Source: a virus
Strand: one strand, 5' to 3'
DNA length: 45,160 nucleotides
IMG/VR virus record: IMGVR_UViG_3300036822_000149
Span: 1-45,160 of that record
The notes under the pieces are model-generated. The model worked only from the letters and a program-made list of their open reading frames with translations. It was not told where the DNA came from and did not search any database. Numbering within the stretch: position 1 is the stretch's first letter; each line of letters opens with the position of its first letter. Of this stretch, positions 1 to 45,160 are shown in pieces. Both the position numbers and the translations under genes were made by a program.

Positions 1-138
1 GTACAGGTGCCAAGTAATGTAAATCCCCCAGCGGCCGAACCAGTGCCAGCGATATAAATCGTATGAGCATCGGTGTTACCCATGGTGGGGCTAGTAACGC
101 CGCCAGAATTGGTGATGCTAGGAGTTAGTATTGGCGTT
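1..138. repeat. Terminal direct repeat, left copy (circular closure)
   Basis: These 138 bases recur at 45023-45160 with a single difference (A at 120, C at 45142). The repeat lies inside a tail gene whose reading frame continues exactly across the joined ends. It is therefore best read as overlap of a circular or circularly permuted genome rather than a physical end. The mismatch falls at a third codon position (CCT versus CCG, both Pro) and may reflect strain variation. Confidence 0.9.
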
Positions 139-1160
139 GTAGTCCGCATGGTCACTGGTAGAGAAATTGAATAACCGATTGTTTGGGTACTGGTATATCC
201 CTGAAATCGAAAGGAGACGGAGGCGAAATACCGCTGGCAGTCGAGCAAATTATCACTGTATTTGCGAAACTCGGGCTCGGCGTTGGCCGCCGCCGCGCCG
301 ACCATCAGCGCCACGCCGGTGATGGCGAACTGCGCAGCGTTGGTTCCGACAATGGAAACCGCGCCGGGAACGGAAAGAAAATTGCCGCTAACCCATGCAC
401 CAGCCGCTCCCGAATAAGTCGATCCGACGCCAAAAGCGAAATCAAGGATCAGGCTTCCAGCGTTCCCTGATAAGACCCATGACCCGCCCGTGTCGCCGGG
501 GACGTTGATCCTGACCTTGGTCCAAGTCGCGGCAGGGAGCGCGTAGCTAAACGGGTAAGAACGGTTGGAAGCAAAATTCCGAAGCGCGCCGCCGTAAGTC
601 CCGGCAATCGAACCGTAAGCCCAGAACTCAAGCACAACAGATTGCGCCCCCGCTGTTCCCCATTGAATGTCGCTTAGATTGTTCGCTTCAATCGTCTGGC
701 CAAACATAAAATAGTCGCCTGCCGCCAGCGCGTAGGCTGACGAACTGACGAAATTGAGCGTGTAGGCATTCCCGCCAACCGTTTGCCCCGTCGAAGCGAC
801 GTTTTGCTTCCACTGCCCCTTGCTTGCCTGCGTCGCATTGTAGGCCCAGCGATCAATGGTGTAGCCGCTCGCTGTCCCACCAACGCCTCCGTTCCGAGCA
901 TCGACCGACATGTCGCCGTTGATGATCCGGTTGCGGTAGCGGATGTTCGTCGCGTCGACGTAAGCCTTAGTCGAAGCTCCCAATGGAACTGTGGGATCAG
1001 CGGCAAGCGTCAAGGGTCCGGTCAGGGTTCCGCCAGCAAGCGGCAAGAACCCGGTCCCCGCGCTGGTCGAAGCCCACTTGACTGTGTCCCAAACCCACGT
1101 AGTCCCATTAGGCGCAGTGTAAATCTGGCCGACAGTGGGGGAGGCGGGGAAATCCAACAT
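1..1160 (-). CDS. Tail protein B, 5' part (gene spans the window junction; continues at 45004-45022)
   Basis: This is the N-terminal part of a 392-residue protein. Its ATG is at 1160-1158, and its last codons and TGA are at 45022-45004 once the repeat is collapsed. The short N-terminus carries a tail-fibre-like stretch with the motif GGTLTGPLTL. From about residue 75 the protein resembles the C-terminal half of its upstream neighbour (1163-3103): both have an INGDMSVD motif, a beta-rich body, a nearly identical block around VALMVGAAAANAEPEFRKYS, and the ending ADADF. The start lies 2 bases after the neighbour's TGA, so the genes are probably translationally coupled. It is likely a receptor-binding or tail-fibre tip protein. 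The role is inferred from position and resemblance. Confidence 0.8.
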   Translation of the reverse strand, partial: MLDFPASPTVGQIYTAPNGTTWVWDTVKWASTSAGTGFLPLAGGTLTGPLTLAADPTVPLGASTKAYVDATNIRYRNRIINGDMSVDARNGGVGGTASGYTIDRWAYNATQASKGQWKQNVASTGQTVGGNAYTLNFVSSSAYALAAGDYFMFGQTIEANNLSDIQWGTAGAQSVVLEFWAYGSIAGTYGGALRNFASNRSYPFSYALPAATWTKVRINVPGDTGGSWVLSGNAGSLILDFAFGVGSTYSGAAGAWVSGNFLSVPGAVSIVGTNAAQFAITGVALMVGAAAANAEPEFRKYSDNLLDCQRYFASVSFRFQGYTSTQTIGYSISLPVTMRTTTPILTPSITNSGGVTSPTMGNTDAHTIYIAGTGSAAGGFTLLGTC

Positions 1161-1162
1161 GG

Positions 1163-3103
1163 TCAGAAATCCGCGTCCGCCGCGAAGTTAGCGGCTACTT
1201 GAACCGTTCCCGTCGCCGTCGCCGTTCCATTAGTCCAAACGTTATTTACGGTTCCAGACCAACTAAATCCGCTAATATTAACGCTGTTATTAGTTCCAGC
1301 AGTCGTAACTGTAGGACTAGCCCGCATTTGCGGCGCAAGCGGCGCGGAGTATCCAACATTCTGACCGGCTAACGCATACCCGTTTAGAATGCGCAAGCCA
1401 GGCTGGAAATACCGTTGGCAGTCGATCAGGTTGTCGCTGTACTTCCTGAACTCCGGCTCGGCGTTCGCCGCCGCCGCGCCGACCATCAGCGCCACCCCGG
1501 TGATGGAGAACGAGGCGTTGAGGGTGGCGACCGGGTTGACTGCGCCAGTAGCGGAAACAAAATTTCCTGCGGTCCAAACATTAGGCGCAGTGGAATTTGT
1601 CGCGCCCGAGCCAAGATTAAAATTCAATTGGACCGCTGCCGCGTTTGAAGCAACATTCCACGTTCCAGCCTGATCGCCGGGAATTGAAATGCGAAATTTC
1701 TGCCATGTATTCGCCGCCGAGATCGTAAAAGTGAAAACATACGCTCGACTGAGCGCCGCATTGCGCAAAGCGCCCGCAAACAGGCCAGTAAGACTAGCCT
1801 GAGCCCAAAATTCAAGCACGATTGGTTGAGCATTTGCCGTTCCCCACTGCGCGTCATTAAATTGATAGCCTTCGATTGATTGTGAGAAGATATTGAAGTC
1901 TGTCGCTGCGACCACAGAAGCCGCTGTCGTCGTCCAATTCAATCGATATAGATAATTGTTCGCCGCTATGTCCGACGCTGCCTGTAGGTACTGTCCAATA
2001 TTACCTTTCGACAACAAAGTACTGTTCCACCACCAACGATCAATAGCGTACATACCGACAGACGCTGGAAGCGCACTGCCCCCGTGGCGCTGATCGACGC
2101 TCATGTCGCCGTTGATGACCCGGTTGTGGTAGCGCGTGTCGGTGACAGGCGGCGGCCCGCCATTGTTGGCGACCACCCACTGGCTGGAATTGGCGTCCGT
2201 GTACCAGACGTACAATTGCCCGCCGACGCTGTCCCACCACAAGTCGCCCGCCTTGGGCGACGCAGGCGCCGTGTCGCCGATGGTGACGCTCGAGCCGCCG
2301 CCGTGCGCGGCGAGCGCCGCATTGACCCAGCGCGTCGTCGGCACCGAAGCTGAACTGTCGGCCGCAGGCGGATCCGAAAACAACAATGGCGGCGCGCCGG
2401 CGCTCGTTCCGGCGATGCCCGAGGTCGCCACCAGGGCAGGCACGAACAGATTGCCGGTCAGCGTCCCGCCGGAAAGTGACAATAGCGACGTGTCGGTCGG
2501 ATGGACGTGATCGCCGCGCGCCCATTGGTTGGTCTGCCCGGGCGCGGCGACGCCGTCCATCTGCGGATAGGCGTTGGACGGCTGCGGCACGGCGAAATTG
2601 ATCGCCGACGAAACGTCCGACGCCGTCTGATAGCCAGCCGGGTTGGCAGCATCGTAAGGCGCGAAGCCGAGCGCCACCGTGACGTCGGTCGACGTCATGG
2701 TGATATCGCCGGCGCGGTTGTTCCACGACAGGACGCCGCCCCTGGTGTCGACGTATTCCTTGGTCACCGCCTCCATTGGCTCGATTGGATCTTCCGAGAG
2801 CATTACGGGATCGTGAAAGGTCACAATGCCGGTGGCGCGCTCGATGGTGACCGGCGCGTCGACCAGCGCCCCGCCATTGAAGCGCTGAATGGCGAAATCA
2901 GCCTGGGGCGTACCGTCATTGAGCTGAACCGCCCACAAAGCCTGATCGTTGACGACCGAGGTGACCCCGCCAGGCGCGCCGGTGATGGTGATGTTGGCTA
3001 CGGTCGAGGTCGGCGGACCAGACGGCGCGCAGCCGCAGGCGCTCTCCCAATCACCGTCGATCGGCAGACCATCAACGACCCACTGATCGTTGCCGTTCGC
3101 CAT
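1163..3103 (-). CDS. Tail fibre / receptor-binding-type protein A
   Basis: This 646-residue protein has a modular layout. An N-terminal beta-rich region (about 1-130) is followed by a fibre-like part with AVTKEYVDTRGG and GGTLTGNLFVP, typical of tail-fibre shafts. A GDTAPASPKAGDLWWDS element near 275 is common in phage tail proteins. The C-terminal part from INGDMSVD (about 332) to ADADF is shared with the next gene. The start overlaps the stop of the adaptor gene at 3103. A likely role is host recognition, with the C-terminal half acting as a carbohydrate-binding or trimerisation module. No intramolecular chaperone domain is visible here. Confidence 0.8.
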   Translation of the reverse strand: MANGNDQWVVDGLPIDGDWESACGCAPSGPPTSTVANITITGAPGGVTSVVNDQALWAVQLNDGTPQADFAIQRFNGGALVDAPVTIERATGIVTFHDPVMLSEDPIEPMEAVTKEYVDTRGGVLSWNNRAGDITMTSTDVTVALGFAPYDAANPAGYQTASDVSSAINFAVPQPSNAYPQMDGVAAPGQTNQWARGDHVHPTDTSLLSLSGGTLTGNLFVPALVATSGIAGTSAGAPPLLFSDPPAADSSASVPTTRWVNAALAAHGGGSSVTIGDTAPASPKAGDLWWDSVGGQLYVWYTDANSSQWVVANNGGPPPVTDTRYHNRVINGDMSVDQRHGGSALPASVGMYAIDRWWWNSTLLSKGNIGQYLQAASDIAANNYLYRLNWTTTAASVVAATDFNIFSQSIEGYQFNDAQWGTANAQPIVLEFWAQASLTGLFAGALRNAALSRAYVFTFTISAANTWQKFRISIPGDQAGTWNVASNAAAVQLNFNLGSGATNSTAPNVWTAGNFVSATGAVNPVATLNASFSITGVALMVGAAAANAEPEFRKYSDNLIDCQRYFQPGLRILNGYALAGQNVGYSAPLAPQMRASPTVTTAGTNNSVNISGFSWSGTVNNVWTNGTATATGTVQVAANFAADADF

Positions 3104-3762
3104 CAGCCGAAGCTCCGAACCCGGCCGCGCGCGAGCAACGACCCCGATGCTCGAGCAAATTGATGATCAGCATTGAGTTTTTGAATCATGTCTTCCGCCA
3201 GCTGCTTCATCGCGCCAGCCTTGTCCTCCTCGCCGACCGCGTGCAGATCCGCGTGCATCAACGCCGCGCAGCGGTACAATGAGGAGAACTTGGTGTAGAC
3301 CCAACTGTCGACAGTGTCGGAAAAGACCGGCACTTCAGCGTAATAATGCAGCTGGAACTGCGTGCCTTCGACATCGTCGACCGGACCGCCGAAATAGAGC
3401 GTCCGCCCCTCGATCGTATATTTGCCGAGGGTGGATTTGGAATTGGCGTTGTAGCTCTGCCCGTACGGCGTCACCGGCAGTTTGAAAAACTTGTCGCGCG
3501 GCTCATAGCGAATCGGCCGCCAGCCGCTCGGCGTCGTGCCGCTGGCGATCAGCATGAAATCCGACAACAGCCAATCATCGGGCAGCGGCGCGCACATCTG
3601 CGTAACGTTGTTGGTCGCCGCGCAAATCATCCGATCGATGCGGAGCTCGGCGTTCAGCTTCTCTTCGGCGTTGCGCACGAATGAAGTGACCAGCACATCC
3701 GACCAATCCTCGCGATTGGCATAATCTTTAAGCTGAGCGGTGAAATCAGCGAAATCGGTCAT
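3103..3762 (-). CDS. Head-tail adaptor protein (SU10 gp9 / T7 gp11-like position)
   Basis: This 219-residue protein begins MTDFADFTAQLKDY and has the N-terminal helical pattern (NAEEKLNAELR) followed by a beta-rich core. That layout is typical of podovirus adaptor proteins that sit on the portal ring and connect it to the tail. The major capsid protein of this genome is also of SU10 type, which supports the call. The start overlaps the SleB-like gene by 4 bases and the stop overlaps the tail-fibre gene by 1. There is no signal peptide or membrane segment, and a neck location is expected. Confidence 0.65.
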   Translation of the reverse strand: MTDFADFTAQLKDYANREDWSDVLVTSFVRNAEEKLNAELRIDRMICAATNNVTQMCAPLPDDWLLSDFMLIASGTTPSGWRPIRYEPRDKFFKLPVTPYGQSYNANSKSTLGKYTIEGRTLYFGGPVDDVEGTQFQLHYYAEVPVFSDTVDSWVYTKFSSLYRCAALMHADLHAVGEEDKAGAMKQLAEDMIQKLNADHQFARASGSLLARGRVRSFG

Positions 3763-4460
3763 TGAAACGGCCCTCCGCTAGCAAGCGGACCAAGCACAGG
3801 CGGACGTGAACCCGGGCCGGTTGGTCCAGAACCAACAAAGCGATGAGCGCCAATCGTTACGTCATTCGCCTGAGCAAGCTGCGGGCCCCAAGGCGGTTTC
3901 GATGTTTTGGGGTTGTAGTAATGGGTCGCGCCGCCGGTTGGATCGGGGATGTTGCCCGAGAACACACCGTCAAGGATGTTGCCCAGATGCTGATATATCG
4001 GATCAGTCGGCGAGACGTTCTGCGGATTGTTACCTTGCTTGTTGACCGGATTCCAAGTCGAGAATTCATGATACCCCTGAGATCCTGCTTTGCCAGGCGC
4101 CGGCTGTTGCGCCACGCTCGCCAGCGTCCCGTCGCCATACCGTCCAGAATCGAGTCGATTCTTGAGCACATGCGCCATCGCCGCCTGACCAAGCATCGGC
4201 TCACGAGAAACTTCACCCATCATCGTCTTGATCGCCGTATCCCGATCGTTTGGCGATAAAGTGCTCTGGAAGCCCCCAGGAGGCGCGGCGAACTGATTGG
4301 GCTGAGGCATGCCATAAGTTGGCCACGTCGGCGTCGCGTTAGGATTGGCGACATTGAACTGATTGGGCATCCCCTGCGACGGCTGCCCAGGAAAATAGGA
4401 CGCTAAAGGCGATGGCGGTGGCAAATTGCCAAAGATGCTGTCTTCGTCGCCGTTAGCCAT
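3759..4460 (-). CDS. Cell-wall hydrolase, SleB type (Hydrolase_2 family)
   Basis: This is a 233-residue protein. A Pro/Asn-rich N-terminus of about 75 residues precedes a domain with TAIKTMMGEVSREPMLGQAA, VLKNRLDSGRYGDGTL and a later FSTWNP segment. This is the signature layout of SleB-like N-acetylglucosaminidases or lytic transglycosylases; the Glu in GEV is the expected catalytic acid. Unlike bacterial SleB it has no signal peptide. The gene sits downstream of the muramidase and DUF3309-like genes and just before the adaptor. It may be a second lysis enzyme or, given its place next to neck and tail genes and its low-complexity N-terminus, a virion-associated hydrolase. The start overlaps the preceding stop. 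Confidence 0.7.
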   Translation of the reverse strand: MANGDEDSIFGNLPPPSPLASYFPGQPSQGMPNQFNVANPNATPTWPTYGMPQPNQFAAPPGGFQSTLSPNDRDTAIKTMMGEVSREPMLGQAAMAHVLKNRLDSGRYGDGTLASVAQQPAPGKAGSQGYHEFSTWNPVNKQGNNPQNVSPTDPIYQHLGNILDGVFSGNIPDPTGGATHYYNPKTSKPPWGPQLAQANDVTIGAHRFVGSGPTGPGSRPPVLGPLASGGPFQ

Positions 4461-4639
4461 CACACCCGCCCCATCACCACCAAAATGATGAGGATGATCA
4501 GCAACACGCCGACGATGCCCATGCCGCCGTGGCCGAAACCGTAGCCATAGCCCCATGGCGCGCTGACGTAGGGCCCGCCAATGCCGCCGAGCAGAATCAA
4601 GATCAAAATGACCACAAGAACGATGCCGAGGATGCTCAT
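4460..4639 (-). CDS. DUF3309-like two-helix membrane protein
   Basis: This 59-residue protein consists of an N-terminal hydrophobic helix (about 3-22), a Gly/Tyr/Trp/His-rich linker (GPYVSAPWGYGYGFGHGG) and a second hydrophobic helix (about 40-57). This matches the small DUF3309 proteins of proteobacterial chromosomes. The gene overlaps the endolysin by 4 bases upstream and the SleB-like hydrolase by 1 base downstream. Placement inside the lysis cassette suggests a holin, antiholin or pinholin-like role, but that is inference because a separate three-helix holin candidate lies at 5207-5527. Confidence 0.65.
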   Translation of the reverse strand: MSILGIVLVVILILILLGGIGGPYVSAPWGYGYGFGHGGMGIVGVLLIILIILVVMGRV

Positions 4640-5214
4640 TTCGTTAGCCTCGCATAAGCCGCCGCCATCTTCTTGTCGTACGCATTCTGCGCGTAGCCAG
4701 GACCGTTGTAGCCCTTGGCGAAAGCGGCCCAGTTTTTCGCCCGCAGCGGAGCATCGAGCTTGTTCGCCTTGATGAAGCTCACGAACGCATCGAGATGCGC
4801 GCCCGCGCCAGCCCACATCGCGTCGACGAAGGCCTGCGAATCATCGAACCCGCAAGCCTTGTGATTTTGCCCCAAGATCTGGAATAGGCCCCAACTGCAG
4901 GCCTTGTTGGCGGCGTCGGCGTTCAGTTGCCGCGCATCCTCATAGCGGTTGTGCTGATTGACGCCGCTCGCGCCATAGAGCGCGCGATTCCAGCTTGGCG
5001 AAGAGAGCAAAACCCCTTTTCGATCCCTGGCGTGAGCGTGCCGGCCGCCCGTCTCTCGATTGAAGATATGCGCCTCGTAGAGGATGATCGGCCGGCCATC
5101 GGGCATGAAACCGGCGCCCGCGGATTCGACCTCCGCGACCGCCTTGATCGCCGCCACCTCGCAATCGAGCGCCTGCGCCGCGCGCTCGAAGTCGGCGTCG
5201 GTGAGCTCACTCAT
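4636..5214 (-). CDS. Endolysin, N-acetylmuramidase family
   Basis: This 192-residue protein matches the N-acetylmuramidase (PF11860-type) layout. It has KAVAEVESAGAGF near residues 24-36 with the likely catalytic Glu, then FMPDGRPIILYEAHIFNR, SWGLFQILGQNHKACGF, and a C-terminal AFAKGYNGPGYAQNAYDKKM. It cleaves the glycan backbone of peptidoglycan at lysis. No signal peptide or SAR helix is visible, so it should need a holin to reach the wall. The ATG at 5214 was chosen because it overlaps the holin stop by 8 bases and gives the family-typical N-terminus. Confidence 0.85.
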   Translation of the reverse strand: MSELTDADFERAAQALDCEVAAIKAVAEVESAGAGFMPDGRPIILYEAHIFNRETGGRHAHARDRKGVLLSSPSWNRALYGASGVNQHNRYEDARQLNADAANKACSWGLFQILGQNHKACGFDDSQAFVDAMWAGAGAHLDAFVSFIKANKLDAPLRAKNWAAFAKGYNGPGYAQNAYDKKMAAAYARLTK

Positions 5215-5527
5215 CCCGGCCCCCAACCTTGAAGTACATCGCCACAATGGCGCTGAAGGCGGCGATCAAAGCCCCGACCAAAATGTCGGCGCTGGGATTG
5301 GGGGTCGCGACGAACATGTAGGCGACGACGCTGAGAAACCCGATCACGATCAAAACGGCGAGAAAGTCGCGGATCGGCGCGCGAAAAGCGTCGCCCTGCC
5401 GCCAGGCCTGATACATCACCAGCGCGATATAACCGGCGACCAGGCACAGAACGGCGACCGTGGTCGGGCCGAACGCCAGCGGCTTGAGGGCGACATCCAC
5501 TAAATCCGCCCACGCCAGATCCTCCAT
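5207..5527 (-). CDS. Putative holin (three transmembrane helices)
   Basis: This 106-residue protein has three predicted membrane segments (about 21-40, 55-73 and 81-99) and a short charged C-terminus (KVGGRDE). It lies immediately upstream of the muramidase gene and overlaps it by 8 bases, which is the usual holin-endolysin arrangement. It would form membrane lesions that release the endolysin. The assignment rests on topology and context rather than a recognised family motif. Confidence 0.65.
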   Translation of the reverse strand: MEDLAWADLVDVALKPLAFGPTTVAVLCLVAGYIALVMYQAWRQGDAFRAPIRDFLAVLIVIGFLSVVAYMFVATPNPSADILVGALIAAFSAIVAMYFKVGGRDE

Positions 5528-5805
5528 GGATTGGCTTCGATGCTATTCCACCAGCGATCGAAGGCGTCCGGGTCGTCGTAGATCTCGCGCTTGATCAGAT
5601 CCTCGACCACGATCATCGGCAAGCGGCCGAGCAGCTTGTTGTCGCCGCTGTTGCGCATGATTTCGCGATCGCGCGCAACGCTGTCGAGAACAGGTTCGAC
5701 GTCCATGCTCGTTTTGATGTGGAGGTAATGACCGTCGAAGATCGTTTCACGTGAAACGCCGTCGCGGTGTTGATAGCGGCGGCGAGCTTCACCCACGGCG
5801 CTCAC
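5500..5805 (-). CDS. Conserved phage protein near capsid genes, function unknown
   Basis: This 101-residue soluble protein contains MDVEPVLDSVARDREIM in the middle and ends with NPWRIWRGRI. Small proteins with a similar VEPVLD...LLGRLPMIVVEDLI...W arrangement are common downstream of major capsid genes in podophages, but no role is known to me. The GTG at 5805 is the first start in frame and has no clear Shine-Dalgarno. The gene overlaps the holin by 28 bases, and 186 bases separate it from the capsid gene. Confidence 0.55.
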   Translation of the reverse strand: MSAVGEARRRYQHRDGVSRETIFDGHYLHIKTSMDVEPVLDSVARDREIMRNSGDNKLLGRLPMIVVEDLIKREIYDDPDAFDRWWNSIEANPWRIWRGRI

Positions 5806-5991
5806 CGTATGCTAGAATGCGAAACGGCCCAGCGGTGAGATGCACTTCGAAAATTTCCTCGCCGATATGGGTGAAAGACCAAATCACACCACAATTGACC
5901 GTAGAGATAGCGACGGAAATTACGAATTAAGTAATTGCCGCTGGTCAACTCAAGTAATTCAAAGAGAAAACCAGCGGTAATACTTAGTACG
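5806..5991. other. Intergenic region after the major capsid gene, with a long-loop inverted repeat
   Basis: No gene is evident in these 186 bases, which are richer in A and T than the flanks. CCGCTGGT at 5938-5945 pairs perfectly with ACCAGCGG at 5970-5977 (8 bp, 24-base loop). The hairpin lies 15-54 bases past the capsid stop in the direction of transcription. It could protect the 3' end of capsid mRNA or partly terminate transcription, but no U-tract follows it on the minus strand. Confidence 0.4.
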
Positions 5992-7014
5992 TCATGCGGT
6001 TATACCATTGAACATGACGTGAGCTAAGGCATTCCTCATTTCCACCCCCCACTCTACTATGATCATTCTCGTCTCGGCGTCGCCTGACCTTGCCATGAGA
6101 TATTGCCTGAAGGATCGGAAAAAGCTTACCGCAGCATAGTCTTGATCGATCAACAGGCCGATATCGACCGGCACCCAGCGTGACGGGATGCACTTGACTC
6201 TGCCGAAGTCGGTCGCAATCACATCGACCGTGCTCACCACCTCCGTTTTACCCACCAAGACCTGAGTCGTCGATCGGCCGGTAAAGGTTGAGACGGTCCT
6301 TTTGGGCCCAGGGGGCACCACCCACAGCGTCGGCGAAGCGCCGTTGGTGTACGCCTTCTGCATCGCATCTCCCAACATTTGCTCGGTCAACTGAATAGGC
6401 GCGCCGGGAATCGGGAATGGGTCAGTTGACAGCGTCGGCAAGCCGGTCGTCACCGTTCCTGGCGCCACCGCGCCAGCGACCGCGCCAGTCTTGTCCTTGG
6501 CTCGGCCCAACCAATGCGCAATGCCTTCGGTGACGCGCGCGGTGGGCGTGGTGTCGTCGCCGTCGACGCGCGCCTGACGCGAGCACAACGCGGTTTCCAT
6601 GTCGCTTTTGAGGACTTTACTCGACATCGCCATCTGATGCGCCATTTCGGAACCCTTGCCAGCGGCGTCGCTCTCCTCCTGCGAACCTGAAACGGTGGCG
6701 TCGCGTTTCGAAATCTGAGTGACATTATTTTGCCGGATGGTCGGCTGCGCAGGGCTGTTCGAAAGCACGAAGCCTTCGATCTGGGCATTCGGGCCGCCAG
6801 GAGCGCCAGGCGCAGGCATGCTCGGAATGGCGGGCGGCAGCACGGTCGGCAGGAATTCCGTCTGCCAATCGAACAACCTATTTTTGACATTGCGCCGCCG
6901 GATGGCGCTCATCACCGGGGTGTCGAACGGATCGATATTGTAGATGGCGTTGGACAGATCTTCTCTGTTGCCTACCGCCTCATAGGTGGTGAAGGCATTC
7001 GTAACTTTTGGCAC
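5992..7014 (-). CDS. Major capsid protein, SU10 / DUF5309 type
   Basis: This 340-residue protein has the typical N-terminus: FTTYEAVGNREDLSNAIYNI, then DPFDTPVMSAI and FDWQTEFLP. These features are shared by SU10-like HK97-fold major head proteins. It assembles the procapsid shell together with the scaffold encoded just upstream. The GTG start at 7014 has GGGAG seven bases before it. The gene is followed by 186 bases without a gene, unlike the tightly overlapping genes around it, which fits separately tuned, high expression. Confidence 0.9.
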   Translation of the reverse strand: MPKVTNAFTTYEAVGNREDLSNAIYNIDPFDTPVMSAIRRRNVKNRLFDWQTEFLPTVLPPAIPSMPAPGAPGGPNAQIEGFVLSNSPAQPTIRQNNVTQISKRDATVSGSQEESDAAGKGSEMAHQMAMSSKVLKSDMETALCSRQARVDGDDTTPTARVTEGIAHWLGRAKDKTGAVAGAVAPGTVTTGLPTLSTDPFPIPGAPIQLTEQMLGDAMQKAYTNGASPTLWVVPPGPKRTVSTFTGRSTTQVLVGKTEVVSTVDVIATDFGRVKCIPSRWVPVDIGLLIDQDYAAVSFFRSFRQYLMARSGDAETRMIIVEWGVEMRNALAHVMFNGITA

Positions 7015-7029
7015 GGAAAGACTCCCTGA

Positions 7030-8127
7030 TCAGAGCAATCGTCGAAACACGTCCACGGCATCCTGAAGTTTGCCGCTGCTCGCCAATCGGCGCTGTGCGT
7101 CGTCGAAGCCTGACCTGCGTCCATTCCCGCTAAGGGGGGTAGCGGCGCCGGGGGTCAACGTCTTGCCTCTGCTCGGATCCACAGGCTTGAGGCGGTTCGC
7201 CTGCATCCGGTCGTACTTGCTCGCCTTCAACAGGATGGTGAGCATCCTGGGGTCATAGACCGTGGCGACTTCATATTCGCTGAAACCTTCAGCCGCTGCG
7301 GTCTTGCGCATCGACTGGAGATTCTTCTTCAGCGTCGGCTCATCCGGCAACGTCTTGATGTTGCGCATGACGAACTGCGAGAACCCATCTACTGCAAATT
7401 TCTGCACCCGTCTATCGTTCTCGGCCGCGATCTCCGCTTCACGCTGGGCCCGTATCTGACGCGACATCGCCAGCTTGTTGTAGATGGTCTGGAAAACCCT
7501 CTGCTGCGCATGCGCAGCGCGCGGGTCACGCGCGAACTCGGCGTCCCAATCCGGCTCTTTCGGCGTCAGGTTAATCAGATCCTCTTCGTAGTCCTGGCGC
7601 GCCTTGTTCCAGATCGCCCAGCCATGCTTCAGCCGCTGGTAATCGGCCTCGAGCTCCTGCGTCGCTGCGTTGACCTGCGCCATGCGCTTGTGGAACGTCT
7701 CCTGGCGGACGTAGCCGTTGAGCGCCTCCTGCAGCGACACCTCTTGCGGCTGGCCGTCGACGGTGACCTCGTAGCGATCGCCGTTATCGTCGTCCTGGGA
7801 CGATGTTTCGTCGTCCGAATCGACCTCCCCGATCGATTCCGGCTCGCGCTCGACGTCTTCGACCTCGTCGTCTTCCGGCTCGCGGCGCGCAGATCGGCGC
7901 TCTTCGCGACCATCGGCAATGTCGCGCTCCCGCGCGCGTAGTCCCTCATTGTCGCCGCCGTCGCGCGTATCGCCGGTTAAAGGATCGCCCTCGATCGGCC
8001 GCGCGCCGAACATCGGCTCCGGTTTCGAAGTGGTGGCGACGAACTTGCCGCCCTGATCGCGCGGCCGACTCTGTGGCGCAACCTCTGTCGCAAACGCCTG
8101 TGCGGCGTCATCCAGTCCTTCGGGCAC
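7030..8127 (-). CDS. Scaffolding protein
   Basis: This 365-residue, highly charged protein lies directly upstream of the major capsid gene. The first 120 residues are disordered and acidic (DDEVEDVEREPESIGEVDSDDETSSQDDD region). The middle (about 125-265) is predicted to be helical or coiled-coil, and the C-terminus is basic (GNGRRSGFDDAQRRL). Acidic N-terminus, coiled middle and basic tail are typical of phage scaffolds that template the procapsid and then leave. The start is a GTG at 8127 that overlaps the preceding gene by 20 bases. Confidence 0.8.
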   Translation of the reverse strand: MPEGLDDAAQAFATEVAPQSRPRDQGGKFVATTSKPEPMFGARPIEGDPLTGDTRDGGDNEGLRARERDIADGREERRSARREPEDDEVEDVEREPESIGEVDSDDETSSQDDDNGDRYEVTVDGQPQEVSLQEALNGYVRQETFHKRMAQVNAATQELEADYQRLKHGWAIWNKARQDYEEDLINLTPKEPDWDAEFARDPRAAHAQQRVFQTIYNKLAMSRQIRAQREAEIAAENDRRVQKFAVDGFSQFVMRNIKTLPDEPTLKKNLQSMRKTAAAEGFSEYEVATVYDPRMLTILLKASKYDRMQANRLKPVDPSRGKTLTPGAATPLSGNGRRSGFDDAQRRLASSGKLQDAVDVFRRLL

Positions 8128-8383
8128 GCGGCGCTCCCTGTGCGAAATCGGCGTCCTTCGCCGTGCTGGAGAGACGTCTCGAAAGGTTCTCCAGCACCCT
8201 CAGTTCAGCGACCAGGCTCATCATCCGTTGCGTGTCGATACTCTCGTCCATCAGCTTGCCCAGGCACTGCAAATGCAGCGTCCGAACCGCGGTGGTGAAA
8301 GCCCGGTTCTCGAGAAGCTCAGCGGATTCCCGCGCCAGCGCCTTCATCAGTTCCGGATCGGCCTTTTTGATCGGCTCGTTCAT
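8108..8383 (-). CDS. Small conserved phage protein between portal and scaffold
   Basis: This 91-residue, mostly helical protein (MNEPIKKADPELMKALARES...) has a flexible tail ending APRARRTG. Its ATG overlaps the TGA of the HNH gene upstream and its end overlaps the scaffold start by 20 bases. It has no recognised domain. Position suggests a head-assembly accessory role, which is inference. Confidence 0.55.
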   Translation of the reverse strand: MNEPIKKADPELMKALARESAELLENRAFTTAVRTLHLQCLGKLMDESIDTQRMMSLVAELRVLENLSRRLSSTAKDADFAQGAPRARRTG

Positions 8384-8808
8384 GGCTTACGCCTAGTTTC
8401 CCACCCCTTAAGAGTCCGCTTGGTATGCTGCTCTGAGGTTTGGGCCGCCGCTGCTTTTTTTGACCATTCGCTTCGCTGTTCCGGCGTAAGCGCAGCGTGA
8501 ATCTTGTACATCCTCTCGCTGCGTCGCTCAGCTGGAATGTCGTAAAAATTATCGCGCGCGGTTCCCCAACGTAAGTGTTCCCCATTAACGCATAGAGAAC
8601 CAACGCACCCGTTCGGAGTATTGTGAAGCGCAAAATGATTCAAAGTCGGAGGAGGCCCATTGACCTCCTCACAAACAAGACGAGAAACGATTTCTCCCCT
8701 GCGTCCAACCCTTCCATACCCACCAGAACTCACCCATCCCATCCACAAATAACAACCCGTGTTGGGCTCAGGAATCCAGCGGTCGGAATAATCTTCAAGC
8801 ACACTCAT
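8380..8808 (-). CDS. HNH endonuclease (HNH_3 homing type)
   Basis: This 142-residue protein begins with WIPEPNTGCYLWMGWVSSGGYGR, typical of HNH_3 homing endonucleases. It continues with LNHFALHNTP, CVGSLCVNGEHLRWGTARDN, which supplies the H...N...H core and a Cys pair. A basic tail follows (TKRTLKGWETRRKP). Its DNA is visibly lower in GC than the flanks, which suggests recent acquisition. Yet it joins its neighbours by 4-base ATGA overlaps at both ends. It may be a mobile homing enzyme, or, as in some phages with HNH proteins near terminase, assist packaging; the latter is less likely at this distance from the terminase. Confidence 0.8.
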   Translation of the reverse strand: MSVLEDYSDRWIPEPNTGCYLWMGWVSSGGYGRVGRRGEIVSRLVCEEVNGPPPTLNHFALHNTPNGCVGSLCVNGEHLRWGTARDNFYDIPAERRSERMYKIHAALTPEQRSEWSKKAAAAQTSEQHTKRTLKGWETRRKP

Positions 8809-11615
8809 TTCGGCTTTTGCCTCGGCTTCATTTTGGCGATTTCAGATTGGTTCGCGAGAGTCGCCGCCGTTGTCCGTTCAGAACTATCGCGATCCAATGC
8901 TGACTGATGTAATTCATGCATCCGATCAAGAGAATTTTCGCCGCTTTCATGGTCCTGACCAGCCCCCTGAGAGAGCGCACCCGCAACAATCTTCTCACGA
9001 TTAACCGTATGTCCAGTCATTGTCGCGTGATGCTGCGCAGCCATCTGCGTCATAGCTTGTGCATGTTGCGAAGCAATCTTTGACATTGCTTGCTGATGCT
9101 GGCTGGCGATCTGCGCCGCCTTCAACTGGGCGTCGTTCTCGGCTTGCTGACGTTGCTGGTCGACCTGATCAGAATCGTTCTGCGCCTGCGCCATCTTGAC
9201 TTGTTGATCTTGGTCGGCGGAATCGCGATCCTGCTGATCGGACATCAACTGACTGCCCAACTTGGCGAGCTCGACATGATGATCGAGCCCAGCCTTCTGG
9301 CCGTCGATGTCCAGCTTCTGCAAATCGAGCGCCGTCTTGACGTTCAGTTGATGATGCTTGAACGCATTCTCCTGCTGCATCTTGGTGCGATCGAGATTCT
9401 GCTGACCGACCGCCTTCGAGGTGTCGGAGCGAACTTTCTCGAGCTGCGCCTGGGCGGCGAGCGCCATCGGATCCGGCGCTTTGGGCGCCGACTGCATCGC
9501 TTGCAGCTGCATCGGGTTGGGGGTCTTGAAATATCTCGAGACGTTTTTGATGTTGGCCAGCGCCAGCATGTCAGTCTGAGTGTTGAGCATCTCCATCACG
9601 CCGCAGATCGGGTTGTTGAGCCCCATCTGAGTCACTAGCAACTGCTGGTCCTGCTTGATCTGATTCAAGGCCAGCATCCGGACCATGTCCGAACCCTTGC
9701 CGAGGTTCGGATTGACCTCGACATCGAGCGTCGAATCGAAAGTGCTGGTGTCGTAGGGAACGAACTTGCCGCGGATTTTCAGCGTCCGCTGCTGATTGGG
9801 GTTTTCGCAGATCTCGTTGTAGAGGCCGGAAAAGAGGTCTTTAAAACCCGTCTCGCACAAAACCCGAGCGACGAGCTCGATCCTCTCCTGCGCCCCGTTG
9901 ATGACCGCCTCGACCCCAAGCATCGTGCTGGATTGCAGCGCTTTGGGATCGAGGCCTTTCGCAGCGTCGGAGAGGCCGGTGCGCCGCTGCAACTGATCGT
10001 TGAGCATCTCGACCACCGGCATCGCCTGCTGGCCGAGGAACGGCGTATTGGTGAACATCACCGAGGCGCTCGGATCGCCACGAGTCCGGATCACCGCGCC
10101 CAGATCATCGTTGAGCGCATCGTCGACGGTGACCATCAATTCATTGATGACCGTCTTCGGATTGATGCTCTCGGCGGCGCTGTCGAGGATCGCCCGCATC
10201 ATGTTGGTTTTGATGCGTTGGATATCTTCGGTGTAGTCGGCGAGCGAATCACCGATGATGGTGTGGCTGATCGGATCGCAGCCGAACACCGCGAACTTCA
10301 CCCGATTGGCGTAATCGTCCGAAACAACTTTGTTCTCGTCGCCGAAGGTGCAGATGTAGCGAAGCTCTGGGACGCCGTCGCCGTCCCGGTCGATCTTGAC
10401 ATACCACTCGCCATACTTAACCCCGTCGCCAAGCCGGGTGCCCATGAAGCGGCCCGGGTTGCGCAGCTGCGGCTCGGTGGTGAAAGCGGATTCCGAAGTC
10501 TGGATGTGCTCCATGCACATATCGCGGTCGTAGCCCATGGCGATCAGCTGATCGACCGGGACGATGCGCTGGTGACCGACGATGCGACTATTCTTGAAAT
10601 TCCGCGCATAGCGGTCGAGCCGCATCTCTTCCGGCGGCACGCCCTCGACCTTGATCAGGGGCTTGACCACCTCGAATTCGACCATTGCGTGATCGTAGAC
10701 CGGCGGCGGCGGCTGCAGGATCGACGGCGGCAGAGGCGGCGGCGCGGCGCCCGCCATCGGGCCAGGCGGCGGCCCGCCAGGCGGTGGGCCAGGGGGTTGG
10801 CCTCCGACTGGCGGACCTGGCGGACCCGGCAGTCCGCCTACTGCGAGCGGACCCGGCGGTGGGCCGCCCGAAGGGGCGCCTCCCGGCACGGGAGCGCCGG
10901 GAGGCGGGCCGCTCAGCGCCGAAGGGGAGGAAGGACTGGGCGGCATCGGCGGCTTCGGCTGAGGAACCGGGCTGCCAATCTCGAGAATTTTGGCGGTTGG
11001 ATTTTCGCTGAGCAGCAACTGCAACTGCTCGGCGGTGACGTTGAGGAACTTCTTGCGCTTAATCTCGCGGTAGTCCTCGCTCCACCACTTAACAAATCCG
11101 GCCTTTACAGTGAGCGCGTCCTTGATCGCGCCGTAGAGGATCAAAAAGCCCGAATTATCGTTCCAAAATGTGTAGTTGACATAATCGGTGCCTTGCTCGG
11201 CCATGTCCGATTCGGCTTCGCTCCGCGGCACCAGAAAGATGGGGGATTCGGATGCGCCAAACAGCCGGATGAGCGACGGGAGCATCATCATGATGGCGTC
11301 CCGCACGTCAGTGGAGACGTAGGTCGAGCGGTTCGGTTGGTTGGCGTTGTCTTTGTTGAGGATTTCGCCCAGCGTGGCGTTGGGATCCTCGCCGATGTAC
11401 GGGCTGCCGGGATTATAGGGGCCTATCCACGGCTCATATCCGTAATAGTAAAGCTGGGCCTGATTGCGATCGACTTGGAGGAAGGCGTTTTCGTAATCGA
11501 CCGCATCCCCCATCATCGCGCGGATGTACTGGTCGTAGCTCTCCGGATCACGAGGATCGTAAGCGGCATTCGAAGGCCCGACAGGGTCTTTGAAATGACC
11601 GAATATGCGCTCCAT
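8805..11615 (-). CDS. Portal protein with a collagen-like Pro/Gly insert
   Basis: This 936-residue protein is placed as the portal by size, by position between terminase and scaffold/capsid, and by sequence blocks such as RSTYVSTDVRDAIMMMLPSL, WNDNSGFLILYGAIKDALT and the wing/clip region GDSLADYTEDIQRIKTNMMRAILD, typical of podovirus portals. Residues about 219-307 are a Pro/Gly-rich stretch with repeated PPG-like triplets. The last 200 residues are Gln-rich and coiled (tail barrel). It is longer than the P22 portal (725 residues). It forms the dodecameric DNA channel at one capsid vertex. The ATG lies 5 bases after a strong hairpin and has no clear Shine-Dalgarno. Confidence 0.9.
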   Translation of the reverse strand: MERIFGHFKDPVGPSNAAYDPRDPESYDQYIRAMMGDAVDYENAFLQVDRNQAQLYYYGYEPWIGPYNPGSPYIGEDPNATLGEILNKDNANQPNRSTYVSTDVRDAIMMMLPSLIRLFGASESPIFLVPRSEAESDMAEQGTDYVNYTFWNDNSGFLILYGAIKDALTVKAGFVKWWSEDYREIKRKKFLNVTAEQLQLLLSENPTAKILEIGSPVPQPKPPMPPSPSSPSALSGPPPGAPVPGGAPSGGPPPGPLAVGGLPGPPGPPVGGQPPGPPPGGPPPGPMAGAAPPPLPPSILQPPPPVYDHAMVEFEVVKPLIKVEGVPPEEMRLDRYARNFKNSRIVGHQRIVPVDQLIAMGYDRDMCMEHIQTSESAFTTEPQLRNPGRFMGTRLGDGVKYGEWYVKIDRDGDGVPELRYICTFGDENKVVSDDYANRVKFAVFGCDPISHTIIGDSLADYTEDIQRIKTNMMRAILDSAAESINPKTVINELMVTVDDALNDDLGAVIRTRGDPSASVMFTNTPFLGQQAMPVVEMLNDQLQRRTGLSDAAKGLDPKALQSSTMLGVEAVINGAQERIELVARVLCETGFKDLFSGLYNEICENPNQQRTLKIRGKFVPYDTSTFDSTLDVEVNPNLGKGSDMVRMLALNQIKQDQQLLVTQMGLNNPICGVMEMLNTQTDMLALANIKNVSRYFKTPNPMQLQAMQSAPKAPDPMALAAQAQLEKVRSDTSKAVGQQNLDRTKMQQENAFKHHQLNVKTALDLQKLDIDGQKAGLDHHVELAKLGSQLMSDQQDRDSADQDQQVKMAQAQNDSDQVDQQRQQAENDAQLKAAQIASQHQQAMSKIASQHAQAMTQMAAQHHATMTGHTVNREKIVAGALSQGAGQDHESGENSLDRMHELHQSALDRDSSERTTAATLANQSEIAKMKPRQKPK

Positions 11616-11620
11616 CGCGC

Positions 11621-11645
11621 CCGCCCGGTTGACACACCCGGGCGG
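11621..11645 (-). promoter_or_regulatory. Hairpin just upstream of the portal start codon
   Basis: CCGCCCGG at 11621-11628 pairs perfectly with CCGGGCGG at 11638-11645 (8 GC pairs, 9-base loop). In the minus-strand mRNA the hairpin ends 5 bases before the portal ATG at 11615, where a Shine-Dalgarno would normally be, and no Shine-Dalgarno is seen. It may dampen portal translation or act as an RNA processing site. Confidence 0.5.
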
Positions 11646-11672
11646 ACGTTATCCTAAATCATGCCGTTCGCG

Positions 11673-11888
11673 CTAGGGCTGCGGGCGATTGGCCTGCGGC
11701 TTGTTGATGTGCTCGAAATATTCCTCGGCGCGCTCGCACATGCGCAGGATGCCGAGCCAGCGCTTGTCTTCCTTCGGAAACTGACCGGCGATCTTCTTGA
11801 GCTCGCGAATGAGCGATTCCGGCTCATCGAGCTCGACCAGCAAGTCTAGGCCAGGGGAGGATTCGGACTTAGCTCGAAGTGGCGGCAC
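11673..11888 (-). CDS. Small hypothetical protein upstream of portal
   Basis: The convincing part is the last 55 residues (LIRELKKIAGQFPKEDKRWLGILRMCERAEEYFEHI), which form amphipathic helices. The true start is unclear. A GTG at 11888 gives 71 residues and overlaps the preceding gene by 43 bases; a TTG at 11843 would avoid the overlap. Neither has a good Shine-Dalgarno. There is no known domain. It is probably part of the packaging/portal operon. Confidence 0.45.
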   Translation of the reverse strand: MPPLRAKSESSPGLDLLVELDEPESLIRELKKIAGQFPKEDKRWLGILRMCERAEEYFEHINKPQANRPQP

Positions 11889-12115
11889 GCCCAGGCGTTG
11901 TGCGGGATCGGCGGCGGATCCTTCAAGTGCTGCCGCGCCTTCCGGCAGCGGGCTGGCGTCAGTATCCCCGATCTCGTCCTCTCCCCCCGTTGATTTGCCC
12001 AATATTCGCACTCCCGGCAGGTGTTCGTCGTGTCGACGCGGGCAAAATGCGCCTGCCCCGGCTTGGTCATGATCCAAGAAACGTTCTCTTCGGTCAAATG
12101 TTCGGCGCCGACCAT
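11846..12115 (-). CDS. Small Cys-containing protein, possible metal-binding
   Basis: This 89-residue protein contains TTNTCRECEYW followed by TPARCRKA and WACRHF, a C-x2-C ... C ... C pattern that suggests one zinc or iron site. Similar 'VDTTNTCRECxxW' proteins occur in other phages, without a known role. The ATG at 12115 shares its T with the TAA of the previous gene (TAATG), so translation is probably coupled. Confidence 0.6.
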   Translation of the reverse strand: MVGAEHLTEENVSWIMTKPGQAHFARVDTTNTCRECEYWANQRGERTRSGILTPARCRKARQHLKDPPPIPHNAWACRHFELSPNPPLA

Positions 12116-12252
12116 TAGAACCTCGTTGGCTCGTAATATTTGACCGCGCCGCAGGTATCGCACTGCCAGCCAATCCAAACCACGCCGCCATGCATGCCGC
12201 TGACCACATGGCCACCGCACCAACGCAAACGACATCGAAGCCAACGGATCAT
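12115..12252 (-). CDS. Small zinc-ribbon-like protein
   Basis: This 45-residue protein ends WQCDTCGAVKYYEPTRF. One CxxC knuckle is clear, and a lone Cys with a nearby His occur earlier (LRWCGGHVV). The ATG at 12252 overlaps the TGA of the preceding gene (ATGA), and its own TAA overlaps the next ATG. Its function is unknown. Confidence 0.5.
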   Translation of the reverse strand: MIRWLRCRLRWCGGHVVSGMHGGVVWIGWQCDTCGAVKYYEPTRF

Positions 12253-12449
12253 CGCAACTCGTCGATCGCCGTCATCAGCTCGTCGCCGAGCTCGAGCCAA
12301 GCCGGATCGTTGAACGCATGCACCGCGAACGCCGCCTTGGCGTGGTCGAGATCAGGCGCATGGGCTTTGCACTCCGGCCACAGGATCTCGAGATCGAAGC
12401 GCCGCATGCGCGCCCGCCACCAGCGGAGGATCAGGCCGACTATCGCCAT
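12249..12449 (-). CDS. Small hypothetical protein
   Basis: This 66-residue protein begins MAIVGLILRWWRARMRRFDLEILW and ends LGDELMTAIDELR. The first 20 residues form an amphipathic, arginine-rich helix that might touch membrane or nucleic acid. The start is within the end of the previous gene (10-base overlap) and the stop overlaps the next ATG. No family was recognised. Confidence 0.5.
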   Translation of the reverse strand: MAIVGLILRWWRARMRRFDLEILWPECKAHAPDLDHAKAAFAVHAFNDPAWLELGDELMTAIDELR

Positions 12450-12652
12450 GCGTGACAGCGACCGCAATAGCGCTCGCGGATGTCGTTCGGATTGTAGCTG
12501 ACCGCGCCGCAAGCAGGGCATTCGAAGGAGGTCCGCGGCTCACTTGAACCCCGGCATTCCGGACAGAGATGGAGCAACCGCATCCAGTGAGGACCATCTG
12601 TGATGAGGTGATCGCGGATGAAGCCCTCACCATCGCAAGCTTCGCAGATCAC
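12440..12652 (-). CDS. Zinc-ribbon protein with four CxxC knuckles
   Basis: This 70-residue protein has CEAC, CPEC, CPAC and CGRC arranged as two zinc sites, reminiscent of DnaJ-type Cys-rich zinc fingers or rubredoxin-like ribbons. The GTG at 12652 was chosen because it overlaps the TGA of the preceding gene (GTGA). It may be a nucleic-acid or protein-binding accessory of the packaging operon. The role is inferred only. Confidence 0.6.
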   Translation of the reverse strand: MICEACDGEGFIRDHLITDGPHWMRLLHLCPECRGSSEPRTSFECPACGAVSYNPNDIRERYCGRCHAWR

Positions 12653-12921
12653 GCGGTGAGCCCCTTCACTGCCCACATCACCGCCTCTTCGATCTTGGTC
12701 TTGGCCAACGAGGCTTCGCGGCCCGTGGGCACAGCGCTGTCGATGGTCGAGATAAACCCAAGCCCCAAATCCTTGATGAGAACCATCGTGTCCTTTTCGG
12801 CGTCGCTCAGCACCCGGTACTGATGACGAACAGCATTGTTGACAGTGCGCTCGTCGCTTGTGCTGTCAACGTGGCGTTGGGTGTGAACGAAATCATTTTC
12901 GTCGCGTAGCTGTTCAGGCAT
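12649..12921 (-). CDS. Acb2/Tad1-hairpin-like protein, putative anti-CBASS cyclic-nucleotide sponge
   Basis: This 90-residue protein begins at the ATG (12921) overlapping the terminase TGA. After a polar N-terminus it reads VNNAVRHQYRVLSDAEKDTM (28-46), then a first helix to about 62, a short turn with SAVPTGREASLA, and a second helix KTKIEEAVMWAVKG (74-87). This length, the R-x-L-(S/T)-x-x-E element and the helix-turn-helix hairpin match phage proteins of the Acb2/Tad1-hairpin (DUF7681-like) type. Characterised members form hexamers that sequester cyclic oligonucleotides of CBASS and Thoeris immunity. The family call is from memory of sequence pattern; binding by this protein is inference. 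Confidence 0.7.
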   Translation of the reverse strand: MPEQLRDENDFVHTQRHVDSTSDERTVNNAVRHQYRVLSDAEKDTMVLIKDLGLGFISTIDSAVPTGREASLAKTKIEEAVMWAVKGLTA

Positions 12922-14225
12922 CACACCAATCCTCGCAATCGGCGCCGCAAGCGTCCTTGCGCACCATACTTGCCGAACGAGCCGGAAACCAGCGGAATGC
13001 CGACGCAGCCAGTCCGAAACGCGTCGGCGGCGTCCTCGGCTTCGTCGGGAATGGCGACCCCCGATTTGCCACGCCGGTAGCTTCGCAGGCGCGCCAAGCC
13101 GCGCCGGGTCGCCTCCTCGTCGAACCAACTGACCCCGAGCATGCCGCGGGTGGCGGTGATGCCGTCCTCGGTGTTGTGCGCGGGCACGGTGATGATCGGC
13201 TCGGCCAGCAGGCCGCCAAGCTCATGCCGCCGAGACATACCCGTGCTGAGCTCGCGCACCTCGACGTCATGCGGCAGGAGATGGGCGCGGTAGGAAAAGC
13301 CGCCGGCCTTGGCCTTCAGTAAGAGCAGGTCGGTGTAATAGCTCAGCTTCTTGCCGCGGCCCTCGATGTAATCGATCCAATGCACCTCGCGGCCAGTAAG
13401 CTGGAATAGCCAGACCGCCTGAATGTGGCGGATGCCCAAATCCCAAGACGTGATGACGTCGGTGTTAAGATCGGGGGAAACCCTGGTGACCCGATTGTTG
13501 AGCTGCAGCGCGTTGAGCGCCTCGGTGTAGAACGCGCCCTCAACAGGGGCGTCGAACGAATTAAGCATCTCGCGGGCGAACTCGTCCGGGGACATGTCCT
13601 CGCGCATCGCCTGGATCTCGGCGAGGCTAAGCGCGTCCTCGCCGGTGTCGGTGACTTTGATGTCGAACACGTCCCACAAGGGATCGTCGTCGGCGCGCAG
13701 CTTCAGCTTATGAAAATGGTCGTCGCCGGCCGAAGTGCCTGAAACGATAGCAAAACCTCGATAATCAGCAAGAGCAGGCCGAACAACCGAGGTGAAGGCG
13801 GCAGGATTGAGTAAAGGATACTCATCCAGAACAGCGCCATCAAGATAGATGCCGCGCATGCGCTCGTAAGCAAGGGCCCCTCCATAGAGGCGGATAGTGC
13901 CGCCGCCGGGGAAGACTAAGGTGAGTTCGCCTTCGAGCGCGCGGACCCCGGGGACGTTGGCGGTGTATTGCTTGATGTATTGCCAGCATAAATCCTTCGC
14001 CTGATCGAAGCTGGGGCCGATGTAGGCGTAGCGCGGAGGAGGCTCAGTGCGCGGATTGTTCAGACAGCGGGCGATGAGCTCGTTGACCAGCGCCACCGTC
14101 TTGCCAGCGCGGCGATGACAGACAGCGAATTTCCAGCGCTTTTGAGAGGCATGCAAAGGAGCGAAATGACGGCGCGGCTTGTAGGGGAGGACAACGACGT
14201 CATCCAGTGCCGTCGTCTCGGTCAT
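12921..14225 (-). CDS. Terminase large subunit
   Basis: This 434-residue packaging motor has Walker A CHRRAGKT at 36-43, Walker B AVLDEYP with the Asp-Glu pair at 134-135, and coupling motif VSGTS at 161-165. The C-terminal RNase-H-like nuclease has candidate acids D262 (SWDLG), D320 (LPHDVE) and D401 (AADAFR). It overlaps the small terminase by 26 bases and ends on the next ATG. The enzyme translocates DNA through the portal and cuts it. Circularly permuted ends of the assembly would fit headful packaging. Confidence 0.95.
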   Translation of the reverse strand: MTETTALDDVVVLPYKPRRHFAPLHASQKRWKFAVCHRRAGKTVALVNELIARCLNNPRTEPPPRYAYIGPSFDQAKDLCWQYIKQYTANVPGVRALEGELTLVFPGGGTIRLYGGALAYERMRGIYLDGAVLDEYPLLNPAAFTSVVRPALADYRGFAIVSGTSAGDDHFHKLKLRADDDPLWDVFDIKVTDTGEDALSLAEIQAMREDMSPDEFAREMLNSFDAPVEGAFYTEALNALQLNNRVTRVSPDLNTDVITSWDLGIRHIQAVWLFQLTGREVHWIDYIEGRGKKLSYYTDLLLLKAKAGGFSYRAHLLPHDVEVRELSTGMSRRHELGGLLAEPIITVPAHNTEDGITATRGMLGVSWFDEEATRRGLARLRSYRRGKSGVAIPDEAEDAADAFRTGCVGIPLVSGSFGKYGAQGRLRRRLRGLV

Positions 14226-14712
14226 CAGCGTCCGTCTTCCATCTGAAAGTAATGCTGCGCTGTTGCGGGGAGACGGTCAAGGAGGCGGCGCTTTGCGTGG
14301 TCGCAGGCGGCGCCGGGCTCAGCGGATGACCTTGGGCGAGCCGGGACTGAAGAACTTTGGTGGAAGCCCATTCCTTGGCGCGCTGGTCGGAATTGGGGTC
14401 GAACAGGGTGTCGATCGGCACCGCAACGGCGCGGATCAGGGCGGTCTCGAAAGCCTCTTGATGAATGCGCTGGAGGCGCGGGGAGGCTTTGACGAGGCGC
14501 GTCAGGCGATGCAGAGGGCTTTTGAGCAGGGCCGCGGCTTTCTGCAGTTCACCGTGAGCGAGATGGATTGCGGTTGCCGCTTCGTCGAAGTCGATCGGTA
14601 GGGTTGGAGGCCGCTCATCCCAGGGATAGTACGGGAGGGGTACGAATTCATCGTCGTTGCCTGTAGTATTGCCTGGGTCAACCAAGGTTAAATGTGGATG
14701 GTCGTCTTTCAT
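14200..14712 (-). CDS. Putative terminase small subunit
   Basis: This 170-residue protein sits directly upstream of the large terminase and is read in the same direction. Its middle (about 40-115) is helical (AIHLAHGELQKAAALLKSPLHRLTRLVKASPRLQRIHQEAFE). That segment has a helix-turn-helix-like look (AALLKSPLHRLTRLVKAS), as in small terminases that recognise pac sites. The N-terminus is Asp/Pro-rich. The ATG at 14712 lies only 7 bases after a TATAAT box, so its mRNA may be nearly leaderless. The role is assigned from position and helical pattern. Confidence 0.7.
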   Translation of the reverse strand: MKDDHPHLTLVDPGNTTGNDDEFVPLPYYPWDERPPTLPIDFDEAATAIHLAHGELQKAAALLKSPLHRLTRLVKASPRLQRIHQEAFETALIRAVAVPIDTLFDPNSDQRAKEWASTKVLQSRLAQGHPLSPAPPATTQSAASLTVSPQQRSITFRWKTDADDRDDGTG

Positions 14713-14719
14713 TTGTAGT

Positions 14720-14747
14720 ATTATACAGGTCGTGGATCGATTGGCAA
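14720..14747 (-). promoter_or_regulatory. Late promoter for the packaging/structural operon
   Basis: On the minus strand TTGCCA (14747-14742), a 16-base spacer and TATAAT (14725-14720) form a strong sigma-70-like promoter. Transcription would start within a few bases of the small terminase ATG at 14712, leaving almost no 5' leader. It is the best promoter seen for the minus-strand block. Confidence 0.75.
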
Positions 14748-14813
14748 CCTCCTCGGCCCCGGTTCCGTCATAGGCCGCCCATGGGGGGCTCTCATCCGCT
14801 CGCAATAGGATTA

Positions 14814-14831
14814 CAACCGATCGATCGGTTG
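14814..14831. promoter_or_regulatory. Perfect 18-bp palindrome, candidate operator
   Basis: CAACCGATCGATCGGTTG is its own reverse complement over all 18 bases. It lies about 67 bases upstream of the -35 box of the minus-strand late promoter and well upstream of the early promoter, so a dimeric regulator could bind it. It includes two GATC sites. Confidence 0.55.
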
Positions 14832-14844
14832 CGCACGTTGCGTT

Positions 14845-14867
14845 ATGTCTAGCGCTACGCTGGACAT
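14845..14867. repeat. Inverted repeat, 10-base arms
   Basis: ATGTCTAGCG at 14845-14854 and CGCTGGACAT at 14858-14867 are complementary except for one T-G pair, with a 3-base centre. It may be an operator half-site pair or form an RNA hairpin. Confidence 0.5.
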
Positions 14868-14891
14868 GATGGAACAAATAAGGATTGCGAC

Positions 14892-14916
14892 CATGGCGGA
14901 TATATCATCCGCCATG
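14892..14916. repeat. Perfect inverted repeat, 10-base arms
   Basis: CATGGCGGAT at 14892-14901 and ATCCGCCATG at 14907-14916 match perfectly around a 5-base AT-rich centre. Without a following T-run it is a more likely protein-binding site than a terminator. Confidence 0.6.
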
Positions 14917-14940
14917 ACTTCAAGCAATTCGCAGTGTTGA

Positions 14941-14954
14941 CGAGACAAGTCTCG
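14941..14954. repeat. Short perfect inverted repeat CGAGAC-AA-GTCTCG
   Basis: There are six complementary bases on each side of a 2-base centre. Overlapping it, GACAA...TTGTC forms another short symmetrical pair. It lies about 57 bases upstream of the early promoter -35 box. Confidence 0.4.
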
Positions 14955-15011
14955 TTTGTCCCCTACTTGATCCCCCATCGCGCAGTTTGTGCGCTTTGTT
15001 CATGATCCCTA

Positions 15012-15046
15012 TTGACAGTCCTTGTCGCAGTCCTTATATTCAGTCC
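15012..15046 (+). promoter_or_regulatory. Early promoter P1 of a repeated family
   Basis: TTGACA (15012-15017), a 17-base spacer and TATATT (15035-15040) are followed by CAGTCC (15041-15046). A second CAGTCC lies at 15028-15033, so copies flank the -10 box. The arrangement recurs at 17109 and, in part, at 27449. It drives the gp88-like gene. Confidence 0.85.
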
Positions 15047-15081
15047 TAAGCGCGGTGTGCGCGCTGAGGAGTGAATGCCAA

Positions 15082-15795
15082 ATGTTCGATCATTTCTTTT
15101 CCATCGACAATCCAAAAGCGCTCAAGGCGCAAAAGTACGGATGGCTTAACGCCATCAACTATATGGCGCCGCACAAGCTCGCCGGCGTCGGCAATCTCTG
15201 TGGCGACGCTTCGCCCGGATGTATCGAGCTCTGCTTAGGCGTGACAAGCGGCAACGCCGCGCTTTATCCAACCGTGTTGCGCTCGCGTATCGCCAAGGCG
15301 CAATGGTTCATGCGCGATCGTAAAGTGTTCATCGCTCACGCCGCGAAAAAGATTGGCCAAGCGAAAGCTAAAGCCAAACGCGATCGCATGCGCTTGTGCG
15401 TCCGAATGAACGGCTCAACGGATATCGCCTGGGAGTCGTTGCATGTTCAAGGCGAGCTCTCGCTGGTCGCGCAATTCCCCAAAGTCCAGTTTGTCGACTA
15501 CACCAAAAGCGTTAAGCGCGCGCTGGCGCATGCGCGCGGGCAAATGCCAAAAAACTATCACCTGACCTTCTCGCGCTCCGAAACCAACGAGGCGCAATGC
15601 CTCGAGGTTCTCGCGGCCGGCGGTAATGTCGCAGTCGTCTCGTCATTGCCGCGGCCGATCGATTGGAACGGCTTCGCAACGATCGATGGCGACGCGCATG
15701 ACCTACGCCACCTCGATCCGCGCAACGTAGTCGTATGGCTGTCGCCGAAGGGCGCCAAGGCCAAGACGACCAAGTCAGGCTTCGTCCTCCAATAA
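15082..15795 (+). CDS. DUF7227 / phage gp88-like protein
   Basis: This 237-residue protein has the conserved blocks of a widespread phage family: an early Cys pattern (NLCGDASPGCIELCLG, 38-53), SRIAKAQWFMRDRKVF, RLCVRMNGSTDIAWE (about 103-117), VQFVDYTKSVKR, YHLTFSRSETNEA and IDGDAHDLRHLDP. The biochemical role is unknown. Family members are early or accessory genes. The ATG at 15082 has GAGGAG 11 bases before it. The gene has its own promoter (15012) and terminator (15855) and is thus a single-gene unit. The gp88/DUF7227 name is from memory of the pattern. Confidence 0.75.
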   Translation: MFDHFFSIDNPKALKAQKYGWLNAINYMAPHKLAGVGNLCGDASPGCIELCLGVTSGNAALYPTVLRSRIAKAQWFMRDRKVFIAHAAKKIGQAKAKAKRDRMRLCVRMNGSTDIAWESLHVQGELSLVAQFPKVQFVDYTKSVKRALAHARGQMPKNYHLTFSRSETNEAQCLEVLAAGGNVAVVSSLPRPIDWNGFATIDGDAHDLRHLDPRNVVVWLSPKGAKAKTTKSGFVLQ

Positions 15796-15854
15796 TCGCC
15801 GCTGCGCTCCTTTTCGTGGTTTTTATGCTCGGCGCTGGTTACGTCTAAACAGAA

Positions 15855-15879
15855 AAAGGCCGCCTTCGAGGCGGCCTTT
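15855..15879 (+). terminator. Rho-independent terminator after the gp88-like gene
   Basis: AAAGGCCGCCT (15855-15865) pairs perfectly with AGGCGGCCTTT (15869-15879) around TCG and is followed by GCTTTG. An A-run before and T-rich tail after make it usable in both directions. Confidence 0.85.
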
Positions 15880-15961
15880 GCTTTGAGGGCGAAATCAGTC
15901 GCTGAGGCGCCCTTTTTGAAGGAAGAAAGCCTCCGGGTGAACCCAGCCTGTCTACATGTTG

Positions 15962-16139
15962 AATTTTGTCTACGACTATCTTTAGACCGAAACATCGCTT
16001 CCCTTAAATCCTGATATACAAACCTCAAAATAACACTGTTTACCATTCTCAAATATGTAAACATCGTCATTTTTCTCCTCGACCCCTCGCCTGCAATAGG
16101 TCAACGTGTTTTGATCGAAAGATAGTCGTAGACAAAATT
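15962..16139. repeat. Perfect 22-bp inverted repeat around an AT-rich noncoding core
   Basis: AATTTTGTCTACGACTATCTTT at 15962-15983 is exactly complementary to positions 16118-16139, 134 bases apart. The core is AT-rich compared with the genome and contains a nested pair TGTTTAC (16037-16043) and GTAAACA (16057-16063). GACTAT followed by TTAGACC occurs after the left arm, and a similar GACTATTAGACC follows the right arm. The right arm overlaps a promoter -35 box. Candidates are a replication origin, a regulator-binding region or a small non-autonomous mobile element. Confidence 0.75.
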
Positions 16140-16157
16140 ATCCATGAAGACTATTAG
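16129..16157 (+). promoter_or_regulatory. Candidate promoter upstream of 16206 gene
   Basis: TAGACA (16129-16134), 17 bases, TATTAG (16152-16157). The -35 box is inside the right arm of the 22-bp inverted repeat, so a protein bound there could control it. Confidence 0.5.
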
Positions 16158-16188
16158 ACCAATGTTACTTTAGATCGAGATCGTAAAA

Positions 16189-16203
16189 GTTGTGGAGGAC
16201 AAC
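16189..16203 (+). promoter_or_regulatory. Shine-Dalgarno displayed in a hairpin loop
   Basis: GTTGT-GGAGG-ACAAC: five complementary bases flank the ribosome-binding sequence GGAGG exactly, and the ATG follows at 16206. Such a loop could present or hide the site, possibly under control of an RNA-binding protein. Confidence 0.45.
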
Positions 16204-16205
16204 CT

Positions 16206-16853
16206 ATGAGCGAACCCATCGAAGGCCTTTTTAATCCCCAAAAAGCCCTTGCCGAGGCGCGCGCCAATGAGCCCGACCGCCCAGGACGCAAGCTCTCTTT
16301 CCCCGAAAAATGCGGCGTGTTCGCCTATCTCCATTTTGAGCCAGGAGATGGAGAGATCAAACCGACCGCCAAGCTTGCGCCTGTCGCCCAGGCTTTCAAC
16401 GTCACCCGCGCCACCCTGTCCGCGCTCGCCCGTTGCCTGACCGGAACCCGATACCGCGAAGTCAAGCTGGAATATGAGCGGCTCGGCCCCGAAGCCTTCA
16501 GCGCCCGCTACTACACCGAAGACATCCACCTCAGAATCCAAAAAGCCCGATTTCTCAAACCACCATCCACGCCCTACGCGCCCAACCCCGCCGCAACTAA
16601 GCATTCCTTCAAAGGCGGCGGCCAGAACCCGCCTTACGGCCCAATCGAATGCTTCGAAAATTTCTACCGCATCGACTGGCTCGACTTCCCCGACGCGCCG
16701 GAAAAGCGCGGCTGGTATTATTCCCCCTGCAATCAAGATGGTTCAAGCGAGCATTGGCGATGGCGCGGCCGTCAAGGAACCGATTCGCCGTTCCATACCG
16801 CGACTCAAGCTTGGCGCGAGCTCTGGCGTATCCAATCCGGAGGCGGCCCATGA
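16206..16853 (+). CDS. Hypothetical protein with helix-turn-helix-like segment
   Basis: This is a 215-residue protein. Residues about 56-80 (LAPVAQAFNVTRATLSALARCL) have the spacing of a helix-turn-helix, as in regulators or replication initiators. The C-terminal half is Trp/Tyr/Pro-rich (GWYYSPCNQDGSSEHWRWRGR) and has no recognised domain. It follows the inverted-repeat region, so it might bind there; this is inference. Its stop overlaps the next ATG. Confidence 0.6.
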   Translation: MSEPIEGLFNPQKALAEARANEPDRPGRKLSFPEKCGVFAYLHFEPGDGEIKPTAKLAPVAQAFNVTRATLSALARCLTGTRYREVKLEYERLGPEAFSARYYTEDIHLRIQKARFLKPPSTPYAPNPAATKHSFKGGGQNPPYGPIECFENFYRIDWLDFPDAPEKRGWYYSPCNQDGSSEHWRWRGRQGTDSPFHTATQAWRELWRIQSGGGP

Positions 16854-17134
16854 GCAAAGATTGGCGTAATGGCCTTCCCGTGCTCGAAACCAATGATTGG
16901 ATTCACTTTCAGGATATGGACCGCAAAATTAGCTGGGAGAGCTTCCACGCCAAACGCCCCACCCGCGCCGCCCGCTGGCAATTGCTCGAACGCCCCAGCA
17001 AAACTTGGGCGGTCAAAATCTACCTGCGCGGACGTTGTCACGGCGCCTGGATGACCATCGAGCAATTGGAGGCTTCGCTCGCCCGGATAAATAATCCTCA
17101 AATTCCTATTGACAATCCCAACTCGCAGTCCTAA
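16850..17134 (+). CDS. Hypothetical protein
   Basis: This 94-residue protein (MSKDWRNGLPVLETNDWIHF...) has no recognised domain. It is translationally coupled to the gene before it (ATGA). Promoter P2 of the repeated family lies within its last codons. Confidence 0.55.
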   Translation: MSKDWRNGLPVLETNDWIHFQDMDRKISWESFHAKRPTRAARWQLLERPSKTWAVKIYLRGRCHGAWMTIEQLEASLARINNPQIPIDNPNSQS

Positions 17135-17143
17135 ATACAGTCC
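17109..17143 (+). promoter_or_regulatory. Promoter P2 of the repeated family
   Basis: TTGACA (17109-17114), 17 bases, TAAATA (17132-17137), CAGTCC (17138-17143), with another CAGTCC at 17126-17131. It shares CCTATTGACA and the TCGCAGTCCT element with P1. It drives the DUF6011-like gene and the small-gene run after it. Confidence 0.85.
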
Positions 17144-17205
17144 AGTCGGCTGGATGGGATCGACCCTCCCGGCGCCGCAGTCTCGAACGCCAAAGGTGCA
17201 ATGCC

Positions 17206-17613
17206 ATGCAAATCCCCAACCCGGCGCAATTCGCCCTCGCCGGCAACGCAATCTTTACGCTATCCAGCCTAAAAACTGGCCAGCGCTTCACCTTCAAAGT
17301 CCGCGTCGCCGAGAATAACGACACGATGCACTTTGTCAGCGTCCTCGTCGGCCCCGACAACAGCAACGATTACCGCTATCTCGGCTTCATCCGCCGCGGC
17401 GTCTATTTCCACGGCGGGGCGAAGGCGAAAATCGGCCAGGACGCGCCGAGCGCCAAGGCCTTCGCATGGTTCTGGACCGCGCAGGCGCGCGGCGCCTCCA
17501 CGCCAAGCTTGGAAGTCTTCCACGCCAACAAATGCGGCCGCTGCGGCCGCCCGCTGACCGTGCCCGAGTCCATCCGCTCAGGATTTGGACCCGAGTGTAT
17601 CGGCAAACTCTAA
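17206..17613 (+). CDS. DUF6011-like zinc-finger protein
   Basis: This is a 135-residue protein. The N-terminal 100 residues form a beta-rich domain (ALAGNAIFTLSSLKTGQRFTF, DYRYLGFIRRGVYFHG). The C-terminus CGRCGRPLTVPESIRSGFGPEC (positions 111-132) is the typical DUF6011 Cys motif. Such proteins are common among phage early genes and their role is unknown. The Shine-Dalgarno AAAGGTG precedes the ATG at 17206. Confidence 0.75.
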   Translation: MQIPNPAQFALAGNAIFTLSSLKTGQRFTFKVRVAENNDTMHFVSVLVGPDNSNDYRYLGFIRRGVYFHGGAKAKIGQDAPSAKAFAWFWTAQARGASTPSLEVFHANKCGRCGRPLTVPESIRSGFGPECIGKL

Positions 17614-17635
17614 CCCAAAGGAGGTGATGCCCTTC

Positions 17636-17669
17636 CTGCGCGCCGCTTGGCACACCCGAAGGCGCGCAG
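17636..17669 (+). promoter_or_regulatory. Leader hairpin after a consensus Shine-Dalgarno
   Basis: CTGCGCGCC (17636-17644) and GGCGCGCAG (17661-17669) are perfectly complementary with a 16-base loop. Just upstream, AAAGGAGGTGAT at 17617-17628 matches the full anti-Shine-Dalgarno complement. Together they sit in the 88-base gap before the gene at 17702, and may serve as a translation-control or mRNA-stability element. Confidence 0.5.
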
Positions 17670-17701
17670 TGACGACATCATCGTCGAATCAGGAGTTTAC
17701 G

Positions 17702-17902
17702 ATGAATTACGATAGTTGGAAATTAGAAACGCCCGAAGATGAAGCCTATCGCAAGATGGGCAAGGTTTATTGCTTCGATTGCGATCGCCGAGCCTCATAC
17801 GAGTACGGGCGCTTCAATACAGTCTATCTTTGCGAAGATTGCTACGCGCAGCGCATCGAAGATGAGCGCGAGGCGCGCGAGCAAGACGATGACGCCGAGT
17901 GA
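17702..17902 (+). CDS. Small acidic zinc-ribbon protein
   Basis: This 66-residue protein has CFDC (22-25) and CEDC (42-45), one likely zinc site, and an acidic tail EREAREQDDDAE. The ATG at 17702 has AGGAG six bases before it. An in-frame ATG at 17627 after the consensus Shine-Dalgarno would add 25 residues. Its role is unknown. Confidence 0.6.
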   Translation: MNYDSWKLETPEDEAYRKMGKVYCFDCDRRASYEYGRFNTVYLCEDCYAQRIEDEREAREQDDDAE

Positions 17903-18197
17903 AAAGAAAACTAGGCGAAAGAAACTGCTTAGTAAATCGAGACAAAAAGCAAAAGAATACGTCAAACGTATGCGCGAAGTAACTGTTTGTGATGTTTGCG
18001 GAAAACAGCCGATAGAATGGCACAATGACGCTCACTTGACCGATAGAAACCGGCGCATCGCAGGTTTATCTAGTCGCAATTTTGCGATTAGGACTATTCA
18101 AAGGGAAATATATGCATGTCAACCTCTCTGCCGCTCATGCCACATGAAGATGGATGGCCGCATGGGCAATCTTCGAAACCAAAAGAAAACAACATGA
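17889..18197 (+). CDS. HNH endonuclease-like protein
   Basis: This 102-residue basic protein starts with a Lys/Arg-rich helix (MTPSEKKTRRKKLLSKSRQK). It then has CDVC near 35-38, EWHNDAHLTDRNRR, and CQPLCRSCHMKMDGR (about 79-93), a Cys-supported HNH fold with H-N-H candidates. The DNA is lower in GC than its neighbours, suggesting transfer. It overlaps the previous gene by 14 bases. It may be a homing or nicking nuclease. Confidence 0.65.
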   Translation: MTPSEKKTRRKKLLSKSRQKAKEYVKRMREVTVCDVCGKQPIEWHNDAHLTDRNRRIAGLSSRNFAIRTIQREIYACQPLCRSCHMKMDGRMGNLRNQKKTT

Positions 18198-18361
18198 ATT
18201 CTCCTTGCGCCGATTGCGACGACGCGATCGGAACCGTCTTTGCCGAGGATCTGACCGGCTACCATCCCAAAGGCGGCGATTGGCTGTGCGCGCGCTGCTA
18301 CGACAAGCGCTGCGACTATCCGGAGCCGGATCGCGCCTGGCCACAGGCGAGGAACGAATGA
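18194..18361 (+). CDS. Small zinc-ribbon protein
   Basis: This 55-residue protein has CADC (5-8) and CARC (32-35), one probable zinc knuckle pair. It overlaps the HNH gene and the next gene by ATGA. Its role is unknown. Confidence 0.6.
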   Translation: MNSPCADCDDAIGTVFAEDLTGYHPKGGDWLCARCYDKRCDYPEPDRAWPQARNE

Positions 18362-18624
18362 GGCACGTCGTTGAAACCGGCGATATCTACGCCGCGGCGC
18401 GTCAATTGATGGCCGAAGGCGCGTCGCCTGACGACACGATCGCCACAACCTATCGCGGCAAGCCTTCGATGACCGGCAATGTCGGTCAATGCGCCAAGTT
18501 GACGGTGAGCGAAACGTCGAAGGGCGGACTGAGGCTCGTCAAATGGCGTCCCTTCCCCGAGAAGGGCGTTTCCCGCGGTGCGGTGACGGTCAAGGACGGC
18601 CAAGAGGATCAACCTGGTGTCTGA
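18358..18624 (+). CDS. Hypothetical protein
   Basis: This is an 88-residue protein (MRHVVETGDIYAAARQLMAEGASPDDTI...). The N-terminal half is helical and the C-terminal half strand-rich. The ATG overlaps the preceding TGA. No family was recognised. Confidence 0.55.
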   Translation: MRHVVETGDIYAAARQLMAEGASPDDTIATTYRGKPSMTGNVGQCAKLTVSETSKGGLRLVKWRPFPEKGVSRGAVTVKDGQEDQPGV

Positions 18625-19000
18625 CCCCCTCACTCCCGAAAAAGTCCGTCAGCGGCTCGCTGAGGCCCGGGAAACGACCACATTGACGACATGGATAAGC
18701 CTGGACCCATATTTTTCTCCCCAGGGACTCGGTTTCCTGCCCGACATCCTGCTCGCCGACGACAAGCGATCGGTGCGCGAGCAGTTGGACGACCGCTACG
18801 CTCATGGCGGCGGCTACCGCGACAGGAATTTCACCAAGTTTCGCCTGGGCAAGAACATGGCTCTGCACTGGCCTGGCGATCCGCCGCAGCATCCGCTCGC
18901 GGCGACGCTGATCAATGACGAGCTCGTCGTTTTTTACTCACACGCAATGTTGCTTGTAATGCAGCCCGATGGAACATGGAAGGTGACTCGTGTCGATTAG
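18617..19000 (+). CDS. Hypothetical protein
   Basis: This 127-residue protein has a GTG start at 18617 preceded by GAGGAT. It begins LTPEKVRQRLAEARETTTLTTWISLDPYFSPQ and ends with a strand-rich part (LLVMQPDGTWKVTRVD). It overlaps the previous gene by 8 bases. No family was recognised. Confidence 0.55.
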   Translation: MSDPLTPEKVRQRLAEARETTTLTTWISLDPYFSPQGLGFLPDILLADDKRSVREQLDDRYAHGGGYRDRNFTKFRLGKNMALHWPGDPPQHPLAATLINDELVVFYSHAMLLVMQPDGTWKVTRVD

Positions 19001-19196
19001 CTACGAACCCCAGGTGATCGCCGAGCGCAACGGCAAGTGGGTGGGCAACGCCACCCGTTTCGCCACTCGCGAGGAGGCGCAAAACTACGTCGAGGATCTC
19101 GCCGCGCGCTGGACGTTGGTGCGCGAAACGCGGGTGATCGAGAGCGAGGATTCGGTCACCTATCGGTGGGACGGCCGCGCGCGGCCGATCACATGA
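18990..19196 (+). CDS. Small conserved phage protein
   Basis: This 68-residue protein has the pattern QVIAERNGKWVGNATRFATREEAQNYVEDLAARWTLVRETRV, seen in many phage early regions: a WxGNAxRFAT turn, then a helix and a strand. Its function is unknown. The GTG start has AAGG six bases upstream. Confidence 0.6.
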   Translation: MSISYEPQVIAERNGKWVGNATRFATREEAQNYVEDLAARWTLVRETRVIESEDSVTYRWDGRARPIT

Positions 19197-19396
19197 CCGT
19201 AACCAGCGCCGACATCGCCGCCAGCCTGGAGGCTCAAGCCAAGGAGATCGCCGCCGCGGCGGCGGTCTATCCCCGCCTGCCTGACGACCGGGACGCGCTC
19301 GCCGCGGGCCTAGGAGCCATGCTGGACGCCCTGAACGAGAATTTCCGCATCTTCACCCGCAAACGAGCCCAGGAGGCCGCCCGTGCCCAAGCCTAA
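19193..19396 (+). CDS. Small Ala-rich helical protein
   Basis: This 67-residue protein (MTVTSADIAASLEAQAKEIAAAAAVYPRL...) is almost wholly helical and ends in a basic tail. It overlaps both neighbours. No family was recognised. Confidence 0.5.
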   Translation: MTVTSADIAASLEAQAKEIAAAAAVYPRLPDDRDALAAGLGAMLDALNENFRIFTRKRAQEAARAQA

Positions 19397-19544
19397 CGAT
19401 TGGCAATCGCGTTTCGGCGCCAGGCGCCGCGCCAAGGACAAAGCGCTCCTGGCCGCGCTCGAAAAGCAGATCGCCGCCGAGGACAGGCAACAGGACGCCG
19501 AGCGCAAACGCATCGCTCAAGCTTTTGGAAGACCGCTGCAATGA
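19383..19544 (+). CDS. Small basic helical protein
   Basis: This is a 53-residue protein read from a GTG at 19383 (MPKPNDWQSRFGARRRAKDK..., ending AFGRPLQ). It is rich in Arg, Lys and Ala, predicted to be one long helix, and could bind nucleic acid. It overlaps the previous gene by 14 bases. Confidence 0.5.
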   Translation: MPKPNDWQSRFGARRRAKDKALLAALEKQIAAEDRQQDAERKRIAQAFGRPLQ

Positions 19545-19575
19545 CTAGGCTATGCTCTCCGAAAGGAGAATCGCT

Positions 19576-19935
19576 GTGATAATGCTGGACGAAACATTGG
19601 TCGATAAAATGCGCCGCAAGGCGCGCAAGGATGAACTGACCCTCGACGAGCGGATCGCGCTCAATCTGTTCTGGCGCCGCGGGGTCAAGGTGCCGATCCT
19701 CGCCAAGGCCTTCAAGATCAGCAAAAACACCATCTATTACAAAGCCCTGACCGGCGGCGCGGATTCCTATCCGAACACCGCGCATTCCAATCCGGCGGCC
19801 GAAACCAACGCCGCGATCGAGCGCCTGGGCGAGGACCGGGCTTACAAAAAATACGTCACCCAGGCGATGATCATAGCGGTCAATGACGAGATGGCGCGCG
19901 AATTGGAGCGGCGGCGGGATTCACACGAGGATTGA
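19576..19935 (+). CDS. Helix-turn-helix protein, possible regulator
   Basis: This is a 119-residue protein. LFWRRGVKVPILAKAFKISKNTIYYKAL (about 33-60) is a resolvase/Hin-like helix-turn-helix with the typical ILAKAF-K-ISKNTIYY spacing. The C-terminal half is helical and charged. The GTG at 19576 was chosen because AGGAG lies seven bases before it; an ATG at 19582 is also possible. It could regulate one of the promoter families. Confidence 0.6.
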   Translation: MIMLDETLVDKMRRKARKDELTLDERIALNLFWRRGVKVPILAKAFKISKNTIYYKALTGGADSYPNTAHSNPAAETNAAIERLGEDRAYKKYVTQAMIIAVNDEMARELERRRDSHED

Positions 19936-19954
19936 AATGTGATTCATCCTATGG

Positions 19955-20134
19955 ATGACTCCCGAACAGCTGCAGGTTCGCAACGCCGCCATCAGGCTAG
20001 CCTGGGACTGCCCTTTGCGCCGCGCCTTGATGTCGGCCGCCAAGCGCCGGCCAGGCTCGAAGCGCTCGAGCCGCAAAGCCTATAACGAATATTATCGGAG
20101 GTATCGTGAATCCCAGCGAAGCTGCAGCGGTTGA
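19955..20134 (+). CDS. Small very basic protein
   Basis: This is a 59-residue protein with MTPEQLQVRNAAIRLAWDCPLRRALMSAAKRRPGSKRSSRK and a Tyr/Arg-rich end. It is likely a nucleic-acid binder. Its end overlaps the start of the next gene by 29 bases and carries that gene's ribosome-binding site. It is inferred from open frame and coupling only. Confidence 0.45.
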   Translation: MTPEQLQVRNAAIRLAWDCPLRRALMSAAKRRPGSKRSSRKAYNEYYRRYRESQRSCSG

Positions 20135-20612
20135 ATTTGAAGAGCCGAATTGGAATGATCTTTTCGAACAAGAATGTTTACGTTGGCCTAAACTACCAAA
20201 ATATTTACAACAAGACGCAGCTTTTGAAGAAGTTCTGAGACGCTGGCGGCGTTTTCACTCAACGCCGGTCGAGATCAAAGGCGAACAGAAACGCATGCCC
20301 GCTGGCGCCGTCGAGGCGATGATCGCCCTCGCCAAAATCAAGATCATGCCCCCGCGGTCAGCCTGGCAAGATATTCCCCATGGCGACGCTGTCGAAGGTT
20401 TTCAGCACGATGACATGATGTGGCTGTCGATCGCGGGCGAGCAGTGGCGCATTGTGGCGATCGAAGACCGGATGATGCATTTATCAAAAATGTCTTTCGA
20501 TGGGAAAAATGAAACAAAACAAATTGATTTGAATAGGGCTAACTGGACGAAATATCTTGAATCGGCCGTTGCAGTCCTAGAGGCTCATTCTGCGGCTTTG
20601 TCGACCGGATAA
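20106..20612 (+). CDS. Hypothetical protein
   Basis: This 168-residue protein has a GTG start at 20106 preceded by GGAGG five bases upstream. It has an acidic N-terminus (FEEPNWNDLFEQEC) and a strand-rich middle (AGEQWRIVAIEDRMMHLSKMSF). The first third is lower in GC than the rest. Its last 28 bases overlap the 3' end of the convergent repressor gene. Confidence 0.55.
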   Translation: MNPSEAAAVEFEEPNWNDLFEQECLRWPKLPKYLQQDAAFEEVLRRWRRFHSTPVEIKGEQKRMPAGAVEAMIALAKIKIMPPRSAWQDIPHGDAVEGFQHDDMMWLSIAGEQWRIVAIEDRMMHLSKMSFDGKNETKQIDLNRANWTKYLESAVAVLEAHSAALSTG

Positions 20613-20791
20613 ATATCTGGTCGCAATCGATGGCGCGAAACGCCGCTGAATTTTTCCAACGCCAGCACGCGCCGAACCGGCGCAATCGGCCAACGCTGCA
20701 CCGATTGCCATGCAATGCCAAGCGCGCGTCCGGTGGCTCCGTAGCCGCCAATACGTTGAATCGCTTCCTTGAGCGCCGCTTCCATGGGCAC
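20585..20791 (-). CDS. YdaS/Cro-like helix-turn-helix repressor
   Basis: This 68-residue protein has ALKEAIQRIGGYGATGRALGIAWQSVQRW, then PIAPVRRVLALEKFSGVSRHRLRPDIYP. It is a clear YdaS/Cro-type pattern with the family's R-x-x-LRPDIYP ending. It binds DNA as a dimer and represses a divergent promoter. It lies on the opposite strand to its surroundings and faces the DUF3102-J gene across 73 bases with a strong promoter. The GTG at 20791 was chosen because AGGA lies seven bases before it; an ATG at 20785 is an alternative. No partner toxin or integrase is evident. Confidence 0.8.
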   Translation of the reverse strand: MPMEAALKEAIQRIGGYGATGRALGIAWQSVQRWPIAPVRRVLALEKFSGVSRHRLRPDIYPVDKAAE

Positions 20792-20812
20792 AACTTTATC
20801 CTGCAATTTCGC

Positions 20813-20844
20813 TTGACACAAGTACCCGCAACGTTATGTTGTGT
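20813..20844 (+). promoter_or_regulatory. Promoter and operator between repressor and DUF3102-J gene
   Basis: TTGACA (20813-20818), 16 bases, TATGTT (20835-20840). ACACAA (20816-20821) and TTGTGT (20839-20844) form an inverted pair over the -35 and -10 boxes, and CAAC-N5-GTTG (20829-20841) is nested within. These are likely operator elements for the repressor encoded at 20585-20791. Confidence 0.65.
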
Positions 20845-20864
20845 TTCGATAAGAGGAAAACAAA

Positions 20865-21455
20865 ATGAATAATCCAATGACTGTGCAACCGGCAGGGCGC
20901 CAAATCGGGCGCCCGTTAAAAGTGCTCATTCCCATGATCCAGAGCGAATTGCAGCAAGGCAACTCAGCTGGTTTGGAGCACTATCGGCAAGCTGGTCAGA
21001 TGCTGATCGAGGCTAAGGATCAATTGGCCCACGGCGCTTGGGGTCGGTGGCTCGCCAAGAATTTTGATCTTAGCGCCCGAACGGCTCAGGATTACATGCG
21101 GTTGGCGCGCGAAGAGCAAATACGCAGCACCGCTGCGCAACCGTCTTATGTCAGCATTCGTGACTTAACAGGTCGGACCGAGCGCGATCGGGAAAAGCGT
21201 CAATCCAAGCAGCACCGGGATTTTCGTCGTGTGCTGCGTGATGTGGCGCGCGACGACTTCATGCAGGAACGGCAAACGCGCGACGCTGAAGTTCAATTGC
21301 ATCGCGAAATTGCCGAAGATCTCGTCAATGCCGGCTACCGCGCATTGGTGACGAAATATCATCCGGATCATGGTGGGTCGAAGGATGGTATGGCGCGATT
21401 GAATCGCGTTCGTGACGAACTAAAACAAATTGCTCAAACGAGGAGATTCATATGA
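20865..21455 (+). CDS. DUF3102-J-domain fusion protein
   Basis: This is a 196-residue protein. Residues about 35-80 (GLEHYRQAGQMLIEAKDQLAHGAWGRWLAKNFDLSARTAQDYMRLA) match DUF3102, a ParB/KorB-neighbour domain with a helix-turn-helix-like end. A charged linker (TERDREKRQSKQHRDFRR) leads to a C-terminal part with YRALVTKYHPDHGGSKDGMARLNRVRDEL (about 158-186), including the HPD tripeptide of DnaJ J-domains. A J-domain recruits and stimulates Hsp70 (DnaK). It is the first gene under the divergent promoter. A role in recruiting host DnaK to replication or regulatory complexes is inferred. Confidence 0.75.
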   Translation: MNNPMTVQPAGRQIGRPLKVLIPMIQSELQQGNSAGLEHYRQAGQMLIEAKDQLAHGAWGRWLAKNFDLSARTAQDYMRLAREEQIRSTAAQPSYVSIRDLTGRTERDREKRQSKQHRDFRRVLRDVARDDFMQERQTRDAEVQLHREIAEDLVNAGYRALVTKYHPDHGGSKDGMARLNRVRDELKQIAQTRRFI

Positions 21456-21682
21456 GCATGGCACTTGCGACGAAACCAGCTAGCGTAATGCGTACGTATA
21501 CCCAACAAGTCCGTGACCATACTGCGGCTATGCAGCGCCTTCAGGATCAGTATTTCGCCGCCCTGAAGCGCGCCGAGAATCAGTATTTTGATGGCGTCAA
21601 GCGCATTACTGATGCAATTACGGCGGCGACTGAACCAGTCAACGATACACCGATTGCAGAGACAGCGTCGCCAGCAGCGTAA
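21452..21682 (+). CDS. Small helical hypothetical protein
   Basis: This is a 76-residue protein. MRTYTQQVRDHTAAMQRLQDQYFAALKRAENQYFDGVKRITDAI forms a long amphipathic helix with a QYF repeat. It is coupled to the DUF3102-J gene (ATGA) and followed by a hairpin. It may pair with that protein. Confidence 0.55.
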   Translation: MSMALATKPASVMRTYTQQVRDHTAAMQRLQDQYFAALKRAENQYFDGVKRITDAITAATEPVNDTPIAETASPAA

Positions 21683-21690
21683 ATTGAATA

Positions 21691-21724
21691 GGGGCCCCAG
21701 CAATGCCAATTGAACTGGGGCCCC
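21691..21724 (+). terminator. Strong hairpin after 21682, possible terminator
   Basis: GGGGCCCCAG (21691-21700) and CTGGGGCCCC (21715-21724) pair perfectly with a 14-base loop. No T-run follows, so termination efficiency is uncertain. A second hairpin GGGACG-N10-CGTCCC lies at 21740-21761. Confidence 0.5.
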
Positions 21725-21855
21725 GCGATCGTCTCGCAAGGGACGGGTGCGTGCTCGTCCCTAAAACCAATGTAGCGTTATCCACACCCCGGCACAAGAC
21801 CGTTTGACAGCACCCGACGCCGGGTCGAAAGCTTTGGCTTTGCCGGGTGCGCCAA

Positions 21856-24354
21856 ATGCCGGATCCAACAAGAATACAACGCGCCTTAACGGTCGAATTT
21901 CTTCGCACTCGAAGGCTTAAGGCTCCTGCTGTTTGGCTAAAGCCCGAGTCTGCTTCGGCGAATGCCGATGATGCTATCAAACCAGAACTTGATACTGTTA
22001 TAGAGGATTGGTTGAGTCCAAGCGAGGACCGCAATCTTGGCGTGCGGTTGGTCGACGGATTTGTCGAACTTCAGATCGCCTCGCCAGACGACGTTTGGGT
22101 TCAGTCGTTTTTTACCGCCTGCAGGAGCCTCAAAATCGACGCCAGGGCGGCCTTCGGCGGGCGCGGGCGTCCGATCACCTCGATCATCCTCCACGCCAGC
22201 CAGCCGGAGCGCTGGGGCGATCGCTGGCCCCGCGGGCATAAGGACAAGGCCGGTCAATGGGTGGAGACGAAAGTCGCCTATTCGGCCCCGCCGACCAAAA
22301 CTGCAAGGGCGGCCTTCGTCAACAGCCGGCCGCTGCCGGGGTCGCGCTTCGGCGGCGAACTTATCGTCTGGCGCCCGTTCGGCAAGCCGGAGACGGACGA
22401 CGGCGAGCTCGGGCTTGAGGATCTCGAAGCCAGGGAGCTCGCCACGACAAATATGGAATCTATTTGTCGTGCGGTCGCGTTCGCCACGCTCGGCTACTGG
22501 ATTACCGTTTATCTTGATGGGCTTGCCGACTGGGATCAAAGCTTGACGCGAACGCTCGGCGGCTGGGTCGCGCGCCAGGTTCGCGAGGGCGCGGACATCA
22601 ACGCCCGCGGCAAGAGCCTGGAGGGGGTATGCTGGGCGCCGGTCGATTCTTCTGATACAGCCGCGGCGTTACTAGCCTTTCTGGGAAACTTGGGCGCCAA
22701 GAACGATCTTGGCGTCGCCTTTCTCCACGCCGAGAACGCGCTCGACCGCAATCAGCCGGTTGCAGGCTGGCCAGCGATCGAAACCCTATTCGGCCCGCAT
22801 GCCCGGGTCGGCATCCGCCGCGCCTTTCGCGCTGGCCTCGACGTCGACGCGATCGAGGAGATGTCAGAACGATATATTTACGATCATTCAACGCAGGAAT
22901 ATCTCGACCGGAAGAGGCTCCTCGAAGGCCACAATTTATTTGAACACAAGCATGACCATCTAATCGAACGCCATGCGACTGAAACCGTCTTTGTCGGCAA
23001 TAAACCTCACAACCCATTCAAACTCTACGCCACATCGGCGTTACGCACTGACGTCGATCACCGGGAATTTCGACCGGGATACGAACCGGGCGCCATCCTC
23101 CGCTATTCGCGCGTCTATGGGCTTCTGAAGTCAGACGACGAACAGCGCGGCGACGAATTCAGATTGTTCAACACGTTCTCTGGTTTCGCCATCAAGCCGG
23201 TCGCCACCATTGACGAGACGACCATGCGCGCCGCGATCACCATGCTCGACCGGATGCTGGCGCTGCTAACTCAAGACAATCCAGCGCAGATGAAATGGTT
23301 GAAACAGTTCATTGCCTGGATTGCTCAGCATCCAGAGATCAAGCCGCAAGTCTGTCCGATCATCGTCGGTGGTCAAGGAATCGGCAAAAGCTTGTTTGGT
23401 GAAAAACTCATGGAGGCTTTGTTCGGCAATATGGCTGGCAACGCCGATGCTGCGTCGCTCAGCGACAACAAGTTCCTCGTTACCCCTTTCATCGGTAAGC
23501 TGGTGACGTTCATTGACGAAGTGAAACTGGAAAACCAATCCGCGGTCAACATCATCAAGAAGATGATCCGCTCCAATCGAATTTCTGGGCAAATGAAGTT
23601 CGGGCATCAGCGAGATTGGTACATTCCATCGCGAATCATCATCGCTTCCAACTCACCTGAAATCGGGTTAACGCCAGCCGATGCCGCCGATCGCGCGTTC
23701 TTTTTCATCATGAGCTACACATCTGAAAACAGAGGAATGAACGATATCCAGTTCCTAGATTGGGCGAATGGCTTGAAGCCCTTCTTCAGTGAATTTGTCG
23801 ACGCTTTGGAGAGCGTTTTATTCAAACAGCATTTGATGCGCTATTTCATGGATTTTGAAACCACCCGCATCGAACTGGAAAATCTCGAATTCTCATCCCG
23901 CGGCGACGAGAGCGTCGTTCGCTCAGTGATGACAGAGGCGCGCCGTGTTGGCCGCAGGATTGTCGCCAACGCGCGGGTGGCTTCGAGCAACGACATCACC
24001 GCCTGGTTCAACGCTTTTTATTTGCGTGAGGCGATTAAGCGCAATGAAGGTCCGCGGTGCAAGGTTGAGCCGCATGAGGTGCTCAATGATTGGCAAAGGG
24101 CTGGCGTCCTTGAAAAGCAGCGCGGAGACTGGTATCGGTTCAAGTACAAGTACGGATCCTTGTTGAAAGAGCTAGGCGAAGCTCACGGGCTTAAGTTACC
24201 TGGGGACTGGGAGCCGGTCCCGGGTGATTGGGGCGACAACGATATCGTCTCAAGCGAAGGGGGAACGGGAAATTGGCGAGGCAACAAGTCGCAAAACAAG
24301 CAGTCTGGCTGGCAGCGACGAAACGACGATCCGGATTATATGCCGCCGGAATGA
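21856..24354 (+). CDS. DUF5906-type helicase with degenerate primase-like N-terminus
   Basis: This protein is about 832 residues long. Walker A GGQGIGKS lies at 505-512, Walker B TFIDEV with Asp-Glu at 554-555, and an RIIIASN sensor near 600. These fit the superfamily-3-like helicase of phage primase-helicases (DUF5906, as in NrS-1 type replicases). The N-terminal 250 residues look like an archaeo-eukaryotic primase domain (NLGVRLVDGFVELQI near 60-74), but the usual acidic pair and S-x-H are not evident. It unwinds DNA at replication forks. The start (ATG 21856 or GTG 21847) has no obvious Shine-Dalgarno. Confidence 0.85.
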   Translation: MPDPTRIQRALTVEFLRTRRLKAPAVWLKPESASANADDAIKPELDTVIEDWLSPSEDRNLGVRLVDGFVELQIASPDDVWVQSFFTACRSLKIDARAAFGGRGRPITSIILHASQPERWGDRWPRGHKDKAGQWVETKVAYSAPPTKTARAAFVNSRPLPGSRFGGELIVWRPFGKPETDDGELGLEDLEARELATTNMESICRAVAFATLGYWITVYLDGLADWDQSLTRTLGGWVARQVREGADINARGKSLEGVCWAPVDSSDTAAALLAFLGNLGAKNDLGVAFLHAENALDRNQPVAGWPAIETLFGPHARVGIRRAFRAGLDVDAIEEMSERYIYDHSTQEYLDRKRLLEGHNLFEHKHDHLIERHATETVFVGNKPHNPFKLYATSALRTDVDHREFRPGYEPGAILRYSRVYGLLKSDDEQRGDEFRLFNTFSGFAIKPVATIDETTMRAAITMLDRMLALLTQDNPAQMKWLKQFIAWIAQHPEIKPQVCPIIVGGQGIGKSLFGEKLMEALFGNMAGNADAASLSDNKFLVTPFIGKLVTFIDEVKLENQSAVNIIKKMIRSNRISGQMKFGHQRDWYIPSRIIIASNSPEIGLTPADAADRAFFFIMSYTSENRGMNDIQFLDWANGLKPFFSEFVDALESVLFKQHLMRYFMDFETTRIELENLEFSSRGDESVVRSVMTEARRVGRRIVANARVASSNDITAWFNAFYLREAIKRNEGPRCKVEPHEVLNDWQRAGVLEKQRGDWYRFKYKYGSLLKELGEAHGLKLPGDWEPVPGDWGDNDIVSSEGGTGNWRGNKSQNKQSGWQRRNDDPDYMPPE

Positions 24355-24599
24355 TTCTCTTGCTGGCGACGCCGGCGTCGGCCAAATGCCATCACTACAG
24401 TCATTGGGCTTTTAACTACCCGCAGCGCTGTCATGTCATGGCGTTGGCGCCCGCAACGAAGCCCCTTCGTTTCCGAAACGAACCCCTTTTGTTGCCGCCG
24501 GAACGAATCACCCTGCCCGACATGGTCGACATCCAGTGGGCGCCGGACGGCGACGAGCACCTGCGCGGTCTTGCACTTCTTCGAGCTTTGCGCCAATGA
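24351..24599 (+). CDS. Small secreted protein
   Basis: This 82-residue protein begins MILLLATPASAKCHH, a short signal peptide with A-x-A cleavage site. The mature part has two Cys (13 and 28) that could form a disulfide in the periplasm. It overlaps the helicase stop by ATGA. No family was recognised. An upstream in-frame start at 24228 would give an N-terminal membrane anchor instead. Confidence 0.5.
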   Translation: MILLLATPASAKCHHYSHWAFNYPQRCHVMALAPATKPLRFRNEPLLLPPERITLPDMVDIQWAPDGDEHLRGLALLRALRQ

Positions 24600-24620
24600 T
24601 CCTGCGCCAAGGAGGACATC

Positions 24621-24989
24621 ATGGCTCATGTCCCGCAACGCCCGCCACAGCGACCGCAACAACAACGCCCGCAACAGCAGCGCCCGCAAGCGCAACATGG
24701 GCACGATCCTCTGAGAGAGCCGGAACAGGAGCGACGATTCGAGGATCCGTTACGAGAACATAGAGCTGACGACGCGCAAGCCAGCATTTACGAACCCCAA
24801 GCGCCCGACGAACCAGTGAGGACGATCGCCGACGAGCAGCGTGAACGTTCGGCCGAAATCGAGGCAATGGGCGTGGAAGCGTGGAAGGCGGCGCACGACG
24901 AGCGCTCGCAGGAAGAGGAGCAGCATCAGGTTCCCGGCGTCAGTCCCACGCAGATCGCGGACGACGATCGGAGATCGAGGAGCCGCTGA
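24621..24989 (+). CDS. Pro/Gln-rich charged protein
   Basis: This is a 122-residue protein. The first 25 residues repeat QRPQQQ-like units (RPPQRPQQQRPQQQRPQ). The rest is acidic/basic and helical (ADEQRERSAEIEAMGVEAWKAAHDERSQEEEQHQ). It is likely disordered. AAGGAGG precedes the ATG. It begins a run of accessory genes up to 26921 that look like virion or surface proteins but are on the plus strand. Confidence 0.55.
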   Translation: MAHVPQRPPQRPQQQRPQQQRPQAQHGHDPLREPEQERRFEDPLREHRADDAQASIYEPQAPDEPVRTIADEQRERSAEIEAMGVEAWKAAHDERSQEEEQHQVPGVSPTQIADDDRRSRSR

Positions 24990-24990
24990 G

Positions 24991-25833
24991 ATGGCGGTTT
25001 TTGGCCCCTACGACGATTCGAGCGCTGGCGATTTCGACGCCAACGGCAACTGGGTGCCAAAAACACCCGGCACGACACTCACTTCTAGCGGTCCCGACGT
25101 TATCCCGCCGCAGAATTCGACCATTCCTACCAACAAGTCGGTCGGCCCGTTCACCGGCGGCACATCGACTGAAAATTCATGGGATCCGCGAACTTGGTTT
25201 GGGGGCAACCGACCCCTTCCGCCTCAACCTGCTGGCGGCGGGTTCAATCCGCTTTCGCTCTTCGGTGGCGGCAACCCTTATTGGCGCGGCGCGATCGCAG
25301 GCGCGGGAATCCTGCAGCCGACGCCGGCCGAGACGGGTGAGTTTACGCCGGCCGAGCCGAATTTTGTTCGCCCCGACGCGCCGAAGACTGGCGGCTTGCC
25401 CGCGCCGCCTTCAACACAGCCGGCGCGGCCTGTCACGCCAACGCCGGCCACGGCCTATCCGCCAACAGCCATGCCCGCGCGTCCTGTCACACCTACGCCA
25501 GCGTCGGCTTATCCGCCTGCAGCTGCAGCGCCAGCAGCCGCAGCGCCGCCATCGAACATGTTCGGTCTGATCGACCGGCCCAACGCTTCGGCCACTGGCT
25601 GGAACCCCGGCGCGCCTAAGACAACCGCGCTCGACCTGTCGTCGATTTTCAATCATCCTGCAGTCGCCGCGGCTGCGGCTGCGCATCCGGCGGTCCAGGG
25701 CGCGCTGGCGGCGGCGCGGCCAGATCTGGCGCAGAGGGTGCCGCTCGCCAAGACGCCGTTACCGCCGACCAGGACGACTGACGTTGCGCGCGGCCCGCGA
25801 ATGACGAAGCCTTACACTTACGTCAATACGTGA
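24991..25833 (+). CDS. Pro-rich low-complexity protein, putative virion accessory
   Basis: This 280-residue protein begins MAVFGPYDDSSAGDFDANG. A central repeat region holds two copies of ARPVTPTPA-(T/S)AYPP around residues 145-185, followed by Ala/Pro stretches. The C-terminus has FNHPAVAAAAAAHPAVQ. It appears extended or disordered. The start is one base after the TGA of the preceding gene. No enzyme motif is visible. Confidence 0.55.
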   Translation: MAVFGPYDDSSAGDFDANGNWVPKTPGTTLTSSGPDVIPPQNSTIPTNKSVGPFTGGTSTENSWDPRTWFGGNRPLPPQPAGGGFNPLSLFGGGNPYWRGAIAGAGILQPTPAETGEFTPAEPNFVRPDAPKTGGLPAPPSTQPARPVTPTPATAYPPTAMPARPVTPTPASAYPPAAAAPAAAAPPSNMFGLIDRPNASATGWNPGAPKTTALDLSSIFNHPAVAAAAAAHPAVQGALAAARPDLAQRVPLAKTPLPPTRTTDVARGPRMTKPYTYVNT

Positions 25834-25840
25834 GGTCGCA

Positions 25841-26410
25841 ATGAGCTACATGATCCACGACTTCACTCAGCAAGTGACGCTCGTCTATATGCGGAACAAA
25901 TGGAATCCGAATCGGCTCACGATCGCCACCAATCTCGCCACCGCGCTCAATCCGGATCCGACCACGCGTTCGGCTGAGGTGCAGACCGCGGCGGTAGGTT
26001 TACGGCCAGGAAACGCCGCCAATAATCAGATGCTCAACGACTTGCTGCTGATCGTGAATCGCGGCAAGGGTGGCAACCTCACCCCGCTGGCGATGTCGAA
26101 CGCGATTACCGCGGCGCTGAGCACGATCAACCCGCCCGTCAATACGGCTGCGCCCGTGGTCACGGCGACTTCGCTATCGGTCGCGGCGGCCGGTGTTTGC
26201 TCGACCACGGTCGGCACATGGAACTACGTGCCGACGAGCTATCGCTATCAATGGTATCGCGGCGGGATTCTCATCGCAGGAGCGACAACGAACAGCCATG
26301 CGCTGGTCGTCGCCGACGAGGGCTTCAACATCTCCTGTCGTGTCCTCGCCGAGAACGCAGCCGGGGAAACAACTATGGCTTCGAACGCAGTTGGACCGAT
26401 GGTGGCGTGA
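25841..26410 (+). CDS. Protein with a C-terminal Ig-like domain
   Basis: This is a 189-residue protein. The first 95 residues are helical (NPNRLTIATNLATALN). Residues about 105-189 form an Ig-like fold with paired Cys (VCSTTVGTWNY and FNISCRVLAEN), a Trp (RYQWYRGGILI) and the NAAGETTMASN edge strand. Ig-like domains decorate phage capsids and tails and may bind cell surfaces. The position outside the main structural operon is unusual. The GAGGT Shine-Dalgarno lies close to the ATG. Confidence 0.65.
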   Translation: MSYMIHDFTQQVTLVYMRNKWNPNRLTIATNLATALNPDPTTRSAEVQTAAVGLRPGNAANNQMLNDLLLIVNRGKGGNLTPLAMSNAITAALSTINPPVNTAAPVVTATSLSVAAAGVCSTTVGTWNYVPTSYRYQWYRGGILIAGATTNSHALVVADEGFNISCRVLAENAAGETTMASNAVGPMVA

Positions 26411-26601
26411 TGCCTGCGATTTTGGATGCGGCGGTCAAGCAGTTGAAGAAGAAGGGCTGGGGCACGTCGAAGGCCTATGCGATCGCGACCTCGACGCTGC
26501 AGAAAGCGGGCGAGCTCAAAGCTGGCCATAACACCGTAACCAAGAAGGGCGCGAAGCGCGGCGCTATGACGCGCGCCGAACGGCACAGGACACCTCCATG
26601 A
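26410..26601 (+). CDS. Small basic conserved phage protein
   Basis: This 63-residue protein has LDAAVKQLKKKGWGTSKAYAIATSTLQKAGELKAG and ends TRAERHRTPP. Short proteins with the GW-G-x-SKAYAIAT-LQKAG core are common in phages, often near virion genes, and their role is unknown. Its ATG overlaps the previous TGA. Confidence 0.6.
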   Translation: MPAILDAAVKQLKKKGWGTSKAYAIATSTLQKAGELKAGHNTVTKKGAKRGAMTRAERHRTPP

Positions 26602-26921
26602 AACTCAGCGGGCGGATCAAGCACGGCCAGGGCGGCGAGATCGGCGGCTTCGCCAAGGAAGCTAAGCGACCGCCAAAAAAGAGCGGCGGCGTCGCCAACG
26701 ACGTCGCCCAATGGGGCCCGCGTTCTGCGGTGATGCCGAAGCCGACCAAGAACACCACCGAGCCTTATCGCTCGAAGCCTGGCGCGACCGTGAGTCCGAG
26801 CAACACCATTGCGAAGGGCAAAGGGCAATCGGTCGGCGCAATGCGGCCGCAGAGCGGCGTGCCCAACCTGAATGTGTCGAGGACGCCGAAGGCCGGCGGC
26901 CGCGGCAAGCGCGGTTACTGA
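26598..26921 (+). CDS. Basic Gly-rich hypothetical protein
   Basis: This 107-residue protein is Lys/Gly/Pro-rich (MKLSGRIKHGQGGEIGGFAKEAKRPPKKSGGVAND...) and likely unstructured and DNA-binding. Its last 7 bases overlap the convergent coiled-coil gene. No family was recognised. Confidence 0.5.
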   Translation: MKLSGRIKHGQGGEIGGFAKEAKRPPKKSGGVANDVAQWGPRSAVMPKPTKNTTEPYRSKPGATVSPSNTIAKGKGQSVGAMRPQSGVPNLNVSRTPKAGGRGKRGY

Positions 26922-27298
26922 CCGCGTAGAAACATATCGTGCCTCGCCGGCACGCAATTGCAGAAGTGATCAAAGCCGATATTTTGCATGCCGAGCATCT
27001 GGTTCTGCGTTTGCTGAAACGGATTCCCTGCATAGAAGCTCTGCGCCGCCTGCGCCTGCATTGCTGCATATTGCTGTTGCATCACCGCGTTGGCCATTTG
27101 CTGCAGTCTTTGATCGATCACTTCAAGCGCCCGCAAGCGCTGGTTTTCCTCCCATTGCCGGTGCGCGTCCTCGAGCGCGACGTCTAAGCGAGCCTGAAGA
27201 TTCTCGAGCTGCGCCTCGAGCTCCTCGATTCGCTGCGGCTCCGGTTTGCGGATCGCGATCGCGGTGGCGACCAGAGCAAGGGTGCTTAAGATCGACAT
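26915..27298 (-). CDS. Membrane-anchored coiled-coil protein
   Basis: This is a 127-residue protein. A hydrophobic N-terminus (SILSTLALVATAIAI) is followed by a heptad-type coiled coil (RIEELEAQLENLQARLDVALEDAHRQWEENQRL) and a Gln/Met-rich tail (QQQYAAMQAQAAQ). The C-terminus has CNC. The topology recalls inner-membrane spanins or anchored accessory proteins. GGAG lies seven bases before the ATG. With the small gene upstream it forms a minus-strand islet inside the plus block, a moron-like arrangement. Confidence 0.6.
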   Translation of the reverse strand: MSILSTLALVATAIAIRKPEPQRIEELEAQLENLQARLDVALEDAHRQWEENQRLRALEVIDQRLQQMANAVMQQQYAAMQAQAAQSFYAGNPFQQTQNQMLGMQNIGFDHFCNCVPARHDMFLRGQ

Positions 27299-27299
27299 G

Positions 27300-27407
27300 T
27301 CATGGCTCCAGGCTGGTTAGAACGATTGACTGAAAGCGCCCATAGGGGCCCCAGACCACCAGAAGGCCGAAGGGGCCGAAGCAGATTTCAATGAAATCAG
27401 TGTCCAT
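27300..27407 (-). CDS. Putative 35-residue peptide gene
   Basis: An ATG at 27407 (GGTGAT upstream) opens MDTDFIEICFGPFGLLVVWG..., a short hydrophobic peptide that ends 1 base before the ATG of the coiled-coil gene. The centre (FGPFGLLVVWGPYG) could enter a membrane. Support comes from spacing and coupling only. Confidence 0.35.
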   Translation of the reverse strand: MDTDFIEICFGPFGLLVVWGPYGRFQSIVLTSLEP

Positions 27408-27448
27408 GAGAACGAGATCACCATAAATTTTCGCTGTGGACAAGTGGC

Positions 27449-27483
27449 TTGACAGTCACATCGTTTTTCACATATTTCAGTCC
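27449..27483 (+). promoter_or_regulatory. Promoter P3 of the repeated family
   Basis: TTGACA (27449-27454), 17 bases, ATATTT (27472-27477), CAGTCC (27478-27483). The 23-base distance from TTGACA to CAGTCC is identical to P1 and P2. It lacks the CAGTCC copy upstream of the -10 box. It drives the conserved-protein, SSB and nuclease gene run. Confidence 0.8.
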
Positions 27484-27522
27484 TTGAGCCTCGATAGGCT
27501 CCACTCAAAAGGACAAAGACAC

Positions 27523-28011
27523 ATGAAATTCGACACCAAAACCGCAGCCGACTATGCCGGCCAAAAGCTCGACTCGCTGCTCGAGCGCGCCACCCGGGAC
27601 ACCGAAGAAGCGCTGGCGACCAACGATATTCCGACCGCCGTCGTTTATTTCGACGAACTGCGCGACACCATTCGCAGGCTCGCCGAAAAGCTCACCACCC
27701 TGCAGAAGCACCTCGATGCGTTGAGCATGGAGCAGCTGCCGACGATGTTCGCCAATCAGAACGTCAAGACGATCAACTTGGAGAACGTCGGTCGCGTCAC
27801 CGTTGGCGTGCGCTGGTATGCCAGCATGCCCGACAAGGAGACGGGACTCGGCTGGCTGCGCCAGACCAATAATCAAGGGCTGATCATCGAGACGGTGAAC
27901 GCTCAGACTCTCGGCGCTTTCGCCAGGGAGGAAACGGCGAAAGGCCGGCCATTGCCGAGCGACGTCTTTAAGGTCACCTCGACGCCATACATCTCGATCA
28001 CCAAGGCATAA
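27523..28011 (+). CDS. Conserved phage protein of replication region
   Basis: This is a 162-residue protein. It starts with helical TAADYAGQKLDSLLERA and has the pattern EQLPTMF...INLENVGRVTVGVRW, GLGWLRQTNNQGLIIETVNAQTL, and KGRPLPSDVFKVTSTPYISI. This pattern is recurrent in phage replication/recombination regions and typically precedes an SSB-like gene, as here. Its biochemical role is unknown. Confidence 0.6.
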   Translation: MKFDTKTAADYAGQKLDSLLERATRDTEEALATNDIPTAVVYFDELRDTIRRLAEKLTTLQKHLDALSMEQLPTMFANQNVKTINLENVGRVTVGVRWYASMPDKETGLGWLRQTNNQGLIIETVNAQTLGAFAREETAKGRPLPSDVFKVTSTPYISITKA

Positions 28012-28023
28012 GGGGCTGTGACA

Positions 28024-28227
28024 ATGGCAAACTTAGTGGCCTTGAAATTGGAAGTGGAAGAGCTTCGCACGGCTTATAGGAATCTCGGAGCCGTCAACAT
28101 GAACAGCTTCGATGTTGAAGAGCGCGTCAAACTCGATGTCGCATACAAGCGCGCTGAAAATGCGTGGCTTAAGGCTGAAGCGGCATACCAAAACGCTCTC
28201 AACGAACATGTCGCGTGCGTCGAATGA
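28024..28227 (+). CDS. Small helical hypothetical protein
   Basis: This 67-residue protein (MANLVALKLEVEELRTAYRNLG...) is helical with coiled-coil potential. The Shine-Dalgarno AGGGG is present. No family was recognised. Confidence 0.5.
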   Translation: MANLVALKLEVEELRTAYRNLGAVNMNSFDVEERVKLDVAYKRAENAWLKAEAAYQNALNEHVACVE

Positions 28228-28274
28228 ACTTCCAGAAGCCCCACTATCGTTGGAACGGACAAAGGTACGAGATC

Positions 28275-29180
28275 ATGAGTAATGAACTCACTGAACGAAC
28301 CGAGTCGGGCGGCGTGCCCGATTGGATGCGCAAAGCCTCGACTGGGGTGAAGATCGGCAACATCGACGCCAGCGATCTCAAGCCGCCGCGGCTGAAGATC
28401 CTGGCGGGCATGTCGCCCGAAATCATGGACGGCGTCCCTGGCGCGCAGGTCGGCAAGTTTTGGATGACCATCCTCAACAGGAACCTGGGCGACTCGGTCA
28501 CCGGTTCGATGATCCTGTTGCGCAAGAGCTACCACGTCTGGGCGCCGCGCGGCGGTTCGGTGCTCAAGGGCGCAGTCGGCGACCAGAAAGGCCCGCTCGC
28601 CACCTCGTCGGACGGCATCCACTGGGACCAGCCGAACCAAACCTTTGAGGTGCGCCATCAAGGCAACCCGAGCGTTTATACGTGGAAGATCGGCAAGCTC
28701 GTCTCCGACTATAAGGCGAACAAGTTCGGCACCTCGCAGGAGGACGATCCGCGCTCGAAGCCGATCGCCACCCTGACCTATGACATGCTGTGGGCGATCG
28801 ACCTGCCTAACGGGCGCAAGCAGCAATGCGTGTTCACCGCCTCGCGCACCGGGGTGCAGCCGACCCAGAACTTCATCTCGACGGCGATGGAGATGGGCGT
28901 CGACCAGTTCTATCAGCGCTACCGGATCGTCGCGCAGAAGAAGACCGGGCCCACCGGCGACCCTTATTTCACCTTCGAGTACCAGAACATCGGGGTCATC
29001 CAAGACCAAGCCGAGGGCGCGGCGATGCGTGCGCTCTACGAACAGTATTCCAAGTCTGGCTTCATCACCGACATGGAGGGTGAAGCCGACGAGATTCGAG
29101 ACAGCAAAGGAATCGGCGCCAAAGGAGGCTGGGCGGCCGGGTCTTCGCCTGGCGACGATAAGGAAGACATACCGTTTTAA
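28275..29180 (+). CDS. ssb: SSB-like single-stranded DNA-binding protein
   Basis: This 301-residue protein ends DDKEDIPF, the acidic tip with aromatic last residue that SSB proteins use to recruit partners. Its core is beta-rich (GKFWMTILNRNL, GSMILLRKSYHVWAPRGG, SVYTWKIGKLVSDYK, RKQQCVFTASRTG). It is larger than bacterial SSB and belongs to a phage-type group. The ATG at 28275 (AAAGG eight bases upstream) was preferred to earlier starts at 28215 and 28224. It should coat ssDNA during replication. A hairpin follows its stop. Confidence 0.75.
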   Translation: MSNELTERTESGGVPDWMRKASTGVKIGNIDASDLKPPRLKILAGMSPEIMDGVPGAQVGKFWMTILNRNLGDSVTGSMILLRKSYHVWAPRGGSVLKGAVGDQKGPLATSSDGIHWDQPNQTFEVRHQGNPSVYTWKIGKLVSDYKANKFGTSQEDDPRSKPIATLTYDMLWAIDLPNGRKQQCVFTASRTGVQPTQNFISTAMEMGVDQFYQRYRIVAQKKTGPTGDPYFTFEYQNIGVIQDQAEGAAMRALYEQYSKSGFITDMEGEADEIRDSKGIGAKGGWAAGSSPGDDKEDIPF

Positions 29181-29214
29181 TCCTCTGTGCGTCGATCTCC
29201 GTGCGCAGAGGTAG

Positions 29215-29250
29215 GAGGGGTCGCGGCTGCCGCAAAGAGCGGCCCCTCCG
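29215..29250 (+). terminator. Hairpin after the SSB gene, possible attenuator
   Basis: GGAGGGGTCGC (29215-29225) pairs with GCGGCCCCTCC (29240-29250), 11 pairs including one T-G. A smaller CCTCTG...CAGAGG pair precedes it. No T-run follows. It may reduce read-through or protect SSB mRNA. Confidence 0.55.
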
Positions 29251-29269
29251 CTCTTACTAGAGGTGCAAA

Positions 29270-29473
29270 ATGCCAATCTCCCAAGACGAATACGAGCGCA
29301 TCTCTGCGATCGTCACCCACGCCACGCTGACCAAGAGCGTCGAGATGGCGTGGCCTAACATGCCGCCGAGCGAACAGGACGCGCTGATCGTCGGCGTCAT
29401 CGACCGACTGGCGCGCATGCGCGGCTGGGCGGTGCGGCGCGAATTCCTGCTTGACGATGAGGAGGGGGAATGA
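29270..29473 (+). CDS. Hypothetical protein
   Basis: This 67-residue protein (MPISQDEYERISAIVTHATLTKSVEMAWPNMPPSEQDALI...) is helical with an acidic tail. The Shine-Dalgarno GAGG is present. No family was recognised. Confidence 0.5.
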   Translation: MPISQDEYERISAIVTHATLTKSVEMAWPNMPPSEQDALIVGVIDRLARMRGWAVRREFLLDDEEGE

Positions 29474-29670
29474 GGCGACAGTCTCGAAAGGCGCGTGAAG
29501 AGCAAGAAGAACGTCAAAACATGCGCGACCAAACCATGCGCGAATTTGCCAAACTTCTCGAAACCGCACATCCCGGTATTGAGTTTCTTGCAGTTCAAGA
29601 GGAGCTTCACAATGCTCCGTCGCATTGGCGTTGGCTTTCCAACCAAATCCACAAGGCGTTGCAAAAATGA
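29470..29670 (+). CDS. Hypothetical protein
   Basis: This 66-residue protein has a basic/Gln-Glu-rich N-terminal helix (RRQSRKAREEQEERQNMRD) and a short C-terminal region (APSHWRWLSNQIHKALQK). It overlaps the previous gene by 4 bases. Its role is unknown. Confidence 0.5.
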   Translation: MRRQSRKAREEQEERQNMRDQTMREFAKLLETAHPGIEFLAVQEELHNAPSHWRWLSNQIHKALQK

Positions 29671-29930
29671 AAACCGTCAGCGTCGGCAACGGTCGCGTCT
29701 ACGAAGTGCCGACCACCTATGCCGAGGGCGCGGACATGATCACCAAGGCGATGGGCTACCACGACGGGCGCGGTGGCAACTTGGCGCTGCAGTCGGTCTG
29801 CGCGCGAGTCGCCTATGGCTTGTTCGGCGAGAAGATGATGGCGGCCGACCCGACCCAGGCGCTCTGCTACCTCCTGCAACGCATTTGCCAACGCCAGGGA
29901 GCCGGTCTTGACTCCTCAGAAACTGGCTAA
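29667..29930 (+). CDS. Hypothetical protein
   Basis: This 87-residue protein (MKTVSVGNGRVYEVPTTYAEGADMITKAMGYHDG...) is alpha/beta in pattern. The ATG overlaps the previous TGA. No family was recognised. Confidence 0.5.
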   Translation: MKTVSVGNGRVYEVPTTYAEGADMITKAMGYHDGRGGNLALQSVCARVAYGLFGEKMMAADPTQALCYLLQRICQRQGAGLDSSETG

Positions 29931-30333
29931 GATTCGTGCGCTCGCCAACGATATGCGCGGCGATCCAGCGACCCGGGCGATCGCCCAGGCGGCGCTCAAG
30001 CGCTACGCAACTGGTTCAAATGAACCAGCTGCGTTTCACGACGTCCCGCCATATCGCAATCAGCAGCACCCCGGCATGCGGACGTCGGCCGAGTATGACC
30101 GCTTTCGGTTCATGGATCTCGGCAACTGGAAAACCACGGCCAACGGCAATCCGACCCACATCATCGTCCATAAAGGGCGATCGTACCGCATCGTGCTGTT
30201 CAAGCATAAGAAATCGCCGACGCACGGCTGGATGCGGATCGACACCATCACCGACCGAACCGAGTTTTCCGGCAAGTTTCGAACCCTGGCGGAAGCGCAT
30301 TTAAACGCATGGATCTCGCTGATGGCGATGTAG
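29908..30333 (+). CDS. Hypothetical protein, DUF2786-like N-terminus
   Basis: This 141-residue protein has a TTG start at 29908 supported by GGGAG six bases upstream. The N-terminal KLAKIRALANDMRGDPATRAIAQAALKRY resembles DUF2786. The C-terminal part is strand-rich (HIIVHKGRSYRIVLFKHKKSPTHGW). It overlaps the previous gene by 23 bases. Confidence 0.55.
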   Translation: MTPQKLAKIRALANDMRGDPATRAIAQAALKRYATGSNEPAAFHDVPPYRNQQHPGMRTSAEYDRFRFMDLGNWKTTANGNPTHIIVHKGRSYRIVLFKHKKSPTHGWMRIDTITDRTEFSGKFRTLAEAHLNAWISLMAM

Positions 30334-30524
30334 ATTATGCTTTTTACCTCACTATGTATGAGGTACTGGAAGACGTGATCGTTCACTGTGGCTGTGCTCA
30401 AAACTGCGAGAATGACCGCATGCTGGAGGTTCACATCAAGATGGCGTCGCGCGCCATGCGCTGCGTCCTTGAGATCTACGGTGATCGTCTAGAAACCCAG
30501 GTGCGCAAAGAGGAAGTCAAATGA
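30309..30524 (+). CDS. Hypothetical protein
   Basis: This 71-residue protein (MDLADGDVDYAFYLTMYEVLEDVIVHCGCAQNC...) has three closely spaced Cys. It overlaps its upstream gene by 25 bases. No family was recognised. Confidence 0.45.
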   Translation: MDLADGDVDYAFYLTMYEVLEDVIVHCGCAQNCENDRMLEVHIKMASRAMRCVLEIYGDRLETQVRKEEVK

Positions 30525-30916
30525 GTGAATACACTGTGACATTGCGGCTTAATGACCGTGATCAGTTTATCAATTTCGTCGAGACAATCGGCCCCGCGGT
30601 CGAGCGTCTGGTGGTCACTGTCCAGGCAGAGGAGCAGCCGGCAGCGGAATCTCCGATGATGCAGCGGGCCCAGGCGCGTCAAGCAACCTTCAAAACGACC
30701 CGCCGCGGGCCGCGCGGCTCGAAAGTCAACACCACCATCCTCGAGACGCTGCGGGGCGGCAATAGGACGGTCAAGGAGCTCAAGACGGCGCTCGGTGACG
30801 CTGGCTTATCGCCCGGGTCGTTGTCCACCGGCCTGGCGGCTCTGCAGCGCTCCAAGGAGGTCGAGCGCATCGAGGACGGGCTCTACGGCCTAGCGATGGC
30901 GCACGCCGCTGAATGA
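30521..30916 (+). CDS. Winged-helix-like DNA-binding protein
   Basis: This is a 131-residue protein. The basic linker (FKTTRRGPRGSK) separates an N-terminal strand-rich part from a C-terminal winged-helix pattern (ILETLRGGNRTVKELKTALGDAGLSPGSLSTGLAALQRSKEVERIEDGLYGL, about 71-122). It could regulate phage or host transcription. Confidence 0.55.
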   Translation: MSEYTVTLRLNDRDQFINFVETIGPAVERLVVTVQAEEQPAAESPMMQRAQARQATFKTTRRGPRGSKVNTTILETLRGGNRTVKELKTALGDAGLSPGSLSTGLAALQRSKEVERIEDGLYGLAMAHAAE

Positions 30917-30980
30917 ATCGGATCATAAGCGCAAACTGGTCGCGGAGATTAACGCTCTCCGCGGCGGTCGGGCGCGCCGG

Positions 30981-31289
30981 GTGGAGGACCGCTGGGCGGT
31001 CGGCGTGCTCGACCTCATTTTGAAGCTGCCGGGGCATCCAATGGTGCTCGGCGAAGGCAAGATCATCGACGGATACAAATTCGCGCCCACCGAGCGGCAG
31101 TGGCTCGAAGGGCATCATTGGATCAACGCTGGTGTCGACTGTGTGCTGATCGGCTGGAAGGGCAAGACGATGTCGATCTCGCCTTGGGTTCCGCAAGCCG
31201 ATTGTCGATTCTGCCATACCGGCCAGAACAGTGTCGAAACCTTAATGGAGTATCTGAGGAATGGACGAGAAGGCCAACGGACCATTTGA
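30981..31289 (+). CDS. VRR-NUC / PD-(D/E)XK-like nuclease, start uncertain
   Basis: From the GTG at 30981 the protein has 102 residues, with VLDLILKLPGHPMVLGEGK, where D11 and E25-G26-K27 form a PD-(D/E)XK core, and FAPTERQWLEGHHWINAG, typical of VRR-NUC proteins. Protein-like sequence (ESDHKRKLVAEINALRGGRARRV) continues upstream of the GTG in the same frame, but no ATG, GTG or TTG begins it, only a CTG at 30909. The upstream gene ends at 30916. Likely roles are recombination or DNA repair. Confidence 0.65.
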   Translation: MEDRWAVGVLDLILKLPGHPMVLGEGKIIDGYKFAPTERQWLEGHHWINAGVDCVLIGWKGKTMSISPWVPQADCRFCHTGQNSVETLMEYLRNGREGQRTI

Positions 31290-31596
31290 AGAAACGGCAA
31301 CCTTCGCCCAGATCCTGAAGACCGCGTTTCGCCGCGGCAAGAACTGGGAGACGCTGTCCAACGACGCCAAGGAGGCGTTGGAGCAGACGGCGACGTCGAT
31401 TTCTCGCATCCTTAACGGCGACGCCAACGATGTCAGACACTGGACCCGCGCCACGGATTATCTGCACCTACGTTCTCTTGCTATCGGCAAAATGCTGGAA
31501 AACGAAGTGGCGCGCACCGCCACTGATCGCATCCGACAACCCTACCAGCCGACGATGCGGCCGCGTGTAGAGGAGCCCAGCGATGCACAAGCCTAG
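31261..31596 (+). CDS. Conserved small phage protein
   Basis: This 111-residue protein has FAQILKTAFRRGKNWETLSNDAKEALEQTATSISRILNGDANDVRHW. Phage proteins with the FKRG-x-x-W-x-x-L ... IARILxGDxxDxxHW pattern are common in early regions. The function is unknown. It overlaps the nuclease gene by 29 bases. Confidence 0.6.
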   Translation: MDEKANGPFEETATFAQILKTAFRRGKNWETLSNDAKEALEQTATSISRILNGDANDVRHWTRATDYLHLRSLAIGKMLENEVARTATDRIRQPYQPTMRPRVEEPSDAQA

Positions 31597-32044
31597 ATGC
31601 CTCAAGTGCAAGGCGGTTCTCCGTCTCAATATAGCAGTGGACGGCAGCGACGACGAGCCGCACGACGGCGATGTCGCCATTTGCTGGGAGTGTGGCGAGG
31701 CAATGCTCTTCGAAGGCAGAGGCTTTCGCTATCCGACGCCGGAAGAATTTCAAGAGCTCATGCACGACGAGGACTTCGTCGCCACTATGGCCAAAGTCGC
31801 GGTCAAGCTTTCCGGCGCCCAGGATCCGACTGCGATCATCATCAACGACCAGGGCGTCGCCACCGTCATCGCGCCGACGCCCGACGCGATCTGCGAGATG
31901 TGCGGCAAAACCGACGAACTGCGCCCTTATGGGCCCAAGAATGGCGGCGTGCGAATGAAAGTGTGTTTCTCTTGCGCCCACAAAAACGAGGATGAGCTTC
32001 GGCGCGCCTTCGATGAGCGAATCGAGGGTAGGAATCCGGTGTGA
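31583..32044 (+). CDS. Protein with two zinc-ribbon-like Cys pairs
   Basis: This 153-residue protein has CLKC (6-9) and CWEC (34-37) near the N-terminus, and CEMC and CFSC near the C-terminus. Each end holds one potential metal site. The middle is helical (PTPEEFQELMHDEDFVATMAKVAVKL). The first ATG overlaps the previous gene by 14 bases. Confidence 0.6.
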   Translation: MHKPRCLKCKAVLRLNIAVDGSDDEPHDGDVAICWECGEAMLFEGRGFRYPTPEEFQELMHDEDFVATMAKVAVKLSGAQDPTAIIINDQGVATVIAPTPDAICEMCGKTDELRPYGPKNGGVRMKVCFSCAHKNEDELRRAFDERIEGRNPV

Positions 32045-32427
32045 CTCGCTATGCTTCCCGCACCACTGTGACGCCGGAAAAATCGCGCTCGGAGATCGAG
32101 AGCGTCATCAGGCGCTACGGCGCCACCGGATTCAATTCTGGCTGGCACGGCGAAGATGTGCGGGTCGAATTCTTGTGCAAAGACCGTCACATTCGGTTCG
32201 TGATGCGAGAGCCTCAAGCCGAGCAAGCGAAGCGACAGAAATGGCGAGCGCTCTTGCTTTTGGTCAAGGCCAAGCTGGAGGCGGTCGACGCCAAGATCGT
32301 CACTTTCGAGGAAGCCTTCCTGAGCGACATCGTGATGTCGGACGGCAAGACGGTGTGGGAGCGCGTGCGCGAGCCGATCGCGCTCGAATACTCAAATCGC
32401 AAACCTGCTTCATTGATCGCGCCATGA
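32041..32427 (+). CDS. Conserved phage hypothetical protein
   Basis: This 128-residue protein has a GTG start overlapping the preceding TGA. Pattern: SRSEIESVIRRYGATGFNSGWHGEDVRVEFLCKDRHIRFVMREP, then AKRQKWRALLLLVKAKLEAVDAKIVTFEEAFL. Similar phage proteins are often next to replication genes, with unknown role. Confidence 0.6.
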   Translation: MTRYASRTTVTPEKSRSEIESVIRRYGATGFNSGWHGEDVRVEFLCKDRHIRFVMREPQAEQAKRQKWRALLLLVKAKLEAVDAKIVTFEEAFLSDIVMSDGKTVWERVREPIALEYSNRKPASLIAP

Positions 32428-32463
32428 AAGACGTAGGAGGCTAAATCGCCAAAGCCAATTTGC

Positions 32464-32727
32464 GTGAAATGCCAGCGCTTTTTCCGGCCGAAGAAGAACG
32501 GCGTGGTGGTCAACGAGCAGATGCCGATCGCCACCGGGGCCGAGCCGGGGACGATCGATCCGACTGCTTGGCAGCCCTACAAGGTATGGATGGCGGACCT
32601 CTGGATCTGCGAGGGCTGCGGTGTTGAAATCATTTACGGATTCGGCGCTCACCCGGCGGCTGAGCACTACGAGCCGAAGTTCGCCGAAGCGATGAAATAT
32701 GTCACTCACACTGTGAACGATTGCTGA
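32464..32727 (+). CDS. Zinc-ribbon-like phage protein, start codon apparently lost
   Basis: From the GTG at 32464 the protein has 87 residues with KCQRFFRPKKNGVVVNEQMP and CEGCGVEIIYGFG. The frame upstream encodes KPIC, which would complete a CVKC knuckle, with GGAGG at 32436-32440. No start lies between; removing one C at 32447 would create an ATG in frame. The gene may start at an odd codon, or carry a base insertion or sequencing error. It overlaps the helicase ATG by 1 base. Confidence 0.55.
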   Translation: MKCQRFFRPKKNGVVVNEQMPIATGAEPGTIDPTAWQPYKVWMADLWICEGCGVEIIYGFGAHPAAEHYEPKFAEAMKYVTHTVNDC

Positions 32728-34151
32728 TGAGCACGCTCGATCCGGTTCAGCTTGCGGCTCTGGACTTCGCCCGCGACAAGCCAGGCGTCGGCTGGTTTTT
32801 AGAGCAAGGGCTAGGAAAAACCTTATGCGCGCTGGCCGAGTTCTCTTGGTATCAGCAGCTGGAAGAAGCATCGAGAATGATCGTTGTTTGCCCCAACACG
32901 TTTAAACAGGGTTGGGTGGATGAGATCGAAAAACACGGATTCCATTTCAACATCCATGTTTTTCGTTCATCGAAGAAAAAAGAAGCGCAAATCTTTTTTG
33001 GCCAGAGAGTGACGCCCTTTAACAAACCTTGGGTTCTGATCATCAATTATGAAGCGCTGCGAATGCCCGCGGTGCTCAAAGTTGTGGCGACCTGGGCTGG
33101 CATGGGTAAGACCTACCTGGCGATCGACGAGTCGATCCAGATCAAAAGCCACAAGGCCGCGCAGACGCGCGCTGTCCACAAGCTCGCGCCGCTATGCGCC
33201 TTCGTCCGCCTCCTGACCGGCCGCCCGCAGACACAAGGCCCGCATGATCTCTGGGGCCAATTGCGCGCCATTGGGCTTTACACCGACCGTAATTTCTATG
33301 CTTTCCGCGGCGCATTTTGCGTCATGGGCGGCTGGCAGGACAAGGAGGTGATTCGGGCCAAGAACACCGAGATCCTGGCCGAAGCGATGGCCCCCTTCGT
33401 TTTCCAGGCGAAGAAATCAGCCTGGTTGCCGGAATTGCCGCGCAAGGATTACACCATCCGCGATTATGCGATGTCGACCGAGCAGCTGGCTCAGTACAAT
33501 CAGATGGAGCAGCAGTTTTTGCTCTATCTCGAGCATAACGTCGTCACTGTCGACGTGGCGATCGCCAAATACGCCAAGCTGGCGCAGATCCAGACGGGCT
33601 TCATTTACGACGAGCAGGGCTACATCCATGAACTCGTCAAACCAGCGGAGAACCCGCGGCTGAATCTCCTGCGTCAACTGCTGGAGGAGGAAGTCGCCGG
33701 CAAGTGCTGTGTCGTCTACCGGCATCGAGCGGTGCTCGACGTGCTGGCCAAGGCGCTGAACGCCTATTGCGGCGCCTGGATCAAGGGCGGGATGAAGCCC
33801 GAGGAAATCGAACAACAGAAGGCCCGCTTTAATAAGGATCCGTTTTGCCGGGTTATTTTACTCCAAGCCGATGCCGCAAAATATGGCCATACCCTTTTGG
33901 GCGGCCCCGGTCCGGACGACTTGTGCCGAACCATGATTTTTTTCGAGAACAGCTATTCGGCCGATACGCGCGACCAGATAGAGGATAGGATCCATCGACG
34001 CGGCCAAACGGGGGAATCAGTGCTGTACATCGATCTTTCCGGCTCCGATCTCGATCGGCGCATTGTCAAAGCGTTGCAGAGGAAAGACGCACTTTACAGA
34101 TCCGTGTTCAAAAACCTCAAAGCCGCAGCACCCATAGGAGAAACAGCATGA
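32727..34151 (+). CDS. SNF2/DEAD-type helicase
   Basis: This 474-residue ATPase has Walker A EQGLGKT (26-32), DEAH-position motif AIDES (132-136), motif III LLTGRP, and C-terminal motif VI QIEDRIHRRGQT. The two RecA-like lobes are intact. Related phage proteins accompany replication and recombination genes (as T4 UvsW-like or SNF2 helicases) and remodel forks or R-loops. The ATG overlaps the previous TGA (TGATG). Confidence 0.85.
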   Translation: MSTLDPVQLAALDFARDKPGVGWFLEQGLGKTLCALAEFSWYQQLEEASRMIVVCPNTFKQGWVDEIEKHGFHFNIHVFRSSKKKEAQIFFGQRVTPFNKPWVLIINYEALRMPAVLKVVATWAGMGKTYLAIDESIQIKSHKAAQTRAVHKLAPLCAFVRLLTGRPQTQGPHDLWGQLRAIGLYTDRNFYAFRGAFCVMGGWQDKEVIRAKNTEILAEAMAPFVFQAKKSAWLPELPRKDYTIRDYAMSTEQLAQYNQMEQQFLLYLEHNVVTVDVAIAKYAKLAQIQTGFIYDEQGYIHELVKPAENPRLNLLRQLLEEEVAGKCCVVYRHRAVLDVLAKALNAYCGAWIKGGMKPEEIEQQKARFNKDPFCRVILLQADAAKYGHTLLGGPGPDDLCRTMIFFENSYSADTRDQIEDRIHRRGQTGESVLYIDLSGSDLDRRIVKALQRKDALYRSVFKNLKAAAPIGETA

Positions 34152-34855
34152 AATTCCTTCTCGCCGCCGCCCTTCTCGCCGCCGCCACGCCCGCCAATGC
34201 GGCGCTGCAGGTCGCATTCAGCGACGGCGCCAGCAAGTTCTTCTGCGCCGATCAGACCTCTTGCGATTTGGATGGGCAGGTGAAAAACGTGCTCTTGCTC
34301 AACACCATGGTTGGCGACATCCGCATCGAGGGCACCTTCGTCGCCTCGTCGACCAGTCCCGACGAACTGTCGGTCAGCAACCTCACCATCACCAATCTCG
34401 GAACCAGCACTCAGACGCTGTTGATGGCGGCGGGCGACATCGGCTTTGTCGGGCCGATCGCCGCGATCCGCTCGTCGGGCAGCGGCACCTTCAATAATGA
34501 TGTCGGCGGCTCCGGCAACGTGGTGTTCTTCGCCTCGCCGTCGAACACCCAGCCAGCGGCGTTCTCGACCGATCTGCCAGGTCAGCAGCTGTTCACCACC
34601 GGGCTCTTGGTGACGAAAGCGCCGAGCAGTTTTGCGGGCGACAAAACGACGCCGTTCAGCGCCAGCGGGCCGTTTTCGATGGCTGAAGGAGCGGCGATCA
34701 CGCTGCGCGCCGGAGCTTCGATCACCGGATTTAACGAAAGTATGGCGACTGCGGCTATCCCTGAGCCATCGACCTGGGCAATGATGATCATCGGCGCTGG
34801 CCTTCTGGCTAGTGTAGGGTGGAAGAAGCGCCGACAAGCCCGTCTGGCGTTTTAA
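34148..34855 (+). CDS. PEP-CTERM surface protein
   Basis: This 235-residue protein has a cleavable signal peptide (1-18, ending PANA) and a full PEP-CTERM tail: PEP at 205-207, WAMM, hydrophobic helix to about 225, and KKRRQAR (226-232). Bacterial exosortases recognise this signal and anchor or release the protein at the cell surface. The mature part is Ser/Thr/Gly-rich and beta-like, with two Cys (about 36 and 43). GGAG lies seven bases before the ATG, which overlaps the helicase stop. PEP-CTERM proteins are bacterial; a phage-encoded one suggests surface modification of the host. The role is inferred. Confidence 0.85.
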   Translation: MKFLLAAALLAAATPANAALQVAFSDGASKFFCADQTSCDLDGQVKNVLLLNTMVGDIRIEGTFVASSTSPDELSVSNLTITNLGTSTQTLLMAAGDIGFVGPIAAIRSSGSGTFNNDVGGSGNVVFFASPSNTQPAAFSTDLPGQQLFTTGLLVTKAPSSFAGDKTTPFSASGPFSMAEGAAITLRAGASITGFNESMATAAIPEPSTWAMMIIGAGLLASVGWKKRRQARLAF

Positions 34856-34869
34856 GGAGGAGCGAAGCG

Positions 34870-35367
34870 ATGCCGAGAGTCACTGGTGGTTGGTTAGAAT
34901 TTGGAGACGGCGGGCGTCCCGACCAGGGACTTCCCGGCGGCAATCGTCCTGGCGGGCGCCCCGGCGGCGGCAATCGCCCCGGCGGCGGGGTTGATCCGGA
35001 CTGGGGCATCGATGAAGGCGAGGGCGGCGGCGGACATCCGGACCAGGGGCTTCCGGAACCGCCTCCTGGGGTCTGGCCCGGTCCGACGCCGTCGCATCCG
35101 ATCGTCCCGGTGCCGCCGGATGAGCCGGCCGAGCCTGGCACTATTTGGCCGCCAGCGCCGAGCTCGAGCGGCAAGTTCTGGGTGGTGGCGGGGATCCCAG
35201 GCCATGGCTGGCGTTACATCTGCATCGACGTCAGCCTGAAACCCGACCAGGGGTTGCCGAGTGGCGGCGGGGAGCATCCCCAGCCGCCAATGGCGCCGGG
35301 TGGACAACCAAGCCAGCCCATTCAACCGGGCGGCCAGCCGCAACCGCTAGGCGCGCGTCGGCGCTAA
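34870..35367 (+). CDS. Gly/Pro-rich protein with conserved core
   Basis: This is a 165-residue protein. PDQGLP occurs three times with GGNRPGG-type repeats. A folded core (GKFWVVAGIPGHGWRYICIDVSL, about 114-136) is recognisable in many phage low-complexity proteins of this kind. Function is unknown; possibly virion-linked or secreted with the PEP-CTERM neighbour. AAGGAGG precedes the ATG, and a terminator follows. Confidence 0.6.
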   Translation: MPRVTGGWLEFGDGGRPDQGLPGGNRPGGRPGGGNRPGGGVDPDWGIDEGEGGGGHPDQGLPEPPPGVWPGPTPSHPIVPVPPDEPAEPGTIWPPAPSSSGKFWVVAGIPGHGWRYICIDVSLKPDQGLPSGGGEHPQPPMAPGGQPSQPIQPGGQPQPLGARRR

Positions 35368-35375
35368 AACCAAAG

Positions 35376-35396
35376 GGGAGGCGGAAAACGCCTCCC
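35376..35396 (+). terminator. Terminator after the Gly/Pro-rich gene
   Basis: GGGAGGCG (35376-35383) and CGCCTCCC (35389-35396) form a perfect 8-bp stem with a GAAAA loop followed by TATTCCTT. It likely ends the long plus-strand operon. Confidence 0.75.
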
Positions 35397-35402
35397 TATT
35401 CC

Positions 35403-35431
35403 TTGACTAGGACTGCAACTGGGATTATATC
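35403..35431 (+). promoter_or_regulatory. Promoter for the 35454 microprotein
   Basis: TTGACT (35403-35408), 17 bases, TATATC (35426-35431). It lies just after the terminator and 22 bases before the small gene. Confidence 0.6.
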
Positions 35432-35453
35432 AGCGCCAATGAGAGGTGCTGAA

Positions 35454-35528
35454 ATGGAATTTTTCTTAGCAATGCTAATCGTTTTTGCGATATTCGCGGC
35501 AATCAACGCATACAACAACACACATTAA
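35454..35528 (+). CDS. 24-residue single-helix membrane peptide
   Basis: The peptide MEFFLAMLIVFAIFAAIN continues to YNNTH; residues 3-18 form one hydrophobic helix. GAGAGG lies seven bases before the ATG and a promoter-like element precedes it. An in-frame ATG at 35439 would add five residues. It may be a toxin-like or regulatory membrane peptide. Its stop overlaps the convergent ejection-protein stop. Confidence 0.5.
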   Translation: MEFFLAMLIVFAIFAAINAYNNTH

Positions 35529-36901
35529 AACGTCCCCCTTGCTCCAGCCGCCATGGTGGCCTGACGCAACGCGTCGCCCACGGTCATTAAAGGGCCAGGT
35601 TGGCTGAACAAGCTCGGATGGAGATTCTCTCCGGTAGAGTTGAGATGCTGCGCGGCGCGCAGGGCATTATTGATCGGCGCCTCGCGAAGTGTCGCTTTGA
35701 CAGCGGGTGTGGCCGAACCAACGATGGCTCCCGCTACCGGGCCGCCTGCGACCGAAGCAATTCCGCCTGTGGCGGTCTTCGCACCTATATTGTAGATAAA
35801 ATTACGAAACCATGACGGATCCTTCGTCTGCCCAATCTTATTCAAAGCATCAAAGAGTCCCGGCTGAGTGTTATACAAGTTAGGATCCTTGGCCAGCGCC
35901 CCCTTGATCTGAGCCGGTGCGTTTTTTGGATCCTGCAGCCACCCGCTAATGTCGCGATCGGTTTTCATGACGTTGGTGGCGGAATTGGCGTTCTGAAGGA
36001 CTGACGACTCGTTGGGCCCAAGCGCGCCGTCGAGCGCGCTCGAAAATCGATTGGCGAGCCGCTGTTCTGGCGTGCTGCGCCAAGCGCCAACCTCATTGCG
36101 CGCGGCGTTTTGAATTGCGTCCTGAAATTTGGACACATCATCGACAGTCATTGGAGCGCCGCTGAGAGTTCGTCGTCCTACGCTGTTAATCGCGCTATTC
36201 AGCGGCCCTTTCGCAATTTCTTGTTCGCCTTCCGTCAGACCCTGCTTTGTCCATCCCAGCGCGTTGGCGAGATCCTGCGCGTTCACCGGAGTCTGCTGCG
36301 CCGTCTTCCAGGCCGCCTGATTGGCCTGCTTGAGCTCGTCGGCCGAGCGGCCTACCGGCGCTTCGCTCGAGCCAGGGCCAAGGACAGCGCCCGTGCCGCC
36401 GCCGATCAGCGCGCTCTTGCCAATGTCGCTGGCGCTGCCGCCATGACCAGCCGTGCCCGCGGCAGAGATCGCGCCCTGCTCGGCCGCGCCGCCGATCCGG
36501 TTGGCGACGAAATTCGCCACCCCAGAGCTCGCGTCGCCAATGTACGGCAGAACTTTCCCGGCGACGTAGCGTCCAGCGCCCAGCGCCTCGCCGCCCGCGC
36601 CGGTGCCAGCCATGCCCAGCGCCTCACCCGCGCCTTGCCAAGGGGTGCCCTTGAGCCGCTGCTCGGCGCCCGCCTCGTCGAAAGCATTGCCGAGAAACGG
36701 CACCTGATCGGCGGCGCGGCGGCCAATGTCGGCAATCGTCCCTAAGTTCATGGGAACCGGCTTCGGGGCCTTTAGACCGAACAGCGGCGCGGCTGGGCCA
36801 AGCTGGTTCGACCAGAAACCAGGATCGTCGGAACTGGCTGTGGCGGACTGTGTATTATCAGTCGCGAACGGATCGTGATCGACAGGGGTGAAAGTGGCCA
36901 T
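35525..36901 (-). CDS. Putative ejection/internal virion protein
   Basis: This 458-residue protein is rich in Gly and Ala. It has hydrophobic segments (SDIGKSALIGGGTGAVLG; KTATGGIASVAGGPVAGAIVG) and a helical middle (PVNAQDLANALGWTKQGLTEGEQEI). Such proteins lie last in podovirus structural operons and form the DNA-ejection channel in the host envelope. The start overlaps the previous gene by 1 base. Confidence 0.6.
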   Translation of the reverse strand: MATFTPVDHDPFATDNTQSATASSDDPGFWSNQLGPAAPLFGLKAPKPVPMNLGTIADIGRRAADQVPFLGNAFDEAGAEQRLKGTPWQGAGEALGMAGTGAGGEALGAGRYVAGKVLPYIGDASSGVANFVANRIGGAAEQGAISAAGTAGHGGSASDIGKSALIGGGTGAVLGPGSSEAPVGRSADELKQANQAAWKTAQQTPVNAQDLANALGWTKQGLTEGEQEIAKGPLNSAINSVGRRTLSGAPMTVDDVSKFQDAIQNAARNEVGAWRSTPEQRLANRFSSALDGALGPNESSVLQNANSATNVMKTDRDISGWLQDPKNAPAQIKGALAKDPNLYNTQPGLFDALNKIGQTKDPSWFRNFIYNIGAKTATGGIASVAGGPVAGAIVGSATPAVKATLREAPINNALRAAQHLNSTGENLHPSLFSQPGPLMTVGDALRQATMAAGARGTF

Positions 36902-38361
36902 CAGCGATGAACCTGCAAAAATTTACCTGGCCGATTAGGGTCAGGCACATACCAGTTGCCGTCCGCAGCCTTCTTTGCTCCCGGCGCAGGCGGCTGCTCG
37001 ACCGTCGCGTGATTGTAGAGCGGGCTACTCGGATTGAGGTAATCCGAGTCCACCTTATCGCCATACTCGTTTGGAACCTCGCCGCCGGCGGCAGCGATGG
37101 CGTTGGCGTGCGCTAACCCAAACCTGTCCTTGAGATCCTGAAGCGCCTGTTTGATCGCGGCTTGATCGGATGTCTGGCTGAAAAGCGGCCCTCCCGCCGC
37201 GCCGGCGATGGTGTTGAATTCCCGCTGGGTGCGGACGTTTTTCATCCCTCTGAGCCCTTCGCCGGATAATTGATCATGCAACTGGTTAAGGGCGACCTTT
37301 GCATTGAGAGCGTTTTGATCGATGCCCGTCAGCGCCGACGCTCCCGGTATCATTCCGATCACTTCGCCAGCCGTATTTGTGGTGAATGCTGATGGGGTCC
37401 GAACGGCTGCGGTCGTAGCGTCGATATTGTTGAGCAGTTTGTCGATATTCGCAGTGATCGGCGTCATGCTCTTTTCAACGTCGGAAAGGTTCGCCTTCGA
37501 TTGCAGCTTGTCGGTCGCCGCCGCCGCCGCGGTCTTGGTCTGCTCGGCCTTCTCGGCGGCGTAGCCGGTCAGCGTCGTCCAACCCGGATGCTCGGCGTAC
37601 ATCTGCTCCGGCGTGCCGCCGGGATGAGAGGCCTGCCACATCCGGATGTCATTGCGCAGATCCTTCTCGACCGGAGTCTGGCCGCCGACAGCGCCGGAGA
37701 TCAAGCTCGACTTGTAGTTGTCGACGTCCTGCTTCTGCTCCGGCGTGAGATTGTTGACGTCGTAGCCCTTGCCGGTGGCGTAAAGATTCCCGGCGGCGTT
37801 GGCGTTCTTCATCGCCTCGGTCGGCTCGGCGCCCTTGGTGCGCGCGGCGATCAGATCGTTCATCGCCGCCTGGTTCTTGGACAGCCACTGCAGCTGCTGG
37901 GGCGTCAGATCGGGGAACATCGACTGCATCCCGGCCGCGCCCGCCTGGAACTGGGCGAGATCCTGCTGCTGCTTCAGCGTCGCTTGATCCTTAAGGATAT
38001 TACCGAGCATACCCGCTCGGTCGTCCATCGGCTGCACGCCGTGGATGGCGTAGTCCATCATGTCGTGCTGCTGTTGCGCGGTGCCGAAGGCCGAGGCCAT
38101 GAGCGCGGTGCCGCGGTCGATCTGGTTGGCGGCCCGGTCCTGCTGATGCAACTGGGTGTAGAGGGCAGCCAGGTCAGGCGGGCTCTGGGTGGCCTGCGCA
38201 GGGGGCAGGGCCGGCTGCGGCGGCGGGCCAGGAGCGCCCCCTGCGCCAGGAGGCCCGCCAGCGGCTCCTGGTGAAGGGTTGACCGGATTGGGGTTCAGCG
38301 TCCGCGAGATCTGGCTCGCCGGGTCGCCATAGAGGAGAGAGAGCAACTCCTGGCCGATCAT
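36901..38361 (-). CDS. Putative internal virion protein
   Basis: This is a 486-residue protein. A Pro/Gly-rich segment near 22-60 precedes a long helical body (AALYTQLHQQDRAANQIDRGTALMAS, QQQDLAQFQAGAAGMQSM) and the C-terminus is extended. The layout and place between two ejection-type proteins suggest an internal virion protein. No enzyme motif was seen. Confidence 0.6.
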   Translation of the reverse strand: MIGQELLSLLYGDPASQISRTLNPNPVNPSPGAAGGPPGAGGAPGPPPQPALPPAQATQSPPDLAALYTQLHQQDRAANQIDRGTALMASAFGTAQQQHDMMDYAIHGVQPMDDRAGMLGNILKDQATLKQQQDLAQFQAGAAGMQSMFPDLTPQQLQWLSKNQAAMNDLIAARTKGAEPTEAMKNANAAGNLYATGKGYDVNNLTPEQKQDVDNYKSSLISGAVGGQTPVEKDLRNDIRMWQASHPGGTPEQMYAEHPGWTTLTGYAAEKAEQTKTAAAAATDKLQSKANLSDVEKSMTPITANIDKLLNNIDATTAAVRTPSAFTTNTAGEVIGMIPGASALTGIDQNALNAKVALNQLHDQLSGEGLRGMKNVRTQREFNTIAGAAGGPLFSQTSDQAAIKQALQDLKDRFGLAHANAIAAAGGEVPNEYGDKVDSDYLNPSSPLYNHATVEQPPAPGAKKAADGNWYVPDPNRPGKFLQVHR

Positions 38362-38972
38362 TGCGGCGTCCCCTGCGCTCTCAGCGCATTCAGCGTGTTA
38401 AAAAACGGCTGGTTGTTGTAGTTGCCAGCGCCTTGGCCGCCCATGCCAGGATTGGCGGCTAGGAACGCGTTGAGCACGCTCGGCCCGCGGTTGGGAGCTC
38501 CGGTCGCCCCCGGCGTGGTCACCTTACCCGGGTTGGCGAGCAGCGACAGCGCGTTGTCGAGCGAACCGCCCGCTTGCGGCGCGGCGGCTTGCGGCGCAAC
38601 AGCTGGCTGAGCAGCAGCGGCGGCGCCGGGCCCAGGCTGATTCAACAGCATCTGAGTGAGCAGCGCGCCGTTGCCGCTGCCGCCGCCGCCGCCGAAACTG
38701 CCTTGTTGGGGGTTGCCGGGCGCCTGCTCGATCTGCTGGGCGAGATAGTTGGGCGCAGCCGGCGCGGCGGGCGGCGGCGGTGTAGCGGCGGGCGGCGCAG
38801 GCGTGTTGAGCGTCATCCCCGGCGGCGGCTGGATTGGCCGGCCCAAGGCGTCGGTCGGCGCGCCGACATAACCCGGCATCGGCAGACGCTGATTCTGGAA
38901 GTTTGAATATTTGTTGGGGCTGTAGAACCCCGACATCATCATCTGTTCCATTGCAGTGTTGGTGTCGGCCAT
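38358..38972 (-). CDS. Pro/Ala/Gly-rich structural protein
   Basis: This 204-residue protein begins MADTNTAMEQMMMSGFYSPNKYSNFQNQR and has proline-rich and GGGGGSGNG low-complexity parts. The start is 9 bases after the TAG of the upstream hydrolase gene, and its stop overlaps the next start. It is likely a minor virion protein, by position. Confidence 0.55.
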   Translation of the reverse strand: MADTNTAMEQMMMSGFYSPNKYSNFQNQRLPMPGYVGAPTDALGRPIQPPPGMTLNTPAPPAATPPPPAAPAAPNYLAQQIEQAPGNPQQGSFGGGGGSGNGALLTQMLLNQPGPGAAAAAQPAVAPQAAAPQAGGSLDNALSLLANPGKVTTPGATGAPNRGPSVLNAFLAANPGMGGQGAGNYNNQPFFNTLNALRAQGTPQ

Positions 38973-38981
38973 GGCTGTCGC

Positions 38982-40283
38982 CTAGCTGTACATGGGATTA
39001 AGGGAATAAGGGCTTAAGACGCGGGACGGCGAATTGAGAGTGACGCCGGGGACCGGCTGCGGCTGAGTCTGCTGCCCCGCCATTCCGGAACCGTAAGGAC
39101 TCGAGGACCACGTCAACGGCTGCGCTTGCTGTTGGGTTATGCTGGACAGCAATTGCTGCGCTGGGCCCGACATGTCAGGCGGCCGTTCGGGCTGGGGCAG
39201 CATGGGCGTCGACGAGCTTGCGCGTTCCTGCGCTTTTTGCTGCGCCTCCATCGCCGAAGCGACGCCGCCGCTCTTTTGTTGATTTTGACCTTGGTCCTGA
39301 TCGCTCCCCTTGGTCACCGACGCCAGCATGCCGCCGATATCGCCCGACTTGGCCGCGGTGGCGAAGTCTTGCGCCCCCGAGGTCGCCGGCGCCGTTGTGG
39401 CGGCGGGCGCCGCGCTCGCCGTCGCTGTAGCCGGCGCAGCCCCACTAGCGAGCTCGCCGACCGTCTTACTGGTGTCGAGCGTCCCGAATTGCTTGCTTAA
39501 GATGTCCTGAGTGCGCTGACCAAACCGCAAAAGCGGAATCGTCGCCACAACCTGCTGCTGCACATCGCGCGGCGCGCTCATCGCGTTCGGGTATTTGGAG
39601 ATGTCCACACCGGCTTTGGCGGCAAACTGCTGCCAGGTCGGCGTGTCAATCTGGAAGAAACCCTGGCTGCGCGAGTTCGGCTGACCGGGATAATCCTTGT
39701 CGACTTTGCTGTAGACAGGCAGATCGTTGCTCTCGGCTTTCGCCAAAGCGCCGAAGAAATCGCCGCCGCTCGGTTTTGCCGCGGCTGATGCTGTCATTGT
39801 GGCGTTTGTTGCCGCCCCTGCGTTCCACACATCGTGAATGTCGCCAGTCCCGTTGTTGTAAGCCGCCTTCAGCGCCGCCAGTTGCTGAGGATGCGTCTCC
39901 AGCGGATATGGCGTCATCTGCCAGTGGTTACTTTCAGCCTTATTGCCGACGCCATACGGATTGAAAAGACCATGCGCTTCGGCGATCTTGGCCCAAGCTA
40001 GCGTCTTAGGACCATTTGGACCGTCCAGCCCACCGATGTCGGACGCCATGCCGTAAGTATGCGACGAATTGCCGCCAGCATCGTACTTGGACCCGGTCTG
40101 GCCAGGTGCGCGATAGCCTGACGCCAGGTCGACGTTCAGCCCCTGATTGCGCGCGTCCTGAATCGCCGCTGAGAGCTTAGCGGCGAACAGCGGATGAAGA
40201 CGCGAGGTGTCGCCTTCGCGCGAAGGATGCTCGCTGACGCCGCCGAGATAGGCATAGTCGCCGTCAGCCACCGAGCGCTCCAA
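38982..40283 (-). CDS. Virion peptidoglycan hydrolase: peptidase M15-like plus transglycosylase-like
   Basis: This is a 433-residue protein. The N-terminal 150 residues show VanY/M15 features (DLASGYRAPGQTGSKYDAGGNSSHTYGMASDIGGL with the Ser-x-His...Asp site, then ESNHWQ). Residues about 170-245 resemble a lysozyme-like transglycosylase (FFGALAKAESNDLPVY, SRSQGFFQIDTPTWQQFA), the Glu of AES being the likely acid. The rest is disordered. It may open the cell wall during DNA entry. It lies among ejection genes and overlaps the previous gene by 20 bases. Confidence 0.75.
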   Translation of the reverse strand: MERSVADGDYAYLGGVSEHPSREGDTSRLHPLFAAKLSAAIQDARNQGLNVDLASGYRAPGQTGSKYDAGGNSSHTYGMASDIGGLDGPNGPKTLAWAKIAEAHGLFNPYGVGNKAESNHWQMTPYPLETHPQQLAALKAAYNNGTGDIHDVWNAGAATNATMTASAAAKPSGGDFFGALAKAESNDLPVYSKVDKDYPGQPNSRSQGFFQIDTPTWQQFAAKAGVDISKYPNAMSAPRDVQQQVVATIPLLRFGQRTQDILSKQFGTLDTSKTVGELASGAAPATATASAAPAATTAPATSGAQDFATAAKSGDIGGMLASVTKGSDQDQGQNQQKSGGVASAMEAQQKAQERASSSTPMLPQPERPPDMSGPAQQLLSSITQQQAQPLTWSSSPYGSGMAGQQTQPQPVPGVTLNSPSRVLSPYSLNPMYS

Positions 40284-41790
40284 TCACGCGCGGCCGCGAC
40301 TTGGTGTTGGCGAGAGCGCCCGAGAACGCCTTGGCGCCCGCGCGCGGCGCAGCCAGCGCCCCTCGAGCGGCGACCATGGTCGGCATCAGCGAGGCTCGCC
40401 CGAGTGTGAAATCCGGCGCTCCCGGGGCCGCACGGCGCGGCCGGAACGGCCCCATTGGAGCAGTGCCGAGTGAAGTATCCACGAACGACGGAGCGACGGA
40501 TGCCGTGCCAGCGGCGTAATGACGGACTTTGCCCTTGGCGTTGGCCTTGGCGATCTTATCGCGGCCAATCGCATCAGCGCCCTCTGGAGTCAGCACCGCT
40601 TCGCCCGGGGTGAGCATCGCAGGCACCGAGTCGGTCAGCGCCCCCATCACCGCCGGATGAACGGCTAAAGTGTCGCCGACCTTGCCCACCGCGCCGGGGA
40701 TCGCCTTCTGGACATCCTGCGCCATCGGCCCAACCACCTTGGGGTACGACTTCGGATCGCCCTTATAACGAAAGGCGTGCAGCTTGATCCCGGTCGCCGG
40801 ATCCTTGCCGACCGGAGTGATGTCGGTCTTCGCCTCGCGGTCGGACTGCGCCGGCTTGAAGAAGCCGGAAAGATCGGTCAGCCCGCCGAGCGCCAACGCG
40901 CCCCAGTTGGTCGGCGTGGTGGTCTGAGTCGACTGGTCGCCGGTGGTCGACACCGGCTGCGTGCCCTGCGACATGCCGAGCGCCGAGAGTAGGGTGCCTA
41001 GTTGCTGCTGCGGATAGGTGTTGGCCTGCTGAAATTTAGCCATCTGCGCGTTGATCTGGTCCTGCGCCTGCATGTTCTGCTGCGCCCCGGCCTGGGTCAG
41101 CATGGAGAAATTGGCGGCGTTCTGATTCCCGAGCGCCTGCCCGGTGTTGACCAGCCCCTGGCTGGCCAGAATGTCGCTGTTGATTTTGTTTTGCTGCGCC
41201 TGCTGATTGGCGGCCATAGCGGCGTTCTGGGAGGCGACGTCGGTCCCAGCCGCGGCTTGCGCCTGGCCGAAATTGGCCTGGTTCAATTGCGCCGCCATCT
41301 GGCCCATGCCGAGCGCGCCCTGCGCTTGGGTGACCCCTTGCTGCACGCCCATGCGCGAGCCGCCGAAGGCGTTGGCGGCGTTAGCTTGGTTCTGATTGCC
41401 AACCTGCTGTTGGCCCAGTTGCTGCTGCATAATCGGCAGCGTTTTGTTGATTACGTCCTGAGTGTAGGGGTTCATGTATGGCTGCAGATTCTGCTGCGAA
41501 ATCTGAGCCGGAATGATGTTCGACGGCGTCTGACCAAGCGCGCCGAGATAGCCAGCGCTGGCGGCGTTGTACTGATCCATGCCGACGTTGCCGCTGTTCG
41601 CCGCCAGATTCCACGCTTGCTGGGTTTGCGGCGAGACATCAGCGACCATCTGGCCCTGGTACTGCTGCAAGGGCCGCTGGGCGACATCCTGGGCGTAAGC
41701 GTAGTTCTGCTGGCCGGCTTGCTGCACCCAAGCAGGCATCTGGGTGACTGACTGCGATTGGGTGTCCTGGGTCGAGGTGCCGCTGCTCAT
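40264..41790 (-). CDS. Gln-rich virion protein with S74-type chaperone domain
   Basis: This is a 508-residue protein. Residues 1-320 are Gln/Ala/Asn-rich helices (QLNQANFGQAQAAAGTDV, QQNMQAQDQINAQMAKFQQ). From about 330 the sequence SDREAKTDITPVGKDPATGI, AFRYKGD, and GPMAQDVQKAIPGAV match the intramolecular chaperone (peptidase S74) of endosialidase and tail spikes. The S74 match is internal, followed by VPAMLTPGEAVLTPEGAD and a basic tail. It may be an internal virion protein or tail-tube linker. In related podophages such a protein sits at the same place. Confidence 0.7.
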   Translation of the reverse strand: MSSGTSTQDTQSQSVTQMPAWVQQAGQQNYAYAQDVAQRPLQQYQGQMVADVSPQTQQAWNLAANSGNVGMDQYNAASAGYLGALGQTPSNIIPAQISQQNLQPYMNPYTQDVINKTLPIMQQQLGQQQVGNQNQANAANAFGGSRMGVQQGVTQAQGALGMGQMAAQLNQANFGQAQAAAGTDVASQNAAMAANQQAQQNKINSDILASQGLVNTGQALGNQNAANFSMLTQAGAQQNMQAQDQINAQMAKFQQANTYPQQQLGTLLSALGMSQGTQPVSTTGDQSTQTTTPTNWGALALGGLTDLSGFFKPAQSDREAKTDITPVGKDPATGIKLHAFRYKGDPKSYPKVVGPMAQDVQKAIPGAVGKVGDTLAVHPAVMGALTDSVPAMLTPGEAVLTPEGADAIGRDKIAKANAKGKVRHYAAGTASVAPSFVDTSLGTAPMGPFRPRRAAPGAPDFTLGRASLMPTMVAARGALAAPRAGAKAFSGALANTKSRPRVIGALGG

Positions 41791-42159
41791 CTACATGTCC
41801 CTTTGATATAAGAAGGACCGAGTCTTTACCTTCCAACCGCGCCTTTGAGCGTCCGCCATCCACCCTTTGCGACCGTATGCCTGAATAAGACCCGCGCCAA
41901 TCTCCGCAGCGAAAATCAGGAGGCGATCGTGCAAAATGCGAAGCGCCTCGATGTCGCCGGTCACCAGAATGATCTCGAGCACCTTGGCGCGCGGATAGAG
42001 CGAGATCTGAGTGACGGCGATGCTGTCGCCTTCGGCGAACATCTGCATCTTGCCCGCACGCACCAAGCTCAGAATGTCGCTGACCAGCCATAAGCCGCCC
42101 ATCCGGTCGAGCGCTCTCGCCAATCGGCGCTCATAAGGATGGGGAACACGCGCGTTCAC
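41791..42159 (-). CDS. T7 gp13-like protein
   Basis: This is a 122-residue protein. The pattern ISLYPRAKVLEIILVTGDIEALRILHDRLLIFAAEIGAG, then YGRKGWMADAQRRGWK, matches small internal-virion proteins related to T7 gp13. The GTG at 42159 overlaps the previous TGA. Its role in virion assembly or ejection is inferred from the family. Confidence 0.6.
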   Translation of the reverse strand: MNARVPHPYERRLARALDRMGGLWLVSDILSLVRAGKMQMFAEGDSIAVTQISLYPRAKVLEIILVTGDIEALRILHDRLLIFAAEIGAGLIQAYGRKGWMADAQRRGWKVKTRSFLYQRDM

Positions 42160-42434
42160 GGCTTGCCTTTTCCCAGCGGCACTGGCGAGGCGATGAAACT
42201 TCCCGCCGTGTTGACCTCGAGATACCAGACCGCGGGCGCCGTCCCGGCGGGCGCGTCGTTCGCCTGCAGCATGATCCCGGGCAACGCCACGCCGCTGTCG
42301 AGCTTGGCGCGGAAGCCGTTGCGACACCACAACGAGAAGGCACGCAGATAATTGTTCATCTGCTCGTTGAGTCCGGTAACGCCAGGGAGCGGGGGTGGCG
42401 GCTGCTCACCGGGAGAAGTCGGAAACGTCGCCAT
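42156..42434 (-). CDS. Small virion-region protein
   Basis: This 92-residue protein begins MATFPTSPGEQPPPPLPGVTGLNEQMNNYLRAFSLW and ends with a strand-rich part. It overlaps neighbours at both ends. No family was recognised; it is probably a minor tail or internal protein. Confidence 0.55.
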   Translation of the reverse strand: MATFPTSPGEQPPPPLPGVTGLNEQMNNYLRAFSLWCRNGFRAKLDSGVALPGIMLQANDAPAGTAPAVWYLEVNTAGSFIASPVPLGKGKP

Positions 42435-44047
42435 CAGCGATCTCCTCGTTGAATCGCGTCGACCAAATGCTGCCCGAGAGTGAAGGACTCGACCACTGAG
42501 CTCGCCACATCGATGCGCAAGCGAATGTCGCGGCCGGTGGTGCGGAAGTCGATATAGCCGTCGTTGCGCGGAGTAATCCAGGGCGTCTGCAGTTCCGGCA
42601 GCCCTAAAGAACGGCTATTCCTGTAAAATAAGCTGTAGCGCAGGTTCGAGATGACGTTGGCGATCGCGGTCGAATCGGTGGCGTCAACCGCCTCGACGTC
42701 CGGAATCATCTGCTTGACGGTGATCAGCCTCGAGCCCGAAGTGAGGTTGAGATCGAACGACTCGGCGAACGGCAACATCACCGGCATGTTGAGATTGGCG
42801 TAGACGCTGCCGACCTCATGCTGGAAAGCGACCGTGTCGTCGGCGAAGATCGGATGCGAGGTGTAGCTCGAGGTGATGCCCGCGGACCGCGACATCTGCG
42901 CTTGAGTCCACCAGCCCTCCTTGTAATTGTAGACCGCGGCGCGCGTATTGAACGGGCTGTTCAGCGTCGGGAAGAACCACCACCATTCGTTGAACTCGCC
43001 CAAATGCGCGGCGAAGGCGAGCTCGCGCACCGCGACCGGGTCGAAATTATCGTCGATCCATGGCCGAACCATGCAGGCGACCGGCAGCACCGAGGTGCCG
43101 TCGTAACTGAACACACCCTGCTCGCTCATCCACAAGGTTAAGGCCGAGGTGGTCGCTACCGATTGCGGCGACCAGGGTGTCGTTCCATCAGCGAGCTCGA
43201 CATAATTGTAGATGTAGGGGAGGCCGAGGAACCTCGAGGCATAGACCTTCTTGGCGGTCCAGAACAAAACCCCGACGCGCGAGGCGATCGCGCAGAGGAT
43301 CGGCGAAGAGGGTTCGATGTCGAGAAAGCCCGCCTGGCTGACGACGCTGGAATAGTCCCAGGCGCCGGGGTTCTCTTGGTCGCACCAGGCGAACCGCCTC
43401 GAGGAGCCGCCGCCCGTGGTGCCGTCGTTGGTCGAGCCGAAAATCACGATGAACCGTTCCTGGGTCACCACGAAACATCGACCGGTCGGCACCGGGCCGC
43501 GCCCTGAAGCCGCTGGCTGCACAACCGCGAGTCCACCGACCGCCGGATCCCACATCAAAAGGCGAGAATCGGCCGAGGTCATCGCGTAGAGGATCGAACC
43601 GAAATTATCGAGGCTGTAGGCGTCGGGCACCTTGGTGATGGCGACCGAGCCGGGGATTGACCGCGGCGTGCCATAAGTGTCGGCGCTGTACAGCCCATCG
43701 CCAAAGCCGCCGACCAAGCCGCTCGGCGCGGCGATGCCACCTGCGGGCGTGATCTCGGTCAGCACGCCGCCGGTGTCGATGTAGAGGTTCGTCTCGCACA
43801 AATAAGCGATGTGATATTGCTCATTAAGTCCATACCAGCCGTGGACGAGTTTGCAGCGCGAAGCGAACTTGTACTGCTCGACCCCGCCGACGACGTTGGT
43901 GTATTGCGTCTGGCCGCCCATCGGGGTCAGCTGCCCCTCGCGCCAGCGGACCATGTTCACTTCCGCCCAATTGCTCGAGCGCATCTTCTTGGTCGCTGTC
44001 GAAACAACGCCAGGAGGAATCTCGACTGGGCGAAACGGCGTGCTCAT
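42434..44047 (-). CDS. Large tail-associated protein (tail-hub-like)
   Basis: This 537-residue protein begins STPFRPVEIPPGVVSTATKK and has WREGQLTPMGG, HGWYGLNEQYHIAYLCE and NEWWWFFPT in a beta-rich layout. Podophages of this kind encode a similar protein downstream of collar genes; it probably forms the tail tube or hub (a T7 gp12 or P22 gp10 counterpart). The family name is not certain. It overlaps both neighbours. Confidence 0.6.
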   Translation of the reverse strand: MSTPFRPVEIPPGVVSTATKKMRSSNWAEVNMVRWREGQLTPMGGQTQYTNVVGGVEQYKFASRCKLVHGWYGLNEQYHIAYLCETNLYIDTGGVLTEITPAGGIAAPSGLVGGFGDGLYSADTYGTPRSIPGSVAITKVPDAYSLDNFGSILYAMTSADSRLLMWDPAVGGLAVVQPAASGRGPVPTGRCFVVTQERFIVIFGSTNDGTTGGGSSRRFAWCDQENPGAWDYSSVVSQAGFLDIEPSSPILCAIASRVGVLFWTAKKVYASRFLGLPYIYNYVELADGTTPWSPQSVATTSALTLWMSEQGVFSYDGTSVLPVACMVRPWIDDNFDPVAVRELAFAAHLGEFNEWWWFFPTLNSPFNTRAAVYNYKEGWWTQAQMSRSAGITSSYTSHPIFADDTVAFQHEVGSVYANLNMPVMLPFAESFDLNLTSGSRLITVKQMIPDVEAVDATDSTAIANVISNLRYSLFYRNSRSLGLPELQTPWITPRNDGYIDFRTTGRDIRLRIDVASSVVESFTLGQHLVDAIQRGDR

Positions 44048-44823
44048 TGAAACTTGATGATCATGTTGATTCCGATGAACGGCGGCATGTTGTTATGCGA
44101 CGCGCCGCTCCCGGCGTTCTGCGTGGTCGATAAGCCAGTGCCGGAAGCATTAAGTGAAATAGGAATGGTGTTTGCCTGGATGCCAGTGCCACTCGCAGTG
44201 ACGCTCACATAAACATTAGGCTGGCGAGCGTCGGTCGTGGTCGAGCCCTGATTCATCATCGGACTGGGCGGGGCTTGAACGCCAATGCCATAGCCAAAGC
44301 TGCCTGGAATATTATGGCTATGCGCGTCCTGCGATCCCGATGCGCCATGCGAATGGCCGGGATCGCCGTGATTGTGCGCCGACTGGTTGATACTGTGATT
44401 GTGGGCGACGTCGACGATCGAATGCGCGTGCGGCGCGAGCTCGGCAGCGGACAACGTATGCGCCGACTCGCCGCCGACCGCCGCCAATCCGACCCCGGCG
44501 CCGACGCCGAACGGAAACCTGCCCGCGAGCGCAGGCAAATTAAAATTCGCTCCTGAGCCGCCGAAAGTGTAACCGATGACTGCGAACAAAGCCGGATAAG
44601 TCGCAGTGGCTTGCGACGAACCGTCGCAGATCAGCCAGTTGGCCGGCGGCGTATTGGTGAACCACAGCGCACCGGAGCCGACCGGCGTTCCAGCTTGCTG
44701 ATTGACGAAGCACTGATTGTCGATCTTGTCGGTGGTGGCGTTGAGCGTCGTGCCCCAGGTGTTCGGGCTCGCGCCCGGGTCAGGCTTAGTCCAGCCGAAA
44801 TTGGGGGTGAGCTGTTCAGCCAC
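44044..44823 (-). CDS. Tail collar-domain fibre protein
   Basis: This is a 259-residue protein. PVGSGALWFTNTPPANWLICDGSSQATATYPALF (46-79) and NLPALAGRFPFGVG (about 99-112) are classic phage tail-collar (PF07484) motifs. A His-rich repeat region follows (HAHSIVDVAHNHSINQSAHNHGDPGHSH), typical of fibres with metal-binding shafts. It is probably a short tail fibre. The C-terminus ends MPPFIGINMIIKFQ. Confidence 0.85.
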   Translation of the reverse strand: MAEQLTPNFGWTKPDPGASPNTWGTTLNATTDKIDNQCFVNQQAGTPVGSGALWFTNTPPANWLICDGSSQATATYPALFAVIGYTFGGSGANFNLPALAGRFPFGVGAGVGLAAVGGESAHTLSAAELAPHAHSIVDVAHNHSINQSAHNHGDPGHSHGASGSQDAHSHNIPGSFGYGIGVQAPPSPMMNQGSTTTDARQPNVYVSVTASGTGIQANTIPISLNASGTGLSTTQNAGSGASHNNMPPFIGINMIIKFQ

Positions 44824-45001
44824 GATAGGCCTCGTAAGGGTAGATCATCAGATTTTGATAGAAGATCTCGTCATAGTGCCGGTTGAGCGGATCGGTGGGA
44901 ACGAAGGCTTCAATCGGCCCGACGAGGTCGTCGAGGCTCTCGCCCTCGTCGAGCGTCACCTTGATCGTGGTTTCTTCGGGGGATGTGTAGGTGAGTTGCA
45001 T
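44816..45001 (-). CDS. Small acidic protein upstream of tail-collar gene
   Basis: This is a 61-residue protein (MQLTYTSPEETTIKVTLDEGESLDDLVGPIEAFVPTDPLN...). The ATG at 45001 follows the tail protein B TGA by 2 bases and the stop overlaps the next gene by 8. Short strand-rich proteins ending in a Tyr-rich tail (QNLMIYPYEAYRG) occur at this site in phage tail clusters, possibly assembly factors. Confidence 0.55.
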   Translation of the reverse strand: MQLTYTSPEETTIKVTLDEGESLDDLVGPIEAFVPTDPLNRHYDEIFYQNLMIYPYEAYRG

Positions 45002-45003
45002 GA

Positions 45004-45160
45004 TCAAAAGTCCGCGTCCGCTGTACAGGTGCCAAGTAATGTAAATCCCCCAGCGGCCGAACCAGTGCCAGCGATATAAATCGTATGAGCATCGGTGTTA
45101 CCCATGGTGGGGCTAGTAACGCCGCCAGAATTGGTGATGCTCGGAGTTAGTATTGGCGTT
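45004..45160 (-). CDS. Tail protein B, 3' end (overlaps the repeated sequence)
   Basis: The stop TGA at 45006-45004 and the last codons CTADADF belong to the tail protein that starts at 1160. Positions 45023-45160 duplicate 1-138. The shared ending ADADF with the gene at 1163-3103 confirms the frame. Confidence 0.85.
   Translation of the reverse strand, partial: TPILTPSITNSGGVTSPTMGNTDAHTIYIAGTGSAAGGFTLLGTCTADADF
45023..45160. repeat. Terminal direct repeat, right copy
   Basis: It is identical to 1-138 except at 45142 (C instead of A at 120). Collapsing the two copies gives a 45,022-bp circle. Confidence 0.9.

Follow-up and report, generated by a model that had tools for sequence, protein, structure and literature searches.

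Three groups of phage proteins that capture nucleotide signals are relevant to the gene described here. For the Acb2 protein Vs.4 of phage T4 (PDB 7UQ2), Jenson et al. 2023 (PMC10097602) describe stacking of cGAMP by Y8 and F82, polar contacts from Y8, H11, K23 and R79, mutants of the interface at L29, A66, A73 and A77, a helix cap at T12, and a more than 25-fold reduction in cGAMP binding on loss of F82. Solved Acb2 proteins also include that of Pseudomonas phage PaMx33/PaP2 (ORF24 / p26; PDB 8H2J) and Acb2 homolog 43 (PDB 9PTQ). Tad1 has a C-terminal helical hairpin, preceded by an N-terminal four-stranded sheet according to a review (PMC12043709), and Tad2 (PF11195) is also a signal sponge. 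Further background comes from PMC12657218, PMC12657230, PMC11722364, PMC10419184 and PMC13348362.

Here we analyse a putative sponge gene in a 45,160-nucleotide stretch of viral DNA (IMG/VR record IMGVR_UViG_3300036822_000149; hereafter the window, meaning the whole stretch). The analysis brings out a variable gene position behind the terminase, which is of greater interest, and a conserved N-terminal protein segment; the gene itself joins a known family. Among titles and abstracts no paper dealt with the protein's subfamily or with a counter-defence slot after the terminase, none was found on Acb2 homolog 43, and a search for DUF7681 returned none either; this is not proof of novelty, since most subscription papers, the main Acb2 papers included, lay outside the search.

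Results and discussion

Gene and operon context

The original prediction placed a 90-residue anti-CBASS or anti-Thoeris sponge at positions 12649-12921, directly after the large terminase gene in the packaging operon. The open reading frame (ORF) is confirmed at these coordinates with a product of that length, and lies on the minus strand, which had been left unspecified, with its ATG at 12921, its stop at 12649-12651 and no internal stop (Table 1). The RVLSDAEKDTM element named in that prediction is present at residues 36-46. The position after the terminase also holds, the A of the terminase TGA being the A of the sponge ATG (TGATG). The next ORF can start at a GTG that overlaps the sponge stop, and portal, scaffold and major head genes (PHROG) follow on the same strand, so that the gene is part of a packaging and head operon with closely overlapping genes. 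The conserved ORF upstream of the terminase has a homologue at that position in most related contigs and no match in PHROG. Late expression of the sponge is inferred from gene order only, since three promoter-like sites were found in the region against 1.1 expected by chance.

Table 1. Features of the sponge locus in the window and of comparable loci in related contigs
Feature	Coordinates	Strand	Basis or remark
acb2-like sponge gene (P0001), 90 aa	12649..12921	-	PF24729 61.9 bits; family profile retrieves solved Acb2/Vs.4/Tad1 chains
Coding part for helical hairpin, aa 40-89	12655..12804	-	AlphaFold helices 40-63, 68-89
Coding part for conserved N-terminal segment, aa 20-35	12817..12864	-	Consensus SxSDxRTxNNxxRHxY
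Terminase large subunit	12921..14225	-	PHROG terminase E 3.3e-22; directly upstream of sponge, 1-base overlap
Zinc-ribbon-like ORF	12440..12652	-	Possible GTG start overlaps sponge stop (GTGA); DnaJ_CXXCXGXG E 2e-5, below its cut-off
Small conserved ORF	11846..12244	-	Directly after terminase in relatives without cargo
Portal protein	8805..11615	-	PHROG portal E 2.4e-114
Conserved ORF upstream of terminase	14200..14877	-	Small terminase by position only; start uncertain
Promoter-like site ahead of packaging genes	14720..14747	-	11/12 matches; weak evidence
Tandem sponge cassette after terminase, Tad2-like overlapping second-subfamily Acb2-hairpin gene	L182:1641-2089, L183:3052-3500, L184:5278-5726, L185:3272-3720		
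Tad2-like gene upstream of window-subfamily sponge	L002:4786-5001, L010:2336-2551, L011:4787-5002		

Family assignment and predicted fold

Membership of the Acb2/Tad1 family, suspected originally from a short motif and a predicted hairpin, is correct by profile search: residues 34-88 match Pfam PF24729 (Acb2/Tad1 hairpin; profile positions 2-57 of 58) with E 6.4e-17 and 61.9 bits against a curated cut-off of 27 bits. With this match, and with related coding sequences at 219 places in viral contigs, the ORF is not a chance one. Used as a single sequence against PDB sequences, the protein retrieved one Acb2 homologue with phmmer (homolog 43, E 0.0064). A profile built from 31 relatives (A1) and run against the same sequences gave nine matches spanning E 9.7e-5 to 0.095, beginning with homolog 43 (9.7e-5), p26/Acb2 (0.0016, 0.0018) and Vs.4 (0.0029), followed by five Tad1 sequences, the first at 0.079; unrelated chains appeared from 0.34 on, with a further Tad1 sequence at 0.62. 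One-target hhalign searches gave E 1.1e-7 for PaMx33 ORF24 and 2.7e-7 for the Vs.4 copy of phage RB32. PADLOC and NCBIfam held no family matching the protein, and the only PHROGs families it matched are of unknown function.

The two-helix hairpin that had been proposed is predicted confidently by AlphaFold, run on single chains with alignments of 31 and 102 sequences, as two long antiparallel helices with block mean pLDDT of 96-99. The N-terminus is of low confidence in both runs, that with the deeper alignment included, and where Acb2 has a short helix ahead of the hairpin, one model shows a low-confidence helix at residues 22-29 and the other three helical residues. Neither model contains a beta strand, the 39 residues that precede the hairpin being of low confidence. 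The protein shares the helix pattern of the Tad1 hairpin and differs from Tad1 in that its models lack the N-terminal antiparallel beta-sheet domain, on which ground identity with Tad1 is rejected.

In structural comparisons against the PDB, Acb2 and Vs.4 chains took Foldseek ranks 1-6 with one model (E 0.52-1.6) and ranks 1-5 with the second, none of the E values being significant, and VIA-align Z scores for Vs.4 (7.4), Acb2 (6.8) and Tad1 (5.4) were intermixed with those of unrelated helical chains. With the PDB as the only target, neither method would tell Acb2 apart from other helical hairpins. Against BFVD, 19 of the 25 first-listed Foldseek rows were named Acb2/Tad1 hairpin (E 0.006-0.8), a naming that we take to be Pfam-based. 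The predicted fold agrees with the Acb2 family and is not proof of it; the assignment rests on the sequence profile.

Pocket and interface residues

Conservation was assessed in an alignment of 149 rows, comprising the window protein and 148 distinct relatives (from 80 of the 219 viral-contig places, 80 of 93 genome places and 4 phage records), with residues mapped to Vs.4 through hhalign; the RB32 copy used carries the same residues at the same numbers. The cGAMP-stacking tyrosine of Vs.4, Y8, corresponds to Y35 (143 of the 149 rows) and the pocket lysine K23 to K50 (145/149), while R79 is replaced by K86 (133 Lys and 9 Arg). The alanines of the hexamer interface are near-invariant, A73 (Vs.4 A66) being kept in 148 rows, A80 (A73) in 145 and A84 (A77) in 146, and T75 (T68) occurs in 134. 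At the position of the helix cap T12 the window protein has S39, with Ser in 92, Thr in 32 and Asn in 9 rows. Two ligand contacts of Vs.4 are not kept: the aromatic F82 has become T89 (Thr in 143/149) and H11 has become L38 (Leu in 144/149). The loss of F82 is not decisive against Acb2, because PaMx33 Acb2 also lacks an aromatic residue there.

PaMx33/PaP2 Acb2 resembles the window protein in its helical hairpin, the Y-R-x-L-S start of the helix, the pocket Tyr and Lys and a hairpin arginine, and differs from it in a longer inter-helix loop; identity is about 35 percent over 55 columns. The shared arginine, R68 in the window protein (147/149 rows), equals PaMx33 R67, which we take to be part of a trinucleotide site. 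Homolog 43 is the closest solved sequence, its match spanning residues 44-87 of the window protein only.

A subfamily with a conserved N-terminal segment

Besides the 219 coding places in viral contigs, relatives were found at 93 places in one-per-species genomes, mostly of Alphaproteobacteria as read from record titles without a count; those in the 4 phage records are annotated as hypothetical proteins. Judged by its sequence, the window protein is a member of a large Acb2-hairpin subfamily, found mainly in Alphaproteobacteria and marked by a conserved segment at residues 20-35, in which R25 (141/149), N28 (141), N29 (136), R32 (142), H33 (137) and Y35 are conserved and R25 occurs together with N29 in 133 of the 149 rows. 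Residues 20-33 have no counterpart in the Vs.4 and PaMx33 proteins aligned with it, and the PF24729 match begins at residue 34. This subfamily-specific segment may form a lid or an extra contact and may tune ligand choice, which poses a direct question about the evolution of sponge specificity. An uncharacterised, widespread Acb2-hairpin subfamily is hereby placed in a packaging operon.

As a separate observation, at two loci (L024:4992-5681 and L046, about 5000-5720) the reading frame of an Acb2-like protein continues into a long C-terminal extension that contains holin-like hydrophobic stretches; in the L024 fusion the hairpin is the only Pfam match.

Genomic neighbourhoods of relatives

Neighbouring genes of the relatives are varied, the commonest cluster occurring in 13 of about 164 loci. 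When 100 neighbours upstream and 93 downstream (from 129 and 125 candidates) were scanned with PHROG, the named families matched most often were those of portal, terminase, head protease and minor head proteins, with no single partner; in phage record MW202738 the sponge lies near recT and exonuclease genes. Since the neighbours vary without a recurrent one, extend to recombination genes and are often morphogenesis genes, the sponge is a movable accessory gene leaning to morphogenesis modules. In a second terminase lineage (L006, L009, L019), with no BLAST similarity detectable to the terminase of the window, it again directly follows the terminase, at -1, 0 and -1 nt, and in L002 a Tad2-like gene lies between the two. 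In 3 of 163 loci (Table 1) a sponge of the window's subfamily is immediately preceded by a Tad2-like gene (2 to -2 nt); two of these loci, L010 and L011, encode identical sponge proteins.

A variable position behind the terminase

A search with the terminase returned 30 contigs, of which four (L193-L196, 36-37 percent identity) were dropped, leaving 26 at 68-89 percent; the portal gene was visible in the fetched stretch of 25 of these. What follows the terminase differs among them. In L168, whose terminase and portal are 89 and 95 percent identical to those of the window, the slot is taken by a PF24729 protein of 72 aa from a different subfamily (E 1.1e-9), whose gene overlaps the terminase stop by a few bases. 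Four contigs (L182-L185), nearly identical at the slot so that they may count as one or two events, carry a Tad2-like gene (PF11195, E 2.4e-25 for the L182 sequence) followed by a gene of this second PF24729 subfamily. Tad2 has a fold unrelated to that of the window protein, and none occurs in the window's own slot. Genes of anti-restriction type occupy the slot in L173 (Mom protein, PF25680, E 1.3e-17; L173:5275-6024) and L174 (C-5 DNA methylase, PF00145, E 4.5e-17; L174:5271-6296). In L180 (L180:1708-2750) the slot holds a gene for a membrane protein, whose Vut_1 match stays below threshold, and a 197-aa ORF that matched nothing; judged by eye, the two might be a base-modification pair. In L191 (L191:632-895) an 88-aa ORF containing GFVLLVFPYGEKEGRCNYISNG is followed by the zinc-ribbon-like gene conserved from the window; it has no Pfam match, has relatives at L080 and L132, and is a candidate counter-defence gene. 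In several others (for example L170, L171, L175, L176, L179 and L188) the terminase is followed directly by the small conserved ORF that the window has farther along, at 11846..12244, as if the slot were empty. A recognised counter-defence family thus stands directly in the slot in 7 of the 26 contigs, or 8 of 27 with the window.

With the PF24729 profile, 11 of the 26 whole records gave a match. It falls in the slot region in five of them (L168, L182-L185) and outside it in the other six; of the latter, G009 and G003 belong to the window's subfamily and G005, G008, G011 and G025 to the second. Absences mean little, because many records are fragments. A tblastn search with the window protein had suggested that the related phages lack a sponge; the profile matches overturned this and show tblastn to be too weak.

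The position directly after the terminase thus varies and looks like a cargo slot for counter-defence genes. We tentatively hypothesise, at somewhat short of an even chance, that an exchangeable counter-defence slot lies behind the terminase stop, overlapping and probably translationally coupled to the terminase, in which sponges (two Acb2-hairpin subfamilies and Tad2) and anti-restriction genes (Mom, DNA methylase) swap, and that the alphaproteobacterial Acb2 subfamily gained an N-terminal lid (residues 20-35) altering the signal it captures. RNA from the terminase genes of staphylococcal phages triggers CBASS. If the slot exists as we propose, coupling to the terminase would mean that the sponge is made just when the packaging transcript appears, and the slot could be read in other phages as a route to new anti-defence genes such as the 88-aa ORF of L191.

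Co-occurrence with host cyclases

SMODS cyclases (PF18144) scored over the cut-off in 14 of the 49 genomes that carry a sponge, compared with 7 of 289 for the class and 8/81, 8/80 and 7/80 for relatives. AbiEii, an unrelated abortive-infection family, was found in 25/49 sponge-bearing genomes against 25/81 and 21/80 relatives. With known carriers left out, the odds ratios were 4.1 and 2.6; at E 1e-9 the value for SMODS was 2.6. Weak matches vary by search, G043 having a weak cyclase match in one and none in another. Because AbiEii is enriched too, we do not count the SMODS enrichment as evidence; it may reflect only the mobile-element load of the genomes behind L088-L163.

Proposed function and alternatives

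The best explanation of the window protein is a phage sponge for nucleotide signals within the Acb2 branch of PF24729, and we place fairly high confidence in it. Such a function fits the neighbourhood, since Tad2-like, Mom and DNA methylase genes share the post-terminase position in relatives. Of the two systems named by the original prediction, CBASS is the likelier target, because the models have no N-terminal beta domain of the Tad1 kind. In the mechanism we posit, protomers of 90 residues would fold as a helical hairpin and assemble into a hexamer through the alanine-faced second helix; Tyr35, Lys50 and Lys86, the equivalents of Vs.4 Y8, K23 and R79, would hold cyclic oligonucleotides between protomers; and CBASS-type effectors would be kept inactive, so that the infected cell might survive until phage release.

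The protein could also be a sponge whose main ligand is not a CBASS dinucleotide; it would then capture cyclic trinucleotides, the Thoeris signal gcADPR or something else, and its N-terminal segment would take the place of the Phe82 and His11 contacts of Vs.4. Loss of both of those residues, near-invariance of R68 and a second helix with the SRE...A.T..EEA.MW pattern seen in Tad1 speak for such a ligand; retention of the dinucleotide-pocket Tyr and Lys and the strand-free models without a Tad1-type domain speak against it, and we regard it as possible but rather doubtful. That the gene sits in morphogenesis modules, with portal, terminase and head-protease families its commonest named neighbours, raises the question of whether its product is no sponge at all and instead a small head or packaging accessory protein sharing the hairpin by coincidence, helical hairpins being common folds. 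The absence of a recurrent partner, the close relatives of the window phage that have no sponge or another gene at the position, the different setting in MW202738 and the conserved pocket make this unlikely. Least probable is that the protein was once a sponge, no longer binds a ligand and is kept by chance: nothing speaks directly for this, pocket and interface residues are near-invariant over the 149 rows, and the window copy has no internal stop.

Elsewhere in the window, a 235-aa ORF on the plus strand (34148-34855) carries a PEP-CTERM sorting motif at its C-terminus (PF07589, with E 9e-8 and a score over the cut-off), which is unusual in a phage.

Follow-up and report, generated by a model that had tools for sequence, protein, structure and literature searches.

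The viral record IMGVR_UViG_3300036822_000149 was analysed over its whole length, a linear window of 45,160 bases that encodes a terminase large subunit, portal, scaffold, major capsid protein, DNA ejection protein, tail fibres, endolysin and primase. With virion, terminase and replication genes present, the record therefore represents a tailed phage. At about 35.5 kb its plus-strand genes meet the virion module, which is convergent and on the minus strand (Table 1), and in the lineage of this phage the replication strand is closed by a small gene whose ATG shares the sequence ATGA (34148-34151) with the stop codon of an SNF2-family helicase gene. Host contamination of the assembly can be ruled out, because identical synteny recurs across many metagenomes.

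The small gene encodes a protein with the organization of a bacterial PEP-CTERM protein. An initial annotation made from the DNA letters alone had claimed a signal peptide, PEP motif, hydrophobic helix and basic tail in that order, as well as a Shine-Dalgarno sequence (AGGAG) and the overlap with the helicase, and all of these are present. The predicted signal peptide reads MKFLLAAALLAAATPANA, and the motif lies within IPEPSTW at residues 204-210; the calls of signal peptide and transmembrane helix rest on hydropathy and the structure model (not SignalP or TMHMM). Between them is a body containing 23% Ser+Thr and two cysteines, C33 and C39, which are invariant among the relatives that we refer to as body family A.

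Table 1. Features of the PEP-CTERM locus and its neighbours (positions in the 45,160-base window).
Feature	Coordinates	Strand	Details and basis
SNF2-family helicase (SNF2/Helicase_C)	32721..34151	+	Upstream, translationally overlapping; syntenic anchor in relatives
Shine-Dalgarno AGGAG	34136..34140	+	7 nt 5' of ATG; sequence
Phage PEP-CTERM protein P0001 (body family A)	34148..34855	+	ATG start, 235 aa
Predicted Sec-type signal peptide	34148..34201	+	Residues 1-18, ends ANA; sequence, hydropathy, relatives, model helix
Predicted beta-sandwich body	34202..34756	+	Residues 19-203 (185 residues); model, sequence
PEP motif	34760..34768	+	Residues 205-207; PF07589 and TIGR02595 above cut-off
Predicted transmembrane helix	34775..34822	+	Residues 210-225 (hydrophobic); sequence, model helix 207-233
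Basic tail KKRRQARLAF	34823..34852	+	KKRRQAR = residues 226-232; sequence
Gly/Pro-rich PDQGLP-repeat protein	34870..35367	+	~15 bp downstream of PEP-CTERM gene; no signal peptide
Convergent gene of virion module	35525..36901	-	Conserved in relatives; ends plus-strand module

Both models proposed as a check on the protein score above their curated cut-offs: PF07589 gives 32.3 bits against 20.7 (residues 203-229), and TIGR02595 gives 20.8 bits against 16. The PF07589 match is the only one in the whole record (E 3.3e-10), and 14 control genomes have none. These scores confirm the prediction of a phage-borne PEP-CTERM protein. A chance motif was considered and rejected because of the E value, the single match in the record and conservation among relatives. 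NF035944 (PEPxxWA) matched over positions 1-17 of its 24 with 31.8 bits where 35 are required, and on this profile the protein is not assigned to the PEPxxWA-CTERM class. In the model of the bacterial system, PEP-CTERM proteins are exported by Sec, retained by the helix, released by exosortase and delivered to the surface or the exopolysaccharide (PMC12188702), where they link exopolysaccharide and cell surface (PMC12188702, PMC9850573).

Relatives were chosen among viral contigs by the helicase alone, yielding 13 contigs, one of which ends within the helicase. All 12 contigs with readable flanks contain a PEP-CTERM-type gene adjoining the helicase or one gene further downstream, encoding a protein with a signal peptide, PE-x-x-TW, helix and basic tail; the homologues in related phages for which the initial annotation had proposed a search are thus present throughout this set. 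In three of the 12 (L002, 8727-9422; L027, 8208-8981; L029, 8643-9437) there is a second, tandem PEP-CTERM gene with a body unrelated to the first, and a tandem second gene also occurs in L127 (6730-7527). L002 has, in addition, a fibre-like gene without a Pfam match (7232-7984) between the helicase and the PEP-CTERM gene.

The nearest isolate by portal and helicase is Ochrobactrum phage vB_OspP_OH (Wolominvirus, MT028492), which resembles the record in having the helicase followed by convergent virion genes, but differs in that the gap between helicase and convergent gene is empty and the PEP-CTERM gene is absent. A tblastn search of 50,697 records of isolated phages with a 35-residue artificial consensus tail, a weak query for this purpose, found no PEP-CTERM gene.

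Searches with tail-free profiles, built from alignments that ended before the tail, recovered 115 viral loci through the body, 49 of family A and 66 of family B. The tripartite tail (PE-x(n)-W/L, helix, basic end) is present in 94 of the 95 distinct full-length proteins of the two families, and hydropathy places a signal peptide on all 92 with an assigned start. Loss of the tail in all close phage relatives, which the initial annotation had named as grounds for abandoning its proposal, is thus the opposite of what was found. Identical end modules (signal peptide and tail) are carried by unrelated bodies across the phage proteins. The two families were also considered as remote homologues, and this was rejected, the profile comparison having aligned the signal-peptide region only.

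The motif itself is PEP in 75 of the 95 full-length proteins, PEA, PET, PES or PEL in 19, and neither in one. That one, L223 (1339-1995), has a family B body whose C-terminus has been swapped to VPGPVVGAGLPG-helix-TRRKARG in place of PEP. Its tail was examined as a possible host sorting signal, an idea left unsupported by a pattern that matched once in 297 Hyphomicrobiales genomes. In L128, L133 and L158 a family A body ends in a classical VPEPxxLGxLGLG-type tail instead of PEPSTWAM, which suggests another host or exosortase type. A scan of viral contigs for PEPxTWAM gave at least 119 stretches, and further body clusters of 10 and 4 members were seen among the matches listed; some of the singleton bodies may come from host DNA bordering prophages. 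One further body family (ATQITVDNIGAVLNESLALP...) is found on at least 10 phage contigs (L295, L313, L324, L343-L346, L354, L357 and L363).

The variation at the motif, with about one-fifth of tails reading PEA, PET, PES or PEL and L223 having no PEP-like motif, counts against the view that exosortase acts on these proteins. It would agree with a periplasmic protein tethered in the inner membrane that excludes other phages by blocking entry of their DNA, with no role for exosortase; the topology alone is compatible with such a protein, and the residues after the motif drift as those of a plain anchor would, their mean identity being 40% in both families. A plain anchor, however, needs neither P-E-x-x-T-W retained on unrelated bodies in 94 of 95 proteins nor its match to the tails of host proteins, and we regard this explanation as unlikely. 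Sorting by a host exosortase is, on the predicted signals, the reading that we consider quite probable.

The bodies of both families are under purifying selection: median body dN/dS is 0.13 in family B and 0.37 in family A (with dS near 1), and mean body identity is 88% and 62%, respectively. Cysteines are also patterned by family, there being exactly two in each of 45 family A bodies and none in any of 47 family B bodies, which fits predicted export. The constraint on the body bears on the idea that the phage protein is a decoy or competitor, flooding exosortase or displacing host PEP-CTERM proteins and so loosening flocs or biofilm, with spread of progeny or access to further cells as the gain. 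Flocs, biofilms and the attachment of cells to polysaccharide do require host PEP-CTERM proteins (PMC9850573, PMC12188702), and the tail is retained while bodies vary. Conservation as strong as that of family B would nevertheless be needless in a pure decoy, which is disfavoured because the body is constrained, and we think it improbable that the protein acts in this manner.

The predicted structures give some idea of what the conserved body may be. AlphaFold2 models the protein of the record (pLDDT 81.5) as an all-beta body flanked by one helix at the N-terminus and another, at residues 207-233, at the C-terminus; the family B body is likewise all-beta (pLDDT 73.5), and both are modelled as beta-sandwiches. 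The top structural neighbours are beta-sandwiches of adhesins and glycan-binding proteins: the Epf adhesin (Z 9.2), SGBP-B (Z 9.1) and CBM61 (Z 8.7). Comparison with the carbohydrate-binding modules CBM61, CBM4 and CBM51 gives TM scores of 0.3-0.5, a weak resemblance, and the PDB contains no convincing sequence relatives of the bodies. Because the best Z value, about 9, is near the values of 7-8 that are common, the models offer only a hint of a lectin-like role.

The position of the locus differs among phages. In those whose capsid is 79-85% identical to that of the record (e.g. L145 and L187) the gene lies between terminase and portal, and in L128 and L133 between the portal and capsid genes. 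It is found elsewhere in phages having none of the searched proteins in common with the record, where genes for phage primase, DNA polymerase, tail fibre, terminase, portal and capsid are among those around it. Of the 44 records sized 15-80 kb, 35 give a single PEP-CTERM match and seven give two within ~2 kb; the remaining two have no match to the Pfam model, the body nevertheless being present. By these matches, phages of different kinds thus normally have one PEP-CTERM locus, at differing places.

Expression timing is unreadable from position because the locus sits at different places in different phages, and early expression, which the initial annotation had implied, does not hold as a general rule when the gene follows the helicase in some phages and in others lies on either side of the portal gene, towards terminase or towards capsid. 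The variable position, which gives no consistent timing, also counts against the proposed delivery by host exosortase to the phage's benefit. The placement between terminase and portal or portal and capsid genes in many relatives would suit a late release or envelope-weakening protein acting with lysis or virion genes, an explanation that is very unlikely given that there is no lysis-like domain and that in the lineage of the record the gene overlaps the helicase and ends the replication strand.

The gene downstream of the PEP-CTERM gene encodes a protein rich in Gly and Pro that contains PDQGLP / PVDPDYGIDEG repeats. For 32 of 92 PEP-CTERM genes a partner of this kind, with no signal peptide, is encoded on the same strand no more than 350 bp away, versus 23 of 522 control genes at the same loci (Fisher p 3e-15, uncorrected for relatedness), and examples come from different phage types (L132, 4176-4559; L145, 5275-5910; L163, 607-1308; L183, 5077-5784). 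The association suggests that the two genes form a cassette.

Exosortase (PF09721) is encoded by none of 51 phage records, and its absence from all of them points to the host as the source of the enzyme; by the same comparison, the many soil phages, this one included, that carry the tagged protein without the sorting enzyme probably rely on a host exosortase. Eight of nine searched bacterial genomes with the same tail type do have exosortase, and because it is missing from the phages and present in these bacteria an exosortase-bearing host is implied, in agreement with the prediction of the initial annotation. The VPEPSTWAMM tail consensus is common to the phage proteins and to Bradyrhizobium, Rhodoblastus and other alphaproteobacteria, and the tail also matches those of Sphingomonas. 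Tetranucleotide likeness, too weak a signal to assign a host, is highest for Bradyrhizobium and other alphaproteobacteria, and the nearest isolated phages infect Ochrobactrum and Sinorhizobium. Among 297 Hyphomicrobiales genomes, by contrast with the eight of nine above, exosortase is rare, being present in 16 (~5%); capsid relatives occur in 10, and no PEP-CTERM gene was seen in eight prophage-relative regions. Our best guess from these sequence comparisons is an alphaproteobacterial host, probably of the Hyphomicrobiales, that has exosortase.

Bacterial genomes also bear on whether the gene is simply a passenger, a copy of a host PEP-CTERM gene that is useless for infection. Several of the bodies that occur only once among viral contigs seem to come from hosts, and L235, a distant relative of the body (E 4e-6), is a chromosomal PEP-CTERM protein. 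Against this, families A and B occur on many phage contigs but hardly at all in 289 alphaproteobacterial genomes, in which family A has one weak relative (the chromosomal PEP-CTERM protein) and one marginal one, and family B none. The differing loci, the usual single locus per phage and purifying selection also speak against it, and we consider a passenger role quite unlikely.

Like the PEP-CTERM proteins of the bacterial exosortase (EpsH) system, the phage protein combines a signal peptide, PEP, helix and basic tail with a small Ser/Thr-rich body without known function. Unlike them, it is phage-encoded, with family A and B bodies that are essentially phage-specific and no exosortase alongside, and a phage normally has one PEP-CTERM locus per genome where candidate hosts have up to 40 matches. 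Phages are known to encode superinfection-exclusion or surface-conversion proteins, including T5 Llp, N15/phi80 Cor, P22 SieA and lambda Lom/Bor, which are envelope proteins from small genes outside the core modules, as the PEP-CTERM protein here is predicted to be. Their anchoring is by lipoprotein, outer-membrane or plain membrane attachment, and we know of none with an exosortase signal. The portion of the open-licence literature on PEP-CTERM/exosortase and phages that was available to us yielded no report of phage-encoded PEP-CTERM families. The sorting tag and its enzyme are known from bacteria; use of the tag by phages appears to be new.

By sequence analysis, then, the gene belongs to the phage, its predicted sorting signals are complete, selection acts on both, and the phage supplies no enzyme. 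Its processing, final location and benefit to the phage we infer as follows. The host Sec machinery would export the protein and the C-terminal helix would retain it in the inner membrane, where a host exosortase would cleave it at the PEP motif. The mature beta-sandwich protein would then enter the host exopolysaccharide or outer surface, and the altered envelope of the infected cell would most likely hinder adsorption of further phages, or of the phage's own progeny to cells or debris. That the protein is a substrate of host exosortase, delivered to the surface or exopolysaccharide so as to alter the envelope to the phage's benefit, is a proposal we regard as evenly balanced. The initial annotation had suggested blocked superinfection or altered receptors as the effect; the more specific idea that the benefit lies in control of superinfection or readsorption is tentative and somewhat doubtful.

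More broadly, soil phages of several unrelated types may share a mobile PEP-CTERM cassette, often with the PDQGLP partner, that takes over host exosortase and so remodels the surface or matrix of the infected cell, and we see this as having about an equal chance of being right or wrong. If true, a virus would for the first time be seen to use the exosortase pathway, and the cassette would mark phages whose hosts bear exosortase. Confirmation would mean that phages modify the host envelope by an exosortase route and would give a handle on the function of PEP-CTERM proteins, a predictor of host range for uncultured soil phages, and possibly a new kind of superinfection or biofilm control.
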